Shown one piece after another: positions 1 through 64,000 of a stretch of 64,000 nucleotides of DNA. The translations under genes were made by a program, and so were the position numbers. The stretch covers positions 1 to 64,000 of the forward strand of contig NZ_AOIN01000056.1 in assembly GCF_000337135.1 (NCBI RefSeq), given 5' to 3'. The notes below the pieces were generated by a model, which did not search any database, was not told the DNA's origin, and worked only from the letters and a program-made list of their open reading frames with translations. How positions within the stretch are numbered: position 1 is the stretch's first letter; every line of letters starts with the position of its first letter. The stretch comes from Natrialba chahannaoensis JCM 10990. GTDB lineage: Archaea; Halobacteriota; Halobacteria; Halobacteriales; Natrialbaceae.

Positions 1-19
1 AGATGTGTATAAGAGACAG
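1..19. other. Nextera/Tn5 mosaic-end adapter remnant
   Basis: The first 19 bases read AGATGTGTATAAGAGACAG, which is exactly the Tn5 mosaic end used in Nextera (tagmentation) libraries. Haloarchaeal sequence starts directly after it. This is untrimmed library adapter at a contig end, not biology. Confidence 0.96.
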
Positions 20-191
20 GATCTAGCCCGTATATTCCGGGGATCGCCGCTGAGACGACCTCTGGGTCGAAAAGCCAGATGAGTGCACCGAAGGCGAGTG
101 CCCCGACTGCACCACCGACTGCGCCACCGACCGGCCAGCCAATCGAGGTCTCGATACCGACTGTCGACTGTGTATCGGACTCTGCGCTCAT
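20..191 (-). CDS. Small membrane protein, 5' part only (cut by contig end)
   Basis: A minus-strand reading frame starts at ATG 191-189 and is open to the adapter junction at base 20, giving 57 residues with no stop. It begins MSAESDTQSTVGIETS, followed by a Gly/Ala/Val-rich stretch (GWPVGGAVGGAVGALAFG) and a hydrophobic segment (ALIWLFDP), so it is probably a small integral membrane protein. It is divergent from the acetyltransferase gene at 365, with a 173-bp shared promoter region. I do not recognise a characterised function. The coding call rests on the clean frame and halophilic composition. Confidence 0.6.
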
Positions 192-364
192 AGTGAAGCC
201 ATTGTACCACAACAGGTGCTATAATGGTTTGTCCGGCACGTGTCACGTCCGCCGGCAAACGTGACATCCACGCTCTGGCGACCTGCACTCGAGTGCGATA
301 ACCGACCACTGACATCGACTGGACGACGGCTATTAGTTTCCCTCCGCCCAAGCGACTCCAACCC

Positions 365-922
365 GTGTCTCCGGATCTGTCGTACGAACTGCTCGGGTGG
401 CCACCCGACGGCCCGAAGCTGCCACTCGATCACAAACGGTTCAGCTACGCCGGCAAGTTCGTCATGACGAACACCGGCAAGGCAGTCGCCCGTGACGGCG
501 AAACAATCGTCGCAGCCATCGCGTTCAACGAGGATCGCACCGACGAGCGAACGCTGTGGCTCCGATACGTTACTGTTGCCCACGACCGCCGCGGCGAGGG
601 GATCGGCCCCGAACTCGTCTCGCTCGTCCGCGACCACGCCGCCGAACGCGGCTACGAACGCGTCCGAATCGCAGTCAACAACCCATTCGCCTACGAGGCA
701 CTCTACCGCGCTGGCTTCGCCTACACTGGCGAAACGACGGGAATCGCTGAACTGGTACTCGAGTACCAATCATCTACAGCTAGTGAGAACGACCCAACGG
801 GAGCCAAGCGCGAACGAGACACGTACCAGGCGGGTCTCGACGAGTTTCGAGACCGAGACCTTTCCACGGAGGAGACAGACTTTCTCGAGTCGCGAGTCGG
901 CAGCGAGCCGCCGGACCGGTAG
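365..922 (+). CDS. GNAT family N-acetyltransferase
   Basis: A 185-residue protein of the GNAT acyltransferase superfamily, which transfers an acetyl group from acetyl-CoA to an amine. The fold is visible around residues 45-140: a beta-strand [20 protein letters not shown] contains the acetyl-CoA pyrophosphate-binding motif A (RRGEGIG), followed by a helix and the late strand and tyrosine region [18 protein letters not shown]. The last 45 residues are a charged tail ([15 protein letters not shown]). The start is the GTG at 365; no better in-frame ATG lies upstream. The substrate cannot be inferred. It sits 70 bp upstream of fen1 on the same strand, so co-transcription is possible. Confidence 0.85.
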
Positions 923-992
923 CACGCAACAGCCGTCGACGACGAGAGCAAGAGGGGACAATTCAAATCCCGGACGTACCAATAGTGGCCCA

Positions 993-1970
993 ATGGGAAA
1001 CGCTGCTTTACGCGACATCGCCGTCATCAAGGAAACGCCGTTCTCTGAAATCGAGGGTGTCGTCGCCGTCGACGCGCACAACTGGCTCTACCGGTACCTG
1101 ACGACGACCGTCAAGTGGACCAACAGCTCGAAGTACACAACCACGGACGGCACCGAGGTCGCCAACCTGATTGGCATCGTCCAGGGGCTCCCCAAGTTCT
1201 TCGAGAACGACGTGACGCCGGTCATGGTCTTCGACGGTGGCCCCTCTGAACTCAAAGAAGATGAGATCGAATCACGCCGTGAGCAGCGCCAGACGTACGA
1301 GGCGCAACTCGAGACCGCCCGCGAGGAAGGCGACGAGGTCGCCATCGCCCAACTCGAGTCGCGTACGCAGCGACTGACGCCGACGATTCAGGAGACCAGC
1401 CGCGAACTCCTCCGATTGCTCGACGTGCCGATCGTCGAAGCACCCGCTGAGGGCGAAGCGCAGGCCGCCCATATGGTCCGGCGTGGTGACGCAGACTACG
1501 TCGGCTCCGAGGACTACGACGCACTGCTGTTCGGGTCGCCCTACACCCTCCGACAACTCACGAGCAAGGGCGATCCCGAACTGATGGATCTCGAGGCCAC
1601 ACTGGACCACCACGATCTCACACTCGAGCAACTCATCGACGCGGCTATCCTCATCGGAACGGACTTCAACGAGGGCATCTCGGGAATCGGCCCGAAAACT
1701 GCGCTGTCGGCAATCTCTGAGCACGGCGACCTCTGGAGCGTGCTCGAAGCGCGCGGCGAGACACTCGAGTACGGCGACCGCGTGCGGGCGCTCTTCCGGG
1801 AGCCGAACGTGACGGACGAGTATGAGTTCGAGACGACGTTGGACCCGGACATGGAGGCGGCGCGGGAGTACGTGACCGACGAGTGGGGCGTAGATGCCGA
1901 CGAGGTCGCACGCGGGTTCGAGCGGATCGAGGAGAGTGTGACACAGACTGGGCTGGACCGCTGGACCTGA
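993..1970 (+). CDS. fen: Flap endonuclease 1 (FEN1)
   Basis: A 325-residue structure-specific nuclease that removes 5' flaps during Okazaki-fragment maturation and long-patch repair. It begins [20 protein letters not shown], as archaeal FEN1 does. Metal-binding acidic residues are present in order: [38 protein letters not shown] (two Glu), [14 protein letters not shown] (two Asp) and [19 protein letters not shown], which also starts the H2TH DNA-binding region. The C-terminus QTGLDRWT resembles a PCNA-interacting (PIP) box, with Thr where the second aromatic residue is usual. The open frame extends upstream to 492, but that part is Ser/Arg-rich shadow of the acetyltransferase gene. ATG 993 fits the family length. 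Confidence 0.96.
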
Positions 1971-2698
1971 GCATAGCGTTCGTGTTCGATCTGCTTCTGA
2001 TTCGGTTCCAGTGCGGGGTCTGCTTCTGGTCCTTGTTCCGGTACTGATCCAGCAAATCGCGCTCGTCGCGATAGTGCGAATCTGAGTGCGCTGACGGACT
2101 GTTTCGTGAATCGAACGGTTTTCTCTTCGGGAGAATCGCAGCTGAAAGGTGGTGAGGGAATCGAAAACGCGGTTTGAGAGGTGGATCGAGAGACACCGCT
2201 TAGATGGTCTATAATAATCCGGCTATCGCTGGTTGTCGTGATTGGGGTGACGAAATATGACCCAACACGAACGCACCCGGTCCGCCCCGGCGGCAGACAC
2301 GGTAGATCCCACACGGGAGCAACAGCCGTCGGGAGACGACGCTCGCGGTTCGACATCGGCGCATAGCTGCTGTCGATCGCGATACAGATGACCGTCTTGC
2401 GGTCGTGGTCTTGCGGTCTTGCAAAGTCGAATCAACCGTGCGGTGTCGGCGATGCAGCCACACCATCCACACCACCACGATCCACGCGACGGATCACACC
2501 GGACACAGCCGCCACAGCTGGCGTCCGGTAGGTTGTGCCTGACATCGGACACCTAGGCCTGATACCCGACGACCGACCCGCACGTGTTCGTCGACCCACT
2601 TCACCTACTGGGACCGACGGTCGAATCGACAGTGTATCACCCCGTTCAGTTTTATTCCGTTCCGTTTCGATCTGGACCCCCTCTTTCCCACCCCAGCG
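1971..2698. other. Intergenic region between convergent fen and ndh-like genes
   Basis: About 730 bp with no confident gene. It holds one short frame with translation signals (2257-2391, listed separately) and direct T- and C-rich stretches near 2000-2060. Long minus-strand frames here are antisense with Ser/Arg-rich, non-halophilic composition. Nothing else is recognised. Confidence 0.5.
2257..2391 (+). CDS. Possible small ORF, perhaps the frameshifted start of a longer gene
   Basis: ATG 2257 opens 44 codons beginning MTQHERTRSAPAADTVDPTR. It is preceded by GGGGTGA 8 bases upstream (Shine-Dalgarno-like) and by a TATA-like TCTATAATAATC at about 2208-2219. The first 36 residues look halophilic (Asp/Glu, Thr, Ala) and then composition collapses to SCCRSRYR and a stop. 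Another frame (codon phase of 2363) then remains open to about 2540 and encodes DRDTDDRLAVVVLRSC and a Cys/His-rich end. Either this is a short ORF or a one-base insertion has broken a gene. No function is proposed. Confidence 0.3.
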   Translation: MTQHERTRSAPAADTVDPTREQQPSGDDARGSTSAHSCCRSRYR

Positions 2699-3916
2699 CT
2701 ACGACTCGCGATCAAATTCGAACGGCAGTCGGTGATTGACCTCCTCGCGTGCAAGTACCGCTGCCCGATCAGTCGCGCCGATCGCGGCGAGATACCGAAG
2801 CCTGACACCGATCTTGAGCAGCCGCGCACCGCGGCCAGTAAGCACGCTCGATCCAACCTGCGCGACTGCGTCGTCACCCACGCTGACAACCCAGCCCGGT
2901 GAGTCGAACGCGAAGTTCACGGACGTCGAAGCCAACACGGGCTTCTCGCCACTGTTCCGGTTGCGTTCCTCGCTCGCATCACGATCCTCGCTCGCGAGAT
3001 GCGCAATCGTCGGCGCGAGCGCCTGCGCTGCTTGAATCGCACTCTGGGCACTCGCCGGAACCGCCTCACCCTCCGCGTCAGCCATCCGCGCCGCGTCACC
3101 GAGTAGAAACGTCCGCTCGTCGAGTTCTAACGCCGGTCCGACCGTCGGCCGTTCCCGGCCGAGGGCGTCCGTCCCGCGGATTCCACCCGTCCAGACGACG
3201 CACTCCGCCGGGAGTTGCTCATCGGACTCGAGTCCCACCGCCGACGGCGTCACTCGAGTAACGGCTGTCCCAGTCCGGACTGTGACGCCGGCGGACTCGA
3301 GTGCGGCTGTCACCGCGCGCTGAAAGTGAGAGTCGAACTGTGGGGCGACGGTGTCGAGTTGTTCGAGAAGGGTGACAGATGGCACAGCGGTTGCGTTCGA
3401 TCCGTGACGCTCGCGAACGAGTGCGGCGAGTTCGCCGGCGACCTGGATACCCGAGAGGCCGGCACCGCAGACGACAAACTGTGGTTCGTCGTGCTCGCGC
3501 AACGCCTCTCGCGCTCGTGTCCGGACGGCAAACGCATCGGTGAGTCGTTTGAACGGAATCGCGTGTTCGCGGACGCCCTCGAGTCCGTGGGTGGCAGTCT
3601 GTGCGCCGAGACAGACGGCCGCGATATCGTAGGAGAGCGTGCCATCGGAGAGTCTGATGGTCTGTCGCTCACGGTCGATAGCCTCGACACGCGCTACGCG
3701 GACGGTTGCCCGATCGAGGACGGACGGGAGCGAGACGGTGATCGCGTTCGCCAGTTCGGGCCGGCGGAGTACACGGTGGAGTTCGTGCTGGACGAGGTGG
3801 TCCGGCGAGTCGTTAACCAGGGTGAGTTCGAGATTCGCATCTGTGGGCACTCGCTTCTCGAGTTCGCGGGTTAGCGTCAGGCCCGCGTAGCCGCCACCGA
3901 GGACGACGACGTGCAT
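2699..3916 (-). CDS. NAD(P)/FAD-dependent oxidoreductase, type II NADH dehydrogenase-like
   Basis: A 405-residue two-dinucleotide-fold flavoprotein. The FAD-binding GxGxxG motif is at the very N-terminus (MHVVVLGGGYAGLTLTREL). The NAD(P)-binding motif is FVVCGAGLSGIQVAGELA around residue 155, and the second FAD-contact strand is TFLLGDAARM near residue 285. Such proteins (Ndh2 family) oxidise NADH and reduce quinone at the membrane without pumping. Start ATG 3916 is chosen because the GGG motif must lie close to the N-terminus; the 39-residue upstream extension in frame is Arg/Val/Cys-rich and not credible. An insertion rich in Ser/Glu/Asp/Arg (SEDRDASEERNRN) lies near residue 330. It is convergent with fen. 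Confidence 0.85.
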   Translation of the reverse strand: MHVVVLGGGYAGLTLTRELEKRVPTDANLELTLVNDSPDHLVQHELHRVLRRPELANAITVSLPSVLDRATVRVARVEAIDRERQTIRLSDGTLSYDIAAVCLGAQTATHGLEGVREHAIPFKRLTDAFAVRTRAREALREHDEPQFVVCGAGLSGIQVAGELAALVRERHGSNATAVPSVTLLEQLDTVAPQFDSHFQRAVTAALESAGVTVRTGTAVTRVTPSAVGLESDEQLPAECVVWTGGIRGTDALGRERPTVGPALELDERTFLLGDAARMADAEGEAVPASAQSAIQAAQALAPTIAHLASEDRDASEERNRNSGEKPVLASTSVNFAFDSPGWVVSVGDDAVAQVGSSVLTGRGARLLKIGVRLRYLAAIGATDRAAVLAREEVNHRLPFEFDRES

Positions 3917-4056
3917 ACCCGATGTAGGTTCCCCGCGCCCAAATACTGGGGACCAAACGAACGCGTGGACCAAACGAACGCGTTCACGAACACAAACACA
4001 AACGCCAACACGAGCGCCGTGTGAATCGCTCAAATCATTCTTTCACCTTCAATTAT

Positions 4057-4068
4057 CTCTTTACAAAT
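4057..4068 (+). promoter_or_regulatory. TATA-like box for the 4088 lipoprotein gene
   Basis: CTCTTTACAAAT is centred about 26 bases before ATG 4088, the spacing of a haloarchaeal leaderless promoter. Confidence 0.45.
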
Positions 4069-4087
4069 CGACACTGTGACGTTCAGT

Positions 4088-4687
4088 ATGCATCGCCGCC
4101 GCGTTCTCGCACACGTTGGCACTGGAACCGTCCTCGGTACTGTTGGCTGTCTCAGCGCCCCTCTCCCCACTGGCGATTCGGGACAACGTTCCGACTCACC
4201 AGAATCCGGAGACGGAACGGACCCTCAAATCCCCGATACCAGGACACAGCCGTGCCCACCGTATGAAACAGACCGTGAGAGTGTCGTCTGCTCTCACACT
4301 GTCGATCCGGATTCGGCCGCGGTGTCTCTCGAGTTACATCCAAAGCGCAGTACCGTGGCCGATGGGGTACCCGAGACGGAGATCTCTCTGACACTTCGTA
4401 ATGACTCTGCTAGCGAACTAACGTTTAATCCGTACAGTTGGCATATTCGCACCAATACAGGAGCGGGTTGGCACGACATTCAGCAGGACCGAGCCGGGAA
4501 TGGTACCATAACTGTCCCTGCTGGCGAGACGCAGACGTGGTCGCTCGTCGACGCAGTCACTGCCGTTCGAGACGATCCCGAACTTGAACCGGGACTGTAC
4601 GCGGCAGAGCTGACCGTTCCTGCACCGACGCAGGAGGACGACAGCATCGCGTGCATCGCGCTCGTCCGACTCGATGCAGCGACGTGA
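4088..4687 (+). CDS. Tat-exported lipoprotein with Ig-like domain
   Basis: A 199-residue exported protein. The N-terminus HRRRVLAHVGTGTVLGTVGC combines a twin-arginine motif with a lipobox (TVGC), so it is probably exported folded and lipid-anchored at the outer face of the membrane. A low-complexity Ser/Asp/Gly linker follows, and then a beta-rich domain (about residues 75-195): LELHPKRSTV, ISLTLRNDSASELTFNPYSW, TITVPAGETQTWSLV, LEPGLYAAELTVPA. This layout resembles secreted immunoglobulin-like domains of the intracellular-proteinase-inhibitor (BsuPI) kind, but no function is assigned. Internal ATG 4088 is preferred over GTG 4076 because it places the signal peptide at the start and fits the TATA spacing. 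Confidence 0.75.
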   Translation: MHRRRVLAHVGTGTVLGTVGCLSAPLPTGDSGQRSDSPESGDGTDPQIPDTRTQPCPPYETDRESVVCSHTVDPDSAAVSLELHPKRSTVADGVPETEISLTLRNDSASELTFNPYSWHIRTNTGAGWHDIQQDRAGNGTITVPAGETQTWSLVDAVTAVRDDPELEPGLYAAELTVPAPTQEDDSIACIALVRLDAAT

Positions 4688-4797
4688 GCCGCGTCTGGTG
4701 TGTGAACCAGCCGCTTCTTGCTTCTCCCGCTGATTCAGAACGGCACAGAGCCACTCAGAACACCCGTACGGGCCTCGAAAGAGCGAACCAACTGCTC

Positions 4798-5781
4798 TCA
4801 GAACAGGTGCTCGTCCTCGTCGAGCAGGCGAGCTGGGCCGCCGACGTCCCATATCGTCGTCGAGACACCGCAGTCAGCGATCTCCTCTTCGACGAACTCG
4901 GCGTGCTCTTCGGTCGTGTTGACGTAGACGCTCGCGCCCGTGTCCGTCGAGAAGTAGACCGGGATGTCCTCTTCCTCGCGGAGTTCGCGCACGCGGTTGA
5001 AGATCGCGAGCGTGGCCGGCTGCCAGTAGACCCAGCCCTCGGGGCCGGTCATCGTCGTCGCCGCGAGCGAGAGCGAGTCGTGCTCAGCGAGTTCGAACAC
5101 GTCGTCGAACTCGTCGTTGCGAAGCGCGTCACGCATCTCGGCAATCTGGCCGTGGATGTGGGCGTTGCGGGCCTGGAACATGTGACTGTCGGCGGCCTCA
5201 TCGTGCGCGTCTTCGGTCTCCTTGTGGTAGGGCACGAGTCCGACGATGATCTTCAGATCCTCGTGGAGGTTACTCGGCAGGCGCTCGGAGCGACAGTCTT
5301 CGTCGTTCAGCCCGGTGTGAAGCTGCGAGAACGCGCCGGTCACCGCACGGGCGGCTGAAGCCGAGCCGACGCGTGCGATCGTCGAGACGGTTGGTCGGTC
5401 GGCGTCGAGTTCGGCCGCCTCAGCCAGCGCCATCGCCGCCGCGGCGAAGCCCGAGGATGAGGAGCCAAGACCGACGTTCGTCGGGAAACTGTTCTCGCTC
5501 TCGAGTCGGACCGGGTAGACCGTGTGTGCCGCATCGGACATATCCCGTGCCTTCTCGACGACAGCGTCGACGCGCTCGGCCGCGCGGCCCTCGAGTTCCT
5601 CGCCGTCGACGACGTAGGTGTCTTCGTCGTAGTCCATCGAGAACTCGACGGTGGTTCGGGTGTGGCTCGGGGCCGTACAGACGCTGATACTGTCGTGATA
5701 CGGGAGTCGCTCGATATCGTCGCGCATCCCGTGATATTTGACCAGCCCCTGGATGGGGTGGGCCATCGCGGTCGCCTTCAT
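4798..5781 (-). CDS. mvaD: Phosphomevalonate decarboxylase (diphosphomevalonate decarboxylase family, haloarchaeal type)
   Basis: A 327-residue GHMP-kinase-superfamily enzyme of the mevalonate route to isoprenoids (ether lipids, carotenoids, quinones). The N-terminus MKATAMAHPIQGLVKYHGM and the phosphate-binding loop SFPTNVGLGSSSSGFAAAAM (around residue 120) identify the family; FSTDTGASVYV near residue 290 is the C-terminal substrate region. In halophilic archaea this family has been shown to decarboxylate mevalonate 5-phosphate rather than the diphosphate, in a modified pathway using isopentenyl phosphate kinase; that specificity is carried over by homology. Start ATG 5781 is chosen over the longer frame to 5838 because of the family N-terminus and a TATA-like box 28 bases upstream. 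Confidence 0.9.
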   Translation of the reverse strand: MKATAMAHPIQGLVKYHGMRDDIERLPYHDSISVCTAPSHTRTTVEFSMDYDEDTYVVDGEELEGRAAERVDAVVEKARDMSDAAHTVYPVRLESENSFPTNVGLGSSSSGFAAAAMALAEAAELDADRPTVSTIARVGSASAARAVTGAFSQLHTGLNDEDCRSERLPSNLHEDLKIIVGLVPYHKETEDAHDEAADSHMFQARNAHIHGQIAEMRDALRNDEFDDVFELAEHDSLSLAATTMTGPEGWVYWQPATLAIFNRVRELREEEDIPVYFSTDTGASVYVNTTEEHAEFVEEEIADCGVSTTIWDVGGPARLLDEDEHLF

Positions 5782-5805
5782 ACCCGGATAGGCGGATGAT
5801 GGCCG

Positions 5806-5813
5806 CTTAAAGT
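5806..5813 (-). promoter_or_regulatory. TATA-like box for mvaD
   Basis: On the minus strand ACTTTAAG lies about 28 bases before ATG 5781, consistent with a leaderless or near-leaderless transcript. Confidence 0.4.
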
Positions 5814-5930
5814 TCACGGCATCCGATTGGTGTGCCACTGGCGAGTATCAGTAGCCCCCCGGCGCGTCGTAGCGGCTGCTAGCAGGTGTTACCGATCGGG
5901 CTCAAGGGCAAGCGCGACGGTGCCCGCCAG

Positions 5931-6863
5931 CTACCGGATCGCATCCTGTAGTGACTCGCGCCATTCTTTTGCAGCCACACACTCTCCCTCGAGTTCACCC
6001 AGTCGCAACTCGACCGTTTCGAGGTCCTCGTCGATGCGGTCGATCTCTCCGGAGACCGTCGACCGGACCAGAAGGAGTTCGCGTTTGAGCCGCACCTCGG
6101 TTTCGTCGAGTCGCGTCGCCAGCGAATTTGTTTCGGACTCGAGTGCGGTTTCGATCGTGTCGAGTCGCGTCTCAAGATCAGTGAGCTGTTCGTCGTGCGC
6201 CTCGGCGGTGGATTCGAGGTTGTCGAGCCGTTCGTCGTGCACTTCGGTGCTGGATTCGAAGTCGTCGAGAGACTGTTCGAGGTCGTTACGAGTAGCCTCG
6301 AGTTCGGCCTGTTGCGTGGCCGTTTCGGCTCGATGGTGTTCCAGTTCTGTGTCGAGGGCTTCGAGCCGATCAGCGACCGAGTCGAGGTGTGGTTGGAGCG
6401 TCCCATTGATTCGTTGCCGGAGGACATCGTCGGCTGCGCTCAGATCTTCGATGTCGGATTGTAAGTGCTCAACGTCGGTTCGGATTGCTTCGAGATCGGT
6501 GTGCAGGCTGTCGAGTTCGAGCGGGGTGTCGGCGGAGTGCTGGTCAGCGCTGTCGGTGGTGGTAGAATCCGTGGCAGTTGTAGCGTCAGTAGCAGCTATC
6601 GCCGCAGTAGCTTCGCTATCGGATGTATTACCGTCGCTGTCGTCGTCGCCGCCGTCGCCGCCGTCGCCGTCGCTATCACCGACGTCCTCACTGGCCCCGT
6701 TATCGTCATCGTCACCGTCCTCACGAACGAGCGCACGTCGAAGCGCCGCTCGCTGGTCGTCGTGTTGGTCGTCGCGGAGTTCGGTCAGCAACGCCTCGAG
6801 AACGTCGGTATCGGACGGTGTCGACGGACCATCCGACGGGGGAGTCTCATTTTGTGATGCCAT
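5931..6863 (-). CDS. Acidic coiled-coil protein of unknown function
   Basis: A 310-residue soluble protein with two parts. Residues 1-110 are disordered and Asp/Ser/Gly-rich (runs such as DGDGGDGGDDDSDGN and ATDATTATDSTTTDSA). Residues about 115-310 form one long predicted coiled coil of repeating Leu/Glu/Asp/Arg heptads (LRQRINGTLQPHLDSVADRL, LDNLESTAEAHDEQLTDLET, EIDRIDEDLETVELRLGELE). The start is ATG 6863, preceded by GGAG 8 bases upstream; the longer frame to 6998 is not supported. It is divergent from nth with about 300 bp between. A structural or complex-bridging role is possible, but nothing in the sequence names the partner. Confidence 0.75.
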   Translation of the reverse strand: MASQNETPPSDGPSTPSDTDVLEALLTELRDDQHDDQRAALRRALVREDGDDDDNGASEDVGDSDGDGGDGGDDDSDGNTSDSEATAAIAATDATTATDSTTTDSADQHSADTPLELDSLHTDLEAIRTDVEHLQSDIEDLSAADDVLRQRINGTLQPHLDSVADRLEALDTELEHHRAETATQQAELEATRNDLEQSLDDFESSTEVHDERLDNLESTAEAHDEQLTDLETRLDTIETALESETNSLATRLDETEVRLKRELLLVRSTVSGEIDRIDEDLETVELRLGELEGECVAAKEWRESLQDAIR

Positions 6864-7160
6864 CGTTATCTCCGTCTGCGGGTGGGAATCGGACCGGCGG
6901 ACAGCAGCCAGGGCCTCCACGCCAACTGCCCAACGAATCGTCACGTTGGCTACCGCGAGCGTGGCTGCGATCGGCGACTCTTCGTGGTCAGTGACCAACC
7001 CTCCTACGTGAGATATTAATACCCCATGTCAGTTGGACGCACGACAACGGTTCTATGGACTCGCTATCGGACTGGTAGCCGAACTGCTCTCCACGCGAGC
7101 GGGCGACAGTCTCGATGCGAACCGAACACCTCAAATGGTCGCTCTCGCAACGAACGCTGC

Positions 7161-7844
7161 ATGGGAACCCCGCTCGAGAGCCGCACGGAACAGGCCGAAG
7201 AACTCGTCGACCGACTCGAGGAGGCTTACCCCGACTCGACGATCTCGCTTCGCTACGCGAATCGACTCGAGTTACTGATCGCCGTGATCCTCTCGGCGCA
7301 GTGTACCGACGAACGGGTGAACAAGGAAACGAAGCATCTCTTCGAGAAGTACGACGGGCCGGCGGACTACGCCAACGCACCGCAGGACGAGCTTGCCGAG
7401 GATCTGAGCTCGATCACCTACTACAACAGCAAGGCGGGGTACATCAAGGACTCCTGTGAGATGATCCTCGAGGAGCACGATGGCGAGGTGCCCGACACGA
7501 TGGACGAACTCACCGAGCTGTCGGGCGTCGGCCGCAAGACGGCGAACGTGGTGCTCCAGCACGGTCACGACGTGGTCGAAGGTATCGTCGTGGACACGCA
7601 CGTCCAGCGACTCTCGCGTCGGCTGGGACTCACGGAGGAAGAGTACCCCGAACCGATCGAACAGGAACTGATGGACCTCGTCCCAGAGGGGTACTGGCAG
7701 CAGTTCACTCACCTCTGTATCGACCACGGGCGGGCGACCTGTACGGCCCGCAATCCGGACTGCAGCGACTGCGTGCTCGCGGATATCTGCCCGTCGGAGA
7801 AAGGTGACAGCGAGATCGACCTGGCGTCGGGCGAACCTTGGTAA
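7161..7844 (+). CDS. nth: Endonuclease III (DNA glycosylase/AP lyase)
   Basis: A 227-residue base-excision-repair enzyme that removes oxidised pyrimidines and cleaves the abasic site. The helix-hairpin-helix with the catalytic lysine is ELSGVGRKTANVVL (about residue 120), followed by the catalytic aspartate in GIVVDTHVQRLSRRLGL. The [4Fe-4S] cluster ligands have the canonical C-x6-C-x2-C-x5-C spacing in CTARNPDCSDCVLADIC. ATG 7161 (MGTPLESRTEQ) fits the usual length; the upstream open frame is not coding-like. All key residues are present. Confidence 0.97.
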   Translation: MGTPLESRTEQAEELVDRLEEAYPDSTISLRYANRLELLIAVILSAQCTDERVNKETKHLFEKYDGPADYANAPQDELAEDLSSITYYNSKAGYIKDSCEMILEEHDGEVPDTMDELTELSGVGRKTANVVLQHGHDVVEGIVVDTHVQRLSRRLGLTEEEYPEPIEQELMDLVPEGYWQQFTHLCIDHGRATCTARNPDCSDCVLADICPSEKGDSEIDLASGEPW

Positions 7845-7952
7845 CGCAATAGGTGGCCGTGTGGCCACAGTGCGGACGATTCGAGTGCCAGCATGACCCA
7901 CGCAAGCCAAACGTCTTTTCAGCGGCCCGTGATAGCCATGGACGGGATCAGT

Positions 7953-8222
7953 ATGGTTGACGACCCAGAGGAAACCGGCCAGACCGACAGGACCGGGAAG
8001 GACGAACATGGGCGAGATGTCGAACTGGCACACGAAGATACCGAGGATGAAGACGACGCGGAGGAAGAAGAGCTAACCGAGGAAGAAAAGGAGGCACGAA
8101 AGCGTCGTGACGAAGAGGAACGCCGCCAGGATATCGAGCACAAATCCGACGAGCGCGAGGCGGACGCGCTCGGAAACGCCAACCCGGACCACCACCGCGA
8201 CGAAGAACCGTACAACAGCTAA
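7953..8222 (+). CDS. Small highly charged acidic protein
   Basis: An 89-residue protein, almost entirely charged: it begins MVDDPEETGQTDRTGKDEHG, continues with TEDEDDAEEEELTEEEKEAR and ends HHRDEEPYNS. It has no cysteines, no hydrophobic core and no membrane segment, so it is probably disordered or an extended helix. Starts at 7938 (MDGIS) and 7953 (MVDD) are both possible; 7953 is taken because the acidic composition begins there. It lies about 110 bp downstream of nth on the same strand. The function is unknown. Confidence 0.55.
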   Translation: MVDDPEETGQTDRTGKDEHGRDVELAHEDTEDEDDAEEEELTEEEKEARKRRDEEERRQDIEHKSDEREADALGNANPDHHRDEEPYNS

Positions 8223-8505
8223 GCAGCCACGTCACAGCCACTGACGGCCACAAACGGGACGCGATCAGGCTGATTTGGGCGAGTGCAGCGGGCGGGCGAC
8301 CCCGCGTTCCGTGCTCCCGGGCCGGCCGATCGAGATCGGATCCGACTACTACAGCACTGGGCCAGCGCAATTCCCGGCGGTCGTACACGTTTCGAATCGT
8401 TTCGCGGTTTTTCGGTCTGTGCGACAGAGTCGAGTACCCGCCTGATCCCTCTATCAGCTCCCCACACTGACTCACGACATCGCTGTCTCGATCCCGTAAC
8501 CCAGT

Positions 8506-9348
8506 TCACAGAGACGTCTCAGGCACGCACAAAACCGACACTGTCCCTGCTATCGACACTGTGATTGGTGTCTCAATCGAAACGCGACCCACCGACCGAT
8601 CGTCGGCGATCAACGCGACGGGCTGCTCGTCCCGATCAACCGTCAGCACGACCTCATCGGGCGGGAGAACCCACTGCCGAGAACTCGTCGAAAACGGACT
8701 AATCGGAACTACGGCCACAGCATCGACCGCGGGCGAGAGCCGCGGGGACTCGAGTGCATCTGTATAGCCGTGCGTTCCAAGTGCTGTCGCGACAACGATG
8801 CCGTCCGCGCGGACGGAGCCGACCGACTCCCCCCGGCTTCGAACCGAAAATTCGGAGATTGCAGCGGGTTCGGCGGCAGTGAGTGTGAGGTCGAGCAGGG
8901 CCCGAACGGTCGTCTCAGACTCGTCGGCTAGAGTGGCAGTGCACTCGAGTACCGGTCGCTCACAGCGCGTGGTCTCGGACTCCCCCGCGAGGATAGCTGC
9001 GAGCGCGTCAGGGAGGCTTTCCTCGGTGACGGTGCTGAGGCCGGGAATCGGGCCGACCGACAGAATCGCCGGTTGCAGATCGGTCGTGACGCTCTCACGT
9101 GCGGTTTCCGAGAGGGCAGACTCACCGACTGCAACGACGACCACTGGATCGGCGTCCAGAACGGGGGCGGCCTCGGTGTCGACTGCTAGTGTGGCGTCGT
9201 GTGTAGAGAGGGTGGACTCGAGTGCACTGTCAACCGACTCGCGTTCGCCACCGTCCGCTGTTGGCCTCGAAACTGAGTTGGTAGGATTGACGACGCCGAC
9301 GACTGGTTCGTCGTGGTCGGATTGTGTGCCGTCGTCCCCGTCGCTCAT
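8506..9348 (-). CDS. NAD kinase-like protein lacking the GGDGT motif
   Basis: A 280-residue protein whose C-terminal half matches the all-beta domain of ATP-NAD kinases: ADGIVVATALGTHGYTDALE near residue 180 (equivalent to the kinase GST-AY segment), AVAVVPISPFS and WVLPPDEVVLTVDRD. The N-terminal half should hold the catalytic GGDGT loop, but the corresponding place reads VVVVAVGESALSE, and the following strand lacks the usual NxG-LGFL pattern (ILSVGPIPGLS). It is therefore probably catalytically inactive as a kinase, or has another ligand. Start ATG 9348 avoids a non-halophilic extension. It is next to, and on the same strand as, the M28 peptidase (66 bp apart). Confidence 0.7.
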   Translation of the reverse strand: MSDGDDGTQSDHDEPVVGVVNPTNSVSRPTADGGERESVDSALESTLSTHDATLAVDTEAAPVLDADPVVVVAVGESALSETARESVTTDLQPAILSVGPIPGLSTVTEESLPDALAAILAGESETTRCERPVLECTATLADESETTVRALLDLTLTAAEPAAISEFSVRSRGESVGSVRADGIVVATALGTHGYTDALESPRLSPAVDAVAVVPISPFSTSSRQWVLPPDEVVLTVDRDEQPVALIADDRSVGRVSIETPITVSIAGTVSVLCVPETSL

Positions 9349-9414
9349 GCCATCTCGTTCGCGCGGCGGGTGCAAAAGCGTAGGGTCCGTCCGCACAACG
9401 GGACAGTTGTCTGG

Positions 9415-10743
9415 TTAGTCGTCGTACGGCCAGTCGCCGGTAATCTTGCTCCCCTCGGCGAGGTCCTGTGCCTCCAGATCGGCGGCGATTGCTTCTGGCT
9501 CACGGTGCTCGATCGTTTGGTCTGCGGCCGCGAGGTCGACAGTCAGATCCGTGAGGAGGATGGCCTGCTCGCGCAGCGTTCGCTTCTCGAGTTTCTCCAG
9601 CGTGTCGGCAAAGGTGTGGCCCCAGCCGCGGCCGACCTCGTTGGAGGTCGACATCACGTGGTAGCCGGGGACGCCCCACTGGACGAACGGCCAGTGGTCG
9701 CTGTGCGGGCCGAGCTGTGGCACCGTCTCGATCGGGTGGCCGTGGCGCTCTGCGATCTCCTCTGCGGCGGCCTCGAGTTCGGGGAAGCCGTGGGTCGTCA
9801 GCGAAAGCGTGCGACCGCGGACGACGCCGTCGTTGTTGACGATGGCCTTGATGGAGTCGTGGTCTGCCTGCTCGGCGTGGTAGCCAGAGCCGACAAGGCC
9901 GACCTCCTCCGCGCCGTAGGCGACGAACTCGACGCGCGTCTCGAGTTCGTCCTCACGTGCGGCGAGTGCGTTCGCGAGTTCGACGACCATCGCGGTGCCA
10001 GCGCCGTTGTCGAGGGCACCCTCTGCGATATCGTGTGCGTCGACGTGGCTCGTCACGAGCACGCGCTCGTCTGTTTCGGGGCCGAGTTCGGCGTGAATAT
10101 TCTGACTCGTTGCGTCGTCAATGTCCGCCTCAACGGAGACAGCAATCTCCTCGCCGTCGTACCGCCGAGCCAGCCGCGCGCCGACCTCACTCGAGACGCC
10201 GACCGCTGGAATGTCGCCGATTGGGTCGTCCTTGGTGCCGACGCTACCCGTCGGTGGGAGACAGCCCTCGACGTGATTGCGGTAGACGAAGCCGACGGCA
10301 CCCTGATCGACCGCGTGGTAGTACTTCTCCCGGCGGTGAATGTAGCGCTCGTAGTACTCTGGAATGTCGCTGCGGACCATCGCGATCTTGCCCTCGAGAG
10401 TTGCTTCCTCGAAGTCTTCCGGCAGCCCGTAGCCGAGGTCGACGAGTTCTGCCGTCGCCTCGTCGCTCGGGCTTCGCGGGAGCGCGATGCACTCGAGTTC
10501 CTCGGCGTCTCGGTCCGCCGTTTCGGGCGCGACGACGGCACTGTCGCCGCGGGCCCAGCCCTGAATGTCAAAGGGTTCGAGACGGGCGTTTCGTGCGCCG
10601 GCCTCGGCGAGGGCGTCGCGAGTCAGTTCGGCGGCCTCGCGTTCGCCGTCGCTGCCAGCCATTCGGTTGCTGATGTTGACTAAGTGTTCGAGGTGCGTCC
10701 AACCGACATCGCTGGTGAACACGTCACTGATCCAGGTAGTCAT
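9415..10743 (-). CDS. M28 family metallopeptidase (aminopeptidase) with PA-type insert
   Basis: A 442-residue zinc aminopeptidase of family M28. The expected di-metal ligands appear in order: VTSHVDAHD (His, Asp), GALDNGAGTA (bridging Asp), YGAEEVGLVGS (catalytic Glu and ligand Glu), IVNNDGVV (Asp) and RGWGHTFADTLEKL (final His). The segment before the catalytic domain (about residues 90-215, with GKIAMVRSDIP and GAVGFVYRNHVEG) matches a protease-associated (PA) domain that lids the active site. There is no signal peptide, so it is likely a cytoplasmic peptide-degrading enzyme. The start ATG 10743 gives a full-length family member. Confidence 0.9.
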   Translation of the reverse strand: MTTWISDVFTSDVGWTHLEHLVNISNRMAGSDGEREAAELTRDALAEAGARNARLEPFDIQGWARGDSAVVAPETADRDAEELECIALPRSPSDEATAELVDLGYGLPEDFEEATLEGKIAMVRSDIPEYYERYIHRREKYYHAVDQGAVGFVYRNHVEGCLPPTGSVGTKDDPIGDIPAVGVSSEVGARLARRYDGEEIAVSVEADIDDATSQNIHAELGPETDERVLVTSHVDAHDIAEGALDNGAGTAMVVELANALAAREDELETRVEFVAYGAEEVGLVGSGYHAEQADHDSIKAIVNNDGVVRGRTLSLTTHGFPELEAAAEEIAERHGHPIETVPQLGPHSDHWPFVQWGVPGYHVMSTSNEVGRGWGHTFADTLEKLEKRTLREQAILLTDLTVDLAAADQTIEHREPEAIAADLEAQDLAEGSKITGDWPYDD

Positions 10744-10870
10744 GGGTATGGGATAGGGGACTCACTGGGGGCGTGTAACTGTACCGTTCGGCGATGACTG
10801 TGCCGGAACGTGGTTCCCTACTGTCGGCTATCTAATCCGAAAACTGGACATTCAGTGCGAACTGAGAATC

Positions 10871-10878
10871 TTTTTTAC
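10871..10878 (+). promoter_or_regulatory. TATA-like box for the isoprenyl diphosphate synthase gene
   Basis: TTTTTTAC is centred about 27 bases before ATG 10901, the leaderless spacing seen repeatedly in this window. Confidence 0.45.
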
Positions 10879-10900
10879 CCCGCTCGCACTCGGGGTGTGT

Positions 10901-11965
10901 ATGCGGGAGACGCTTGCCGAGTGGCGGCCGGCCGTAGACGAGGCGATTGCCGACCTCGTGCCGCGGGAGATCGACACCGACTACCTCGAGTCGTTCTTCG
11001 GCGAGCCAACGTACGAGTACGATCCAGACGGCATCCAGCGGGCGCTGTCGGACCCGCTCTGGGACTTGCTTGACCGAGGTGGGAAACGATGGCGTGCAGT
11101 GCTCTTTCTGGTCTTCATCGAGGGATTCGGTGAAGATCCGACCGAGTACATGCCCTACGCCTGTATTCCCGAAATTTTGCACAACGGGACCATCATCGTT
11201 GACGATGTCGAAGATCGGGCGGTAAAGCGCCGCGGCGAACCGGCTCTGCACCACATCTATGGGCGTGACGTCGCGCTGAACGCCGGCAATGCGCTCTACT
11301 TCCTGCCGCTGAAGATTCTGCGGGAGAACCCCGGCGACCTGCCGGCCGAGCAGCGACTGGCGGCCTACGAGATGCTGATGGACGAACTCAACCGGACCCA
11401 CCTCGGCCAGGGGATGGACATCTGCTGGCACAACGAACGCGAGGTCCGCATCACGCTGGCGCAGTACCTCGAGATGTGTGCCTGCAAGACCGGCTGTCTC
11501 GGTCGCATTGTCGCCCGACTCGCGGCGATCATCACCGACCAGCCCGCCCACGTCGAGGAGGCCGTCGCAACCTACACCGAACTCACTGCGGTCGCCTTCC
11601 AGATCGGCGACGATATCTTAGATATCGAGAACTCCCTCGGCCGCGCCGGTGAGTTCGGCAAAGCGTTCGGCAACGACGTTCGCGAGGGGAAAAAGACTCT
11701 GCTCGTCATCCACGCAATAGAGGAGAGCGAACCCGCGAAGGCCACGCGACTCCAGGAGATTCTGGAAGCCGAGACCAACACCGACGCGGAGGTTCTCGAG
11801 GCGCTTTCGATTCTCGAGGATGCAGGGAGCATCGAGTACGCCCGCGAACAGGCCCTCGGCCTCGCCGCCGAAGCGCGCGCAGAAATTGCTGACCTCGAGT
11901 TGGACGCGGAGACGACCGAGCGGCTCAATACGTTCACGGAGTTCGTGGTCGACCGAGAGGAGTAG
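10901..11965 (+). CDS. Polyprenyl (geranylgeranyl/farnesyl-type) diphosphate synthase
   Basis: A 354-residue trans-isoprenyl diphosphate synthase that condenses isopentenyl diphosphate with allylic primers to make lipid, quinone or carotenoid precursors. The first aspartate-rich motif is IIVDDVEDRAVKRRGEPALH (DDxxD plus the RRG phosphate-binding pair) and the second is FQIGDDILDIEN. The protein is longer than bacterial IspA (about 300) because of an N-terminal extension of about 40 residues before GGKRWRAVL. Cys-rich ...MCACKTGCL... sits in the middle helix. Product chain length cannot be read safely. ATG 10901 is preferred to GTG 10895 for its promoter spacing. Confidence 0.9.
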   Translation: MRETLAEWRPAVDEAIADLVPREIDTDYLESFFGEPTYEYDPDGIQRALSDPLWDLLDRGGKRWRAVLFLVFIEGFGEDPTEYMPYACIPEILHNGTIIVDDVEDRAVKRRGEPALHHIYGRDVALNAGNALYFLPLKILRENPGDLPAEQRLAAYEMLMDELNRTHLGQGMDICWHNEREVRITLAQYLEMCACKTGCLGRIVARLAAIITDQPAHVEEAVATYTELTAVAFQIGDDILDIENSLGRAGEFGKAFGNDVREGKKTLLVIHAIEESEPAKATRLQEILEAETNTDAEVLEALSILEDAGSIEYAREQALGLAAEARAEIADLELDAETTERLNTFTEFVVDREE

Positions 11966-11980
11966 TCGGATCAGGTATCC

Positions 11981-12976
11981 CTAGCTCTCGGATTCGGTTT
12001 CGGAGTTGGATTCGGTTCCTGCTTCTGTTTCCGTTTCCGTTTCCGCATCCGCTTCTATTTCTGTCCCTAGTTCTGTCTCTGCCTCGACGTAGATTCGATC
12101 TGCAGTCGGCACGCGGTCCTGCACTCTGGCCTCGATTACGTCAACGGTCTGCTCGATCGTGGCCGTCTCCATATTGGGATCGAACCGAACATCGCAGGCG
12201 ACGAGCACCGAGTCGGGGCCGAGATGCATCGTTCTAAGGTCGAGTAGTTCAGTGACGCCGTCGACAGATTCGATAGCGTCGATGATTGCCCTGTGTTCCA
12301 TCCGGGTGACACCCTCGCCGACGATGAGGCTGCGATTTTCCCAGGCGAGTGCGAGTGCGAGCGCCATCAACAGCAGCCCGATGACGATACTCGCCGTGGC
12401 GTCGTAGACTGGATCGCCAGTCTGTGACGTGAGATAGACACCCAAAATCGCCACGACGACGCCAACGACGGCGACGACGTTCTCGGTGGCGGCGGTGAGC
12501 AACGGTGCATCTTTCGAGTGGCGAAAGGTTGCAGTCAGCGAGTCGAACCCCGCGGCCTTCCGCTCGGTTTGCAAGCCGTGATAGGAGGTGTAGAACGCGT
12601 ACGATTCGAAGACCAGTGCAACACCGAGAACGACGTAGTTGATCGTCACGTTAGTTGTGGCAGCTGGTCCGTCGAGTGCAGCGTACCCTTCCCGAACCGA
12701 GGCGAAGCCGGCAATGCCGAACAACAACACGGTGACGACGAACGCGAAGAAGTACTGCTCCTTGCCACGCCCGAAGGGATGTTTCCGGCTCGCACCGGCC
12801 TCGCTGAGCCGAAAGCCGAGTAATAGCAACACCTGGTTCGCGGCATCGCTAATGGAGTAGTACGTCTGGCTCAGCATGCTGACGTTGCCAGTCGTCAGGT
12901 ACGCGACGAACTTCGCGACCGCGATTGCCAGGCTCGCGCCGAAGGAGACAAGCACGACGACGCGAGTCGAAACCAT
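11981..12976 (-). CDS. Cation diffusion facilitator family transporter (SLC30A9/TMEM163-like)
   Basis: A 331-residue divalent-cation antiporter with about six membrane helices in residues 1-215 and a cytoplasmic ferredoxin-like domain after that (residues 220-300: AIIDAIESVDGVTELLDLRT). Membrane-site motifs are YYSISDAANQVLLLLG in helix II, where the usual HxxxD ligand is SxxDA, and ATENVVAVVGVV in helix V. HPFGRGKEQYFFAF follows helix II as in the family. The C-terminus ends in a low-complexity TE/ES tail encoded by short repeated codons. The substrate (Zn, Fe or Mn) is not predictable. It is convergent with the isoprenyl synthase, 15 bp apart. Confidence 0.87.
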   Translation of the reverse strand: MVSTRVVVLVSFGASLAIAVAKFVAYLTTGNVSMLSQTYYSISDAANQVLLLLGFRLSEAGASRKHPFGRGKEQYFFAFVVTVLLFGIAGFASVREGYAALDGPAATTNVTINYVVLGVALVFESYAFYTSYHGLQTERKAAGFDSLTATFRHSKDAPLLTAATENVVAVVGVVVAILGVYLTSQTGDPVYDATASIVIGLLLMALALALAWENRSLIVGEGVTRMEHRAIIDAIESVDGVTELLDLRTMHLGPDSVLVACDVRFDPNMETATIEQTVDVIEARVQDRVPTADRIYVEAETELGTEIEADAETETETEAGTESNSETESES

Positions 12977-13045
12977 CTACCCGAAACTCCCACATCGGAT
13001 ACCGTATAGATTTGGCACGTTTGCAGCCGGGCGTATTCCGACTCC

Positions 13046-13136
13046 GCTACTATAGTAACAACTGCAACTAGTTACACACTGATCGTACAGCTGTCGGTCG
13101 ATCAGGTGTGCATTGACTTGCAGTAGCTACTATAGT
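13046..13136. repeat. Pair of 11-bp direct repeats containing the palindrome ACTATAGT
   Basis: GCTACTATAGT occurs at 13046-13056 and again at 13126-13136, 80 bp apart, between the CDF gene and the CBS gene. Each copy contains the self-complementary ACTATAGT. An inverted repeat GTAAC/GTTAC lies at about 13054-13074. It could be an operator pair for the CDF gene (start 12976), but no regulator is identified. Confidence 0.5.
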
Positions 13137-13152
13137 CCCCAGACTACACTCC

Positions 13153-13959
13153 TTACTCCCCAGATTGCAACCGCTTTGTCGTCTGCACCAGCGGATGGCG
13201 CGCATAATCGACGACATCGATATCCTTGAGAGACTCGAGTCCCTCGTTCGCTGCGGTCTCTGCCATACCGAGGGCAATCTCGTGCTCGACGACGATCACG
13301 TAGGCGTCCATCGCGTCGATCCCCAGGCGATCAGCGGCGAGCACACGGTGGTGGCCATCCGCCAGCAACAGCGTGCCGTCGTTGTCGATGACGACCAGTG
13401 GCTCTGCCAGTCCGCGCTCGAGTTCGTACTTACGCCCCTCGAGTTCGTCCGCGTAGACACGCCCTTGCGTCGGTGTCAGTTGGTCGATCGCGACGGTGCG
13501 CCGTTCTTGTTCCAAACTCACGCTGTGGATCTGCTCGAGCGTGCGGACCAGTTTGCCGACCTTTTCGGGGGTTGCACGTTCGATTTGGCTGCGAATCACG
13601 TCCGCGTTCGAGATGATGCCGACGAGGTTGCCCGCGTCGTCGACGACGGGAAGTTTTTGAATCCCAGAGCGGAGGATGACTCGGGCGGCGTCGTTCACCT
13701 TCATTTCCGGGTGTGCAACCAGCAGATCAGTCGTCATCACTTTGAATATGGGGTCGTCGTCGCCGGCCAGCAACAGATCGCGAGCGCTGATGAACCCCTC
13801 GACTCGGCGGCGGTCACAGACCGGAAAGCCGCTGTGTTCGTCGCTTTCTGCGATCCGCTCGGCAACCGCGCCGACGGTCGAGTCCGGCGAGACGGTCACC
13901 ACGTCGCGGGTCATGTACTCTTTGACCTGGGGTTTGGTCCGTTCCGACGCGAGCTCCAT
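13153..13959 (-). CDS. CBS-pair and ParB/Srx-like domain fusion protein
   Basis: A 268-residue cytoplasmic protein. Residues about 10-130 are two CBS repeats (VKEYMTRDVVTVSPDSTVGA ... ARVILRSGIQKLPVVDDAGN), which normally bind adenine nucleotides and sense energy state. Residues about 150-225 resemble a ParB/sulfiredoxin-type domain: LTPTQGRVYADELEGRKYEL and then DNDGTLLLADGHHRVLAADR, with the GHHR motif that binds nucleotide in ParB-like proteins. The combination suggests a nucleotide-controlled ParB-like enzyme, but no activity is known to me. The start ATG 13959 is at the family N-terminus. It lies 36 bp downstream of the DHH gene on the same strand. Confidence 0.85.
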   Translation of the reverse strand: MELASERTKPQVKEYMTRDVVTVSPDSTVGAVAERIAESDEHSGFPVCDRRRVEGFISARDLLLAGDDDPIFKVMTTDLLVAHPEMKVNDAARVILRSGIQKLPVVDDAGNLVGIISNADVIRSQIERATPEKVGKLVRTLEQIHSVSLEQERRTVAIDQLTPTQGRVYADELEGRKYELERGLAEPLVVIDNDGTLLLADGHHRVLAADRLGIDAMDAYVIVVEHEIALGMAETAANEGLESLKDIDVVDYARHPLVQTTKRLQSGE

Positions 13960-13995
13960 ACACAGAGCGTAACGCGCCTGTCCGCAAAAGTACTG

Positions 13996-15546
13996 TTACT
14001 GGTGGTCGTCGGCTCTGTTCTTAGACTCCGTCGTGTATGCCTCTTGATCCGCGACGAGGGCGTCCCACTCGTCTTCCTCTGCAAACAACCACTGACTCGT
14101 TCGGCTATAGGTGCCGACCGGAACCCCCGGCCGCGTCCGGATCGCCTCGAAGAACCGGTCCCTGATCACGTCCTCGGCGACGCCGACAATCGATTCGACC
14201 TCGTCCTCGTCGTCGAGCCGGCCGAGGATCCCAACTTCGAGTTGCGCGCCCGCCATGTCGGCGTGGCCGCCCGCACTCCCGATCTGGTCGAATCCGTCCC
14301 GCAAGGTCTCGCCGAGATCCACGTCGTTCGACCGCGACCGCGCGGAGAGAAACGCCATCTCGTCTCTGAACCCGAAGACGAGTGTCGTGTCGATCCCCCC
14401 CATCGCGAGGAGTTGATCCGCCGCCTGTGGCAGCGCATCACGATTTCCGATCCGGCCAACGCTCGCGACCGCGACTGAATCGTGCTGGACGCGATTCTTG
14501 ATCGCGCGAGCGATTGTCTCGAGTGTCTCGCCCTCGACAGTCGGCTGTTCGATCTGGCGCAGGACGGAGGTGTCGACGTGCGGGTACAGCGTTGAGGCCG
14601 CCTCGAAGTCCGCAGGGGAGACCTCACGCGTAAAGTCGTTCGTATCAATCCTGATCCCGTAGAGGAGTGCGGTTGCGGTCGACGAGTCGAACGACAGGTT
14701 GAACCGATCGATGTACTCTGTCAGTATCGTACTCGTCGCGCCGACGTGCTCGCGCAACTCGACGAAATCACTCGGGACCGGTCCTCGTGGCGGGTGGTGG
14801 TCGATAACGATATCCACGTGGCGATCCTCCGACAGCTGGTCGTTGACGCCCGGTCGTGAGTGATCGACCAGCGCAATCGAGCCGTAGGCATCGAGGCTTT
14901 CGCCGGGTGAGAGATTTCGCAATGAGAGATCGAGCAGATTGACCATTGCCCGATTCTCTTGATGAGAGATATCGCCAGAGTAGCAGGCGTCGGCCGCAAC
15001 GCCGACCGATTCGGCGATATCTGTGAGCGCCACCGCACTCGCAATCGCGTCCGGGTCCGGATTGTCGTGCATTACGACCGCGAGCGGTTCCTCGATCGTC
15101 AACAACTGTTGATAGAGGCCAATCGCTCGCGACGCCGTCGTCGTCGCAGTCTCCTCGAGTACGTGTTCGGTAAACGCACTCGCCGCGTCGACGGTGTGGT
15201 CCGCGAGGTCGGCAAAGCGGTTCCGGTCTGCCATCGTCGGATTGCCGCCCATGTGGGCCGTGATCGATGCATCAGGGAACGCAGCAGCAGCTCCCTCGAG
15301 TGCCTGGCGGTTGACGTCAGTTCGGTCGCTGCCGATGAAGACGACATCGGGCGTGTCCACGGTATCGAGGGTACCTGAGTCGGTCGGATCGCCGCGACGG
15401 GCGGGAATACTTTCGTCGCGAAGGGTTTCGGCGACGCTCTCGTCGCCGGTGATGACGAGGAGTCGGCCGTCATCGTCGCGTTCCGTGAGTGCCTCGGCGA
15501 CGGCGCGGCCGACGGTTCCGCACCCGAGGACGAGCCGGAAAACCAT
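13996..15546 (-). CDS. TrkA-N domain plus DHH/DHHA1 phosphoesterase
   Basis: A 516-residue protein. The N-terminal Rossmann domain (VFRLVLGCGTVGRAVAEALT, then VVFIGSDRTDVNRQAL) is a TrkA-N/RCK nucleotide-binding module. From about residue 165 comes a DHH phosphoesterase core: VVMHDNPDPDAIASAVALTD (metal-binding DxD), SIALVDHSRPGVN and IVIDHHPPRGP (the DHH signature). The C-terminal DHHA1 part carries the glycine-rich IGSAGGHADMAGAQ. Such proteins hydrolyse short nucleic acids or cyclic dinucleotides; the RCK domain suggests control by NAD(H) or a nucleotide. Start ATG 15546 puts the GxGxxG-like motif at the N-terminus. Confidence 0.9.
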   Translation of the reverse strand: MVFRLVLGCGTVGRAVAEALTERDDDGRLLVITGDESVAETLRDESIPARRGDPTDSGTLDTVDTPDVVFIGSDRTDVNRQALEGAAAAFPDASITAHMGGNPTMADRNRFADLADHTVDAASAFTEHVLEETATTTASRAIGLYQQLLTIEEPLAVVMHDNPDPDAIASAVALTDIAESVGVAADACYSGDISHQENRAMVNLLDLSLRNLSPGESLDAYGSIALVDHSRPGVNDQLSEDRHVDIVIDHHPPRGPVPSDFVELREHVGATSTILTEYIDRFNLSFDSSTATALLYGIRIDTNDFTREVSPADFEAASTLYPHVDTSVLRQIEQPTVEGETLETIARAIKNRVQHDSVAVASVGRIGNRDALPQAADQLLAMGGIDTTLVFGFRDEMAFLSARSRSNDVDLGETLRDGFDQIGSAGGHADMAGAQLEVGILGRLDDEDEVESIVGVAEDVIRDRFFEAIRTRPGVPVGTYSRTSQWLFAEEDEWDALVADQEAYTTESKNRADDHQ

Positions 15547-15744
15547 GTATCGCGGCTTGCAACCCAGAGGGGTAAAAACTACCGGGTCTCGCCGGCGGCA
15601 TGAGTATGCTATCGCTGTCGAGTCGCTGCGGTTGCGACTCAATGTGGTGGTGAACGAAACCAAAACAGGTCAGACAGGTCAGAACAGAGAGAACAGATCG
15701 GAACAGAAGAAAACGAATACCGGTCGCGCCAGTCAGACGCGAAC

Positions 15745-17289
15745 TCAGGCAAGCATCGCAGTCGCCGCGTCGACGGCCGTGTCAGCGACCGGCCCGAACA
15801 GCGGCAGCAGTGCGAGCGTCATGACGGCGGCGACGACGATTGCTGCGTAAAGGCCGACTGGCTGGGAGAGCGTCTCGCGTTCGACGGCTGGCTCTTCAAT
15901 CCAGACAGCTTTGACCAGCCGCGAGTAGTAGTACAGCGAGAGTGCGCTGTTGATCACCAGTGCGGCGGCGACGACGAGCAGACCCGCTTCGAGCGCGCCG
16001 GTGAACAGGAAGTACTTGCTCCAGAAGCCGCCGAGCGGCGGAATGCCCGCGAGGCTGAACATGAATATCGCGAGCGCGAAACAGGCAACCGGAGCACGTC
16101 GGCCGAGGCCGTTGTAATCTTCGAAGGTGCGACCGACGCCCCAGTACTCCGCGAGGGCGACGAACAGGAACGCACCGGTGTTCATGAAGCCGTAGACGAA
16201 CAGGTGCATCATCGCCGCACCCATGACGAGTTCGCCACCGCCAGCGGAGATGCCGGCGAGGCCGATCAGCGCGTAGCCTGCGTGGCCGATCGAGGAGTAC
16301 GCCAGCATCCGCTTGACGTTGTTCTGCGTCGCGGCGGCGAAGTTCCCGAGCGTCATCGTGACGATTGCGAGGATGATGAACGCAAGCGCCCAGTCGACGC
16401 CGATTGCACTCGCGGTCTCAGCGACCGGGAACGCCTCCGTGAAGACACGGAACGCGATCACGAAGCCAGCGGCCTTCGAGGCCGAGGACAGGAACGCCGA
16501 GATCGGTGCTGGTGCGCCCTCGTAGGCTTCCGGTGCCCAGAAGTGGAACGGCACGCTCGCCGTCTTGAACGCGAAGCCACCGATGAGCATGAGGATGCCG
16601 AGGCCGAGCAGTCCACCGACATCAGCAATTTCGTGGCCCCCATCGGAAGCAACCTCGCCAGCCTCGATGACGGCGGCGATATTCTCAAGCTGCAAGTGAC
16701 CCGTCGCACCGTACACCAGCGAGATCCCGTAGACGAAGATCGCCGACGACAGCGCGCCGATCAGGAAGTACTTCAGGCCGGCTTCGACGCTGCCGCGGTT
16801 ATCCTTCAGAATCGAGACGAGCGCGTAGGACGGCAGGCTCGCCAACTCGAGTGCGATGAAGATCGTCACCAGGCTGTTAGCGGCGGCCATGAACGACATG
16901 CCGGTCGCCGCGAGTAGGACGAGCGAGTAGTACTCGGCCTGGTAGGTGTGGTCCTCCATGTAGTCGTAGCTCGCGACTGCCACGAGCGCCGTGACGACCG
17001 CGACGATGACCATGAAGAACAGCGCGAGCTGGTCGACGACGAACTGGTTGCCCAGCACGTCGATGACGCCGCGACCGCCGTCGACCGTCGGGGTGCCGAC
17101 GCCGGCCAAGAGGTACCAGACGGCGACACCGAGCGAGACGATCGAACCGGCGGCTGTCGTCCCAGCGAGCAGCCCGCTGTTACGCGAGTCCGGCGCGATG
17201 CTGTCGATGATGAACAGCGCCATCGCCGTCAACGCGAGCAACAGTGCCGGCGCGAGTGCAGTCCAGGCGGGCAGTTCGAGCAGCGCCAT
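15745..17289 (-). CDS. nuoN: Respiratory complex I antiporter-like subunit NuoN
   Basis: A 514-residue, roughly 14-helix membrane subunit of the NADH dehydrogenase-like complex and last gene of the operon. Proton-channel elements are FHFWAPEAYEGAPAPISAFL and SSASKAAGFVIAFRV (channel Lys), and the early membrane Glu is in FIALELASLPSYALVSILKD. Its start ATG shares one base with the nuoM stop (TAATG), so translation is coupled. Length is normal for the family. Confidence 0.96.
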   Translation of the reverse strand: MALLELPAWTALAPALLLALTAMALFIIDSIAPDSRNSGLLAGTTAAGSIVSLGVAVWYLLAGVGTPTVDGGRGVIDVLGNQFVVDQLALFFMVIVAVVTALVAVASYDYMEDHTYQAEYYSLVLLAATGMSFMAAANSLVTIFIALELASLPSYALVSILKDNRGSVEAGLKYFLIGALSSAIFVYGISLVYGATGHLQLENIAAVIEAGEVASDGGHEIADVGGLLGLGILMLIGGFAFKTASVPFHFWAPEAYEGAPAPISAFLSSASKAAGFVIAFRVFTEAFPVAETASAIGVDWALAFIILAIVTMTLGNFAAATQNNVKRMLAYSSIGHAGYALIGLAGISAGGGELVMGAAMMHLFVYGFMNTGAFLFVALAEYWGVGRTFEDYNGLGRRAPVACFALAIFMFSLAGIPPLGGFWSKYFLFTGALEAGLLVVAAALVINSALSLYYYSRLVKAVWIEEPAVERETLSQPVGLYAAIVVAAVMTLALLPLFGPVADTAVDAATAMLA

Positions 17290-18818
17290 TACAGTTCACC
17301 TCCAGTCTCCAGGATCGGATCGACTGCGTCCGTAATCATTTCGAAGATCAGCTCCGGTGCGACGCCGAGTAGGATGATCAGGCCAAGCAGCACGAACATC
17401 GGTGCGATGTCGTGCAGCGGGGCGCGGTCGACGTCGTAGTCCGTTTCCAGGTGGTATGGTCCGAAGACCGTCCGCTGGAGTGCAAAGAGCAGATAGCCCG
17501 CGACGATGACGATACCGAACATCGCGAGTGCGGTGAATACCTGCGAGTAGGCGAGCCCCTCGGCACCGAACGCGCCGAAGAAGATCGTGAACTCGCCGAA
17601 GAAGCCGCTCATCAGCGGCAGCCCCATGTAGCCAAAGGCACCGGCGACGAGGATGCCGACGGCGACCGGCATACGGTCTGCCATCCCGGACATGTCCGTG
17701 ACCATCCGGGTGTGGGTGGCATTGTAGATGACGCCGACTGCCATGAACATCAGTCCGGAGATCAGGCCGTGGCTGACCATCTGGAAGGTCGCGCCACCGA
17801 CACCGAACTGCGTGTAAGCGATCAAACCGAGGATCACGTATCCCATCGACGAGACGGAGGAGTACGCGACGATCCGCTTCAGGTCGGTCTGGGCCAGTGC
17901 GAGCATCGCACCGTAGATGACGCTGATCACGGCGATAGCCGCAATCGGGATCACGAACGGTTCGATGACCTCGGTTGGGAACATCGTGAAGTTGAATCGC
18001 AGCAGTGCGTAGGTCCCCATCTTCAGCAGGACACCAGCCAGCAGCACCGACGCTGGCGTCGGTGCCTCAACGTGGGCGTCCGGCAGCCACGTGTGGAACG
18101 GGACGATCGGGACCTTCACCGCGAACCCGAGGAACATCGCGACGAACACGAGCGAGGCGAGCGTCGTACCGCCGATGCCAAGGAAGCCGTCGGGGCCACC
18201 GTTGAGCATCGCGGTCGTCACGTCCGGCAGCGCGAACGTCGTCACGTCACCGAGCCCGAAGACGAGCGCGATGAACGCACCGAACATCACGAGCGAGGCG
18301 ACGTTCGTGTAGATGAAGAACTTGATCGCCGCGTACTTCCGGCGCGGACCGCCCCAGATCCCGATCAGTAAGTACATCGGGATGAGGACAGCCTCCCAGA
18401 AGATGAACCAGACAAAGAAGTCAAGCGCGGCGAAGACGCCGATCAGGTTCGCTTCGATGAAGAGCACGAGTCCGTAGAACTGGGACTCACGCTCGTCGAT
18501 CGGCGTCCACGAACTCACGATCGCAAGCGACGAGAGGATCGTCGTCAGGACGACAAGCGGCATGCTGATGCCGTCCAGGCCGACGAGCCACGAGATCGAG
18601 TACTCACCGAACTGGATCCACTCGAACTCCGACGCGAACGCGAGTTCGCCATCAAGCAACGCGTTACCGCTGCCGTCGAACGCCGCAAACATCCACAGCG
18701 AGAGTGTCGCGGGAATCAAGCTGATAGCGAACGCCAGCTTCCCGGCGATGCGATTCGGCGCGACGAACGTTACGAACGCGCCGACCAGTGCGACTGCGAT
18801 CAGTGCTTCGATCATCAT
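17289..18818 (-). CDS. nuoM: Respiratory complex I antiporter-like subunit NuoM
   Basis: A 509-residue polytopic proton-pumping subunit. The half-channel motif PFHTWLPDAHVEAPTPASVL is followed by LLKMGTYALLRF with the channel Lys; FFVWFIFWEAVLIPMYLLIG holds the membrane Glu near residue 140. The start at 18818 (MMIEALIAV) overlaps the nuoL stop as ATGA; MIEAL at 18815 is the alternative. Confidence 0.96.
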   Translation of the reverse strand: MMIEALIAVALVGAFVTFVAPNRIAGKLAFAISLIPATLSLWMFAAFDGSGNALLDGELAFASEFEWIQFGEYSISWLVGLDGISMPLVVLTTILSSLAIVSSWTPIDERESQFYGLVLFIEANLIGVFAALDFFVWFIFWEAVLIPMYLLIGIWGGPRRKYAAIKFFIYTNVASLVMFGAFIALVFGLGDVTTFALPDVTTAMLNGGPDGFLGIGGTTLASLVFVAMFLGFAVKVPIVPFHTWLPDAHVEAPTPASVLLAGVLLKMGTYALLRFNFTMFPTEVIEPFVIPIAAIAVISVIYGAMLALAQTDLKRIVAYSSVSSMGYVILGLIAYTQFGVGGATFQMVSHGLISGLMFMAVGVIYNATHTRMVTDMSGMADRMPVAVGILVAGAFGYMGLPLMSGFFGEFTIFFGAFGAEGLAYSQVFTALAMFGIVIVAGYLLFALQRTVFGPYHLETDYDVDRAPLHDIAPMFVLLGLIILLGVAPELIFEMITDAVDPILETGGEL

Positions 18819-20851
18819 AGGAACCACCCTCCAACGTAGCCGAGAACCAACAGCAAGCCGATGAAGCCGGCCACCAGCAGTGCTGCGTAGTTCGTCACGA
18901 GTCCCGTCTGAATCCGTTTCAGCCGGCTACTGCTGAACAGGCTGGCGGTCGAGACGCTGTTGACAACGCCGTCGATCACCGTCTGGTCGAACCGATCCGC
19001 AGCACGCGCAAGCGGCTGGGTAACGCCTTCGGCGAGCCAGACCTGGTACTCGTCCTGATAGTAGTTCGACTCGAGTGTCTGGCGTGCGCCACCCAGGCGT
19101 TCCTTGTGTGCGACTGGCTCTGGAACGCTGTAGAGCTTCCAGGCCAGGCCGGCACCGGAGAACGCGAGCAGCAGTGAGACGCCGGCAGCGATCAAGACGG
19201 TGAGCTGCTCACCGCCGATGTAGGCGGTTTCGTAGGCGAGCAACTCGCCGTAGGCGCTGTAGGTCAGCCCTTCAACGGCACCGTACTCGCCGTCGAGCCA
19301 GTGTTCTAAGAACGTGATGTCGATCTGTGCGAGCTTCGCGACGGGTGCGAGGTTCGCAATCCCGGCAACGAGTGCGAGGACGCCGAGCACGACCAGCGGG
19401 GCCTTGATGGACCAGCCAATGTCGTGTGGGTCCTCTGCGGCCTCCGAGCGGGGTTCACCGTGGAAGGTCAGGAAGACCATCCGGAAGGTGTAGAAGCCGG
19501 TGAAGAAGACCGCGAGGAGCGCCATCGCGTAGGCTGCGAGGATGATCGGCTCTTCGAGGCCGATAATGAGCGCATCGTACAGAATCTCGTCCTTGGACCA
19601 GAAGCCCGAGAACGGGATGATGCCCGCGAGCGCGAGTGCGCCCGCGAGGAACGTGTAGTAGGTGATGGGTGCCTTGTCCTTGAGGCCGCCCATCTTCCAC
19701 ATGTCCTGTTCGTGGTGCATGAGGACGATGACGGCACCGGCACCGAGGAACAGCAGCGCCTTGAAGAAGGCGTGGTTCATCAGGTGGAAGACCCCGGCGA
19801 CGTAGCCGCCGACACCGAGACCGAGCATCATGTATCCGTACTGGCTAATCGTCGAGTACGCCAGCACCTGCTTGATGTCGTCTTTGACGACGCCCATCGT
19901 CGCGGCAAAGAGCGCGGTGAAGCCACCAACGAACGCGATGATCGCGAGCGCAGTTGGCGAGAGCGCGTAGTAACCGAACATCCGGGCGACGAGATAGACA
20001 CCCGCTGCGACCATCGTCGCCGCGTGAATCAGTGCGGAGACGGTGGTCGGGCCCTCCATCGCGTCGGGCAGCCAGGTGTGCAGTGGGAACTGTGCGGACT
20101 TACCGATAACACCGCCAAGCACCAGGAGTGCAGTAATTGTCACCCAGGTTTCGGCACCGAAGCCGAACAGGGTGTCACCGTTGTCGATCGCCGACTCCGC
20201 GGCCGCGATGAACGAGTTGTCGCCGGCGAAGGCGACCGTCCCGAACGTCGCGGCGATGGCGACGACCCCGAGCAGGAAGAAGTAGTCACCGAAGCGGGTG
20301 ACGAGGAACGCCTTCTTCGCGGCCGAGGGTGCAGAGCGCGTGCGGAACCAGAACCCGATCAGCAGGTACGAACACAGGCCCACGAGCTCGAAGAACATGA
20401 ACGCCATCAGCAGGTTGTCCGCGTAGACGAACGCGAGCATGCTGAACGTGAAGAGGCCGAGGCTGGCGTAGTACCGCGGCAGCCCAGTCTCACCCTCGGC
20501 GTTCATGTAGCCGAGGCTGAAGATGTGGACCAGGAACGCGATTAGCGAGACGATGACGAGCATCAGCGCGGCGAGCGGATCGATCAGGATACCGAAGGTG
20601 AACTCGATCCCGTCGGCACCGATCTCGCTCGCGGCGTCGCCGATCGCCCACTGATACAGCGTCTCGTGATACACTTCACCGCTCGCGACGGCCACGAGCA
20701 TCAGCACGGAGAGCGCAAGCGAGCCCCCCGTCGCGATGATGCCCGCGAGCGCGCCCTTCTTCGGCATGTACTTGCCGAACGTCAGGGCGACGACGAACGC
20801 CACGAGTGGGAACAACGCGATCGCCGGCGCGTAGTTGAACACATCCTCCAT
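18815..20851 (-). CDS. nuoL: Respiratory complex I antiporter-like subunit NuoL
   Basis: A 678-residue subunit, the largest antiporter-like member. Key motifs are FMFFELVGLCSYLLIGFWFR (membrane Glu), QFPLHTWLPDAMEGPTTVSA and LIHAATMVAAGVYLVAR. Residues after about 490 form the lateral helix and C-terminal anchor, normal for NuoL. The start follows the nuoK stop after one base. Confidence 0.96.
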   Translation of the reverse strand: MEDVFNYAPAIALFPLVAFVVALTFGKYMPKKGALAGIIATGGSLALSVLMLVAVASGEVYHETLYQWAIGDAASEIGADGIEFTFGILIDPLAALMLVIVSLIAFLVHIFSLGYMNAEGETGLPRYYASLGLFTFSMLAFVYADNLLMAFMFFELVGLCSYLLIGFWFRTRSAPSAAKKAFLVTRFGDYFFLLGVVAIAATFGTVAFAGDNSFIAAAESAIDNGDTLFGFGAETWVTITALLVLGGVIGKSAQFPLHTWLPDAMEGPTTVSALIHAATMVAAGVYLVARMFGYYALSPTALAIIAFVGGFTALFAATMGVVKDDIKQVLAYSTISQYGYMMLGLGVGGYVAGVFHLMNHAFFKALLFLGAGAVIVLMHHEQDMWKMGGLKDKAPITYYTFLAGALALAGIIPFSGFWSKDEILYDALIIGLEEPIILAAYAMALLAVFFTGFYTFRMVFLTFHGEPRSEAAEDPHDIGWSIKAPLVVLGVLALVAGIANLAPVAKLAQIDITFLEHWLDGEYGAVEGLTYSAYGELLAYETAYIGGEQLTVLIAAGVSLLLAFSGAGLAWKLYSVPEPVAHKERLGGARQTLESNYYQDEYQVWLAEGVTQPLARAADRFDQTVIDGVVNSVSTASLFSSSRLKRIQTGLVTNYAALLVAGFIGLLLVLGYVGGWFL

Positions 20852-20852
20852 C

Positions 20853-21158
20853 TTACCACCTCATCGTCGTTGGAACCGTGACGTCGACGTCACGGAAGTT
20901 ACGGTACAGCAGCAGGATGATCCCGAGTCCGACGGCGACCTCGGCGGCCGCGAGGGCCATCGTGAACAGGGCAAAGACCTGTCCCGAGAGATTGCCGTGG
21001 TAGAACGCGAACGCGATCAGGTTGATGTTGGCCGCGTTCAGCATGAGCTCGACAGACATCAGGAACATCAGTGCGTTTCGACGCGTCAGGATACCGAACA
21101 GGCCAATGGCGAACAGCGCCATCGACAGGAGGACGTAGTGTTCGACGCCGACTGTCAT
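20853..21158 (-). CDS. nuoK: Respiratory complex I subunit NuoK
   Basis: A 101-residue, three-helix subunit: HYVLLSMALFAIGLFGILTR, then MFLMSVELMLNAANINLIAF with the conserved membrane Glu, then ALAAAEVAVGLGIILLLYRN with the second Glu. Its start overlaps the nuoJ2 stop by 4 bases. Confidence 0.95.
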   Translation of the reverse strand: MTVGVEHYVLLSMALFAIGLFGILTRRNALMFLMSVELMLNAANINLIAFAFYHGNLSGQVFALFTMALAAAEVAVGLGIILLLYRNFRDVDVTVPTTMRW

Positions 21159-21658
21159 CGGTCGTCACCTCCCGTTTCTGTCTGCGTTTCAGTCTCCGTC
21201 GCTGTCCCGGTCTCGGTCTCGGTGTCGTCGGCGCTGGCGGCTGCGGAGCCAGTCTCGGAGACACCGCCGTCAGTGGCGGCAGTCTGCTCGTCCTGTGCTG
21301 GGCCCGAAACCGGTCCGGGTCCGGCGTCCTGGGGCAGCGCCACGATCGGCTCGCCGTTCTCCTCACGCTTTGCGAGGACGACTGCACCGTCGAGTGCGGC
21401 GTCAAGCGCAAGCGCGATCAGCAAGAACGCAGCGAGGAACGCTTCCGTGTTCGGGATCGATCCGGCTTCGGACTGAAGCGGGTCGAGATCGAACATCGCA
21501 TACCCCAGTTCGGACGTGATCGCAATCCCCTCCGGGAAGCCCTGTCCGTCACCGAAGCTCGTGTTGAGGGCGATCAACGCCATCAGCCCGAACAGGCCGA
21601 TTGCGAGCACACCCGGGACCAGCGTGCGGCCGAGTCGAAGCCGCGGTCTGGTCGTCAT
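21155..21658 (-). CDS. nuoJ2: Complex I subunit NuoJ, C-terminal half (split J, part 2)
   Basis: A 167-residue membrane protein in the position of the C-terminal half of NuoJ. Helices are PGVLAIGLFGLMALIAL and TEAFLAAFLLIALALDAALD, followed by a cytoplasmic tail of Thr/Glu repeats (DTETETGTATETETQTE). In bacteria NuoJ is a single protein; haloarchaeal operons carry two genes here. It overlaps nuoJ1 and nuoK by 4 bases each. Confidence 0.88.
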   Translation of the reverse strand: MTTRPRLRLGRTLVPGVLAIGLFGLMALIALNTSFGDGQGFPEGIAITSELGYAMFDLDPLQSEAGSIPNTEAFLAAFLLIALALDAALDGAVVLAKREENGEPIVALPQDAGPGPVSGPAQDEQTAATDGGVSETGSAAASADDTETETGTATETETQTETGGDDR

Positions 21659-21945
21659 GTCTGTACCACCTCATCCGTCTCCGAATCCGTCTCGTCTGCT
21701 GCGCTCTTGTGCTGGGTCAGCATCACGGCGAACGTGATGAGGATGAGGACCCCGCCGACGTAGACGAGAACCTGCATCATGGCGACGAACTCGGCCGCCT
21801 GCATCACGAAGTGTACCGCGATGCTCATCAGCGCGACGCCAAGCAGAAGCGCCGAGTGCCATGGGTCCTCGAGGAGGACCACACCCAGCCCGCTGGCGAG
21901 CGTGATGAACGCAAACAGCGTGAACGCGATCAGCTCGTATGTCAT
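21655..21945 (-). CDS. nuoJ1: Complex I subunit NuoJ, N-terminal half (split J, part 1)
   Basis: A 96-residue protein equal to the first three helices of NuoJ. The conserved WHSALLLGVALMSIAVHFVM and MMQVLVYVGGVLILITFAVM (the pi-bulge helix with the key Tyr) are both present. A charged tail ends in VVQT. There is a 45-bp gap from nuoI, the longest inside the operon. Confidence 0.93.
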   Translation of the reverse strand: MTYELIAFTLFAFITLASGLGVVLLEDPWHSALLLGVALMSIAVHFVMQAAEFVAMMQVLVYVGGVLILITFAVMLTQHKSAADETDSETDEVVQT

Positions 21946-21990
21946 TGTTGTAATAGACTGCCCGTGCTCGGGGACGGGCGACCCAGACGG

Positions 21991-22452
21991 TTACTGGTAA
22001 TCGACCTCCCCGTCTCCCTCGCCGATCCACGCGCCCCGATCCGGTTCGCGCGACTCGAGCGGGTCGATATCCTTGTACCACGGTACCGATTTCAGCTGCT
22101 CCTTGTTGTAGACCAGATCGTGTTTCGTATCGCCGGTGAACTCGAAGTTCTGGGTGAGCAGAATGGCGTCGACGGGACAGACTTCCTCACAGAGCCGACA
22201 GTAAATACACTGTCCGATGTGGAGGTTGTACTGCTCGCCGTTTCGCTTGTCGTCCATCACGATCTGAATCGTATCGTTCGGACAGACGTTCTCACACTGG
22301 CGACACCAGATACAGCGCTCCTGGCTGAACTTGTGGACGCCGCGGAACCGCGGCGAGACATCTGGTGCTGCCGTTGGATACTCGACCGTGAACGTCGAGC
22401 CGTCCAGTGCGTGTTTCATCGTCGTTGCCATCGATTTGAGTACGCCGATCAT
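21991..22452 (-). CDS. nuoI: Complex I iron-sulfur subunit NuoI
   Basis: A 153-residue subunit with two 8Fe-ferredoxin motifs, CIWCRQCENVCP and CIYCRLCEEVCP (both C-x2-C-x2-C-x3-CP), carrying the N6a/N6b clusters that pass electrons toward NuoB. The open frame extends upstream to 22575, inside nuoH; ATG 22452 is the true start because it overlaps the nuoH stop by 4 bases and fits homologues. Confidence 0.96.
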   Translation of the reverse strand: MIGVLKSMATTMKHALDGSTFTVEYPTAAPDVSPRFRGVHKFSQERCIWCRQCENVCPNDTIQIVMDDKRNGEQYNLHIGQCIYCRLCEEVCPVDAILLTQNFEFTGDTKHDLVYNKEQLKSVPWYKDIDPLESREPDRGAWIGEGDGEVDYQ

Positions 22453-23558
22453 GCAATCACCCCTACAATTGCCGCAGTGAGTCCGAGATTCGCAAAGGAA
22501 AGGACGAGCAGTCCCTTCCAGCCAATCTCGATGAGCTGGTCGATCCGCACACGTGGCACCGCAGAGCGGAGCCACTGGGTCAGGAAGAACACACCCCAGA
22601 TTTTGAGGATGAACCAGAAGATACCGAGTTCGTCCGGTCCTGGTCCGGCGGGTCCACCGAGGAAGATCGTCGCGATGATCGCACCACCGAGGAAGATGTG
22701 CAGGAACTCGCCCAGATAAACGAGGACGAAGTAGACCGAGGAGTACTCAGTCTGATACCCTGCAATGAGCTCTGCCGGCGCTTCGGGCATGTCGAACGGG
22801 TTGCGCCCGACTTCCGCGAAGTTCGCGATCAAGAACAGAACGAACGCGAACGGGTTCACCAGCGCGAACCACGCCGGCACCGCCCACTCGAGTCCGGGAA
22901 TCGTGAACAGCGTTGTTTCGTTCTGGACGGCGACGATCTCGCTCATCTGTAGCGAGCCCGCAAACAGTACGACCGACATCCCGGTCACGACGAGCGGAAT
23001 CTCGTATGCGACGTTCTGTGCGACTGCGCGCAGACCGCCGAGCAGTGAGTACTTGTTACCCGATGCGTAGCCGGCCATCACCAGGCCGATCGAGGCGATG
23101 CCAGCAACGGCGAAGACGAACGCCAGGCCGACCTCGGGGTCAGCAAGGTGGATCCCGCTGCCCATCGGGATGACGGCGAAGCCGAGCATGGCCGAGCCCG
23201 CGATCACGATCGGTGCGAGGTCGTAGGCCGGTCGGTCGACGTTCTCCGGAATGATGTTCTCCTTCGCGAGGAGACGAACCGAGTCGGCGATGATAATTCC
23301 GATCCCGCCGGGACCGAGGTGATTGACTGCAATTCGGTCCGTAAAGGAGGCGGTGATCTTTCGTTTCGCCCACGGTCCCGCGACGCCGGTCATCGCGAGA
23401 ATTAAGTTCCCGACGATGAACGCGGCGACGAACGTCGCGAGCAACTCGCCGGCAAGCCCGAACTGACCCAGGCCGGTGAGTTCCGTGATGTGCTCCGGGA
23501 GCAACACTGGGTCACCGCCGTTTTGCAGCGGGAACGGACTAGCGGTCGCCCCGCTCAT
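22449..23558 (-). CDS. nuoH: Complex I membrane subunit NuoH
   Basis: A 369-residue subunit of about 8-9 helices that forms the quinone chamber with NuoB and NuoD. Conserved loops are RIAVNHLGPGGIGIIIADSV, FAEVGRNPFDMPEAPAELIA and GYQTEYSSVYF. It overlaps nuoCD and nuoI by 4 bases each. Confidence 0.95.
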   Translation of the reverse strand: MSGATASPFPLQNGGDPVLLPEHITELTGLGQFGLAGELLATFVAAFIVGNLILAMTGVAGPWAKRKITASFTDRIAVNHLGPGGIGIIIADSVRLLAKENIIPENVDRPAYDLAPIVIAGSAMLGFAVIPMGSGIHLADPEVGLAFVFAVAGIASIGLVMAGYASGNKYSLLGGLRAVAQNVAYEIPLVVTGMSVVLFAGSLQMSEIVAVQNETTLFTIPGLEWAVPAWFALVNPFAFVLFLIANFAEVGRNPFDMPEAPAELIAGYQTEYSSVYFVLVYLGEFLHIFLGGAIIATIFLGGPAGPGPDELGIFWFILKIWGVFFLTQWLRSAVPRVRIDQLIEIGWKGLLVLSFANLGLTAAIVGVIA

Positions 23559-25237
23559 CGATCCACCTCCCCGAGAACGATGTCCAAGCTGCCCAGCGAG
23601 GCGATCAGGTCAGGAATATACTCCCCTTCAGACATCTCTTCTAAGGCCTGCAGGTTCGAGAAGCACGGACTCCGGATCTTGAATCGGCCGGGCTTGTCCG
23701 AGCCGTCCGAGCGGATGTAGATGCCGAGTTCGCCCTTCGCTCCCTCGACGGCGCGGTAGATCTCGGTGCCAGCATCCGGCTTCAACGTGCGCGGAACGTT
23801 CGCCTGTACGTCGCGCTCGTCTTCTGGCCAGTCCTCGAGCAGGTCGAGACACTGCTCGATGATCTTCGCGGATTCCTCGACCTCCTCCATCCGACAGAGG
23901 ACGCGCGCGTAGTTGTCACAGCCGTCGCGCGTAATGACGTCCCAGTCGAGCTGCTCGTAGTAGCCGTAGGGATCGTCACGGCGCAGGTCGTAGTCGACGC
24001 CGGAGCCGCGTGCGACGGGGCCGGTACAGCCGTAGTCCTTGGCGACCTCGGTCTCCAGCACGCCGGTGTCGATACAGCGGGTCTGGAAGATTTCGTTCCC
24101 CGTGATGAGGTCGTTGTACTCGCCGACCTTCGTCGGGAGTTCGTTGAGGAACTCGCGGGTCTGCTCGAAGAACTCCTCGCGGGGTTCGGGCAGATCCCAG
24201 GCGACGCCGCCGACCCGGAAGTAGTTGAACATCATCCGCTGGCCCGTCAGGTCCTCCAGAATGTCCTGAATGACCTCGCGGTCGCGGAACGTGTACATGA
24301 ACGTCGCGGTGAACTCGCCGTAGACGTCGAGTGCGAACGTCCCGAGCGCGAGCATGTGCGAGGCGATCCGGCACAGCTCCGACCCCATCGTCCGGATGAT
24401 CTGTGCATACTCGGGAACCTCGATGTCCGCAAGGTCCTCGATCGCACGCGCGTACGCCCACTCGTTAAGCAGGCCCGCCGAGACGTAGTCCCAGCGGTCC
24501 GGGTAGGGCATGATCTGGTGACGGTAGGTGCCCTGCTCGCACATCTGCTCCTCACAGCGGTGGAGGTAGCCGATGTCCGGCTCGACGTCGGCGACCGTCT
24601 CCCCGTCTAACACCGTCTTGACGTGGAGCACGCCGTGAGTTGCCGGGTGGTGTGGCCCGATGTTCAAGAACATCGTATCCGACTCGGCGTCGCGGTGGTC
24701 CGGCTGAATCGGGTTCTGGTGCTCCGTCAGCGTGACGAGCTGGGGCTTTTCCTGATCGTAGTCCTTCGACAGGGGGTGGCCCTGCCACGTCTCCGGCAGG
24801 AGAATCCGTCGCAGATCAGGGTGATCCTCGTACTCGACGCCGACCAGATCGTACGCCTCCCGTTCGTGCCAGTCGGCCGTCCGGAACACCGGCTCGGCGC
24901 TCTGGCTCACCGGGTTGTCGACCGTCGTCGGGACGACAATGCTGACCTCGTCGGTCGGGTCAGCGAACTTCTTCATATGATAGATCGACTCGTATCGATC
25001 CTCGTACTGCTGAGCGGTAACACACGAGAGGTGGTCGTAGCCAGCCTCGTCGCGCAGATCCGAGAGCACGCTCTGTACGTCGTTCGGGTTGATGACGAAG
25101 CCCGGCGCGTTCAGGTGATCGTCGCGCGCGATGGCGCGCTCACCGAGCAGGGACTCGAGTGCAGCCTCATCAGTTTCGGACCCAGGTTCTGTGAGCTCTG
25201 CCTCGGGCTCTGTTTCGGGTTCGGTTCCCGTGCTCAT
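23555..25237 (-). CDS. nuoCD: Complex I fused NuoC-NuoD subunit
   Basis: A 560-residue fusion. Residues about 30-170 are NuoC-like (FADPTDEVSIVVPTTVDNPV, DLRRILLPETWQGHPLSKDY) and residues about 175-560 are the 49-kDa NuoD-like quinone-site subunit (FLNIGPHHPATHGVLHVKTV, DVEPDIGYLHRCEEQMCEQG, GCTGPVARGSGVDYDLRRDD). The N-terminal 30 residues are a Glu/Thr/Pro-rich tail. The C-terminus ends DIVLGEVDR as in NuoD. It overlaps both neighbours by 4 bases. Confidence 0.95.
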   Translation of the reverse strand: MSTGTEPETEPEAELTEPGSETDEAALESLLGERAIARDDHLNAPGFVINPNDVQSVLSDLRDEAGYDHLSCVTAQQYEDRYESIYHMKKFADPTDEVSIVVPTTVDNPVSQSAEPVFRTADWHEREAYDLVGVEYEDHPDLRRILLPETWQGHPLSKDYDQEKPQLVTLTEHQNPIQPDHRDAESDTMFLNIGPHHPATHGVLHVKTVLDGETVADVEPDIGYLHRCEEQMCEQGTYRHQIMPYPDRWDYVSAGLLNEWAYARAIEDLADIEVPEYAQIIRTMGSELCRIASHMLALGTFALDVYGEFTATFMYTFRDREVIQDILEDLTGQRMMFNYFRVGGVAWDLPEPREEFFEQTREFLNELPTKVGEYNDLITGNEIFQTRCIDTGVLETEVAKDYGCTGPVARGSGVDYDLRRDDPYGYYEQLDWDVITRDGCDNYARVLCRMEEVEESAKIIEQCLDLLEDWPEDERDVQANVPRTLKPDAGTEIYRAVEGAKGELGIYIRSDGSDKPGRFKIRSPCFSNLQALEEMSEGEYIPDLIASLGSLDIVLGEVDR

Positions 25238-25941
25238 GGTGAATCAGCCCAGTTGTAGCGCATGACGAGATCGTCATCGTCGATCTGGTCTGCGAGTTTC
25301 TGTACGAGTTCGTCCTTCGGGAGGTCGCCGAACTCCTCGAGTTCGTACGGTTTGACGACGACTGCCGAGGACTCGCCGTTCCTGATTCGCTCCTGGAGTT
25401 TGAGGACGCCATAGAGCAGTGCCTCCGGTCGCGGTGGGCAACCGGGGACGTGAATGTCGATGGGGATGATTTCCTCGGCACCCTTGACGACGTTGTAGCC
25501 TTCCTGGAACGGGCCGCCGGAGATCGTACAGGAGCCCATGCCGACAACGAACTTCGGTTCGGGCATCTGGTCGTAGACGCGCTTCATGCGCGGGCCGAAC
25601 TTGGAGACGATCGTTCCGGGGACGATCATCACGTCGGCCTGTCGCGGCGAGGCACGGGGGACGCCGGCCCCGAATCGGTCCAGGTCGTGTTTGATCGCGT
25701 ACGTGTGCATCATCTCGATGCTGCAGCAGGCGATCCCGAACTGGAGCATGAACATCGAGTTCCCGCGAACCCAGTTCATGAACTCGTCGAACTTCGTGAG
25801 GATGAACGGCGACGCGCCGAACGCCTCGCGAAGCTTGGAGTTGAAGCGGTCGTCGACACCCTCGCCGATTCGGGCGTCGCGGGTGTCCGTCGACGGCGCT
25901 GTGCTGTCGTAGATCGTTTGTCGTGGTTCGTCGCTACTCAT
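25234..25941 (-). CDS. nuoB: Complex I iron-sulfur subunit NuoB
   Basis: A 235-residue subunit carrying cluster N2, the electron donor to quinone. Its cysteine ligands are in FGIACCSIEMM (two Cys), VGMGSCTISGGPF and VPGCPPRPEALLYG. The N-terminal 60 residues are charged, and the last 40 form an acidic tail (LADQIDDDDLVMRYNW). It overlaps nuoA and nuoCD by 4 bases each. Confidence 0.96.
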   Translation of the reverse strand: MSSDEPRQTIYDSTAPSTDTRDARIGEGVDDRFNSKLREAFGASPFILTKFDEFMNWVRGNSMFMLQFGIACCSIEMMHTYAIKHDLDRFGAGVPRASPRQADVMIVPGTIVSKFGPRMKRVYDQMPEPKFVVGMGSCTISGGPFQEGYNVVKGAEEIIPIDIHVPGCPPRPEALLYGVLKLQERIRNGESSAVVVKPYELEEFGDLPKDELVQKLADQIDDDDLVMRYNWADSP

Positions 25942-26351
25942 GGTCGGTTATGCTCGGATTCTACCTGACGAGGTGTCTGTGCCCACTGGACCGCACCCTT
26001 TCGCCACGCCCACGCGAGTCCGACGAGGAGGATCGTGACGAAAAGCACCATTGGGCCGAGGATCTCGAGCAGCGAAACGGCGTCCGATTCGACGGCATCC
26101 AGGTACACGACCGCCCACGGAAACAGGAGGACGGTTTCAATATCGAAGATGAGGAACAGAAGCGCAACCATGTAGTACTGGATGTTGAACCGGACACGCG
26201 TGTCGCCGGTCGGGATCTCGCCACTCTCGTAGGTGGCACGTTTGCTCGTTTCGGGCACACTTGGGCGCAGAAGATACGATACCGCCATCATGCCGAGCGG
26301 TATCAGTACTCCCACGAGTGCAAGCGCCCCGATCGCTATCCAATCGTTCAT
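25938..26351 (-). CDS. nuoA: Complex I membrane subunit NuoA
   Basis: A 137-residue, three-helix subunit and first gene of the operon: MNDWIAIGALALVGVLIPLG, then the TMH1-2 loop with YESGEIPTGDTRVRFNIQYY, then FLIFDIETVLLFPWAVVYL with conserved acidic residues. ATG 26351 is chosen; in-frame starts at 26381 and 26387 would add 10-12 residues. The operon contains nuoA, B, CD, H, I, J1, J2, K, L, M and N but no nuoE, F or G, as in other archaeal complexes, so the electron input module is unknown. Confidence 0.93.
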   Translation of the reverse strand: MNDWIAIGALALVGVLIPLGMMAVSYLLRPSVPETSKRATYESGEIPTGDTRVRFNIQYYMVALLFLIFDIETVLLFPWAVVYLDAVESDAVSLLEILGPMVLFVTILLVGLAWAWRKGAVQWAQTPRQVESEHNRP

Positions 26352-26594
26352 CTCCGTAACGTTCGGGAGTTTAAACCGCATGCACATAAGGGTTGATTGT
26401 TCGTTTTCCGGCCCAACACGGGCCAAATAGAGAGATCAGGCAGAAACTTCCAGCCGAATAATTGCCGTAGACTTGCCGTACGCGTTCCCGGCGGAACATA
26501 CCGCTACTCAGGAGTTCCATCGGCCGAGTAAGTGGTGAAAAATAGTGACGATCACGCCGTAGTACCGCCGGCGCACTGCGTGACGATGAGGAAC

Positions 26595-27245
26595 CTATTC
26601 TGACTCCGACTCGTCGCGCTCGCGGAAGGCCGGCGTTCCGTTGTCGTGTAACTCGCGCGAAACGGCACCGACACCATCGCGCAGCTCTTCGTGATAGGCG
26701 ACGAGTCGGTCGTGAACCTCGTCGTGCCGGCGTGCGAGAATCTGTGCCGCCGAGAGCGCGGCGTTGAAGGATTTGCCGGCATCTACGGCAACCAGCGGCG
26801 CACCCGCCGGCATCCCGATCACGCTGTCGACGGACTTCTCCTGAACTGGGACGCCGATCACGGGAAGCGGATACGCGATTGACGCCGTCATGTTCGGCAG
26901 ATCCGCGGACTTCCCGCCCGCACCCGCGATGATGACCTCCAGCCCGCGCTCCTCCGCCGTCTCCGCGTAGGCCGTCATCAGATCAGGCGTGCGGTGGGCC
27001 GAGGTGACGTACGTCTCGAAGGTAAAGCGCTTGTCCGGTGGGTGCTCGTAGTCGGTCTGCTCTGCGAACTCGAGTTCGTCGACGAACGCGTCGTACGCGC
27101 CGGGGCGTTTCCCGCCGGTCATCATCGTCTCGAGGTCGGAATCGCTCCCCATCACGATTCCGACATCTGGTGTCTCGGCGTCGGGCCGGTCCTGGTCGGC
27201 CTCGGCGTACAGTCGATCGATCAGCTTGGAAACGGTCTCGCTCAT
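26595..27245 (-). CDS. purE: N5-carboxyaminoimidazole ribonucleotide mutase (PurE)
   Basis: A 216-residue enzyme of de novo purine synthesis that moves the carboxyl group on N5-CAIR to give CAIR. Signature segments are VGIVMGSDSDLETM near the N-terminus, TYVTSAHRTPDLM (active-site His) and IIAGAGGKSADLPNMTASIA. An insertion around GGKRPGAYDAFVDELEFAEQ and an acidic tail make it longer than bacterial PurE (about 165). ATG 27245 (MSETVSKLIDRLYAE) is favoured; GTG 27263, which overlaps the purK stop by 4 bases, is the alternative. Confidence 0.93.
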   Translation of the reverse strand: MSETVSKLIDRLYAEADQDRPDAETPDVGIVMGSDSDLETMMTGGKRPGAYDAFVDELEFAEQTDYEHPPDKRFTFETYVTSAHRTPDLMTAYAETAEERGLEVIIAGAGGKSADLPNMTASIAYPLPVIGVPVQEKSVDSVIGMPAGAPLVAVDAGKSFNAALSAAQILARRHDEVHDRLVAYHEELRDGVGAVSRELHDNGTPAFRERDESESE

Positions 27246-27259
27246 ACTCTCTCGTTTAC

Positions 27260-28474
27260 TCACTCCGACGTGAACGTGACGGACTCCTCGAGTTCCCGAG
27301 CGGCCGTCAGCAACTCGGCGGTCGTCTCCTCGTCGCGACCCGACAGCGTGACGTGGCCCATCTTCCGCAGCGGACGGGCCTCGCGCTTGCCGTACCAGTG
27401 GAGGTTCGCACCCGGCGTCTCGAGAATCTGCTCGACGTTCTGGAGCGCTGCGGGCTGGGACTCCTCGACGTCGCCGAGCAGGTTCACCGACACCGTCGGC
27501 GACCGCAGCTCCGTGGCCGCGAGCGGCCAGCCGAGCACCGCACGAGCGTGCTGTTCGAACTGCGAACTCTGTGCGCCCTCGATCGTCCAGTGGCCGGAGT
27601 TGTGCGGACGTGGCGCGATTTCATTGAGCAGAATCTCACCATCCCTCTCTCGCGGATTCCTCTCGCTCGAATCTTCCGAGGCGCTACGCGCCTCGCTCGT
27701 CTCGAACAGTTCGATACCATAGACGCCGCGGCCCTCCATTACCTCGAGGACATCCGCAGCGACTTCGCGGGCGCGCTCCTCGACAGCGTCGGCCGAGCCC
27801 GCCGGCACGACCGTCTCTCGCAGAATCTCGTCCTCGTGAATGTTCTCCCCGATCGGGAACGTCGCGATTTCGTCGTCACCCTTGACGGCGATCACGGAAA
27901 TCTCGCGCTCGAACTCGACGAACGCCTCGACCATCGCTGGCCCGGCGACGGACTCGAATGCATCCTCGGCTTCGTCGGCCGACTCGACGGGGACGTTACC
28001 ACGGCCGTCGTAGCCGCCGGTACGCGCCTTGAGCATTACCGGCGCGCCGTAGTCGTCGATCGCTGCGCGGATATCGTCGGCGTCCTCGACCGCCCGGAAC
28101 GGTGGGACCGGAACGCCGGCGGACTCGAGTTCCTGCTTCTGGACCAGTTTGTCGTGGATCGTCTCGAGTGTCTCTGGTTTCGGGTGAACCGGCGTACCGG
28201 AGTCCTCACTGACGCGTTCCAGGACGTCCTGATCCGCGAGTTCGATTTCGAACGTGAGCACGTCAGCGCGCGCGGCGAGTTCGCGGATACCTGCCTCGTC
28301 GGTGAAGCCGGCGACGATCTGATCGCGCGCTACGGGAGCCGCGGGGCAGTCCGCCGTGGGGTCGAGGACGATGACCTCGACGCCCAAGGGCGAGGCTGCC
28401 TCGGCGAGCATGCGCCCGAGCTGTCCACCACCGACGACGCCGATCGTTGGGCCTGGCGTCTGTAACGTCGTCAT
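27260..28474 (-). CDS. purK: 5-(carboxyamino)imidazole ribonucleotide synthase (PurK)
   Basis: A 404-residue ATP-grasp ligase that makes N5-CAIR from AIR, ATP and bicarbonate, the step before PurE. The N-terminal domain begins TIGVVGGGQLGRMLAEAASP; the ATP-grasp Gly-rich loop is VMLKARTGGYDGRGNVPV and the metal-site segment is ILLNEIAPRPHNSGHWTIEG. A Ser/Glu/Arg-rich insertion (SEARSASEDSSERNPRERDG, about residues 258-277) splits the helix just before this motif; its DNA carries a perfect hairpin at 27678-27694. It forms an operon with purE. Confidence 0.95.
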   Translation of the reverse strand: MTTLQTPGPTIGVVGGGQLGRMLAEAASPLGVEVIVLDPTADCPAAPVARDQIVAGFTDEAGIRELAARADVLTFEIELADQDVLERVSEDSGTPVHPKPETLETIHDKLVQKQELESAGVPVPPFRAVEDADDIRAAIDDYGAPVMLKARTGGYDGRGNVPVESADEAEDAFESVAGPAMVEAFVEFEREISVIAVKGDDEIATFPIGENIHEDEILRETVVPAGSADAVEERAREVAADVLEVMEGRGVYGIELFETSEARSASEDSSERNPRERDGEILLNEIAPRPHNSGHWTIEGAQSSQFEQHARAVLGWPLAATELRSPTVSVNLLGDVEESQPAALQNVEQILETPGANLHWYGKREARPLRKMGHVTLSGRDEETTAELLTAARELEESVTFTSE

Positions 28475-28496
28475 TGCGTGCTCGTTATCGGCGGTT

Positions 28497-28506
28497 CCGC
28501 TTAAGA
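28497..28506 (-). promoter_or_regulatory. TATA-like box for purKE
   Basis: TTCTTAAGCG on the minus strand lies about 27 bases before ATG 28474, the leaderless spacing. Confidence 0.4.
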
Positions 28507-28632
28507 ATTTGCAAATTCGCGCACACAGTGCAGGTAGTTAGGCCTCTCGATACGCACCGATGTGAATACTTTCGAGGTTGCGCGGGACGTGTCGTCGATT
28601 CACAGCGCCGAGTTGCGGCGGGGCGACACGGT

Positions 28633-29904
28633 TTAGCTGCGCTCGTGTACCTCGAGTACCTTGCCCGCCGCAATCGTCTGGCCCATGTCCCGAATTGCGA
28701 AACTTCCCAGTTCGGGGATCTCGCTCGAGGGCTCGATACTGAGTGGCTTCTGCGGGCGAATCGTTACGACGGCAGCGTCACCCGACTGGATGTAGTCTGG
28801 GTCTTCGTCTGCGACCTCCCCACTCGAGGGATCCATCTTTCGGTCGATGGATTCGATCGTGCAGGCGACCTGTGCGGTGTGGGCGTGGAAGACCGGCGTG
28901 TACCCCGCAGTGATGACCGAGGGGTGTTGCATGACGACGATCTGGGCCTGGAACGTCTCGGCGACGCTCGGCGGGTCGTCTGCCGGACCGCAGACATCGC
29001 CCCGACGGATGTCGTCCTTGCCGATGCCGCGGACGTTGAAGCCGACGTTGTCGCCGGGTCTGGCCTCCGGGACTTCCTCGTGGTGCATCTCGATCGTCTT
29101 CACCTCGCCGCTGACATCGCTCGGCTGGAACGAGACGGAGTCACCGACGTTCATGATGCCGGTCTCGATTCGCCCGACAGGGACGGTTCCGATGCCTGAA
29201 ATCGTGTAGACATCCTGAATTGGCAGCCGAAGCGGCGCGTCCGTCGGTGGCTCGGGCTCCGGAAGGGAGTTCAGCGCCTCGAGAATGATCTCGCCGTCGT
29301 ACCAGTCCGTGTTCTCCGAGTGCTCGGCGACGTTGTCCCCCTCGAACGCCGAGACGGGGATGAACGAGGCATCTTCAGTGTTGAACTGGACCTGGTTGAG
29401 TAGCTGGGTGACTTCTTCGACGACTTCGTCGTACGTCGACTCCTTGTAGTCGACGATGTCCATCTTGTTGACGGCGACGATGAGCTCGTCGATACCGAGG
29501 GTCCGCGCCAGGAAGACGTGCTCTTGTGTCTGTGGTGCGACGCCGTCGTCCGCTGCGACAACGAGGACGGCGTGGTCCGCCTGACTCGCCCCAGTAATCA
29601 TGTTCTTCACGAAGTCGCGGTGGCCCGGCGTGTCGACGATGGTGAAGTCGTACTCGTCGGTCGAGAACTCCTGATGGGCGATGTCAATTGTGACGCCGCG
29701 CTCGCGCTCCTCGGAAAGGTTGTCCATGACATAGGCGAACTCGAAGCCGCCTTTCCCCTTCTCCTCGGCTTCCTCGCGGTGCTGTTCGATGACGTGCTCG
29801 GGAATGCTCCCCGTCTCGTAGAGGAGTCGTCCAACGAGCGTGCTCTTGCCGTGGTCGACGTGGCCGATGATGGCCAGGTTTTGGTGTTGACTGTCTTCGC
29901 TCAT
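28633..29904 (-). CDS. Translation elongation factor 1A-like GTPase
   Basis: A 423-residue GTPase of the EF-1A/EF-Tu family that delivers aminoacyl-tRNA to the ribosome. G motifs are [20 protein letters not shown] (P-loop), [12 protein letters not shown] (switch I), [20 protein letters not shown] (G3), [11 protein letters not shown] (NKxD) and FIPVSAFEG. Domains II and III follow at normal length and end in [18 protein letters not shown]. Two oddities: the G3 motif is DTPG, whereas archaeal EF-1A usually has DCPG or DAPG, and the gene lies alone rather than in the fusA-tuf-rpsJ cluster. It may be a second, paralogous copy. Start ATG 29904 gives [20 protein letters not shown]. Confidence 0.88.
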
Positions 29905-30078
29905 AGTGATGTGTTCCCCTAGCAATGGTACTCGTGTTTATGCCTAAATCCTTGTTCTCCCTCGACTGAACCGTTCAGCATCCGAAATTGTCGGTTGCTG
30001 TGATGCGTTTGGGTGGAGCGTGCCGGTCGTCTCGGAACCACTTCCGTTGGTCCGGTGTATTCGCCAAGAACGGTACCT

Positions 30079-30086
30079 CTTTTAGG
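30079..30086 (+). promoter_or_regulatory. TATA-like box for ribH
   Basis: CTTTTAGG is centred 26 bases before ATG 30108, the leaderless spacing. Confidence 0.45.
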
Positions 30087-30107
30087 CGCGCTCACTTCGG
30101 CTCGCGT

Positions 30108-30539
30108 ATGACCACGCTCGGACTGGTGGTCGCGGAGTTCAATCGACCGATCACCGAGCAGATGGAGCAAGAGGCCAAAGAAACAGCGCAAGCTGCGGGT
30201 GCGACGATCTACGACACCGTTAGCGTTCCTGGTGTCTACGACGCCCCACTCGCGGCGGACCGGCTCGCCCGACGCACGGACGTCGACGCCGTCGCTGTCA
30301 TCGGCACCGTTATCACCGGCGATACCAACCACGACCAGGTTATCTCCGATGCGACCGCCCAGCAACTCGCAGACGTCAGTCTCGAGCGTGATACGCCGGT
30401 TACACTCGGCGTCACCGGCCCCGGCATGTCCGCGGCCGAAGCGCGCGAGCGCATCGAGAACGCGGGCAAGGCTGTCGACGGCGCGATCGACCTCGTCGAC
30501 GAACTACCGGCTGCCGACCCGGATTCGACGACCGACTAG
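30108..30539 (+). CDS. ribH: 6,7-dimethyl-8-ribityllumazine synthase (RibH)
   Basis: A 143-residue enzyme for the penultimate step of riboflavin synthesis, condensing the ribityl-aminouracil with dihydroxybutanone phosphate. Substrate-binding segments are LGLVVAEFNRPITEQM (the FN pair), SVPGVYDAPLAADRL, VAVIGTVITGDTNHDQVISD with the catalytic His, and VTLGVTGPGMSAAEARER. The frame is open upstream to 29988, but ATG 30108 matches the family N-terminus (MTTLGLVVAEF) and the promoter spacing. Length is normal. It is followed 58 bp later by the aminotransferase gene. Confidence 0.95.
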   Translation: MTTLGLVVAEFNRPITEQMEQEAKETAQAAGATIYDTVSVPGVYDAPLAADRLARRTDVDAVAVIGTVITGDTNHDQVISDATAQQLADVSLERDTPVTLGVTGPGMSAAEARERIENAGKAVDGAIDLVDELPAADPDSTTD

Positions 30540-30597
30540 CGAGATTACCACTCACGACTCGCCACCAACCACCCACAATTACAACCAACCCAAATCC

Positions 30598-31746
30598 ATG
30601 ACCATGGAATTCACCGACCGCGTAACCCGAGTCGAACCGTCAGCAACCCTCGCCATCTCCGCGCTCGCAACTGAACTCGAGCAGGATGGTGCAGATGTCG
30701 TCGACCTCTCCGTCGGCGAACCCGACTTCCCGACGCCACAGAACATCGTCGACGCCGGCCAGGAGGCCATGGACGCCGGCCACACCGGCTACACCACCTC
30801 CGCTGGCATCCTTGAGCTCCGCAAGGCCATCTCCGAGAAGCTCGCAGCCGACGGCCTCGACCACGGCCCAGAAGAGATCATCGTCACACCCGGCGCGAAG
30901 CAGGCGCTCTACGAGATCATCCAGGCGCTCATCCAGGATGGCGACGAAGTCGCACTGCTTGATCCCGCATGGGTCTCCTACGAGGCGATGGTCAAGATGG
31001 CCGGCGGCGACCTCACCCGCGTCGACCTCTCCGAGACGGACTTCCAGCTTGAGCCCGCACTCGACGACCTCGAAGCCGCCGTCTCCGATGAGACCGAACT
31101 GCTGATCGTCAACTCGCCGTCGAACCCGACCGGTGCCGTCTACACTGACGCCGCACTCGAGGGCGTCCGTGATCTGGCCGTCGAACACGACATCACCGTC
31201 ATCTCGGACGAGATCTACAAGGAAATCACCTACGGCGTCGAGCCGACGAGCCTGGGGACACTCGAGGGCATGGCCGAGCGCACGGTCACCGTCAACGGCT
31301 TCTCGAAGGCTTACTCGATGACCGGCTGGCGGCTCGGTTACTTCGCTGGCCCGGAAGAACTGATCGACCAGGCCGGCAAACTCCACAGCCACTCGGTCTC
31401 CTCGGCCGTCAACTTCGTCCAGCACGCCGGTGTGGAAGCGCTAGAGAACACCGACGACGCAGTCGCCGACATGGTCGAAGCCTTCGGCGAGCGCCGCGAA
31501 CTCGTCATCGACCTGCTCGACGACCACGGCGTCGACGTCGCAGTTCCGGACGGCGCGTTCTACATGATGCTCCCCGTAGCAGACGACGATCAGGCCTGGT
31601 GTGAAGGTGCGATCGAGGACGCCCACGTCGCGACGGTCCCCGGCAGCGCCTTTGGAACCCCCGGCTACGCGCGAATCTCCTACGCCGCGAGCGAGGAGCG
31701 ACTCGAGGAAGGTATCGAGCGGCTGGCTGAGGAAGGCTACCTGTAA
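30598..31746 (+). CDS. Pyridoxal-phosphate class I/II aminotransferase (aspartate aminotransferase-like)
   Basis: A 382-residue fold-type I aminotransferase. The PLP lysine lies in VNGFSKAYSMTGWRLGYF; other cofactor contacts are VTPGAKQALYEIIQ, VNSPSNPTGAVY (Asn-Pro-Thr-Gly) and ITVISDEIYKEITYG (Asp and Tyr). The C-terminal Arg that binds the substrate carboxylate is in GTPGYARISYAASEERLEEG. It probably uses aspartate/2-oxoglutarate, but the aromatic or alanine specificity of relatives cannot be excluded. Starts at 30598 and 30604 are both possible and differ by two residues. The following gene is on the same strand 95 bp on, with its own TATA box. Confidence 0.92.
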   Translation: MTMEFTDRVTRVEPSATLAISALATELEQDGADVVDLSVGEPDFPTPQNIVDAGQEAMDAGHTGYTTSAGILELRKAISEKLAADGLDHGPEEIIVTPGAKQALYEIIQALIQDGDEVALLDPAWVSYEAMVKMAGGDLTRVDLSETDFQLEPALDDLEAAVSDETELLIVNSPSNPTGAVYTDAALEGVRDLAVEHDITVISDEIYKEITYGVEPTSLGTLEGMAERTVTVNGFSKAYSMTGWRLGYFAGPEELIDQAGKLHSHSVSSAVNFVQHAGVEALENTDDAVADMVEAFGERRELVIDLLDDHGVDVAVPDGAFYMMLPVADDDQAWCEGAIEDAHVATVPGSAFGTPGYARISYAASEERLEEGIERLAEEGYL

Positions 31747-31810
31747 CGTACCGCTCACCGCTCGCGCCATTTGCTGCCGTTCGAACACTGCATAGTGGTG
31801 GTTCCTCGAG

Positions 31811-31818
31811 TTTATACG
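31811..31818 (+). promoter_or_regulatory. TATA-like box for the HNH gene
   Basis: TTTATACG is centred 27 bases before ATG 31841, so the broken gene still has its leaderless promoter. Confidence 0.45.
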
Positions 31819-31840
31819 TGATAGCGCGGCCAAACGCGGC

Positions 31841-32589
31841 ATGGACTGCCCAACCTGCGGGAACTCGCTCAGTACCGAACAGGGAATACGCCAGCACCAT
31901 ACAAAGGTACACAGCGAGCCACTCCCGAATCGAACCTGCACGGGGTGTGAGACGGAGTTTTACGATCCAAAGGCGCGCAGATCGTACTGCGACGACTGCA
32001 ACCCGAACGCCGGCTCGAACAACGGCAACTGGCGCGACGCGAAAGAGACACGACGTGCACCAACTGTGACGCGGACTTTTCGTACTACTCCTCCTCGAAG
32101 AAGGGCGTGTTCTGCCCCGACTGCGTCGCGGACGCAGACGGATTGCTCCCGGAGAACTACGCCGAAACCGTCGACCGAGTGACGGTCGCGTGTCGCGCCT
32201 GTGATGCGCCCCTCTCCGTTCGACCCGCCGCACGCGAGTCGCAAGAACGTGGATTCTTCTGTACACTCGAGTGCTATGGTACGTGGCTCTCTGACAACGT
32301 CGTCGGACCGGCCCATCACCAGTGGGAGGGTGGACCGATCACGTATGGACAGGAGTGGTGGGCGGTTCGCCGGCGTGCACTCGAGCGAGACGACTACACG
32401 TGTCAACACTGTGGTGTCGACGCGGACGAACTCAGTCGGAATTCAGACGTGCATCATCTGGAGCCGGTTCGATCGTTTGACGAGCCTGCAGAGGCGCATC
32501 GGCTGAAGAACGTGGTGTCGCTCTGCCGACCGTGCCACAGACACGCAGAGGAGGGGACGATATCGGTCCGTCCTCGAGACAAAAAGTAA
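31841..32589 (+). pseudogene. HNH endonuclease with zinc-finger N-terminus, frameshifted
   Basis: Two overlapping frames make one protein. Frame one (31841-32182) begins MDCPTCGNSLSTEQGIRQHH, a C2H2-like finger, then a zinc ribbon (CTGCETEFYD ... YCDDCNP) and NNGNWRDAKE, and then turns to Arg/Thr-rich nonsense. The next frame, readable from about 32050, continues with TTCTNCDADFSYYSSSKKGV, further Cys pairs (ACRACDAPL, FCTLECYGTWLSDN) and a C-terminal HNH nuclease: YTCQHCGVD, DVHHLEPVRSF, NVVSLCRPCHRHAEE. One missing base at about 32042-32055 restores a protein of about 249 residues. It is either a recent frameshift or a sequencing error; the downstream half still looks under selection. Confidence 0.8.
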
Positions 32590-32631
32590 CACTATTGTGT
32601 AACGGCGCGCTATCCAGCGAGTGACGTGCGG

Positions 32632-32761
32632 AGTCCCGTGGTGGTGAGCGGTTCCAACGGAACCGCGATCCGCATGGGGCTTCGAACGGAGTGAGAAGTC
32701 CCGTGGTGCTGAGCAGTTCCAACGGAACTGCGAAGTACACGGGGTGACGAGTGAACGATGG
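32632..32761 (+). repeat. Two tandem 65-bp units with covarying hairpins, ending at the tRNA-Gln gene
   Basis: Units at 32632-32696 and 32697-32761 both start AGTCCCGTGGTG, the same 12 bases that begin the tRNA gene at 32762, so the tRNA starts exactly where a third unit would. Each unit has an 8-bp hairpin with an AAC loop (32648-32666 and 32713-32731). Within the stem a G-C pair in unit one is A-T in unit two, a compensatory change. An outer helix CCCGTG pairs with CATGGG in unit one (G-U) and CACGGG in unit two (G-C). After position 48 the units diverge. No protein-coding reading is convincing. Confidence 0.75.
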
Positions 32762-32864
32762 AGTCCCGTGGTGTAGTGGCCAATCATCTGAGCCTTTGGA
32801 CGTGTCCGGTTACGGCCGTCACGGAAGTGAGCTCAGGACGGCGGTTCGAATCCGCCCGGGACTA
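32762..32864 (+). tRNA. tRNA-Gln (UUG) with intron
   Basis: Acceptor stem AGTCCCG/CGGGACT with discriminator A at 32864; D-arm GTGTAGTGGCCAATCATC; anticodon stem TGAGC/GCTCA with loop CTTTGGA (anticodon TTG, Gln); T-arm GGCGG-TTCGAAT-CCGCC. A 30-nt intron (32800-32829) sits at the canonical archaeal position after nucleotide 37 and would be cut by the splicing endonuclease. CCA is not encoded. An intron in tRNA-Gln(UUG) is known from other haloarchaea. Confidence 0.93.
32800..32829 (+). other. Intron of tRNA-Gln (UUG)
   Basis: Thirty bases lie between G37 (32799) and A38 (32830). Removing them joins CTTTGG to AGCTCA and restores a 7-nt anticodon loop on a 5-bp stem. The flanks can form the bulge-helix-bulge recognised by the archaeal endonuclease; the exact bulges were not folded computationally. 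Confidence 0.8.
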
Positions 32865-32943
32865 TTTCTGTCGCGAGCAAACCCGCGAGTGACGAATACG
32901 TCCAGCGGATTCGAGCCCAGCAGACGAGAGGATTCGAGTCTGC

Positions 32944-32963
32944 GCGGTTCGAATCCGCCCGGG
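32944..32963 (+). repeat. 20-bp copy of the tRNA-Gln T-arm and acceptor 3' end
   Basis: GCGGTTCGAATCCGCCCGGG at 32944-32963 repeats 32841-32860 of the tRNA exactly, 103 bp apart. Duplicated tRNA 3' ends are typical att-site footprints of integrases, although no integrase gene is present here. GGATTCGAG is also repeated just before it. Confidence 0.7.
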
Positions 32964-32970
32964 GCCATGA

Positions 32971-33341
32971 CAGACGGTCATACTATTATCACAACATAGT
33001 GTTACTTACCAACGATACGCCCGTTGACTCCCCTACTCTATTTCTGCCCCTATTCAAATGATGGAATAGATATAAATCAACGACGCTCTCGAGTGGCCAC
33101 TCTCGACACCGATCGCTACACAACGAAACCTGCGATGAGACGGTCTGACAGTCAACTCTCTCGTGACGGACAGACGAACGACTCAAACGAGCGAACGGTG
33201 AGCAGCCGCCGAACTCGCGTCTCGAACACAGATGTTCCGGACTATGTTTCCGACTAACACGGTCCGATAATGGATTTATTCGGTTTCCCATCACGCATTT
33301 CCATACACTATTGATTATAATAGAGGGTGTATGCTTCCTGT
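32971..33341. other. Intergenic region between tRNA-Gln scar and the liv operon
   Basis: The A+T content rises (CATACTATTATCACAACATAG near 32980-33000). A 77-codon frame at 33024-33257 lacks halophilic composition and translation signals, so it is not called. A TATA-like TGGATTTATTC near 33271 could serve the liv operon. Confidence 0.4.
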
Positions 33342-33347
33342 AGGAGG
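33342..33347 (+). promoter_or_regulatory. Shine-Dalgarno sequence deciding the livH start
   Basis: AGGAGG lies 9 bases before ATG 33357. This strong site is unusual in a window dominated by leaderless starts and supports ATG 33357 over the in-frame ATG at 33399. Confidence 0.7.
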
Positions 33348-33356
33348 AATGATAAC

Positions 33357-34463
33357 ATGAGGGTGATAGGCGGTCGAGGGGGCCTTTCGAACGTGACGAT
33401 GGAACAGTGGTTCGGGGTGTTGATTCTCTCGGGACTGGGAGTACTGGTGCTTGACCTCGTACGTCGCGTCGTTTTCGGCGACCTCACGGTCGACACGCTC
33501 TCGGTTTTCGTGTGGCGTGGGTTCGTCGACGGCTTGATCATCGCGCTTGCCGCTGTCGGGTTGTCGATGACATACGCGATCCTCAAGTTCGCGAACTTTT
33601 CGCAGGGTGATCTCGTCACGACCGGCGCGTTCGCGGGCTGGACCGCCGCGTACGTCGTCGCGGGGATCGGCGTGGCCGACTTCGGATCGACGATTCTGCT
33701 GAACGCGGACCGCGGAACCTCTGCCCGTGAACTCGGCATGCACCTGTTCGGGGCACCGGTCGCGATCTTCGTCGGCCTGATCGTCGCAGCTCTCGCGACG
33801 ATCCTCGTCGCCCTCGCGTTCGATCGACTCGTCTATAGGCGCATGCGAACCGCCGGCGGAATACCGCTGTTGATCGCGAGTATCGGCGTCGCGCTAGTGC
33901 TCCGATACCTCGTCGTGTTCTTCTACGGTGAACACACGCGCGGCGTGACCAGAAGTTCGCCGACGGTCGATCATGCGCTCGTTTTCTGGACCGACTCGCT
34001 GCACGTCCACCAGGCGACCCTCATCGTGGTGGGAATCGGGCTAATGGTCGCGCTCCACGTGCTGTTGCAGTACACCAAACTCGGGACATCTATGCGGGCG
34101 ATGGCCGACAACCGGGACCTCGCGCTGATCACCGGTATTCCGACCGAGCGAGTGATCCTGCTGACCTGGATTCTCGGCGCGGGACTGACCGGTGTCGCTG
34201 GTTACCTGATCGTCCTCGAGCAGGAGACGCTCAGTTTCAATACCGGCTGGTTCTTGCTGCTGTTGATCTTCTCAGCAGTCATCCTCGGCGGTATTGGGTC
34301 TATCTACGGTGCGATCGCCGGCGGGCTGATCATCGGGTTGGCAACGAACGTATCGCTGGTCTGGATCCCGGGCGATCTGACCGAGGTCGCCGCGTTCACG
34401 CTCATGATCCTGATTCTCATCTTCAGACCGTCCGGCCTCTTCGGTGGGGTGGAGACAGCATGA
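33357..34463 (+). CDS. livH: Branched-chain amino acid-type ABC transporter permease (LivH family)
   Basis: A 368-residue inner-membrane permease of the HAAT (Liv) importer family with about eight helices. The conserved family region is FVDGLIIALAAVGLSMTYAI followed by LKFANFSQGDLVTTGAF, and the ATPase-coupling loop is KLGTSMRAMADNRDLALITG. GGIGSIYGAIAGGLIIG near the C-terminus is also characteristic. The protein has a longer periplasmic segment (about residues 110-130) than bacterial LivH. It overlaps livM by 4 bases (ATGA) and heads an operon livH-M-G-(F). Confidence 0.92.
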   Translation: MRVIGGRGGLSNVTMEQWFGVLILSGLGVLVLDLVRRVVFGDLTVDTLSVFVWRGFVDGLIIALAAVGLSMTYAILKFANFSQGDLVTTGAFAGWTAAYVVAGIGVADFGSTILLNADRGTSARELGMHLFGAPVAIFVGLIVAALATILVALAFDRLVYRRMRTAGGIPLLIASIGVALVLRYLVVFFYGEHTRGVTRSSPTVDHALVFWTDSLHVHQATLIVVGIGLMVALHVLLQYTKLGTSMRAMADNRDLALITGIPTERVILLTWILGAGLTGVAGYLIVLEQETLSFNTGWFLLLLIFSAVILGGIGSIYGAIAGGLIIGLATNVSLVWIPGDLTEVAAFTLMILILIFRPSGLFGGVETA

Positions 34464-35866
34464 GCCGCGACGTACCCGTTCGGTGCGACGGGGGTAATGA
34501 CTCCGAGAGCCGCGATGAAGAGCGGGCGAACGGTCCCACCAATTTCCTCTTGAACGGCAACGCCCGTCCTCGCTGGCTGAACGATATCCTGATCATCGGC
34601 AAGGCCACAGTCGTGGTGTACGGCGTTTTCATCGGACTCGGCCTCGCGGCCGGCCTCGACATGAACGGGATCGTCAGTACCCTCCAGCAGGTGACGTTGC
34701 TGGCGGCGTCGTTCGCGCTGGTCGTCCTGGCGCTCAACCTGCACTGGGGGTACACCGGACTGTTCAATATCGGCGTCGCCGGGTTCATGGCCGTCGGTGC
34801 GTACACGATGGCGCTGGTGACCGCCGCACCCGACGCCACCTTCCCTGGTCTCGGGCTGCCGCTCTGGGTCGGCGTCCTCGCGGGACTCGTCGCGTCCGCA
34901 CTCGTCGGATTCCTGGTTGCGCTGCCGGCATTGCGCCTCCGGGCGGACTACTTCGCGATCGTCACCCTGGCCGCTGCGGAGGTGATCCGACTGGTGTTTA
35001 ACTCGAGTGCGCTCCACGAGTTCTCGGTGCTCGGCGTCGAACTCGGAACCGGCGGCGGGCAGGGAATGTCCTTTCCGAACCTACGAAATACGGTCTCGCG
35101 GGAGTTGCTGTACGTCGGTGGCGATCCGACTGCGGGCCCGACGCTGTTCGGCCGACCGTTCATGGCGGTCGGCGATCGTCTCGAGTTGAGCCCCTCGGTC
35201 GTCGAGGGGTGGGTGTACACCGTCGTTCTCGTGGCGTTGGTTGCGTTCGCGTTCGTCGTCATCACCCGGATCGGAAACTCCCCGTTCGGCAGGATGCTGA
35301 AAGCCATCAGAGAGGACGAACTCGTGGCGCGTTCGCTGGGAAAGAACACCGATCGAGTGAAGATCAAGGTGTTCATGCTCGGCTGCGTGTTCATGGGACT
35401 TGCGGGGATCGTCTGGCAGGGTCGTCGCGGATACATCGACCCGAATCTCTTCCTCCCAATCATCACGTTCTACATCTTCATCGCATTGATCATCGGCGGT
35501 TCGGGCTCGAACACTGGGAGCGTCGTCGGTGCGTTCCTGTTCGCCGGGCTCCTCTTCGAGGGCCCGCCGTTCGTCCAGCGCATCGTGGACGCCACCTTCG
35601 ATCTGCCGCATCCGCCGACGGTGTACGATGGCGCAGTCGCGCTCGGCGACCTCGACCCGATGCCGCTGCTTGGGTACGCGGTGGGTGAACTCCCGAATCT
35701 CCGATTCGTCCTCTTCGGCGCGGTGCTGATCGCACTGATGATCTACCGTCCCGATGGCATCCTCGGTCACCGGAACGAGCCGGCGTCGCCGATCGATCTG
35801 ACGAAAGAACGGGCACCACGGGAGCGCGAACACGCGGTCGCAGACGGAGGTGAGGAAGATGAGTGA
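34460..35866 (+). CDS. livM: Branched-chain amino acid-type ABC transporter permease (LivM family)
   Basis: A 468-residue second permease. After a hydrophilic N-terminal extension of about 35 residues, LNLHWGYTGLFNIGVAGFMA carries the family G-x-x-N-x-G signature. PALRLRADYFAIVTLAAAEV and the coupling loop MLKAIREDELVARSLGKNTD follow. IIGGSGSNTGSVVGAFLFAG precedes a loop and a final helix; the C-terminus is charged ([20 protein letters not shown]). It overlaps livH by 4 bases and livG by 8 bases. Confidence 0.92.
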   Translation: MSRDVPVRCDGGNDSESRDEERANGPTNFLLNGNARPRWLNDILIIGKATVVVYGVFIGLGLAAGLDMNGIVSTLQQVTLLAASFALVVLALNLHWGYTGLFNIGVAGFMAVGAYTMALVTAAPDATFPGLGLPLWVGVLAGLVASALVGFLVALPALRLRADYFAIVTLAAAEVIRLVFNSSALHEFSVLGVELGTGGGQGMSFPNLRNTVSRELLYVGGDPTAGPTLFGRPFMAVGDRLELSPSVVEGWVYTVVLVALVAFAFVVITRIGNSPFGRMLKAIREDELVARSLGKNTDRVKIKVFMLGCVFMGLAGIVWQGRRGYIDPNLFLPIITFYIFIALIIGGSGSNTGSVVGAFLFAGLLFEGPPFVQRIVDATFDLPHPPTVYDGAVALGDLDPMPLLGYAVGELPNLRFVLFGAVLIALMIYRPDGILGHRNEPASPIDLTKERAPREREHAVADGGEEDE

Positions 35867-36689
35867 CGCCACGACCGAAGAGGAAGAACGAGAACGCGGA
35901 CAGGAACGGGAACGGACGGAACAGGCGATGCTTCACGTCTCGAACCTCGAGAAGCGATTCGGTGGCATCGTCGCGGTCGACGGCGTCAGTTTCGAGGTCG
36001 AGCGCGAGACGATAACAGGACTTATCGGTCCGAACGGGGCCGGCAAGTCGACGGCGTTCAATCTGATCACCGGCGTGTACGCGCCGGATGCCGGCAGCGT
36101 CTACTTCCGGGGCGAAAACGTGACCGAGTTACGCCCCCACCAGCTGGTGGATCGCGGGCTGGTTCGGACCTTCCAGATCAGCCGGGAACTCGCGGGAATG
36201 ACGGTACTCGAGAACGTGCTGCTGGCGTTCGACGAGCAGCGCGGTGAATCGCTCTGGCGGCCGGTCGTCCCCGGCGCTCGTCGAGCGGTCGTCCGCCAGG
36301 AGCGCGAACTGATCGATCGCGCGTGGGAGATCCTTGAACTGTTCGAACTCGACCACCTCGCCCACGAGGACGCGGCGAACCTTTCGGGCGGCCAGCGGAA
36401 GCTGCTCGAACTCTGCCGAGCACTCCTGACGGAGCCGACGTTGCTCTTGCTCGACGAGCCGATGGCGGGCGTCAACCCGACGCTCGAGAAGAAGCTCCTC
36501 GCTCGCCTTCACGAACTCCGAGAGCAGGGGTACACCTTCCTCATCGTCGAACACGACATGGACATCATCATGAACAACTGCGAGACGGTGATCGTCATGC
36601 ATCAGGGACAGGTGCTCGCTCGCGGGCCACCCGAAGCGATACAGGAGGACGAACGTGTCATCGACGCCTACCTCGGAGGGGAGCTCTGA
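35859..36689 (+). CDS. livG: ABC transporter ATP-binding protein (LivG family)
   Basis: A 276-residue ATPase. Walker A is [20 protein letters not shown], the Q-loop region is [20 protein letters not shown], the signature is [20 protein letters not shown], Walker B is [13 protein letters not shown] and the switch His is [11 protein letters not shown]. The N-terminal 25 residues are a Glu/Arg-rich extension ([17 protein letters not shown]). ATG 35859 is preceded by GGAGGTGA, so it is preferred over GTG 35850. All catalytic elements are intact, unlike the following gene. Confidence 0.94.
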
Positions 36690-36892
36690 TGCTCACCGCC
36701 GACGACTTAGACGCCGGTTACGGCGACCTACAGGTCCTTTCTGAGGTGGTGTTGACCGTCGAAGAGAAGGAGTACGTGGTGGGTCAGGGAGAGAATCGGT
36801 ACGAGGGAAGCGGCGACGCGCTGCTCGCCAACGAACAGGTGCGACAGGACTTTATAGGTGGATGGGTGCGACGAGCTATCCGAAGCAAGTGA
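36689..36892 (+). pseudogene. livF: livF remnant with in-frame internal deletion
   Basis: A 67-codon frame in the position of LivF, the second ATPase. Residues 1-31 match the LivF N-terminus ([18 protein letters not shown], then a strand ending EYV), and the rest matches the LivF C-terminus (VGQGENRYEGSGDALLANEQ, then VRQDFIGG). Everything between, about 170 residues with Walker A, signature, Walker B and H-loop, is missing. The join is in frame at about 36770-36784 (codons for EYVVG). The product cannot bind ATP. The start still overlaps the livG stop (TGATG), so the deletion seems recent. Confidence 0.85.
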
Positions 36893-36939
36893 GGTTCCGA
36901 AAATCGGGTGATCGAAGCTGCCTGTCGAGCTCGAACGAC

Positions 36940-38169
36940 TTACTCCTCGAAGTCGATCTGGTCGACCACCTCGAGTTCGAAGTCGCCGAACTCGAAGATG
37001 TCGTAGGTGACCGCCTGCATGTCGCCGTTGTCGTCGAACTCGACGGTACTCGAGGCACCCTGGTAGGTGATCTCCTCGCCGGCGGCGACGCGTTCGACGG
37101 CTTCGGGAAAGTTCGCCGGGCCGACGGTCTCGCCGTTCGGGTTCGCGACGGCCCGCATCTCGTCACGGACGGCGACGCCGTCGTTGGTACCGGCACGGAC
37201 GTTCGCAAGAATCATAACGGCGCTGGCGTCGTACGCGTGGGCGTTGAAGACACCCGGACTTCGCCCGAACTCGGCGTCGTAGCTCTCGGTGAACGCGTCG
37301 ACCTCCGGGCCGTCAGCTGCCGGAGCAGTCCCCAGCACGTTGTCCATCGGGTTGTCGACGCTTTCGGGGAGGTCGTCCTCGATCAACCCGTCGGTCACGA
37401 TAACGGGCAGATCGGGATCGAAGCCCGCGTAGAAGTCACGGAAGATCTGAATGCCGCTGACGGGGAACGCGATCACCAGCAGGAAGTCAGGATCGTCGGC
37501 GAGCACGCTCTCGAGGATGGAGGTGTACGACGGCTGCTCCGGTTCGAACGCTTCCGTGCCCGTGATCTCCCCGCCGAGTTCTTCGAACCTGTTTTCGAAG
37601 ACGGTCGAGAGTGCAACGCCGTAGGCATCGTTCAGGTGCAGCGACGCGCCCTGTCCCCAGTCCCGTTCCTCGAACGCGAGTTCCGCGATGACATCGCCCT
37701 GTAACGCGTCGCTCGGTGCCGTCCGGAAGACGAAGTCGTCGTCCGCGAGGTCCGTGATGTCCGGACTCGTGCTCGCAGGCGAACACATGACGACCTGGTT
37801 CGGAATCGCGACCTCCTGTGCGACCGGGATCGTCACGTCGGACGCCGCTGCGCCGGTAAACATCGGGTAGCCGGCGTCGACGAGCGACTGTGCGGCGCTG
37901 ATCCCCGCTTCGGAGAGCGTCTGACTGTCTTCGCGCTGCACGTCGACCGTGAACTCGCTTCCGGCGTCCGCGAGTTCTCGACCCGGGAGTTCTGCCCCGT
38001 CTGCGATCGGGGTACCCAGCTCGCCGAGATCTCCTGATTCCGGCTGCAGGATCCCCAACATCACCTCGCGCTCTTGCATACCCCGATGTGCGCCAAGCTG
38101 CCCCGTAAGCGACAGCGCACCCACACCACCGATACCCGTTAGTACACCGCGTCGGTTGATTCGAGCCAT
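36940..38169 (-). CDS. Tat-exported branched-chain amino acid-type substrate-binding protein (LivK/Peripla_BP_6)
   Basis: A 409-residue periplasmic-binding-fold protein that probably delivers a ligand to the Liv permeases encoded next to it. The N-terminus RINRRGVLTGIGGVGALSLT is a Tat signal; I see no lipobox cysteine. The mature protein begins with EVMLGILQPESGDLGELGTP and has typical Peripla_BP_6 segments (SLVDAGYPMFTGAAASDVTI, VVMCSPASTSPDITDLADDD, FVFRTAPSDALQGDVIAELA). The ligand is not certain: Liv-family proteins also bind amides, urea and other small molecules. It is convergent with the liv operon. Start ATG 38169; the longer frame to 38307 would bury the signal. Confidence 0.9.
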   Translation of the reverse strand: MARINRRGVLTGIGGVGALSLTGQLGAHRGMQEREVMLGILQPESGDLGELGTPIADGAELPGRELADAGSEFTVDVQREDSQTLSEAGISAAQSLVDAGYPMFTGAAASDVTIPVAQEVAIPNQVVMCSPASTSPDITDLADDDFVFRTAPSDALQGDVIAELAFEERDWGQGASLHLNDAYGVALSTVFENRFEELGGEITGTEAFEPEQPSYTSILESVLADDPDFLLVIAFPVSGIQIFRDFYAGFDPDLPVIVTDGLIEDDLPESVDNPMDNVLGTAPAADGPEVDAFTESYDAEFGRSPGVFNAHAYDASAVMILANVRAGTNDGVAVRDEMRAVANPNGETVGPANFPEAVERVAAGEEITYQGASSTVEFDDNGDMQAVTYDIFEFGDFELEVVDQIDFEE

Positions 38170-38635
38170 GGAAGTCGTGACACGGCGAGTGTAAAAGCTA
38201 TCACACTTCGTTCTAGAAGTGAGGCGGGGATTGTTGACGGCCCGACAAAAGTAAGTAATCATTGACAGGCTTACCGGCGTGACGCAACGTCCGAATCGGA
38301 TGCCCATCGAGAAGAAGGCCGCGACGAACGGTGTAAGGCGAATACGATGGCTGACAGCCCGCGGTTAGCGAACGCTATCGGTGAAACCAATGACACGTTT
38401 CGTGGCGGAGAATCCAACCACCATTGCTTGCGAATCCCGATATTTCGTCCCTTGAGTGGATCAGAACGGGTTCGGTGGCACGACGGCGATAGAGCGGACG
38501 AGTTGAGAGCGAGCGCGCAGACGGTTGCAAGGTGCGCCACGTTTCGTGGCGGGTCCTCGGGTGATCATCGACTGCGCGCACGGGGACCGAAAGTCGAGAG
38601 TCTTATCCGACGGGAGCCCCGAATACGGAGGGGTT
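38170..38635. other. Divergent intergenic region between livK-like and IMPDH-family genes
   Basis: About 470 bp, no gene called. It holds two 15-bp direct repeats (listed separately) and a TATA-like TCTTATCC at 38601-38608, 32 bases before ATG 38636. A minus-strand 89-codon frame at 38271-38540 is Ser/Arg-rich and unconvincing. Confidence 0.5.
38394..38552 (+). repeat. Two 15-bp direct repeats with internal dyad
   Basis: CACGTTTCGTGGCGG occurs at 38394-38408 and 38538-38552, 144 bp apart. Each contains the dyad CACG-TTT-CGTG, extended to CCACG/CGTGG in the second copy. They lie in the shared upstream region of two divergent genes and could be operators. Confidence 0.5.
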
Positions 38636-39742
38636 ATGAAAGACTTACGTACGGGGTTGAGTTACGGGGACGTGCTCCTTGTCCCGAATCGCTCACCGGT
38701 CGACAGTCGCAGCGATGTCGATCTGTCGACGCAACTGACGCCATCGATCGAACTCGAGACGCCGCTGGTCTCCGCGGCGATGGACACTGTCACGGAGTCC
38801 GAGTTAGCGATCGAACTCTCAAGAGCCGGCAGCATCGGCGTGCTGCACCGCTTTCTCACGCCGGAACAGCAAGCCAGCCAGGTCGAAGACGTCGCCGCGG
38901 CCGGCGAGCAGGTCGCCGCAGCGGTGGGGATCAACGAGGACTACGTCGACCGCAGCGCGGAGCTGGTCGAGGCGGGCGTCGACGCGCTCGTCGTCGACGT
39001 CGCCCACGGGCACTTAGAGCGGACGATCGAGGCCGTCGAGACGCTGAGCGTGGAGTTTCCCGAGACCGATCTCGTCGCGGGCAACGTCGCGACACCCGAG
39101 GGGGTCACGGATCTCGCGGCGGCCGGCGCGGACTGTGTCAAGGTCGGGATCGGTCCCGGTTCACACTGCACGACGCGGAAGGTGGCCGGCGCGGGCGTGC
39201 CGCAGTTGACCGCCGTGGACGACTGTGCGGACGCTGCCGAGGATCTCGAGGTTACCATCTGTGCCGACGGCGGCATCCGCACGTCGGGTGACGCGGTGAA
39301 GGCGCTGATGGCGGGCGCGGACACCGTCATGTTGGGGAGCCTCTTCGCCGGTACCGAGGAAGCCCCCGGTGCAGTGGTCGAGGTCGAAGGAACCAAGTAC
39401 AAGCGCTCGCGCGGGATGGCGACGACGACCGCTGCCGAGAAGCGCGACGACAAGGAGAAGAACGTCCGTGCCGACGAGGGTGTCGAGGCGCTGACGCCGT
39501 ACAAGGGGCCGGTCGCCGACGTCGTCGAAGAGTTCTGTGCCGGCATCCAGTCGGGCCTTTCCTACTGTGGCGGGCACACGATCCCGGCCGCTCGAGGGAA
39601 GGCCGAGTTTATCCGCGTCGCGCCCAGCGCGAAGGAACGCGAGGGGTACCACGCGGATCAGGACTGGGAAGGTGTCAGCGTAGATAGCGAAGCGGTGTCG
39701 GCCGACGCGTCCGATGGTGCTGCCCTCGAGAGCGACGACTGA
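38636..39742 (+). CDS. IMP dehydrogenase/GMP reductase family protein without CBS domains
   Basis: A 368-residue TIM-barrel nucleotide oxidoreductase. The N-terminus [20 protein letters not shown] and barrel core [20 protein letters not shown] are typical. The active-site loop [20 protein letters not shown] holds the catalytic Cys (residue 178). The phosphate-binding strand is [20 protein letters not shown], and [20 protein letters not shown] is the flap region. There is no CBS pair between strand and barrel, so it is shorter than the usual IMPDH (about 490). It may be an IMPDH or a GMP reductase; the flap does not let me decide. The acidic C-terminal tail is dispensable-looking. Confidence 0.82.
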
Positions 39743-39749
39743 CGTCGCA

Positions 39750-40235
39750 CGGCGGCGAGAACTGTCCGCCAGCAGCACGGGACCGAACGAGTGTTCGGTG
39801 ATCTCGATTCCCGACGAACTGGAGACGGCGGTAATTGCGGGGTGGTGATTGAGTTCCTCATGAATCTGTCGAAGGGCTTCGTGAGCCGATTGACGTGAAT
39901 CGTGGCCGCCGTCGAAAGCGTACCTCTCCTAGCCGTGAACGCGGCGGTCTAGCTCGACGTACTCGCTGTACTTGTCAATCGTATCATCAATGACGGAGAA
40001 ATAAGAGAGAGGTGATGGCCAGTACCAATCGCTGGCGTCCGTGATGAGTTACCTTTGTCACCTCCGATGTCTCAGTTTCCGACGGATTTGTTGGACGGTC
40101 CCTTTCGACACCCACTGATACGAACAGCCGTACAACGACTGCCAACACGTTCGACCAGATACTGAAGTTCGTCGAAAAAGTCCAAATATCCATCTAGTGC
40201 CGTTTGATGGTGAACACGGGCCTGATAGAATTATA
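39750..40235 (-). pseudogene. Decayed coding stretch, several frames broken
   Basis: The 516-bp gap after the IMPDH-family gene holds coding-like fragments in different minus-strand frames. In order they are YQARVHHQTALDGYLDFFDE then LQYLVERVG (about 40235-40130), SYQWVSKGTVQQIRRKLRHR (about 40125-40060), DASDWYWPSPLSYFSVIDDT then IDKYSEYVELDRRVHG (about 40045-39935), and RYAFDGGHDSRQSAHEALRQ then IHEELNHHPAITAV (about 39920-39830). Stops and shifts separate them. The fragments look like one dead gene of about 150 codons; I do not recognise the family. Confidence 0.35.
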
Positions 40236-40258
40236 CCACTGTGTCAACTAGACATGGT

Positions 40259-40798
40259 ATGGAACAGCCATACAAACGCTTCGTCGTGATGGCTGGCAGC
40301 GCCGCGGTCGCTGCTGCCGTATTGACCATCATCATCACCCCACCGTCTGCAGTCGCAGCGATGTTCTCGTTCGTGTCGATCATGCTGGCGGTGCTCGCGC
40401 TCTCGTACGTCGTCGGATCGTTCAGAGCTCCGAGTGGTGCGGTCGCAACGACTGGTGGGAGTAGAAGTGGCGGTCCTGGCTCCAGAACGACTGCTGGCAC
40501 TGGCGGCGTAGATGGCGGTCCGGCGGATCAGGGGCTGAGCGAGCGCCAGCAAGCAGACACTGCTGCCGCACGCGTAGATGCCGACGAGTTCAGGTGGCTC
40601 GTCCGCGAGGGAATCGGCGTGGCGATCGCCTCGATGTTCGGGTTACTCCTGCTCGTTCTGTTCCTCCTCGAGGAGACGGCAGTCGTGCAGGGGTCCGAAA
40701 CGGCCGTCGGCGAGTGGACAGCCTGGCTCGTGCTGGCGGTGCTCGCGCTCGTGTTGCTTCTGGTCGGGCTATGGAGCTGGCGCGGTCGCGAGCAATAG
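40259..40798 (+). CDS. Small polytopic membrane protein
   Basis: A 179-residue membrane protein of unknown function. Two N-terminal hydrophobic helices (FVVMAGSAAVAAAVLTIIIT, SFVSIMLAVLALSYVVGSF) are followed by a 55-residue Gly/Ser/Thr-rich loop (GGSRSGGPGSRTTAGTGG), an amphipathic segment (DEFRWLVREGIG) and two more helices (VAIASMFGLLLLVLFLLEE, AWLVLAVLALVLLLVGLWSW), ending RGREQ. GTG 40241 would add six residues; ATG 40259 is preferred. Confidence 0.65.
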   Translation: MEQPYKRFVVMAGSAAVAAAVLTIIITPPSAVAAMFSFVSIMLAVLALSYVVGSFRAPSGAVATTGGSRSGGPGSRTTAGTGGVDGGPADQGLSERQQADTAAARVDADEFRWLVREGIGVAIASMFGLLLLVLFLLEETAVVQGSETAVGEWTAWLVLAVLALVLLLVGLWSWRGREQ

Positions 40799-41174
40799 TT
40801 CACCACCCGTTTCCTCCTGTCACTGCCTCCGACCGTGTGGTTGGTCACAGGGGTAGCGATGCATAAACGAGCGTGAAATAGCGAAAGCGAATCAGTCGAT
40901 CAGCAAACTGCTGCTCGGGACCATCGCGTTGCGTGGGCTCGTTGGGCTTGTCTCTGTACCTCCCGGCGTCGATCGGATGGCAGTCGGCACAGTTTTTCGG
41001 CGTCTGTGCGTGAGCGATCCGCTGACGGTTTAACAAACCGATAATGAAGAGTCTCGTCTGCTTTTCGCCGACCAAGACACGTGCACGGACAGCTCGGACA
41101 GCGACTGCAGTCGGCCAGCGCGGCCGGCTGCTGTCGTCGCCGAACCACCACCTCAGAAACCTACGAATAATACG
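40799..41174. other. Intergenic region upstream of the AlkP-family gene
   Basis: About 376 bp. Apart from an A+T-rich patch around 41028-41050 (GACGGTTTAACAAACCGATA) and AATAATACG directly before ATG 41175, nothing is seen. Minus-strand frames across it belong to a long antisense shadow. Confidence 0.4.
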
Positions 41175-42977
41175 ATGAGTCGGACGTCCCGCAGCGACGA
41201 GACAGTATCGAACACAAACGAACCTCCCACGAGAGCCGATGGCGGGCCGGGTTCGAAGTCGGTATCGGCGAGTTCGCTCGACACCCTCGTCATTGGAATC
41301 GATGCGGGCTGTCTGCCGGTCTTCGAACGGCTCTTCGAGGAAGATCGCATCCCGACGATCGAACGTCTCTGTACCGACGGGCTCACCGCACCACTCGAGT
41401 CCCAGATTCCACCGTGGACGCCGAGCGCCTGGCCATCGGTCTACACTGGCCAGAACCCCGGCAAACACGGCGCGATCGGCTTCGTCGGCTACGACGGCTA
41501 CGACTGGCACGTTACCAGCAACGACGACGTCGAAGCCCATCCGCTGTGGACCCTGCTCGACCAGCAGGGGCACTCGAGTATCGTGGTTAACGCGCCGGTC
41601 ACGCACCCGCCGGACGAGTTCGACGGGGCGGTGATCCCTGGCTTCCTCGGGCCGGAGGATCCGCCGTGTCACCCTGTGGAACTGCTCGACGACGTGCGCG
41701 ACGAAATCGGCGAGTACCGGGTGTACCCAAACTACACCCGTGATGACGACTCGGTGCCCGACTCTGAGAAGATCGCCGAGTACCAGCGGCTGGTTCGGAT
41801 GCGCGGAGACGCGTTCCGCTATCTCGCGGAGAAGTACGACCCTGACTTTGGCTTTCTGCAGTTCCAGAAGACGGACACGGTATTCCACGAGTTTGCGGGC
41901 GCTGAGGACAAGGTCAACGCGGTCTACGAGGCGACCGACGAGACGATTGCGGAGGTACTCGACGAATGTGACCCAGACCGCGTGTTCCTCGTGAGCGACC
42001 ACGGCATGGGACCCTACGAGGGCTACGAGTTCCGGCTCAACGAGTTCCTACGCGACGAGGGGTTCCTGGAAACGACTACGGGCGGGAAGGGGATGCCCTC
42101 CTGGACACCGATGCGGCGACGACTCCGCGAGGGCGAGGAGTACGACACCTGGGAGCCAGGCACAGTCGCCCGCGTGGCCTCTGTCGCCGCACAGTTCGGC
42201 ATTACCGCCAGCCGGGTTCGGACGGTACTCGAGCGCGTCGGCCTCGCGGAACTGGCGATCAAGTACGCGCCGAGTGGCGTCTCCCGGACGGCCAACGAGC
42301 AGGTGGACTTCGGCGAGTCGAAGGCTTACGTTCGCGCCCGGACGGAACTCGGTGTCCGAATCAATCTCGAGGGTCGCGAGCCGATGGGTGTTGTTCCGCC
42401 CGATGAGTACGACGACCTCCGCGAGGAGCTCATGGAGACGCTGCGTGGCGTCGAGACGCCGGATGGCGAGCCGTTCTTCGAGACGGTCGTGCCCCGCGAG
42501 GAGTACTTCCACGGTGAGAACGTCGAGGAGACGGTCGACATCGTGACGATTCCGGCCGACTTCGAACACGCTCTCTCGGAGCAGTTCCGCGAGGATGCAG
42601 ACGACTACTTTGGGCCGGTCGAGCCCTGGAACCACAAGCTCGACGGGATCTTCGTCGCCGCGGGAGAGGGGATCGACGAGACGGCTGCGGTCGATCGGGC
42701 GCACCTCTTCGACGTTGCGCCGACCGTGCTGGCTGCGATGGGGGTACCCTACAGCGAACGGATGGACGGCGAGGTTGTCCCTGTTGTCGAGCCGACCGAG
42801 GCGATCGAGTATCCTGCCTACGGTGGCGTCGGAACCATGGACCGAGAGCGAGACGGGTCGGATGAGGCAGGAGATCGGGGACGGGTTGACGAAGGAGAAC
42901 ACGAACGCGAACGCAAGCGGTCCGAAGCTGACGACGACGTCACGGAGCGACTCGCGGACCTGGGCTACATGAACTGA
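41175..42977 (+). CDS. Alkaline phosphatase superfamily protein (nucleotide pyrophosphatase/phosphodiesterase type)
   Basis: A 600-residue hydrolase of the AlkP superfamily. The metal Asp is in LVIGIDAGCLPVFERLF (about residue 38), and the nucleophile Thr and neighbours are in IPPWTPSAWPSVYTGQNPGK followed by HGAIGF, the usual type I phosphodiesterase signature. The second metal site is VFLVSDHGMGPYEGYEFRLN. The C-terminal part has the late metal ligand region HLFDVAPTVLAAMGVPYSER. No signal peptide or membrane segment is visible, so it is probably cytoplasmic. The substrate (nucleotide or lipid-linked phosphodiester) is unknown. The C-terminal 50 residues are charged. Its position before the glycan region may or may not be meaningful. 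Confidence 0.87.
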   Translation: MSRTSRSDETVSNTNEPPTRADGGPGSKSVSASSLDTLVIGIDAGCLPVFERLFEEDRIPTIERLCTDGLTAPLESQIPPWTPSAWPSVYTGQNPGKHGAIGFVGYDGYDWHVTSNDDVEAHPLWTLLDQQGHSSIVVNAPVTHPPDEFDGAVIPGFLGPEDPPCHPVELLDDVRDEIGEYRVYPNYTRDDDSVPDSEKIAEYQRLVRMRGDAFRYLAEKYDPDFGFLQFQKTDTVFHEFAGAEDKVNAVYEATDETIAEVLDECDPDRVFLVSDHGMGPYEGYEFRLNEFLRDEGFLETTTGGKGMPSWTPMRRRLREGEEYDTWEPGTVARVASVAAQFGITASRVRTVLERVGLAELAIKYAPSGVSRTANEQVDFGESKAYVRARTELGVRINLEGREPMGVVPPDEYDDLREELMETLRGVETPDGEPFFETVVPREEYFHGENVEETVDIVTIPADFEHALSEQFREDADDYFGPVEPWNHKLDGIFVAAGEGIDETAAVDRAHLFDVAPTVLAAMGVPYSERMDGEVVPVVEPTEAIEYPAYGGVGTMDRERDGSDEAGDRGRVDEGEHERERKRSEADDDVTERLADLGYMN

Positions 42978-43070
42978 CAACCCAGATCGACAGTCACAGC
43001 CGCTGAAACGGCTTACGTACACGATAAGTATGGGGTCGGGAAATCGAAATGAGGTCGAACTGAGAGCGCC

Positions 43071-43733
43071 ATGGGGTTCATCGCAGAGATACACGTTGCC
43101 CACGACGAACTCGTGCTCGCGCCGACGATCGGTCATCATCCGGAGGTGACGATCAGGTACGAGTACGAGGTCGAAACTGCGGAGACGATGACGTACTTCG
43201 TCTCGGTCTTTACTGACGAGTACGAGCACCTCAAGGCGACGATGGAGGCGGACCCCACGATTTCGGATCCTGCCTGTATCGCGACGTTCGAGACCCGCGC
43301 GATCTACCGCGTTCGCGTCGAGACGGACCGCCACCTTGTCCCCGAGCGCTGTGCAGAACAAGGACTGTTCGTCTTTACAATTACGAGCGGCGACGGCGGC
43401 TGGGATGCCCGTGTTCACTTCCCGAATCGGGAGACGCTAGCCGCGTTCCGTGAGTACTGCCGCGAACGGGGGATGACGTTCCGAGTGAATCAGCTCTACG
43501 AATCCTCAGCATCAGACGACGGCACCTACTTTTTGACCGAACAACAACACGAAATCCTCTCGATGGCGTACTACGCGGGCTACTACGACATCCCGCGTGG
43601 TGTCACACAGGACGACCTCGCCGAACAGCTCGACATCACCGATTCGGCAGTCTCACAGCGCCTGCGCCGTGCAGTTGCCGAGCTAATCGGAGCGACACTC
43701 GATGACGAGCGAACGCCTGACGAGTATCGGTGA
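43071..43733 (+). CDS. HTH-10 (bacterio-opsin activator type) transcriptional regulator
   Basis: A 220-residue haloarchaeal regulator. Residues 1-150 are a beta-rich sensory domain (MGFIAEIHVAHDELVLAPTI at the start, FETRAIYRVRVETDRHLVPE in the middle). The C-terminal domain (about residues 158-212) is the HTH-10 DNA-binding fold: LTEQQHEILSMAYYAGYYDI, then PRGVTQDDLAEQLDITDSAV, then SQRLRRAVAELI. Such proteins bind promoter DNA near their targets. Neighbouring genes are the AlkP-like gene upstream and the beta-helix gene downstream; the target is unknown. Confidence 0.9.
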   Translation: MGFIAEIHVAHDELVLAPTIGHHPEVTIRYEYEVETAETMTYFVSVFTDEYEHLKATMEADPTISDPACIATFETRAIYRVRVETDRHLVPERCAEQGLFVFTITSGDGGWDARVHFPNRETLAAFREYCRERGMTFRVNQLYESSASDDGTYFLTEQQHEILSMAYYAGYYDIPRGVTQDDLAEQLDITDSAVSQRLRRAVAELIGATLDDERTPDEYR

Positions 43734-44238
43734 TCGGTGATCGGTGGTCAGTGATCGGCAATTGGCAATCGGTAATTCGCTGGCATCTCGCGACTCCGTT
43801 CGAATCCGCTTCATCAGCGGTTGAGGCGAACACTCCGACCCTGAGGCCGACATTGTTGACTATCGGTCGGTATGGGTCTCGCTGCGGTCCTGTTGTAGTC
43901 GGCTTTGCCATCCGTCCTGGGTACACCAGTAGCGGCCAGTGTTTCCCACGCAGAACTGGGTTGGTGCCTCTTTTTTCTTCCTTCCGCAATCTGTTCTCGT
44001 TCGACCCGCGGTCAATACGAAATTACCGCCCTTACTAGACTTCTAAGCCGGATCGCCAGAACCCGGCTGCACTCGTCTTGTGTGGTCTTTTCATGCAGAT
44101 TTCAATACGTGCAACCGTTGCAATTCGTACAGCAAGGGGAGATCGGTTCTCAGGAAGTTGTCGTATCGAACTTAAAGGCTTGCTATCCGAATCCATAGAT
44201 ACTGGACCCAGAGATCATTCAAAGAAAAGTGACTATCA
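43734..44238. other. Intergenic region before the surface-glycan cluster
   Basis: About 505 bp with no gene. It opens with a short tandem of GATCGGT-like words (43734-43785). The last 150 bp are A+T-richer than the neighbouring genes, as expected for a promoter before ATG 44239. Short frames here are not halophilic in composition. Confidence 0.45.
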
Positions 44239-45936
44239 ATGTCGGAACGAAGTGGCATGCGGAACGCGGTACATGGGGACAGATGCGACGAAACGGGCAC
44301 ACCGAACGCTGACACGGATTCGACAACTGGCACGTCTGCTGGGGATGGGAACCTGAACGGGACTGAAGCCAGGAGTGAGAATCCATCAACGCGATCGCGA
44401 CGAACCTTCCTCCAGGGCGCATCGATCGCTGGTATTGCAGCACTCGGCCTTGGGGCAGCCGCAACGAGTTCTGCAACTGCCGTCCACGAAAACGGCGAGG
44501 ACTTCGACAACGTCGTCAACATGGTCGACGCCGGCGCGGACCCGACCGGACAGGAGTCGATCACACCCGTACTCGAGAGCGTCCGTGCTGACAACACCAT
44601 GTTGCTCTTCCCGGAAGGAGAGTACTACATCGACGAACAGTTCCGGTTTACCGGGTTCGAGAAGTTTGGCATCGTTGGGGACGGTGCCACGCTCGTCCCG
44701 GCGAACTATCACGACTTCGATGGGCCGCAGTTCCGCCTGTTTCGGCTCGGCGTCTCGTACAACCCGGGCGGCCACCTTCTCTTCGAGGGCTTCGATGTCG
44801 ACCAGACGGCACCCGACACGGGGATACGAGTCATCGAGGCGACGGCCGCGAATCACCTCGAAGTGCGTGACGTGACGATTCACGGCGAGCACGACAGCGG
44901 GACGTGGGGACCAGGGATGTTCGCCATGGCGGACCCGAACGGCGAGGGAATCGTCGAACGCTTCCGTGCACCTGACGGCGGCGTACACGCGGATCGGACG
45001 CCGAACGCGGGCAACATTTGGCGCGGCCCGATCGGCATCGAGGCCAACACCAACGTCGGCCACATCGAGTTCAAAGACTGCGAACTCGGCGGCTTCCCAG
45101 ATAACGGCCTGTACGCAATCAACGAGGAGGGCTCCGTCTCCGTCAACGGCGGCGAGTTCCGCAACAGCAACGGCGCGAACGTCCGCCTCGGGGGACAGGG
45201 AAGCACCGTCCGCGACGCGACCATCGAGATCGACCGAACGCGCTCGTACGATAACAGCCAGCGCGCGGTTCGCCTCGAGAACGGCGACGAACTCCACGTC
45301 GATAACGTGGATATCTCGATCACGTCGACACAGCCAACCAGCCACGCCATTTCGGTGATGAACACCTGTCACTCCTCGCGCATCGAGAACACGTCGATCG
45401 AGATCAGTGGCGACCAGGTGAACCACGGCATCGTCGTCTCACCGGACGCCGGCTACACGCACGTCTACGGCGGCGACATCGTCCACGAAGCGGCCGGTGG
45501 CTACCCGTTCTGGATCCGCGACAGCGACAAGGACGACCGAGTGCTCGTCGAACTGCTCGACATCTCGGGTGAGGCCGGCGTCACCCGTTCGGGCTTCCGT
45601 GACGGTATCCGCTGTGGTCGAAACGGCTGTCGGTTCAGCAACGTCTCCGTCGACCAGCCCGGTCGCAACGGTGTCGACCGGAACGGGATCTACCTCGCCG
45701 GCGATGACACCACCCTCTATCGCTGTTCCTTCCAGGCCAGCCAGTACCCCTACATCGACAACGGGAACGGCAACCACCTCCGGAACTCGACGGCCGAATC
45801 ACACAACCCGAATCTCGAAGGCGTTCGCCTCTACCCGGGCATCGACGGCCCCGAATTCAGAGTGAACGAGATTACAAACGGTATCGACGACCTCGGCGCG
45901 AGCAACGTGCTGACCTGGCGAAACACGATCGTCTGA
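44239..45936 (+). CDS. Tat-exported right-handed parallel beta-helix protein
   Basis: A 565-residue secreted protein. A disordered N-terminus of about 50 residues precedes the Tat motif STRSRRTFLQGASIAGIAAL and a hydrophobic stretch ending TSSATAVHENG. The mature part starts VNMVDAGADPTGQESITPVL, as in pectate-lyase-like parallel beta-helices, and continues with many short repeats (HLEVRDVTIHGEHDSG, IEFKDCELGGFPDNGLYAIN, GGEFRNSNGANVRLGGQGST, RFSNVSVDQPGRNGVDRNGI). These folds bind or cleave polysaccharide. Catalytic residues cannot be assigned. Internal start 44257 (MRNAV) is possible. Confidence 0.8.
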   Translation: MSERSGMRNAVHGDRCDETGTPNADTDSTTGTSAGDGNLNGTEARSENPSTRSRRTFLQGASIAGIAALGLGAAATSSATAVHENGEDFDNVVNMVDAGADPTGQESITPVLESVRADNTMLLFPEGEYYIDEQFRFTGFEKFGIVGDGATLVPANYHDFDGPQFRLFRLGVSYNPGGHLLFEGFDVDQTAPDTGIRVIEATAANHLEVRDVTIHGEHDSGTWGPGMFAMADPNGEGIVERFRAPDGGVHADRTPNAGNIWRGPIGIEANTNVGHIEFKDCELGGFPDNGLYAINEEGSVSVNGGEFRNSNGANVRLGGQGSTVRDATIEIDRTRSYDNSQRAVRLENGDELHVDNVDISITSTQPTSHAISVMNTCHSSRIENTSIEISGDQVNHGIVVSPDAGYTHVYGGDIVHEAAGGYPFWIRDSDKDDRVLVELLDISGEAGVTRSGFRDGIRCGRNGCRFSNVSVDQPGRNGVDRNGIYLAGDDTTLYRCSFQASQYPYIDNGNGNHLRNSTAESHNPNLEGVRLYPGIDGPEFRVNEITNGIDDLGASNVLTWRNTIV

Positions 45937-45956
45937 CGCCGAGAACCAGAATTTAG

Positions 45957-47069
45957 CTATCGGGTCGCTGCCGCTCGAATCAGCTCCCGGAACGTCACGA
46001 CCTCAAGGTCACGCTCCTCTACCCACTCGAGTGTCTCCCGAATTCGATCTGCAGTTACCTCTTCTTTGAACGTGTGGGCACCGATGATGCCGAGGTCCTC
46101 GTTGGCGGCGAGCTGGTCGAGTTCCCGCTGGACCGCCTCGGGCGTCGTGAACTCGATGAAGTAGTCGCGGTTCGTGTCCAACGGGTCGAATGCGTCCGGA
46201 TCGTTGTGCATCGAGCCCGGGTTGACGTTTGCGATGCCGTCGTAGTACTCGCGGGCGTGTTCGATCGCCCACTCGTCGACGATATCGTAGGGTGCGAGCA
46301 GCGTGTCGACCTCGAAGCCATGGTTCTTGAGTTCCTGTTTGGATCTGCCGAGGAAGTCGTCCATCACGTCTTCTGGATAGCGCTCGACAGCCTCGCCAGC
46401 GGCGAACGATTCGCCGAGCGGTTCGTCGAACTCGAGATAGCCGCCGATATCGTCGGTATTCGAGTCGACGACGGTGCGGCGGACGCTCGTCTCGCCGTCG
46501 GTGACCTCGACGTCGTGGCCGTGGTGGAAGCCGTGATTTCGCTGCTCGGGATAGACGCGAGTATCGTCCGGTCCAGCGTCTTCGACGAGGTCGAACGTGC
46601 CGAGTGCGGTGTGATCCGTCGTATGGGACATGATCTCCCAGCCGGCGTCCTCGAGCTCGGCGATCTGTTCAACGGTCATCCAGTCGGTTCCGTTGAAGTC
46701 CTCGCGGCCGATCCACTCGGTGACGATTCCGGCGCTCGCGGGGACATCGAACTCCTGATGGACGGGGAACGCCTGCTCGTAGTCTTCGATCGGGCCGTCG
46801 TCGTAGACGAAGGCGACGGCACCGCCGTCGATTTCGGGGACGTTGTCAGCAGTCTCCTCGTCTCCATTGCCGTCTCCATCGCCACCACCATTACCGGACG
46901 CATCGCCATCGCCGTTGTCAGCGCCATCCGTACTCGAGTTGTTTGACGCTGGCTCGTCGTCCGACGAGCGAAGATCGGTACAGCCGGCGGTCAGGCCGGC
47001 AAGACCGAGGCCAGTGGTGCCGATGAGCCGGCGACGACTCAGGCGGCGTTCTGTCGGTTCGGTACCCAT
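45957..47069 (-). CDS. Polysaccharide deacetylase-type Tat lipoprotein 1
   Basis: A 370-residue exported lipoprotein. The signal SRRRLIGTTGLGLAGLTAGC has both a twin-arginine motif and a lipobox, followed by a low-complexity linker of Gly/Asp/Asn (DGDASGNGGGDGDGNGDEE). The catalytic domain has NodB-like motifs: GGAVAFVYDDGPIEDYEQAF (Asp-Asp of motif 1) and GWEIMSHTTDHTALGTFDL (HxxxH of motif 2, with the zinc His pair). Later segments TLLAPYDIVDEWAIEHAREY and LGIIGAHTFKEEVTADRIRE complete the barrel. It probably de-N-acetylates or de-O-acetylates a cell-surface glycan outside the cell. The start ATG 47069 places the RR motif near the N-terminus. It is convergent with the beta-helix gene 20 bp away. 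Confidence 0.83.
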   Translation of the reverse strand: MGTEPTERRLSRRRLIGTTGLGLAGLTAGCTDLRSSDDEPASNNSSTDGADNGDGDASGNGGGDGDGNGDEETADNVPEIDGGAVAFVYDDGPIEDYEQAFPVHQEFDVPASAGIVTEWIGREDFNGTDWMTVEQIAELEDAGWEIMSHTTDHTALGTFDLVEDAGPDDTRVYPEQRNHGFHHGHDVEVTDGETSVRRTVVDSNTDDIGGYLEFDEPLGESFAAGEAVERYPEDVMDDFLGRSKQELKNHGFEVDTLLAPYDIVDEWAIEHAREYYDGIANVNPGSMHNDPDAFDPLDTNRDYFIEFTTPEAVQRELDQLAANEDLGIIGAHTFKEEVTADRIRETLEWVEERDLEVVTFRELIRAAATR

Positions 47070-47423
47070 TGGTGTTGTCGCTCGCTTACCGTCGCCCATT
47101 CATACTTATAATTCAGTTAACCGGCTGGTCGACGACGTACAACCGTCGGCTATCGTCGAACGATCGCACAGAATTCGGTCGCTATCGGTAGTCTCGCCGG
47201 CGGTCTGGCACTGGCTGGACGGAAACTGTGCGAGCGCCACACATAGTGTTGTGACCGGCTGTGTCCGCCAGCGGCCGCTCACACCGTTTAACCTGGGTAT
47301 AATAAGGCCCCGTCGGCGTCACCGATCGATCACTGTGGCTACCGATCGTGCGCGATCGACGAACGGGATGGATGGACAGCGGGTCGGTCGGGGACGTGGG
47401 TCGGCGACGTCGGAGACAGATAT
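47070..47423. other. Divergent intergenic region between deacetylase 1 and flippase genes
   Basis: About 350 bp. The sequence near 47100-47120 (TACTTATAATTCAGTTAACC) is A+T-rich and could be the promoter for the minus-strand gene. TATAATAAGGC near 47295 could serve the flippase. No other feature is seen. Confidence 0.4.
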
Positions 47424-49064
47424 ATGAATAGAAGCCTTGCAAGCGGCATATTCTCGGTCGTCAGCACGAAGGTGATCGTGCTCATCGTCACCGCGCTCTC
47501 GACGCCGCTGTTGTACCGGTTCCTCGGTGCGTCGGGGTTCGGTGACTACTCCTTCCTGATGTCGGTGTTCGCCATCTACATGATCTTCGTGAGCTCCGGT
47601 ATCACGGACGGCGTCCGAAAGTTCCTCGCAGAGGATCGAAGTGCGCCCAACTGGAGCGAGCACGTCGTCGGCTACTACTTCCGGCTCGCGGTGGTGCTTG
47701 CTATCGCGGGCGCGGCGCTGTTGTTCGCAAGCGCCCAGTTCGGACTTGTCAGCCTCGCGTTCGGTGACGAGTTGGCGATCTATTTCTATGCGCTCGCGTT
47801 GCTCGTCATCACCGCACAGTTTCGCGACTACGCACGCAAGACACTCATGGGGTTCGGGCTTGAACGCTACTCCGAGCCGCTGAAGGTCCTCGACAAGGTC
47901 GGCTTCGTCGTCGTCGCGATTCCGCTCGTCTACGCCGGCGCTGGCGTCCTCGGCGCGCTCGCGGGCCACCTCTTTGCGAGCCTGCTGGTTGCGACGGTCG
48001 GGCTACTCATCGTCAACCGTCGGATCTCGCTCTCCTGCGTGTTCAGCACGCCCAGTTCCGACTTCCCGCGAAAGAAGATGCTCACGTTCAACTCGATGAG
48101 CATTGCCCTGGTCTTCCTGTTGATGTCGCTCTATCACATCGATATCGTGATGCTCCAGCAGTTCCGCGAAAGCGCTGACGTCGGAAACTACCGGGCTGCA
48201 CTCACGCTCGCGGAGTTCCTCTGGTTCGTCCCCCTCGCCCTCCAGACGGTGTACGTCCACTCGACGTCCGAACTCTGGTCGCAGAACCGCCACCGAAAGA
48301 TCACCGAACTCGCCTCGCGGACGACACGCTACACGCTGCTGTTGACGGTGATCATGGCGGTCGGCCTCGCCGCACTCGCGGACGTCGCCGTCCCGATCTA
48401 CTTCGGTGAGGAAGCAGTGCCCGCGATCGAGCCACTCTTGCTCTTGCTCCCCGGTGCGCTCGGCTTCGCGCTCGCGCGGCCAGTGCTCGCCATCTCGCAG
48501 GGTAACGGCACGCTCAGGTACCCCGTCGCCGCAACCGGTGTCGCGGCGCTTATCAACGTAATTCTCAACGGACTGTTGATCCCGCGCTACGGAATGCACG
48601 GCGCGGCGGTCGCCACAAGCGTCGGTTACGGCTCGATGTTCGTCTTCCACTGCGTGAGCGCGCGCCAGATCGGCTTCGACCCGCTCGCAGACGCCCGGCT
48701 CGGACGTGGACTTCTCGCCGCGGTGCTCTCCGGTGGACCAATCTTCGCGCTCTCGGCGGCGATCACGCACCCGGTTCTCGCGCTCGTAATCGTCCCGCCG
48801 GTCGGTTTCCTCCTGTTCGTCGGCTTCGCGATCCTCGTGGATGCACTCGATCCCACGGAGCCGTTCGAAATCCTCGGCCTCTTCCCCGATCCGATCGGCT
48901 CGAAAGCGACCGTGATTCACGACCGACTCGAGCGCTCGACCGCCGGTAACGACGCGACCTCACGAGGGTGGCTCCAGCGCCTGTTGTTCGTCGTTGGCCT
49001 CTCGCTGCTCGCCTCAGGACTCGCGCTTAGCTTCCTCGGTCCAGCAGTCGACGCGCTGCTCTGA
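47424..49064 (+). CDS. Polysaccharide biosynthesis protein, Wzx-type flippase (MATE-like/MOP superfamily)
   Basis: A 546-residue integral membrane protein with about 14 helices, of the MOP exporter superfamily that flips lipid-linked oligosaccharides across the membrane. Typical features are SLASGIFSVVSTKVIVLIVT at the N-terminus, then LLYRFLGASGFGDYSFLMSV, the loop RDYARKTLMGFGLERYSEPL and the mid-protein FNSMSIALVFLLMSLYHIDI. The C-terminal helices include GGPIFALSAAITHPVLALVI and LFVVGLSLLASGLALSFLGP. It is the export step of the glycan cluster. Length is within the family range. Confidence 0.88.
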   Translation: MNRSLASGIFSVVSTKVIVLIVTALSTPLLYRFLGASGFGDYSFLMSVFAIYMIFVSSGITDGVRKFLAEDRSAPNWSEHVVGYYFRLAVVLAIAGAALLFASAQFGLVSLAFGDELAIYFYALALLVITAQFRDYARKTLMGFGLERYSEPLKVLDKVGFVVVAIPLVYAGAGVLGALAGHLFASLLVATVGLLIVNRRISLSCVFSTPSSDFPRKKMLTFNSMSIALVFLLMSLYHIDIVMLQQFRESADVGNYRAALTLAEFLWFVPLALQTVYVHSTSELWSQNRHRKITELASRTTRYTLLLTVIMAVGLAALADVAVPIYFGEEAVPAIEPLLLLLPGALGFALARPVLAISQGNGTLRYPVAATGVAALINVILNGLLIPRYGMHGAAVATSVGYGSMFVFHCVSARQIGFDPLADARLGRGLLAAVLSGGPIFALSAAITHPVLALVIVPPVGFLLFVGFAILVDALDPTEPFEILGLFPDPIGSKATVIHDRLERSTAGNDATSRGWLQRLLFVVGLSLLASGLALSFLGPAVDALL

Positions 49065-49434
49065 GTGTTTCTTCGGTTCTGGCGGCACTCGAGTAGCAAC
49101 CGTTCGATCCCGTTCCCCTCCAGTTCGAAAACGGGGTTGCTCGTCCGATCAGGTGGGCTCAAGTACCGTGCTGCCCTTGTTTCCTTCCTTCCAGCACTGT
49201 CAGAGCTAGCGTTGCCGCTGTGTCGCAGTGCACTCTTGCCCGTCGCTTGTCAGAAACGTTAACAATCAGTGTGTGGTTCGTTTCGGGTGGTTCGATATGC
49301 TGCCCGGATGCGACCATCATCGCGGAAGAGACAGTCCACTACTCGACAGACGCGGCTACCGATGAGACGGAGAATACGACGAGGAAAATACGGTGGAAAG
49401 AAAATAGAGGAGAACCAGAATTCGAGCGGCTAGC
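49065..49434. other. Intergenic region between convergent flippase and glycosyltransferase genes
   Basis: About 370 bp without a gene. It contains the palindrome ACTCGAGT at 49087-49094 and a TTAACAATCAG stretch near 49259. Short frames across it do not look coding. Confidence 0.4.
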
Positions 49435-50529
49435 TCAGTATACCTGCGCCTCGAGCTGTTCGCTCTGAGCCATATCGAACACCATCGCGAACAGCAGGAG
49501 CGACACGCCGAGTGCGAAGACCAGCACGCTTGCAACACCCTCCAGGAACGGCACTGACAGCTGCGAGAGCGCAATGAATAGCGTCCAGAGTCCAGCGAAG
49601 ACACCGACGCCAGCGGTCGCCGCTCCAAAGAGGTAGAAGAACGCGAGCGGGTGGAAGTCGAGCGCGAGGTACTTCGTCTTGAGCCGCCAGAAGAAGTTTC
49701 GCAGGAGCATCGTCGACACCTTCGGGATGTACTCCGAGTAGGTGATGCTCGACTCCTCGTCACCGTACACTGCCGGCATCGCCACGTCCGCGACGGCCAT
49801 GTCTGCGACGTTTAGCTTCACCAGCAGGTCGTTACAGTAGCCGTAGTACTCGTAGAGCTCCTCGAGTGCAACCGACTCGAGTGCCTCCTGCGAGATTGCG
49901 GTGTACCCGTTCTGCGGGTCCATCGTCTTCCAGTAGCCCGAGGAGACCTTGGTCAGGAACGTTAGGATGGTGTTGCCGACAAACCGAAAGCGCGGCATTG
50001 CCTCGCGGTACTCCGCCGAGAGGAGGCGGTTCCCCTTCGTGTAGTCGGCCTGACCCTCGACGATGGGATCGAGGAGACGTGGCATCTGCGAAAGGTCCAT
50101 CTGACCGTCCGCGTCGACGGTGACGGTTGCGTCGACGCCGTCGTTGCGGGCAGCGAGGTAGCCGGTTTTGATCGCGCCGCCGGCACCCAGGTTCTCGCGG
50201 TGCTGAATCGGCACGACGCGGCCAATTGGGTCGTGGACCTGTGCACGACTCGCCAGCGCCGAGGTGCCGCCGTCGGTGGCGACATCGGCGTAACCCTCCC
50301 CGCTGGCGTAGCGCTGACCGGAGGCTCGTTCGTTCCCAGTTGGGTTCGTTCGTGCGTCACGGTCCCTCGCTGCGGCCTCGCAAATTTCGTCCCAGGTGTC
50401 GTCTGTCGACTGATCATCGATGACGTACAGCCGGTCGACGTACGCCGGCATCTCGGTGATGACGTCGCCGACGAACCCTTCCTCGTTGTACGCCGGGATC
50501 ACAACGCCGACACTACAATCTCGGTACAT
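49435..50529 (-). CDS. Family 2 glycosyltransferase with C-terminal membrane helices
   Basis: A 364-residue membrane-associated glycosyltransferase. The GT-A domain starts VGVVIPAYNEEGFVGDVITE and has the donor Asp in YVIDDQSTDDTWDEICEAAA and the metal DxD in TVTVDADGQMDLSQMPRLLD. A Ser/Gly/Thr-rich insertion (about residues 58-95, GNERASGQRYASGEGYADVA) is spliced between the first strands, absent from typical family members. YWKTMDPQNGYTAISQEALE carries the acceptor-binding region. The last 100 residues hold two helices (FFYLFGAATAGVGVFAGLWT and ASVLVFALGVSLLLFAMVFD). It likely transfers a sugar to dolichyl phosphate or a lipid-linked glycan. Confidence 0.88.
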   Translation of the reverse strand: MYRDCSVGVVIPAYNEEGFVGDVITEMPAYVDRLYVIDDQSTDDTWDEICEAAARDRDARTNPTGNERASGQRYASGEGYADVATDGGTSALASRAQVHDPIGRVVPIQHRENLGAGGAIKTGYLAARNDGVDATVTVDADGQMDLSQMPRLLDPIVEGQADYTKGNRLLSAEYREAMPRFRFVGNTILTFLTKVSSGYWKTMDPQNGYTAISQEALESVALEELYEYYGYCNDLLVKLNVADMAVADVAMPAVYGDEESSITYSEYIPKVSTMLLRNFFWRLKTKYLALDFHPLAFFYLFGAATAGVGVFAGLWTLFIALSQLSVPFLEGVASVLVFALGVSLLLFAMVFDMAQSEQLEAQVY

Positions 50530-50618
50530 AATGTGGTCTGTGTTGTCGTCAGCTCGTGGCAGTGTGGTCGTTCATCGTGTGCCTGTGCGCAGCCAACTGA
50601 GGTCCAGGCGATCCAGCA

Positions 50619-51911
50619 TCACGACTCGTACTCGTCAAGATCTGCCGTCGTCACGACATCAACAGCCGCGTCGTCGATGTACGACAGCAGGTTCCTGAAC
50701 GCGAGTTCGCTCATGCTGTTTGGACCAATTTCCTCGAAGTGAAGCACAGCGAGTTCGCCGTGGGCCGCGGCGTGATCGACGTAGGTTCTGGTGTCCCCGC
50801 CGGCGTTCCCGGAGAAAAAGCCGAGATTGTACGAATCGGAGATCGGGAGCCCGTTCGTCCCGCCGCCGTAGCGGAACGCGCGGTCGTGATACTCCTCGAC
50901 GAGGTCTCGGGTCGTCGGCCCCATGACGTTTCGCGGGGTGAGGAACGTCGCCGTCCCATCCTCGAAGCCGCGGTTCTCGAGCCAGGCGTTGGTCTGTCGA
51001 ATCAGGCCTTCCTGCTCAGTGTCGGAGTAGTCAGTGATGTTCTGCGCACCCGTTCGCGGACGGGCTGCTACGTCCCAGCCAGCCTCAACCAGGTCGTCAA
51101 GCTGGGTCAGCGAAAGTCGACCATCGTTGCCGACCGTCTCGGGGATCACTGCCTCGACGCCCGCGAAGTCGTACTCGGAGAGTGCTTCGAGTGCAATCTC
51201 GTGGTGGCTCTCGAGTGTCCCGTCGAACAGCAGCATGACCTTCCCCCTGTCTGGCCGGGATGCGACACGGAGGTCGTCAATCGTGCAGTCGATCGGACCG
51301 TCAGTCGTGCCGCGCCGGCGTGCCGTGAGTCGGATCTCCCGGACGTTCGAGAGATCCGGCTCGCCGTCGACAGCCGCGGTTCCGAAGTCGACGCGGGTCC
51401 AGCGATCCGTCGGCCCGATCAGGGTTCGGCGCAGCGTGACCGCACGACTCGAGTTCGGGGCGAACAGCTCGAGGGTGAGCACGAGCTGTTCCTGGTCGGC
51501 AAAGCGAACTGCCAGCGAGAGCGTGGAATCGGTCAGATCCTCGCCGCCGGAGCGTGTCGTGTAGATGCCTGCGTACTCGGTTCCCTCCGCTGCCGTGAGG
51601 GACGCGGACTGTGGCCCGCTGTAGGGGTCGCCCTCGTCGGCGTCGAGGTCGCCGGCATCGAGCATCGTGACCCAGCCGTCGAGGTCGTCGAAGGAAACGA
51701 GTGTCTCGCCGGGTAGGTCGTCGGCGCTGTGGTAGTGGAACTCGCGTGTGTCGTCGGCATCACTCTCGGAGTCGTTGTCGTCGTGGTCGCCAGTACCCTC
51801 ACCGTCACCGCCGTCGCCCCAGCCGTCGATGGTGGAGAGACAGCCAGCGACGCCGAGCGTGCCGACGGCTGCAGTCGCCGCCACGAACGATCGTCGGTTG
51901 CTGTCCGTCAT
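50619..51911 (-). CDS. Polysaccharide deacetylase-type Tat lipoprotein 2, metal ligands missing
   Basis: A 430-residue exported lipoprotein. The signal NRRSFVAATAAVGTLGVAGC has the RR motif and lipobox. A beta-sandwich domain (about residues 60-205: VTMLDAGDLDADEGDPYSGP, LDIKNVREIRLTARR-like segments) precedes the NodB-like barrel. There motif 1 reads VMLLFDGTLESHHEIALEAL where DDG is expected, and motif 2 reads AGWDVAARPRTGAQNITDYS where an HxxxH pair is expected. Later elements (TATFLTPRNVMGPTTRDLVE) remain. It is therefore probably not a metal-dependent deacetylase but a glycan-binding relative. Relation to deacetylase 3 at 56145 is clear from the shared domain order. Confidence 0.8.
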   Translation of the reverse strand: MTDSNRRSFVAATAAVGTLGVAGCLSTIDGWGDGGDGEGTGDHDDNDSESDADDTREFHYHSADDLPGETLVSFDDLDGWVTMLDAGDLDADEGDPYSGPQSASLTAAEGTEYAGIYTTRSGGEDLTDSTLSLAVRFADQEQLVLTLELFAPNSSRAVTLRRTLIGPTDRWTRVDFGTAAVDGEPDLSNVREIRLTARRRGTTDGPIDCTIDDLRVASRPDRGKVMLLFDGTLESHHEIALEALSEYDFAGVEAVIPETVGNDGRLSLTQLDDLVEAGWDVAARPRTGAQNITDYSDTEQEGLIRQTNAWLENRGFEDGTATFLTPRNVMGPTTRDLVEEYHDRAFRYGGGTNGLPISDSYNLGFFSGNAGGDTRTYVDHAAAHGELAVLHFEEIGPNSMSELAFRNLLSYIDDAAVDVVTTADLDEYES

Positions 51912-52038
51912 TGGCTCGAAACAGAGCCGTTCGGGTCTTTCTTATACACCTCTTAGTGACCCCAGCGCCGACGCCAGTTCGACTCGGGCCAACAGCCACA
52001 CTGCCGCGAATCGGGGCGAATACGACCGTTAGTAGCTC

Positions 52039-52047
52039 GATAATAAT
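52039..52047 (+). promoter_or_regulatory. TATA-like box for glycosyltransferase gene
   Basis: GATAATAAT is centred about 31 bases before ATG 52074, compatible with a very short leader. Confidence 0.35.
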
Positions 52048-52073
52048 GGCCTGTGGCCCCAGATAGAGTGGCA

Positions 52074-53165
52074 ATGTCACAGCCGCGCGTCACCGTCATT
52101 ATTCCGACGTACAATAGAGCCGAGAGCCTGCCGCGAGCCATCGACAGCGCCCTCGAACAGAGCCTTCTAGCGTCAGATATCGAAGTCGTCGTCGTCGACG
52201 ACGGCTCCACCGACGACACCGCCTCGGTGCTCGCAGGCTACGACGACCCCCGCGTTCGCCCCGTCGTCCACGCGACCAACCAGGGCGCGAACGTCGCCCG
52301 CAACACCGGCATCGACCACGCCCGCGGCGAGTACGTCGCCTTCCTCGACTCCGACGACGAGTGGCACCCCGACAAGCTCGCGCGCCAACTCGAGACACTC
52401 GCCGAGCGCGGCGACGATTGGATCGGCGTCTACTGTGACACCGCACTCGAGTTACCCGAGACGAGCGACCGGGCGCGCGGGTTCGTAGCGTCGTTGCTCG
52501 CGCGCTCGGATTCGGAGCCGGTGCGCGAGGGCAACGAGGAGCTGATCGGTGAGATTCTCGCGGATAACGTCCAGCCTGGCGCGGGCTCGACGCTGGTTGT
52601 CGAGACCGAGGTTGCACGGGCGGTCGACGGCTTCGACGAGGAGCTAGACCGGTTTCAGGATCCGGAGTTCTGCCTGCGCATGCTCAGCGAGGGCAAACTG
52701 GCGTACGTCGACGAGGAACTCGTCGTCCGCGAGGAAACAGGTCACCCGCCGGCTGACGTGATCCGCGAGGCGGACGAGCAGTACCTCTCGCGCTACGAGG
52801 ACGAGGTCGAGCGCTTCGAGGCGGCAGGGTACGACATCCGCGCGAGTCACGAGCTCGTGCTCGCAAAACGCTACCTCGCAGAGGGGCGCTTCCTGCGAGG
52901 TGCGTGGCACCTCCGCGGCGCGGCAACGTCGCCGCGGCGCTGTCCCGGCCTCTGCTGGGCTGCTGGAACGGGTGTGCGACGCCGCCCGAAGACTGTCCTC
53001 GCGGGCACCGCCGTTGTCGTGCTGGTTGCAATCACGATGATTGCGGCGCTCGCGCGCATCTCGGTGACGGACCAGATCGGCCCCGATATCGACGACCTCT
53101 CGGCGGCGGACACGCCGGTCACGATTGACCCCGAGGACGAGCCGGAAGAGTCGCCGGCGGAGTGA
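52074..53165 (+). CDS. Family 2 glycosyltransferase with one C-terminal membrane helix
   Basis: A 363-residue inverting GT2. The GT-A fold begins RVTVIIPTYNRAESLPRAID; the nucleotide Asp is in EVVVVDDGSTDDTASVLAGY; NVARNTGIDHARGEYVAFLD then SDDEWHPDKL contains the DxD-like SDDE metal site. QPGAGSTLVVETEVARAVDG and FDEELDRFQDPEFCLRML are the acceptor loop. The C-terminus holds a helix (PKTVLAGTAVVVLVAITMIA) and an acidic tail (DPEDEPEESPAE), so the protein is tethered to the membrane. ATG 52074 is preferred over 52053. Confidence 0.9.
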   Translation: MSQPRVTVIIPTYNRAESLPRAIDSALEQSLLASDIEVVVVDDGSTDDTASVLAGYDDPRVRPVVHATNQGANVARNTGIDHARGEYVAFLDSDDEWHPDKLARQLETLAERGDDWIGVYCDTALELPETSDRARGFVASLLARSDSEPVREGNEELIGEILADNVQPGAGSTLVVETEVARAVDGFDEELDRFQDPEFCLRMLSEGKLAYVDEELVVREETGHPPADVIREADEQYLSRYEDEVERFEAAGYDIRASHELVLAKRYLAEGRFLRGAWHLRGAATSPRRCPGLCWAAGTGVRRRPKTVLAGTAVVVLVAITMIAALARISVTDQIGPDIDDLSAADTPVTIDPEDEPEESPAE

Positions 53166-53271
53166 GTTACCGGTCGGTACGACGGAGTTCCACTCTGTGC
53201 AACTGAATGTCGGTCGATGAAACGGTCTTTCCGATTCGGTAACTAATACGGTCGGCCTGACAGCGCTGGAC

Positions 53272-54465
53272 ATGAACGTCCGCAGGCTGTACCACACGGC
53301 CAGAGGAATACAGGGACTTGCCGGAACTGAGTACGACAGCGACGTCAGTCCGTCGCTCCGTCGACGCCTGTGGCTCTGGCGACGCGGATTCCTGAGTCGA
53401 TCGGATGCAATCTACGACATCGACGACCATCGCGTCCAGGACTACGTCAGCGACTATCAGCGCTACGTGCGGACGAAGCGGATCAACGGCACCTGGTCCG
53501 TCGCGCTGTCGAACAAACTCCTCTTTCACCGCGTGATGCAGCCGTTCGACGCTGAGCGCATGACCGTGTACGGGATGGTAAACGACGGCTCGTTCCACAC
53601 CGCCGACACTGACAGCGCTCGGTTCAGTACCGACGGTGGTGTTCAGTCACCCAGTTCGGTAGACTCCCCGCACACGAACAACGCGCAGACGAATAACGCG
53701 CAGACGGACACACCGCACACGGACAACGCACACACCAACAACGCCGCCCAGCGCGTCGTCGAGCAACTCGAGTGCGACGACGACGGGAAACTGGTCCTCA
53801 AGTGGGTTCGCGGGGGCGGCGGGAACAACGTCTACCTCTGTTCGCGGACCGAGGACGGCTATCGGGTCAATGGCGAGCACTACGCGGACGCCGAGTTCCG
53901 CTCGCTAGTCTCGAACCTGTCAGAATACCTCGTCTGTGAACACGTCGAACAGGGCTCGTTCCCCGCCGATCTGTATCCGAAAACGCCGAACACACTTCGG
54001 CTCATCACGATGTACGACGAGGAGACCCACGAGCCGTTCATCGCCGCGGGAATCCACCGGATCGGAACGACTGATTCAGAACCGCTCGACAACTTCACAC
54101 AGGGTGGGCTCTCCGCCGAAATTGACCTCGAAACCGGAACACTGGGTCCTGGTGCACGCCCGCCGAATGCCGAATCCAGTCGAAATAGCGTCTCTTGGAA
54201 CACGACACACCCCGACACCGGCACACAGATCGAGGGCGAACGCATTCCCAACTGGGAAGCGATTCGCTCGCGGGTACTCGAGATGGCCTCAACCGCGTCG
54301 TTCCTGCCGTACATCGGCTGGGACGTGATCGTCACCGACGACGACGGCTCGTTCTCGGTGATTGAGGCGAACAGCTATCCAGGGCTGAAATCGATTCAGG
54401 TGCACGGGCCGCTGTTGACGGACGACAGGGTGCGACAGTTCTACGAGCGTCACGACGTTTGCTAG
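53272..54465 (+). CDS. Sugar-transfer-associated ATP-grasp family protein
   Basis: A 397-residue protein of the ATP-grasp superfamily, in the group found next to capsule and sugar-transfer genes. The N-terminal region (NVRRLYHTARGIQGLAGTEY, SNKLLFHRVMQPFDAERMTV) is followed by the ATP-grasp Gly-rich loop GKLVLKWVRGGGGNNVYLCS. KTPNTLRLITMYDEETHEPF is the nucleotide segment, and EANSYPGLKSIQVHGPLLTD is the C-terminal metal site. Between residues about 127-160 a Thr/Asn/Ala-rich tract (TNNAQTNNAQTDTPHTDN) interrupts the domain; it comes from 15-bp tandem repeats. Typical ATP-grasp enzymes join a carboxylate to an amine or thiol, so this could attach an acyl or amino acid group to a sugar. The substrate is not known. 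Confidence 0.8.
   Translation: MNVRRLYHTARGIQGLAGTEYDSDVSPSLRRRLWLWRRGFLSRSDAIYDIDDHRVQDYVSDYQRYVRTKRINGTWSVALSNKLLFHRVMQPFDAERMTVYGMVNDGSFHTADTDSARFSTDGGVQSPSSVDSPHTNNAQTNNAQTDTPHTDNAHTNNAAQRVVEQLECDDDGKLVLKWVRGGGGNNVYLCSRTEDGYRVNGEHYADAEFRSLVSNLSEYLVCEHVEQGSFPADLYPKTPNTLRLITMYDEETHEPFIAAGIHRIGTTDSEPLDNFTQGGLSAEIDLETGTLGPGARPPNAESSRNSVSWNTTHPDTGTQIEGERIPNWEAIRSRVLEMASTASFLPYIGWDVIVTDDDGSFSVIEANSYPGLKSIQVHGPLLTDDRVRQFYERHDVC
53674..53748 (+). repeat. Five degenerate 15-bp tandem repeats inside the ATP-grasp gene
   Basis: Units at 53674, 53689, 53704, 53719 and 53734 have the pattern ACgAacAACGCgCAg and encode TNNAQ, TNNAQ, TDTPH, TDNAH and TNNAA. The in-frame length multiple means copy-number change would not break the gene. 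It is a likely site of slippage. Confidence 0.75.
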
Positions 54466-54689
54466 GAAGGCCAGTTCCCGGTATCAGTCGAGTCAGCCGT
54501 TTACAAAGGAGACCGTCATGCCATCAAGAGCGGGTGGAACGGTTAGGTCCACGACCATTGCCGTCTTGCAACGGGACGGGCCGCTTCCGGCAGGCGATTT
54601 CACCGAACCGTTCTCGAGTACAAAATCGCCGTTGTAACGGTCTTACGAGCGCTATAGTAAACAAATCCGGGTAGAGAATAGAAACTGGA

Positions 54690-55958
54690 ATGCAGCGGGA
54701 TTCACTCTCACGACGATCAGTACTGTCTCTCGCCGGGCTCTCACTGGCGAGTGCAGGTGTCGCAACTGGCACACAGACGACACAAAACACCCAACCCGAG
54801 CCAGGGTTAGCGGACGACGAGAACGTGACACGCGAGTCGTTCCAGATTATGGACGGGACGGAGAAGGAAACGACAGTCTACGTAACAGACGCTGAAACCG
54901 ACGGGCCGACGGTATTCGTCATCGGCGGCGTTCACGGGAACGAGACGGCCGGCTACATCGCCGCCGAGGAGATCGCCAAGTGGACGATCGACGCCGGGAC
55001 GCTCGTCACGCTGCCACGAGCGGATGTCGTTGCCATCGACCGCGGGACACGTGTCGACGACAACGGTGTCGACCTCAACCGGCAGTTCCCGGAGGGAAGC
55101 GAGCCCCAGACCGAACTCGCTCAGGCGATCTGGGACCTCGTCGTCGACCTCGATCCGGCCGTCGTCGTCGACCTCCACGAGTCGCGCGGGATCTACGCCG
55201 GTGACCCCGTTGACGGCGTCGGACAGGCGATCTTCCACGCCGCTCGTGAGCCGGAGCGAACGACCGCGGACAGCGCAGTCGAGTACGTCAACGACAACTA
55301 CATCGATATCTCCGAACGCGCCTTCCAGACGGGCTACTTCTCCGGTCCGAGCTCTGAGCCAACTGGCCTGCTCGTTCACAAAGCCGCACGGGAACTCGAG
55401 TCCGAGGCCTACCTCGTCGAGACGCTCTCGACCGAGAACGAACTCGAGAAGCGGGTCACCTGGCACTCGGCGGTCGTCGAGCGACTGGTCGAGGACGAAC
55501 TGTTCCCCGACGAGGAGCCAAACAACGGTCACGAGCCGAAAGAGCCGATCGAGGACGAACCGGACGAGCCGGCGGAGCCGCCCGTAGACGAAGACGAGGG
55601 CGAGAGCGATGGCGATGGCGATGGCGATGATAGCGACGGTGAGGATGGCGAGACGGACGACGAAATCCCGGCCGATCACACCGAACCGGTCGCCGAGATT
55701 CGCTCCGACCCAAGCAGCGCGATCGAGACGACACTCGAGCCGGAGCAGACGATCACTCTCGATGCGACCTGTTCGGAGGCACCGGACGGCGAACTCGTCA
55801 GTTACGAGTGGAGCATCAAGAACGACGGAACGTTCAACGAGTCCGGGAGGATGGTCGACGTGACCGTCAGCGCGAGCGGCGACCATCGCGTCTTGCTGCG
55901 GGTGACTGATGATAGCGGTGCGAGCGATACAGCGGAAGTGACGCTGACAGCGACCTAA
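54690..55958 (+). CDS. Tat-exported succinylglutamate desuccinylase/aspartoacylase-type protein with PKD-like C-terminus
   Basis: A 422-residue secreted zinc hydrolase. The signal LSRRSVLSLAGLSLASAGVA is Tat type. The catalytic domain (about residues 60-255) is M14/AstE-AspA-like: VFVIGGVHGNETAGYIAAEE gives the zinc His and Glu, VDLNRQFPEGSE is the Arg/Asn substrate motif, AVVVDLHESRGIYAG gives the third His, and AYLVETLSTENELEKRVTW carries the catalytic Glu. A Glu/Pro/Asp-rich linker follows, then a PKD-like beta domain (TITLDATCSEAPDGELVSYE, then WSIKNDG). Enzymes of this fold remove acyl groups from amines or amino acids; the export suggests a cell-surface substrate. The open frame matches ATG 54690. 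Confidence 0.82.
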   Translation: MQRDSLSRRSVLSLAGLSLASAGVATGTQTTQNTQPEPGLADDENVTRESFQIMDGTEKETTVYVTDAETDGPTVFVIGGVHGNETAGYIAAEEIAKWTIDAGTLVTLPRADVVAIDRGTRVDDNGVDLNRQFPEGSEPQTELAQAIWDLVVDLDPAVVVDLHESRGIYAGDPVDGVGQAIFHAAREPERTTADSAVEYVNDNYIDISERAFQTGYFSGPSSEPTGLLVHKAARELESEAYLVETLSTENELEKRVTWHSAVVERLVEDELFPDEEPNNGHEPKEPIEDEPDEPAEPPVDEDEGESDGDGDGDDSDGEDGETDDEIPADHTEPVAEIRSDPSSAIETTLEPEQTITLDATCSEAPDGELVSYEWSIKNDGTFNESGRMVDVTVSASGDHRVLLRVTDDSGASDTAEVTLTAT

Positions 55959-56144
55959 CGGACGGACCGTCAGATCAGCTGGTCAGTTCGACACCATTCT
56001 GGCGTGTCCCCCACTTTTCTCAGGAGAGCACTCGAGAACGCAGTTGCGATCACACAACTACGGTACTATCGGATGAATTCAGAGACCAGAGACGCTACAC
56101 AATAGACGAGCCACACGCTGCAAAACGAGACCGAAATCAGTACG

Positions 56145-57479
56145 TTAGAACGGATCCGTTCGAAGCTCCCACAGGTCGTCGAAGTCGATAACCTCGACAT
56201 CGGCCTGGTCGATGTGCTCGAGTAGCTCCTCGTAGTCGTCTTCGTCCATCGTGTTGTCCTGATCGAAGGCGTGGAAGTTCAGGATAGTACACTGGTTGTG
56301 TGCCTCGGCGCGGTCGACACAGCGCTTCGAGATGTCGAGGTCGTGCCCAATGGTGCGGGGCAGCGCCAGCGGGTCGAAGCCGTAGACGGTGGTCAGGTTG
56401 ACGTTCCCGGACTGGTTGAAGCCGCCGCAGTAGTGGTAGTCCGTGAAGTACTCGAGACTCGTCTTGTCGTAGCTGTTGTGCGGGTAGACGATGTAGTTCG
56501 CGCCCTCGAAGCCGTTCTGGATGAACCAGTGTTTGTCGCCGCGGACGCGCGTCTCGATCTCGTCTTCGTCGTCGTACTCGTGAATCGGGTTGTGTGTTCC
56601 GTGGACGACGATCTGGTCGCCTTCCTCTTGACGCTCCTGGAGTTCGGAGACAGTCATGATCCCGTCGCGGGCTTCCTCGGTCCACTGTGGGACGGGAGCC
56701 TGAATCGTCGTGAAGTCGAACTCGTCGTGCATCGGCGAGGCCGTCTCGTAGTAGTCGCGGAAGCCGTCGTCCCAGACCAGCATGACGTATCCCTGCTCGG
56801 GCCGGTCGTGAGTGCGGATGTCGTCGATCCAGACCTCCGCTTCGTCCATCGAATGCAACACCTGAAACTCGAGTCGGTCGATCTCGTCCATCGCTGGCTC
56901 GATTTCACTCTCCTCGAAGACGCCCGGACTCGAGCGGAACCAGCCAACGTCGGGTGCACGATAGGTGATTTCACGCAGTGAATAGTATCGGTCGCTGCCG
57001 AAATTATCGACCACGCGCAGGTTGACTGTGATGTTCTGTGGCGTCGTCGTCCGAATCGCGAACGAGAAGTCCTTGTCGGTGAGGTCCTCGTCCGGAACGT
57101 CGATCTCCGCGACGATCGTTTCGTCCTCCTCACCGGTCAAGCGCAGACTCTGTGAGCCGTCGAAGACGACATCCTCGTCGACCTCGCCCTCGCCCTGCGT
57201 GACCTCCCAGGCGTCGCTGTCTTCGAAGTCGTACAGCGACTCTCCCGGCTGACCGTACTCCTCACGGCTGTTGTACGCGGTTTCGAGTTCCGGGACGCCG
57301 TCCGCCAGCGCGGACACGGTCGTCTCGTCAGCACCGGTCGACTCGTTCCCCGGCGTTTCACCGTTACCGTCGTCGCCGCGCAGGTCGTCCAGGCGGTCGG
57401 TACAGCCCGCGAGGCCAGCGGCCGCAGCCACGCTCGACCCCGCGAGTAGCCGTCGTCGTGTCATTCGGTTGTCTGCCAT
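56145..57479 (-). CDS. Polysaccharide deacetylase-type Tat lipoprotein 3
   Basis: A 444-residue exported lipoprotein related to the one at 50619. Signal MTRRRLLAGSSVAAAAGLAGC (listed without the leading residues MADNR) has the RRR motif and lipobox. A beta-sandwich domain (about residues 60-215) precedes the NodB-like barrel. Motif 1 is GYVMLVWDDGFRDYYETASP (Asp-Asp kept) and motif 2 is GDQIVVHGTHNPIHEYDDED (His residues kept, HNPIH fits HxxxH). Later elements include NYIVYPHNSYDKTSLEYFTD. It probably acts as a metal-dependent deacetylase on an extracellular glycan. Confidence 0.82.
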   Translation of the reverse strand: MADNRMTRRRLLAGSSVAAAAGLAGCTDRLDDLRGDDGNGETPGNESTGADETTVSALADGVPELETAYNSREEYGQPGESLYDFEDSDAWEVTQGEGEVDEDVVFDGSQSLRLTGEEDETIVAEIDVPDEDLTDKDFSFAIRTTTPQNITVNLRVVDNFGSDRYYSLREITYRAPDVGWFRSSPGVFEESEIEPAMDEIDRLEFQVLHSMDEAEVWIDDIRTHDRPEQGYVMLVWDDGFRDYYETASPMHDEFDFTTIQAPVPQWTEEARDGIMTVSELQERQEEGDQIVVHGTHNPIHEYDDEDEIETRVRGDKHWFIQNGFEGANYIVYPHNSYDKTSLEYFTDYHYCGGFNQSGNVNLTTVYGFDPLALPRTIGHDLDISKRCVDRAEAHNQCTILNFHAFDQDNTMDEDDYEELLEHIDQADVEVIDFDDLWELRTDPF

Positions 57480-57732
57480 GGTACCTCGACCGTACCGCCA
57501 GTGAGCCCATTATTATGGATCCGATAGCCGCTCACGAGTGGATCTCGCCGACTCCCAGAATCCGTCGAATACCGCCGTCTCGAGACTTAACAACGGCATA
57601 GTTAATGGCAACTCGGCCGCAGACGTGAGACAACACCTGCGCGGATGGCACCTCGAGTAGCCAAGAGGCGAGTAGCACGTTTGTTCCTCGAACCAGTGCC
57701 AGCCCGCGCCTTCGCGACGACGACTTCCAACG

Positions 57733-59457
57733 ATGAACAAGGAACTGTTCGGTGTATTCGGCGATAGTGAGGCGTTCGAGCGGTTTCGATCACCAGACGA
57801 GTTCGACGAGTACCTCCGTGGACCGTCGCTCACCGTCGGCATCAGAGACCCCGGTCTCGAGTACGACGGCTGGAGCGCGACGCACGCCGACGAGATCGGC
57901 TGTTGCGTGATCTGGGGCGAGGCGTACGTGCCCGGCGACGAGCAAAACACCGCGCGCTGGCTCCTCGAGCGCTACGACGCCGAGGGGCTCGACGCACTCC
58001 ACTCGCTCAACGGCTCGTATCTCGCCGTTCTCGACATCCGGGGTGAGGAACCGTTCGTCGCAGCAGACCCCGTTCGGTCACGCGAGTGTTTCTATACTGC
58101 AGCCCACGATGCTTATGGAGACTGTGGTGGCTGGGTGTTCGGTACCGACGCGGCTGCCGTCTGCCGGACCGTTTCAGACCCAACCGCCGACACTGATGGG
58201 ATACTCGAGTTCCTCCATACGGGGCTCTCACTCGGCGAAAAGACCTGGGTGGACGACGTGTCACGACTCCCGCTCGATAGCCGGCTCACACCCGATGGTG
58301 TCGACGCGCTGTCGCGGTTCGTCTATCGACCGGCGGAACGCGACGAGTTCGACTACGTCGACGAACTTGCCTCGCGACTCGATCGGGCGATACGTCGCCG
58401 GTCGTCGAATCCCGGACCGAAGGGACTCCTCCTCTCTGCGGGCTACGACTCGCGGATCGTTCTCTCGCAGGTCGACGGAATCGATCACTGTTACACCGTC
58501 GGCTCCCCAACCGCACAGGAGGTCCAGGGTGCGAAACAGGTTGCAACCCAGTACGACGCGACCCACACCGCGTTCACACCGGACGATCGGTATCTGTACG
58601 CCGACGAGTCCAAAGTGCAGTACACAAACGGGATCAAGGAGTCCTTGCACATCCATCACGCCGGCTACACTGACGAACTCGACGGCGAGGTCGAAACGAT
58701 GTATCACGGCCTCCTCTGTGACACCTTCTTCCGCGGGCACTTCACCGCCCAGGACGGCGTCGACGTCCTCGGCGCGCGCGTCCCATTCAACCGCCTCGAC
58801 CCGGACCCCGACCCCGTCGAGTCGCTTCTCGGCAAGTACGGCTACAGACGCGACGCCAGTATCGGCCTCGCCGATCGAATCGACGTCGACCACGACCCCG
58901 AAACATTCGTCAGGGAGGCTATCGCCGCCGAGTTCGCCACAAACCGCTCACGCGCGAACTCGGTCCAGAACGCACTCACCTGCTGTGGCATCGCAAACCA
59001 ACCCTCCGTCCCGTTCCACAACCACCTCGCCGACCAGTTTTTGACTCCGTTTCTCGCGACGGATATCGAGCTACTCGAGTGGCACCTGCGGACGCCACCG
59101 GAGCATCGCACGACGGAGACGTTTCTGCGGGCGTGTCAGCGACTCGACGGCAATATCCTTCGCCACCGACCGCCGGATCGACCACACGGGGCAATGCTCC
59201 TGAACGAAGTCGAGGGATTTGTGCGGCGCAAAACGCCGTTGCTCACGTCGTTCGAGCCCCCGTGGCCAGACCGCCGGGAGCTGTTCGACCGCTACGAACT
59301 GGACCAGCGACTTCTCGAGTCGACGCCGCACCTGCATCCGTTGCCGCCACGGCACAAGCTGCGGGTGAACGATCTGCAGACGTGGCTCGACTCCTGGAGC
59401 GCGGGAAGTGACGAGTTACTGGCATGGTTGCAGCAACCACCACGGATTATGTCCTAG
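57733..59457 (+). CDS. Asparagine synthetase-like protein without glutaminase cysteine
   Basis: A 574-residue member of the asparagine synthetase/beta-lactam synthetase superfamily. The C-terminal ATP-pyrophosphatase domain has the PP-loop KGLLLSAGYDSRIVLSQ (SAGYDS at residues 235-240, for SGGxDS), and YTVGSPTAQEVQGAKQVATQ and MYHGLLCDTFFRGHFTAQDG as the synthetase sites. The N-terminal domain resembles the class II amidotransferase fold (LNGSYLAVLDIRGEEPFVAA, DPVRSRECFYTA) but begins MNKELFGVFGD, so there is no Cys2 nucleophile. It cannot use glutamine as nitrogen donor and probably activates a carboxylate for attack by another amine, as beta-lactam synthetases do. Confidence 0.82.
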   Translation: MNKELFGVFGDSEAFERFRSPDEFDEYLRGPSLTVGIRDPGLEYDGWSATHADEIGCCVIWGEAYVPGDEQNTARWLLERYDAEGLDALHSLNGSYLAVLDIRGEEPFVAADPVRSRECFYTAAHDAYGDCGGWVFGTDAAAVCRTVSDPTADTDGILEFLHTGLSLGEKTWVDDVSRLPLDSRLTPDGVDALSRFVYRPAERDEFDYVDELASRLDRAIRRRSSNPGPKGLLLSAGYDSRIVLSQVDGIDHCYTVGSPTAQEVQGAKQVATQYDATHTAFTPDDRYLYADESKVQYTNGIKESLHIHHAGYTDELDGEVETMYHGLLCDTFFRGHFTAQDGVDVLGARVPFNRLDPDPDPVESLLGKYGYRRDASIGLADRIDVDHDPETFVREAIAAEFATNRSRANSVQNALTCCGIANQPSVPFHNHLADQFLTPFLATDIELLEWHLRTPPEHRTTETFLRACQRLDGNILRHRPPDRPHGAMLLNEVEGFVRRKTPLLTSFEPPWPDRRELFDRYELDQRLLESTPHLHPLPPRHKLRVNDLQTWLDSWSAGSDELLAWLQQPPRIMS

Positions 59458-59565
59458 TATAGCACTGTCTCCAAGCACATTCTCTGGCGTATACTGTGGC
59501 TAATTGTTCCGGACCGGCCGCTAACGACCAGATAGACCGTTTATCGTATTTGAATCGTGAAAATA

Positions 59566-59575
59566 CTTATATATC
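59566..59575 (+). promoter_or_regulatory. TATA box of the 59596 gene
   Basis: CTTATATATC is centred 26 bases before ATG 59596. It is the clearest TATA box in the window and fixes the start there rather than at the upstream frame start (59557). Confidence 0.6.
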
Positions 59576-59595
59576 ACGGCGAGTTAGGCTGGAAT

Positions 59596-60231
59596 ATGCG
59601 TCTGACGCCGTCTTGGATTCGCTCTTCGTCAGCCGATACCTCAGAAGAGCAATCAGTAGATGGCGACGCCTCACTCGACGTCCCGATCTACCATTCGACT
59701 GGTGGAATACAGTCGTCAAGAGAGCCTGAACGGGGAGACACTGCCATATTCAACCACCGACCTGCCGACGCATTTATCCCTGATTCGGACGCGACATTGT
59801 GCGCGGTACTCGATGACCTGTCGACACCCGTGACTGTCGACGAACTGGTCGATGCACTGATTTCGAGAGCAGACCTACCCGACCCCTCAGTCGGTGCAAC
59901 GTCGTCAATTTCTCCACCTGTAACCGACGACACCACAGTGCCTGTCGAGACGTGGGCCACGATTCACGAACAACTCCATCAGGACCGACTTCCCCGCCTC
60001 GACGAAGAAGGGGTACTCGAGTTCGAACCAACGTGTGGCACTGTCGACCGTGTTGGACCGGGTCCAGTGGGCCAGCGGCTCCGCTCTCCTGCGGTTGTTG
60101 GGGTGGTTTCGATCGTCCTCCTCTTCGTGCTGGCCGTGCTAGTGACGGCGTCGATGTATACGGCAGTAACAGTGACAGTTGCGGCGACGACGTTTGCAGT
60201 CTGGTTTCTTCCGGCCTACGGAGTCGTATAA
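59596..60231 (+). CDS. Membrane-anchored winged-helix-like protein (haloarchaeal)
   Basis: A 211-residue protein. An N-terminal disordered Ser/Asp-rich part (SSSADTSEEQSVDGDASLDV) is followed by a small helix-turn-helix-like domain: LCAVLDDLSTPVTVDELVDA, LHQDRLPRLDEEGVLEFEPT. This matches the type of winged-helix domain seen in many haloarchaeal proteins (for example DUF7344-like), usually near envelope genes. Two C-terminal helices (SPAVVGVVSIVLLFVLAVLV, TVAATTFAVWFLPAYGVV) anchor it. Its convergent neighbour at 60260 has the same plan. Confidence 0.65.
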   Translation: MRLTPSWIRSSSADTSEEQSVDGDASLDVPIYHSTGGIQSSREPERGDTAIFNHRPADAFIPDSDATLCAVLDDLSTPVTVDELVDALISRADLPDPSVGATSSISPPVTDDTTVPVETWATIHEQLHQDRLPRLDEEGVLEFEPTCGTVDRVGPGPVGQRLRSPAVVGVVSIVLLFVLAVLVTASMYTAVTVTVAATTFAVWFLPAYGVV

Positions 60232-60259
60232 GTCCGTCTTCGGGGAGTGGTGAGTCGGA

Positions 60260-60916
60260 TCAATTGATGAACCGGCTGGCAGTGACCAGCGTGAACAGGA
60301 ATAAGATTAGCGCACTGAGTCCGATTCCAGAGAGAATCGAGAGCACCGGCAACTCGAAGACAGCCCCCAGCAGTGCGACGTAACAGACTGCGGTCGCACC
60401 GATGTAGTAGTCGTCGCCGATCGAGAGTGCAGAGTTGGTCTCGTCTGTGGCGTTGTCCGCATTTGTGTCTGCGTTTCCGGTCGCGTTCGTGTGTCTGTTC
60501 TGTTCAGTGACCTGTAGGTACTGGTCGACCTCGTCTGCGAGTGGCTTGCGCTCGACGATGCCACGGTTTTGTTGGTAGTCAATGACGCCGGCTTCATCGA
60601 GCTTCGAGAGGTGTGACTGGTACAGCGGGATGTAGACGCGTTGGCGCTGCGTTGAGGTCAGTTCAGCGACGGTGGTATCGTGTTCCCAGGCTGCGACCTG
60701 CTCTGCGACATCACGCATGCGGACGGGTTCGTTGGTTCCCCGGAGATAGCGGAGTACAAGACGCCTGCGCTCGTTTTGCAGCAGGTGGAATATTTCGTCT
60801 TCGCTGAACGTCTTCTCGTTCCCTTCGGTTTCTTCGGTGTTCTCACTCTCCGCAACATCGTCTGCGGACTCTTCCTCCGCAACCTGTGAATTTGACCTGA
60901 TATGTTTCGCTTTCAT
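60260..60916 (-). CDS. Membrane-anchored winged-helix-like protein with conserved helix (haloarchaeal, DUF7344-like)
   Basis: A 218-residue protein. Residues 1-40 are acidic and disordered. Residues about 40-125 form a winged-helix-like domain: FHLLQNERRRLVLRYLRGTN, EPVRMRDVAEQVAAWEHDTT, VYIPLYQSHLSKLDEAGVID. The region resembles the DUF7344 domain of halophilic archaea, including the RRR pattern and the LxKLDExGVI end. A linker and two membrane helices (YIGATAVCYVALLGAVFELP, LSALILFLFTLVTASRFIN) follow. A membrane-tethered regulator is plausible; DNA binding is inferred. It is convergent with the gene at 59596, 28 bp apart. Confidence 0.75.
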   Translation of the reverse strand: MKAKHIRSNSQVAEEESADDVAESENTEETEGNEKTFSEDEIFHLLQNERRRLVLRYLRGTNEPVRMRDVAEQVAAWEHDTTVAELTSTQRQRVYIPLYQSHLSKLDEAGVIDYQQNRGIVERKPLADEVDQYLQVTEQNRHTNATGNADTNADNATDETNSALSIGDDYYIGATAVCYVALLGAVFELPVLSILSGIGLSALILFLFTLVTASRFIN

Positions 60917-61076
60917 CGAGCCAGTCTTCCCTAATGAGGAGTGGGTAATAAAGTGTAGAAACCGGCCAGTTCAATTGATCCGGTTTCACATCGTTTCACC
61001 ATCCGGCCTGGAGTTTCACGACATTTTATAGTAGCCCAGTAGCGCCCAATAACCCCGATATCAAAACATTCAGCAT

Positions 61077-61088
61077 ACCCATATGGGT
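61077..61088. repeat. 12-bp perfect palindrome ACCCATATGGGT
   Basis: ACCCATATGGGT at 61077-61088 is self-complementary and lies in an A+T-rich region; it could be an operator for either divergent gene. Confidence 0.6.
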
Positions 61089-61230
61089 TTTATTACACAG
61101 TAGTTCGAGTCGATAATTCCAGAAATTAAACCCGAATTTTCGATAGTTCTACTGAATAGGAGTATCACTCGTGAGCGATCAATCCCTCCCCGATAGCAGT
61201 GTCGGAGTTGTGATGAATTTGGTGATTCGA

Positions 61231-61246
61231 GGGGGTGTTAACCCCC
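61231..61246. other. GGGGGT/ACCCCC stem-loop
   Basis: GGGGGTGTTAACCCCC can form a 6-bp stem with a GTTA loop, 56 bases before ATG 61302. It is not followed by a T-run on the plus strand, so a terminator is doubtful and a regulator site is equally possible. Confidence 0.45.
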
Positions 61247-61301
61247 ACTGATTCCGGCTTACCAGGGTGATAATAAACCCGTCTGAGACCAACGGTCTGG
61301 T

Positions 61302-62285
61302 ATGAGCGACACCGATTGGTGGTTTCTCGATCTAGCAGTCGTTATTGCAATGACGGGGGCGCTCTCGATCGGCCTCTTCACCGCGATTTCGGGACCTGTC
61401 CGCATCGTACTCGCCCTGCCGCTCGTCTTGTTTCTGCCGGGGTATGCACTGGTCTCTGCCCTGTTTCCGGATGAAGCGGATGAGACGTACCAGGACTTCG
61501 ATGAGGAGAAAACTGGCCTCGGTAATCCCCTGCTGTTGACCCGGGGACTAGAGCCAATCGAGCGCGGAATCCTGTCAGTCGTTTTTAGCGTCGCCATCGT
61601 TCCGGCGATCACCCTTTTCGCGAGCGTAACCCCCAGGGGTGTGACGCTTGATCCGGTGCTCCTCGGGGTTGCCCTGACGACGATCATCCTGTCACTGCTC
61701 GGGATTGTTGCTCGGTATCGATGCCCGTCCGATCGGCGGTTCGCTCCGACCCAGACCGAACTGTCAGTATTTTTCCCCCGATTCCGTCCGAACTCCTACT
61801 CCGAGACGAATCCGCGACCGTACAACATCGCCATCGTCCTCGCGCTTGGTGTCCTTCTGCTGAGTGCTGGATTCGCCGTCGCCAATCCACCACAGCACGA
61901 GGGATACACCGAGTTCGCAGTCGAGACGACCGAAGTCGACGGTGACATCGAAACGATGTACGATGCAGAGTACACTGCCGGCGAAGCGACATCGCTCTCC
62001 GTCTCGATCACAAACCAGGAACACAGCGAACAGACGTATACGACCGTCGCGATGCTCGAACGCGTCGACGACTCGGGTGAGCCCACCGGTGAGACGGACC
62101 AACTCGCCAGTACGACCACCACGATCGCTGACGGCGACACAACAGCGCAGACACTCGAGTTCACCCCGTCGATGCAGGGAAACGATTTGCAGGTGACGCT
62201 GTTGCTCTATCAGGGTGATGCGCCGGCAGAGCCGGATACGGAGTCAGCGTATCGGGTGATCGAGTTGCCGGTTGTCGTCGAGTGA
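61302..62285 (+). CDS. DUF1616 domain membrane protein
   Basis: A 327-residue protein of the archaeal DUF1616 family. Helices near the N-terminus include FLDLAVVIAMTGALSIGLFT and PVRIVLALPLVLFLPGYALV, where the sequence PGYAL is typical of the family. Further helices are ILSVVFSVAIVPAITLFASV, LGVALTTIILSLLGIVARYR and NIAIVLALGVLLLSAGFAVA. After residue 205 an extracellular beta domain begins (YTEFAVETTEVDGDIETMYD), with LSVSITNQEHSEQTYTTVAM, as in cell-surface modules. No biochemical role is known; such genes are often beside glycosyltransferase clusters. Confidence 0.87.
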   Translation: MSDTDWWFLDLAVVIAMTGALSIGLFTAISGPVRIVLALPLVLFLPGYALVSALFPDEADETYQDFDEEKTGLGNPLLLTRGLEPIERGILSVVFSVAIVPAITLFASVTPRGVTLDPVLLGVALTTIILSLLGIVARYRCPSDRRFAPTQTELSVFFPRFRPNSYSETNPRPYNIAIVLALGVLLLSAGFAVANPPQHEGYTEFAVETTEVDGDIETMYDAEYTAGEATSLSVSITNQEHSEQTYTTVAMLERVDDSGEPTGETDQLASTTTTIADGDTTAQTLEFTPSMQGNDLQVTLLLYQGDAPAEPDTESAYRVIELPVVVE

Positions 62286-62327
62286 GTGGGACGGTTGCAT
62301 ATGGTACTGCTGTAGAGAGACAGACAG

Positions 62328-62335
62328 TATTTTTA
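62328..62335 (+). promoter_or_regulatory. TATA-like box for the 62359 gene
   Basis: TATTTTTA is centred 27 bases before GTG 62359 and supports that start. Confidence 0.45.
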
Positions 62336-62358
62336 CGACCCGTCAGTTCTGTGAACAT

Positions 62359-62664
62359 GTGATTTACGACCTCGTCGGATTCGCCCTCCAGTTCGCAGTG
62401 CTGGTCTTTGCAGCGTACCTCGGCACGATGCTCGCGCTCAGTCAGTTCCACCGACAGACGACTGGGAAACCGGGCGAGACGTTGCCCATCAGCCACCGGC
62501 TGACACCGCGTTTTATGCGGCCGAACCACGAGCAGTATCTCACCCCAACAGACGATCAGAACGCGGCTGCATCGGCTGCTGGGTCGACTCCCAGCGAGGA
62601 GTCGACCGAAGACGATTCCAACCATGACGCGACCGCCGATACGGCGGACGACACTGATCGGTAA
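62359..62664 (+). CDS. Small membrane protein with one N-terminal helix
   Basis: A 101-residue protein. It begins at GTG 62359 (read as M, then IYDLVGFALQFAVLVFAAYL), with a single hydrophobic helix, a short cytoplasmic or external part (FHRQTTGKPGETLPISHRLT, PRFMRPNHEQYL) and an acidic, disordered C-terminus (STEDDSNHDATADTADDTDR). The frame is open upstream to 62272, but that part is Cys/Trp-rich and overlaps the previous gene's end. It is 73 bp downstream of the DUF1616 gene and has its own TATA box. Function unknown. Confidence 0.55.
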   Translation: MIYDLVGFALQFAVLVFAAYLGTMLALSQFHRQTTGKPGETLPISHRLTPRFMRPNHEQYLTPTDDQNAAASAAGSTPSEESTEDDSNHDATADTADDTDR

Positions 62665-63052
62665 CGCAACCAATCGCGGCTCCTCTCCTCTCACCCTGGG
62701 ACAGCACGCTGGCTATCGAGTATGTCACCGTACTCGAGCCGAGTACAGCCGTTCAGTCACCACGCAGTTCTTTGCGAGACGTTCCGAGAAAATCCAGACG
62801 ACGAGAACAGCACACTGTCTGTGCAAGAGAGCAGTATCGACGTGCTGACTTGTGGCGTGACGAACCGTGGGTACTCGAGTATCCGACGACAGTGATGGGC
62901 CTCAGCGTCGGAACGCGGCGAGGCCGGTGAGAAAACGTTCACCGTTCGCCAGCGCCCGCCAGCAGTGGTCAGCGGTGGTCAGCGGGGACAGAGAGCGAAG
63001 AGCAGTCGAAGCGCGAAGTGAATAATCGCCAGCGAGGAGCAGCCTGAAAGCC
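62665..63052. other. Intergenic region between convergent genes at 62664 and 63053
   Basis: About 390 bp, no gene seen. The stretch AGCAGTGGTCAGCGGTGGTC near 62963-62982 shows a short direct repeat (GTGGTCAGCGG). Nothing else is recognised. Confidence 0.4.
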
Positions 63053-64000
63053 CTACGTCGCCGGCGACGGCGTACACATCGTTACCTCACCGTTCGTGTA
63101 CACAGTCGCGTGGTGTGGCTGACAGAGCCGGTCCTGGGAGACCTGCTCGATTCGTCCCTCGCCGTTCTCGTCGTTGAAGTACGTCGCGTCGGTCGACTGT
63201 TCCGCCCGGTAGACGACGTACTCGTGGTCTGCAACGCCGTCATCGGGCACTGTTGCTGTTGTTGTCGACGGATAGGCCCCCGTTCGACTGATCACCGTCT
63301 GATAGGGGTGGTCCGTGTGTAACTGCTGATCTGGTCGAATGTCCTGGCCGTCGGGGCCACCAGTGAGGTCACCGATACTCGAGACGGCTGCGAGCTCGGC
63401 CTCGTTGTAGGCGAGTTGTTCGTGCTGGTCGGAGAACACCGGATTCTCGGCGTTGCTCTCGACAGCGAAGAGCATCGCGCCCGGGTAGATGAGCGCGAAC
63501 AACAGCAAGACTGAGACGACGACTCGTGGCGAGAGGCCGCGAACGAGCGTTCGGAGGCCGATCGCGCCAAGGATCGCCATCGGCGCGTAGAGGAACGCGA
63601 ACCAGCGCGTCGGGATGAAGTTCCGGATGCCGAACATCGGCAGGACGAGGACGAATACCAGCATGATCGCGGCGGCGAGCAAGAGAGTGAATACCGACTG
63701 CTCGGCGCGCCGGCGGTGGACGACGTAGAGACAGCCGGCGAACGTCGCGCCGAGCAGGAACAGGAAGCCGAGTGCATCGATGTAGGGGACTGCCTGTTCG
63801 AGCAATGTCGGGGCGGCCCCGGCACCTGCCTCCGCTGCCTCGTCGCCGGTGCTCCCGCTCGCGATGTTGAGGAAGCCGGCGCTCTCCTCTAAGGTCTGCG
63901 TGAAGAAGCTGAGGACGGTCGCGAGGAACGACTGCTCGCGGTAGGGCGTCAGCGACCAGACGAAGATGGTCAGCCCGAAGTTGAAGACGACGAGCCCGAT
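63053..64000 (-). CDS. Polytopic membrane protein, probably glycosyltransferase-like, cut by right edge
   Basis: The reading frame is open from the stop at 63053 to base 64000, giving the last 315 residues. Helices include IGLVVFNFGLTIFVWSLTPY at the edge, then PYIDALGFLFLLGATFAGCL, SVFTLLLAAAIMLVFVLVLP, WFAFLYAPMAILGAIGLRTL and RVVVSVLLLFALIYPGAMLF. The pattern RWFAFLYAPMAILGA and the external C-terminal domain (about 110 residues) resemble membrane glycosyltransferases of the GT-C or dolichyl-phosphate-mannose type, but the catalytic loop would be in the missing N-terminal part. It belongs to the glycan region by position. The internal ATG/TTG starts near 63805 are not real. Confidence 0.75.
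   Translation of the reverse strand: MGLVVFNFGLTIFVWSLTPYREQSFLATVLSFFTQTLEESAGFLNIASGSTGDEAAEAGAGAAPTLLEQAVPYIDALGFLFLLGATFAGCLYVVHRRRAEQSVFTLLLAAAIMLVFVLVLPMFGIRNFIPTRWFAFLYAPMAILGAIGLRTLVRGLSPRVVVSVLLLFALIYPGAMLFAVESNAENPVFSDQHEQLAYNEAELAAVSSIGDLTGGPDGQDIRPDQQLHTDHPYQTVISRTGAYPSTTTATVPDDGVADHEYVVYRAEQSTDATYFNDENGEGRIEQVSQDRLCQPHHATVYTNGEVTMCTPSPAT

Follow-up and report, generated by a model that had tools for sequence, protein, structure and literature searches.

The intron-containing tRNA-Gln(UUG) gene of Natrialba chahannaoensis JCM 10990 (contig NZ_AOIN01000056.1; the window, i.e. the whole stretch analysed, comprises its first 64,000 nucleotides) is directly preceded by two tandem 65-nt units, each of which is a single hairpin whose outer stem joins a tRNA-like 5′ arm, the first 7–9 bases of the adjacent tRNA, to its own complement as the 3′ arm. 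Judged from comparison of haloarchaeal genomes, these units look like an undescribed RNA family with evolutionarily kept pairing, and we commit ourselves to the broad reading that they are transcribed acceptor-mimic leader hairpins maintained at the RNA level. With about even confidence, we hold the more specific proposition that the hairpins are transcribed as part of the pre-tRNA leader and most probably either take part in tRNA 5′ maturation or have been made harmless to it.

In the window, exact copies of AGTCCCGTGGTG at positions 32632, 32697 and 32762 mark out two 65-bp periods, the second of which runs up to base 1 of tRNA-Gln, with the first 12 nucleotides of the tRNA repeated at the head of both units and with zero gap between unit 2 and the gene (Table 1). 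The preliminary description, made from the letters alone, had reported this 12-base sharing and exact period, and TRF agrees with it in finding a 65-bp array of 2.2 copies at the site; the term '5′-end duplication array' that it offered is also true as a description of origin. Units 1 and 2 score 77.6 and 70.9 bits, respectively, with our covariance model R1. The tRNA-Gln itself was not called in a default ARAGORN run and was called once introns were permitted; its intronless relatives read CCTTTGGAGCTCAGG. Presence of the intron varies within one genus, some relatives having it and others not, and tRNA-Gln loci with the alternative promoter described below are intronless in 19/19 cases.

Table 1. 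Features of the tRNA-Gln locus, in window coordinates.
Feature	Position	Strand	Details
Promoter-like box (type A), conserved	32582..32599	+	AAAAGTAACACTATTGTG; recurs at family tRNA-Gln loci
Unit 1, acceptor-mimic hairpin	32632..32696	+	5′ arm 32632-32640; 3′ arm 32673-32681
Unit 1 inner stem	32648-32655/32659-32666	+	GCGGTTCC/GGAACCGC, 8 bp
Unit 2, acceptor-mimic hairpin	32697..32761	+	5′ arm 32697-32705; 3′ arm 32738-32744
Unit 2 inner stem	32713-32720/32724-32731	+	GCAGTTCC/GGAACTGC, 8 bp
tRNA-Gln(UUG) gene, intron-containing	32762..32864	+	ARAGORN with introns; Rfam RF00005, 45.6 bits
tRNA-Gln intron, about 30 nt	32800..32829	+	ARAGORN; boundary ambiguous by 1
3′ unit: short hairpin and long hairpin	32865..32967	+	Repeats D3 and I1

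Inward of the outer stem, the hairpin continues with a bulged G, four weak pairs, tandem G·A/A·G pairs, an 8-bp stem and a 3–4-nt loop, the tandem GA/GA being present in 33/37 and 36/37 units. The paired change from G-C to A-T that had been noted in the 8-bp stem between the two window units is indeed a double change; the outer-stem change put beside it, where unit 1 has G-U and unit 2 has G-C, is also present, but it is one-sided and no more than compatible with pairing. The units have an acceptor-like stem only, with no T-arm or T-loop, and the Rfam tRNA model RF00005 matches tRNAs alone and never the units, both in the window and at Gly and Gln loci of other genera. Several known motifs were considered for this fold. 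A kink-turn would need a 3-nt bulge on the 5′ side of the tandem GA, which is missing, and is rejected; by inspection only, an H/ACA-like guide is rejected on the absence of an apical kink-turn and an inconsistent ACA box. The BHB substrates of the archaeal splicing endonuclease are a structured motif in pre-tRNA and pre-rRNA, and the window tRNA-Gln is intron-containing, as in H. volcanii (PMC7714728), but the consensus fold of the units has a 1-nt bulge and tandem G·A pairs in place of the two 3-nt bulges with an intervening 4-bp helix of such a substrate (hBHBh′).

The selected RNA structure that the preliminary description had read from covariation would be weakly founded on two copies, and it is recurrence in 37 distinct units that supports it. 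When these were aligned by MAFFT, independently of structure, 90.7% of cells were paired and two-sided changes were seen in 12/21 pairs, a value as high being obtained in 0/500 shuffles; cells with two-sided changes numbered 56 against a shuffled mean of 19, and a control in which the 3′ partners were slid gave far lower values. On the tRNA-sense strand, G-U exceeded A-C by 100 to 19 (2,038 cells in 125 distinct rows of an alignment fitted to the model). The inner stem alone gave 19 G-U versus 5 A-C in the same set, and the unfitted MAFFT alignment pointed in the same direction (43 versus 10). In all these counts rows and cells share descent, so that the numbers overstate independence. Since a DNA palindrome gives no strand bias, this excess argues for constraint at the RNA level, and a DNA palindrome kept by template switching is disfavoured by it. 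Recurrence in independent genomes and compensatory covariation, which together characterise a structured, selected RNA family, are thus both observed.

The units also follow the tRNA that they precede, 101/126 being identical to nucleotides 1–7 of their own tRNA and 25/126 not. Units before tRNA-Gly begin GCGCCGGTGGTGAGC and the tRNA-Gly itself GCGCCGGTGGTCTAG, and where the tRNA starts GCGGCGG, GCACCGG or GTGCCGG the 5′ start of the unit is identical in each case. The 3′ arms shift to match: CGGCGC for Gly and CGCCGC, CGGTGC and CGGCAC for the three other starts, respectively. A 5′ copy could be kept in step through gene conversion or duplication, whereas for a 3′ complement to track it, either the pairing must be under selection or some mechanism must template the arm. 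This behaviour bears on the proposal that the units are scars or landing sites of an integrase- or casposon-like mobile element at tRNA 5′ ends, with target duplication of tRNA nucleotides 1–12. The observed copy-X-copy-X-tRNA order is what would result from successive insertions that each duplicated a 12-bp target, and the inner stems are alike at different tRNA genes; however, the 3′ arm of X varies with the tRNA, as that of a fixed mobile sequence would not, no integrase lies next to the window site, and the strand-asymmetric wobble suits RNA pairing and not DNA. Integrases also use 3′ ends, and their scars normally duplicate the tRNA 3′ end. An att remnant would be such a duplicated 3′ end flanking an element with an integrase, whereas the window has 5′-end copies at 65-bp spacing with zero intervening genes. 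A simple integration remnant, as earlier suggested, is therefore unlikely for the 5′ units, and we consider the mobile-element proposal very improbable.

Homologues were found in many genera by covariance-model search, against the possibility, allowed for at the outset, that the structure would have none elsewhere. R1 matched 80/125 family genomes (E<=0.05) and 219/392 order genomes (E<=0.01) and, among 295 genomes sampled across the phylum, every match at E<=1e-4 lay within the order; R1 E-values are rough, and the model, being trained on Gln units, may miss other types. Across Halobacteriales, nearly all R1 units lie directly 5′ of tRNA-Gln, tRNA-Gly(CCC/UCC) or, rarely, tRNA-Thr; at 37 of 38 loci retrieved from outside the Natrialbaceae Gln site, tRNA-Gln or tRNA-Gly is directly downstream, the remaining locus being a minus-strand match behind tRNA-Pro. 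A fixed core pattern, scanned over 84,980 prokaryote genomes, yielded 46 loci in haloarchaeal records (one a MAG labelled only 'Euryarchaeota'). A tRNA follows in 44/47 core-pattern matches: Gly(CCC) in 16, Gly(UCC) in 12, Gln in 14 (two of them called Glu by ARAGORN) and Thr(CGU) in 2. The three exceptions are L199, a unit without a tRNA, L215, where the tRNA-Gly is broken by N, and L235. Neither L199 nor L235 has an intact tRNA 3′ of its unit core, and L199 has a T-arm-like remnant close by. The inner stems GCAAATCC and GCAGTTCC are shared across several families, at Gln, Gly and Thr genes. Haloarchaea that can be cultured and have units include Haloarcula (e.g. Haloarcula vallismortis), Natrinema (e.g. 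Natrinema mahii), Haladaptatus and Halogeometricum (e.g. Halogeometricum limi). In a generic search of all tRNA genes for 5′-end copies, the background of 8-mers is high (null 49/1874 to 128/1798), and the scattered 'UP' matches that it gave at Arg, Val, Asn and Met genes are left unclaimed.

Within the Natrialbaceae, the tRNA-Gln start was located in 123/125 genomes and 90 loci were read besides that of the window. Each locus has 0, 1, 2 or 3 unit copies, always between the tRNA and a promoter-like box, CGAAAAGTAACACTATTGTG. The median distance from this box to the first AGTCCCG, whether of a unit or of the tRNA, is 44 nt with no unit, 43 with one, 50 with two and 43 with three; in most loci that lack units, 42–50 nt separate the type A box from the tRNA, and in loci with 1–3 units it stands 42–61 nt before the first of them. 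Units, clean or degenerate, occur at 41/64 loci with a type A box versus 0/19 with a different box. Lying between promoter and tRNA, they are expected in the primary transcript and would be transcribed with the tRNA as one RNA. The family of leader hairpins beside tRNA genes that had been envisaged is thus supported by position, recurrence and covariation, and co-transcription is predicted from promoter position.

Units are missing from many related genomes, even within one genus (3/7 same-genus genomes are without them and use the other promoter), and are therefore not essential; degenerate units, e.g. L048, L050 and L084, also occur. A copy number of 0–3, often nil in close relatives, and such degenerate units would be expected of non-adaptive tandem repeats. 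In this account, slippage or unequal recombination copies a segment made up of the tRNA 5′ end and a palindromic spacer, and only self-folding variants are tolerated upstream of a tRNA; the pairing would then have no positive role and would reflect purifying selection against variants that interfere. It also fits such repeats that, in silico, one arm alone perturbs Gln acceptor folding while removing both is nearly neutral. On the other hand, one architecture with its inner stems recurs over several families at Gln, Gly and Thr, units are not found at other tRNAs in the genomes surveyed, and orthologous units 1 and 2 persist long within a genus. Unit 1 is 92–94% identical to unit 1 of same-genus loci and unit 2 is 86–100% identical to unit 2, compared with 65–71% between units 1 and 2 within one genome (71% for the window pair); like-position units being more alike than neighbours, the array predates these species and has not been homogenised. 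Neutral repeats constrained merely against interference are a serious rival, although one that we judge somewhat unlikely.

When 32 Gln arrays were folded together with the 20 nt that natively precede them, the mean acceptor-stem probability was 0.82 for the native sequence; shuffling the 3′ arm lowered it to 0.40 and shuffling the 5′ arm to 0.44, whereas shuffling both left it at 0.76. As single-arm shuffles lower the value and the double shuffle brings it near native, the model suggests that in Gln the arms neutralise each other. An apparent destruction of the acceptor stem by native leaders is an artefact of folding from unit 1 without the native upstream bases. Neutralisation was not replicated in 26 tRNA-Gly units (native 0.40; shuffled 3′ arm 0.49, 5′ arm 0.27, both 0.61) and is thus supported for Gln arrays only. 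Native leaders reduce acceptor pairing in these tRNA-Gly units, and competing pairings are predicted in some arrays, as in unspliced L031 (unit-tRNA 0.95, own acceptor 0.00). Both would suit a regulatory switch in which the leader sets the share of pre-tRNA folding productively, the 5′ arm of the unit pairing with the tRNA 3′ strand and the tRNA 5′ strand with the 3′ arm of the unit. In most Gln arrays with native upstream bases, the tRNA nevertheless reaches its correct fold (mean 0.83 to 0.86), equilibrium folding leaves aside co-transcriptional order, tRNA modification and high salt, and we know of no ligand or signal for a leader switch; we regard such a switch as improbable.

Returning to a role in 5′ maturation, stepwise handling by RNase P is the most likely, though putative, action. 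Arrays would have grown via tandem duplication of the tRNA 5′ end together with a hairpin, and each 5′-end copy would be locked in its hairpin, as it would otherwise capture the 3′ acceptor strand of the tRNA. The locked unit would present an acceptor-stem-like helix where RNase P works, the leader would probably be trimmed unit by unit, and the released 65-nt pieces would be stable small RNAs. Against this explanation, the units are without a T-arm, the part that RNase P and tRNase Z normally use. RNase P is known to cut where the acceptor stem begins (PMC4326828).

The nearest precedents for the leader units are the t-element and 'partial tRNA' remnants. The Haloferax volcanii t-element, a tRNA-like element upstream of 5S rRNA, is processed by tRNase Z and acts as a processing signal, and both RNase P and tRNase Z are described as acting on t-elements (PMC4326828, which cites Hoelzle et al. 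2008 and 2012). The t-element resembles the leader units as a structured tRNA-like element in haloarchaeal precursor RNA, directly 5′ of a stable RNA, whereas the units precede tRNAs, copy the 5′ end of that tRNA, stand in tandem and, in place of an acceptor stem with a T-arm, have an acceptor-like stem that the Rfam tRNA model does not match. Haloferax gibbonsii LR2-5 contains remnants of partial tRNAs, as well as integrated elements that have duplicated tRNA 3′ ends; there, too, part of a tRNA is copied beside the complete one (PMC7921747), but the 3′ part is duplicated, whereas the leader units duplicate the first ~12 nt, upstream in the leader, with a tracking complementary arm. Rfam release 15 gave only RF00005 at tRNAs (window region to E=5; Gly/Gln loci of other genera at gathering), and a description of the units was not found in the open-access literature. 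Archaeal tRNA leaders are usually regarded as short throw-away sequence; an order-wide, tRNA-tracking leader element with kept pairing would make it worth asking how pre-tRNAs fold, how RNase P chooses its substrates and where tRNA-linked repeats come from, and may bear on 'partial tRNA' annotations currently read as integration scars.

A related but separate phenomenon is found downstream of tRNA genes, where the last part of the 3′ unit in the window (32944-32967) copies the tRNA 3′ end. In the long hairpin of 3′ units, the 3′ arm is the tRNA end (a T-arm/acceptor 3′ copy) and the 5′ arm its complement, often in tandem (L101-L128, L245-L304). With the ends of other tRNAs as control, copies of the last 18 nt of the tRNA were found downstream of 19/44 tRNA genes in this genome (control 8/1874), 21/43 in a Haloarcula-type genome (control 18/1798) and 8/25 in the partly sampled Haladaptatus genome (control 2/578); in the two genomes with nearly complete survey coverage, 3′ units thus follow ~45% of tRNA genes. 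The frequency of these copies adds to the case for a mobile element, as do the Haloferax gibbonsii partial tRNAs beside full copies and integrated elements duplicating tRNA 3′ parts (PMC7921747). A separate downstream 3′ copy could be compatible with an integration remnant; the regular architecture of the 3′ hairpins is not an obvious outcome of integration. That haloarchaea give particular tRNA genes self-tailored leader arrays acting in 5′ maturation or pre-tRNA output and, with the 3′ arrays, possess a general, undescribed two-sided tRNA-end-mimic system is a tentative extension that we think rather unlikely.

Two further observations concern the flanks of the window locus. An inverted 17-nt copy (88%) of the promoter box (32584-32600) lies 3′ of tRNA-Gln at 32991-33007, placed as if for antisense transcription, the chance of such a copy being ~0.1 by rough estimate. 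Directly 5′ of the locus is an HNH endonuclease gene (PF01844; 31841-32589) with a zinc-finger-like N-terminal part in a different frame (31841-32182), which suggests a frameshift, and this HNH-tRNA-Gln neighbourhood is found again in many genera.
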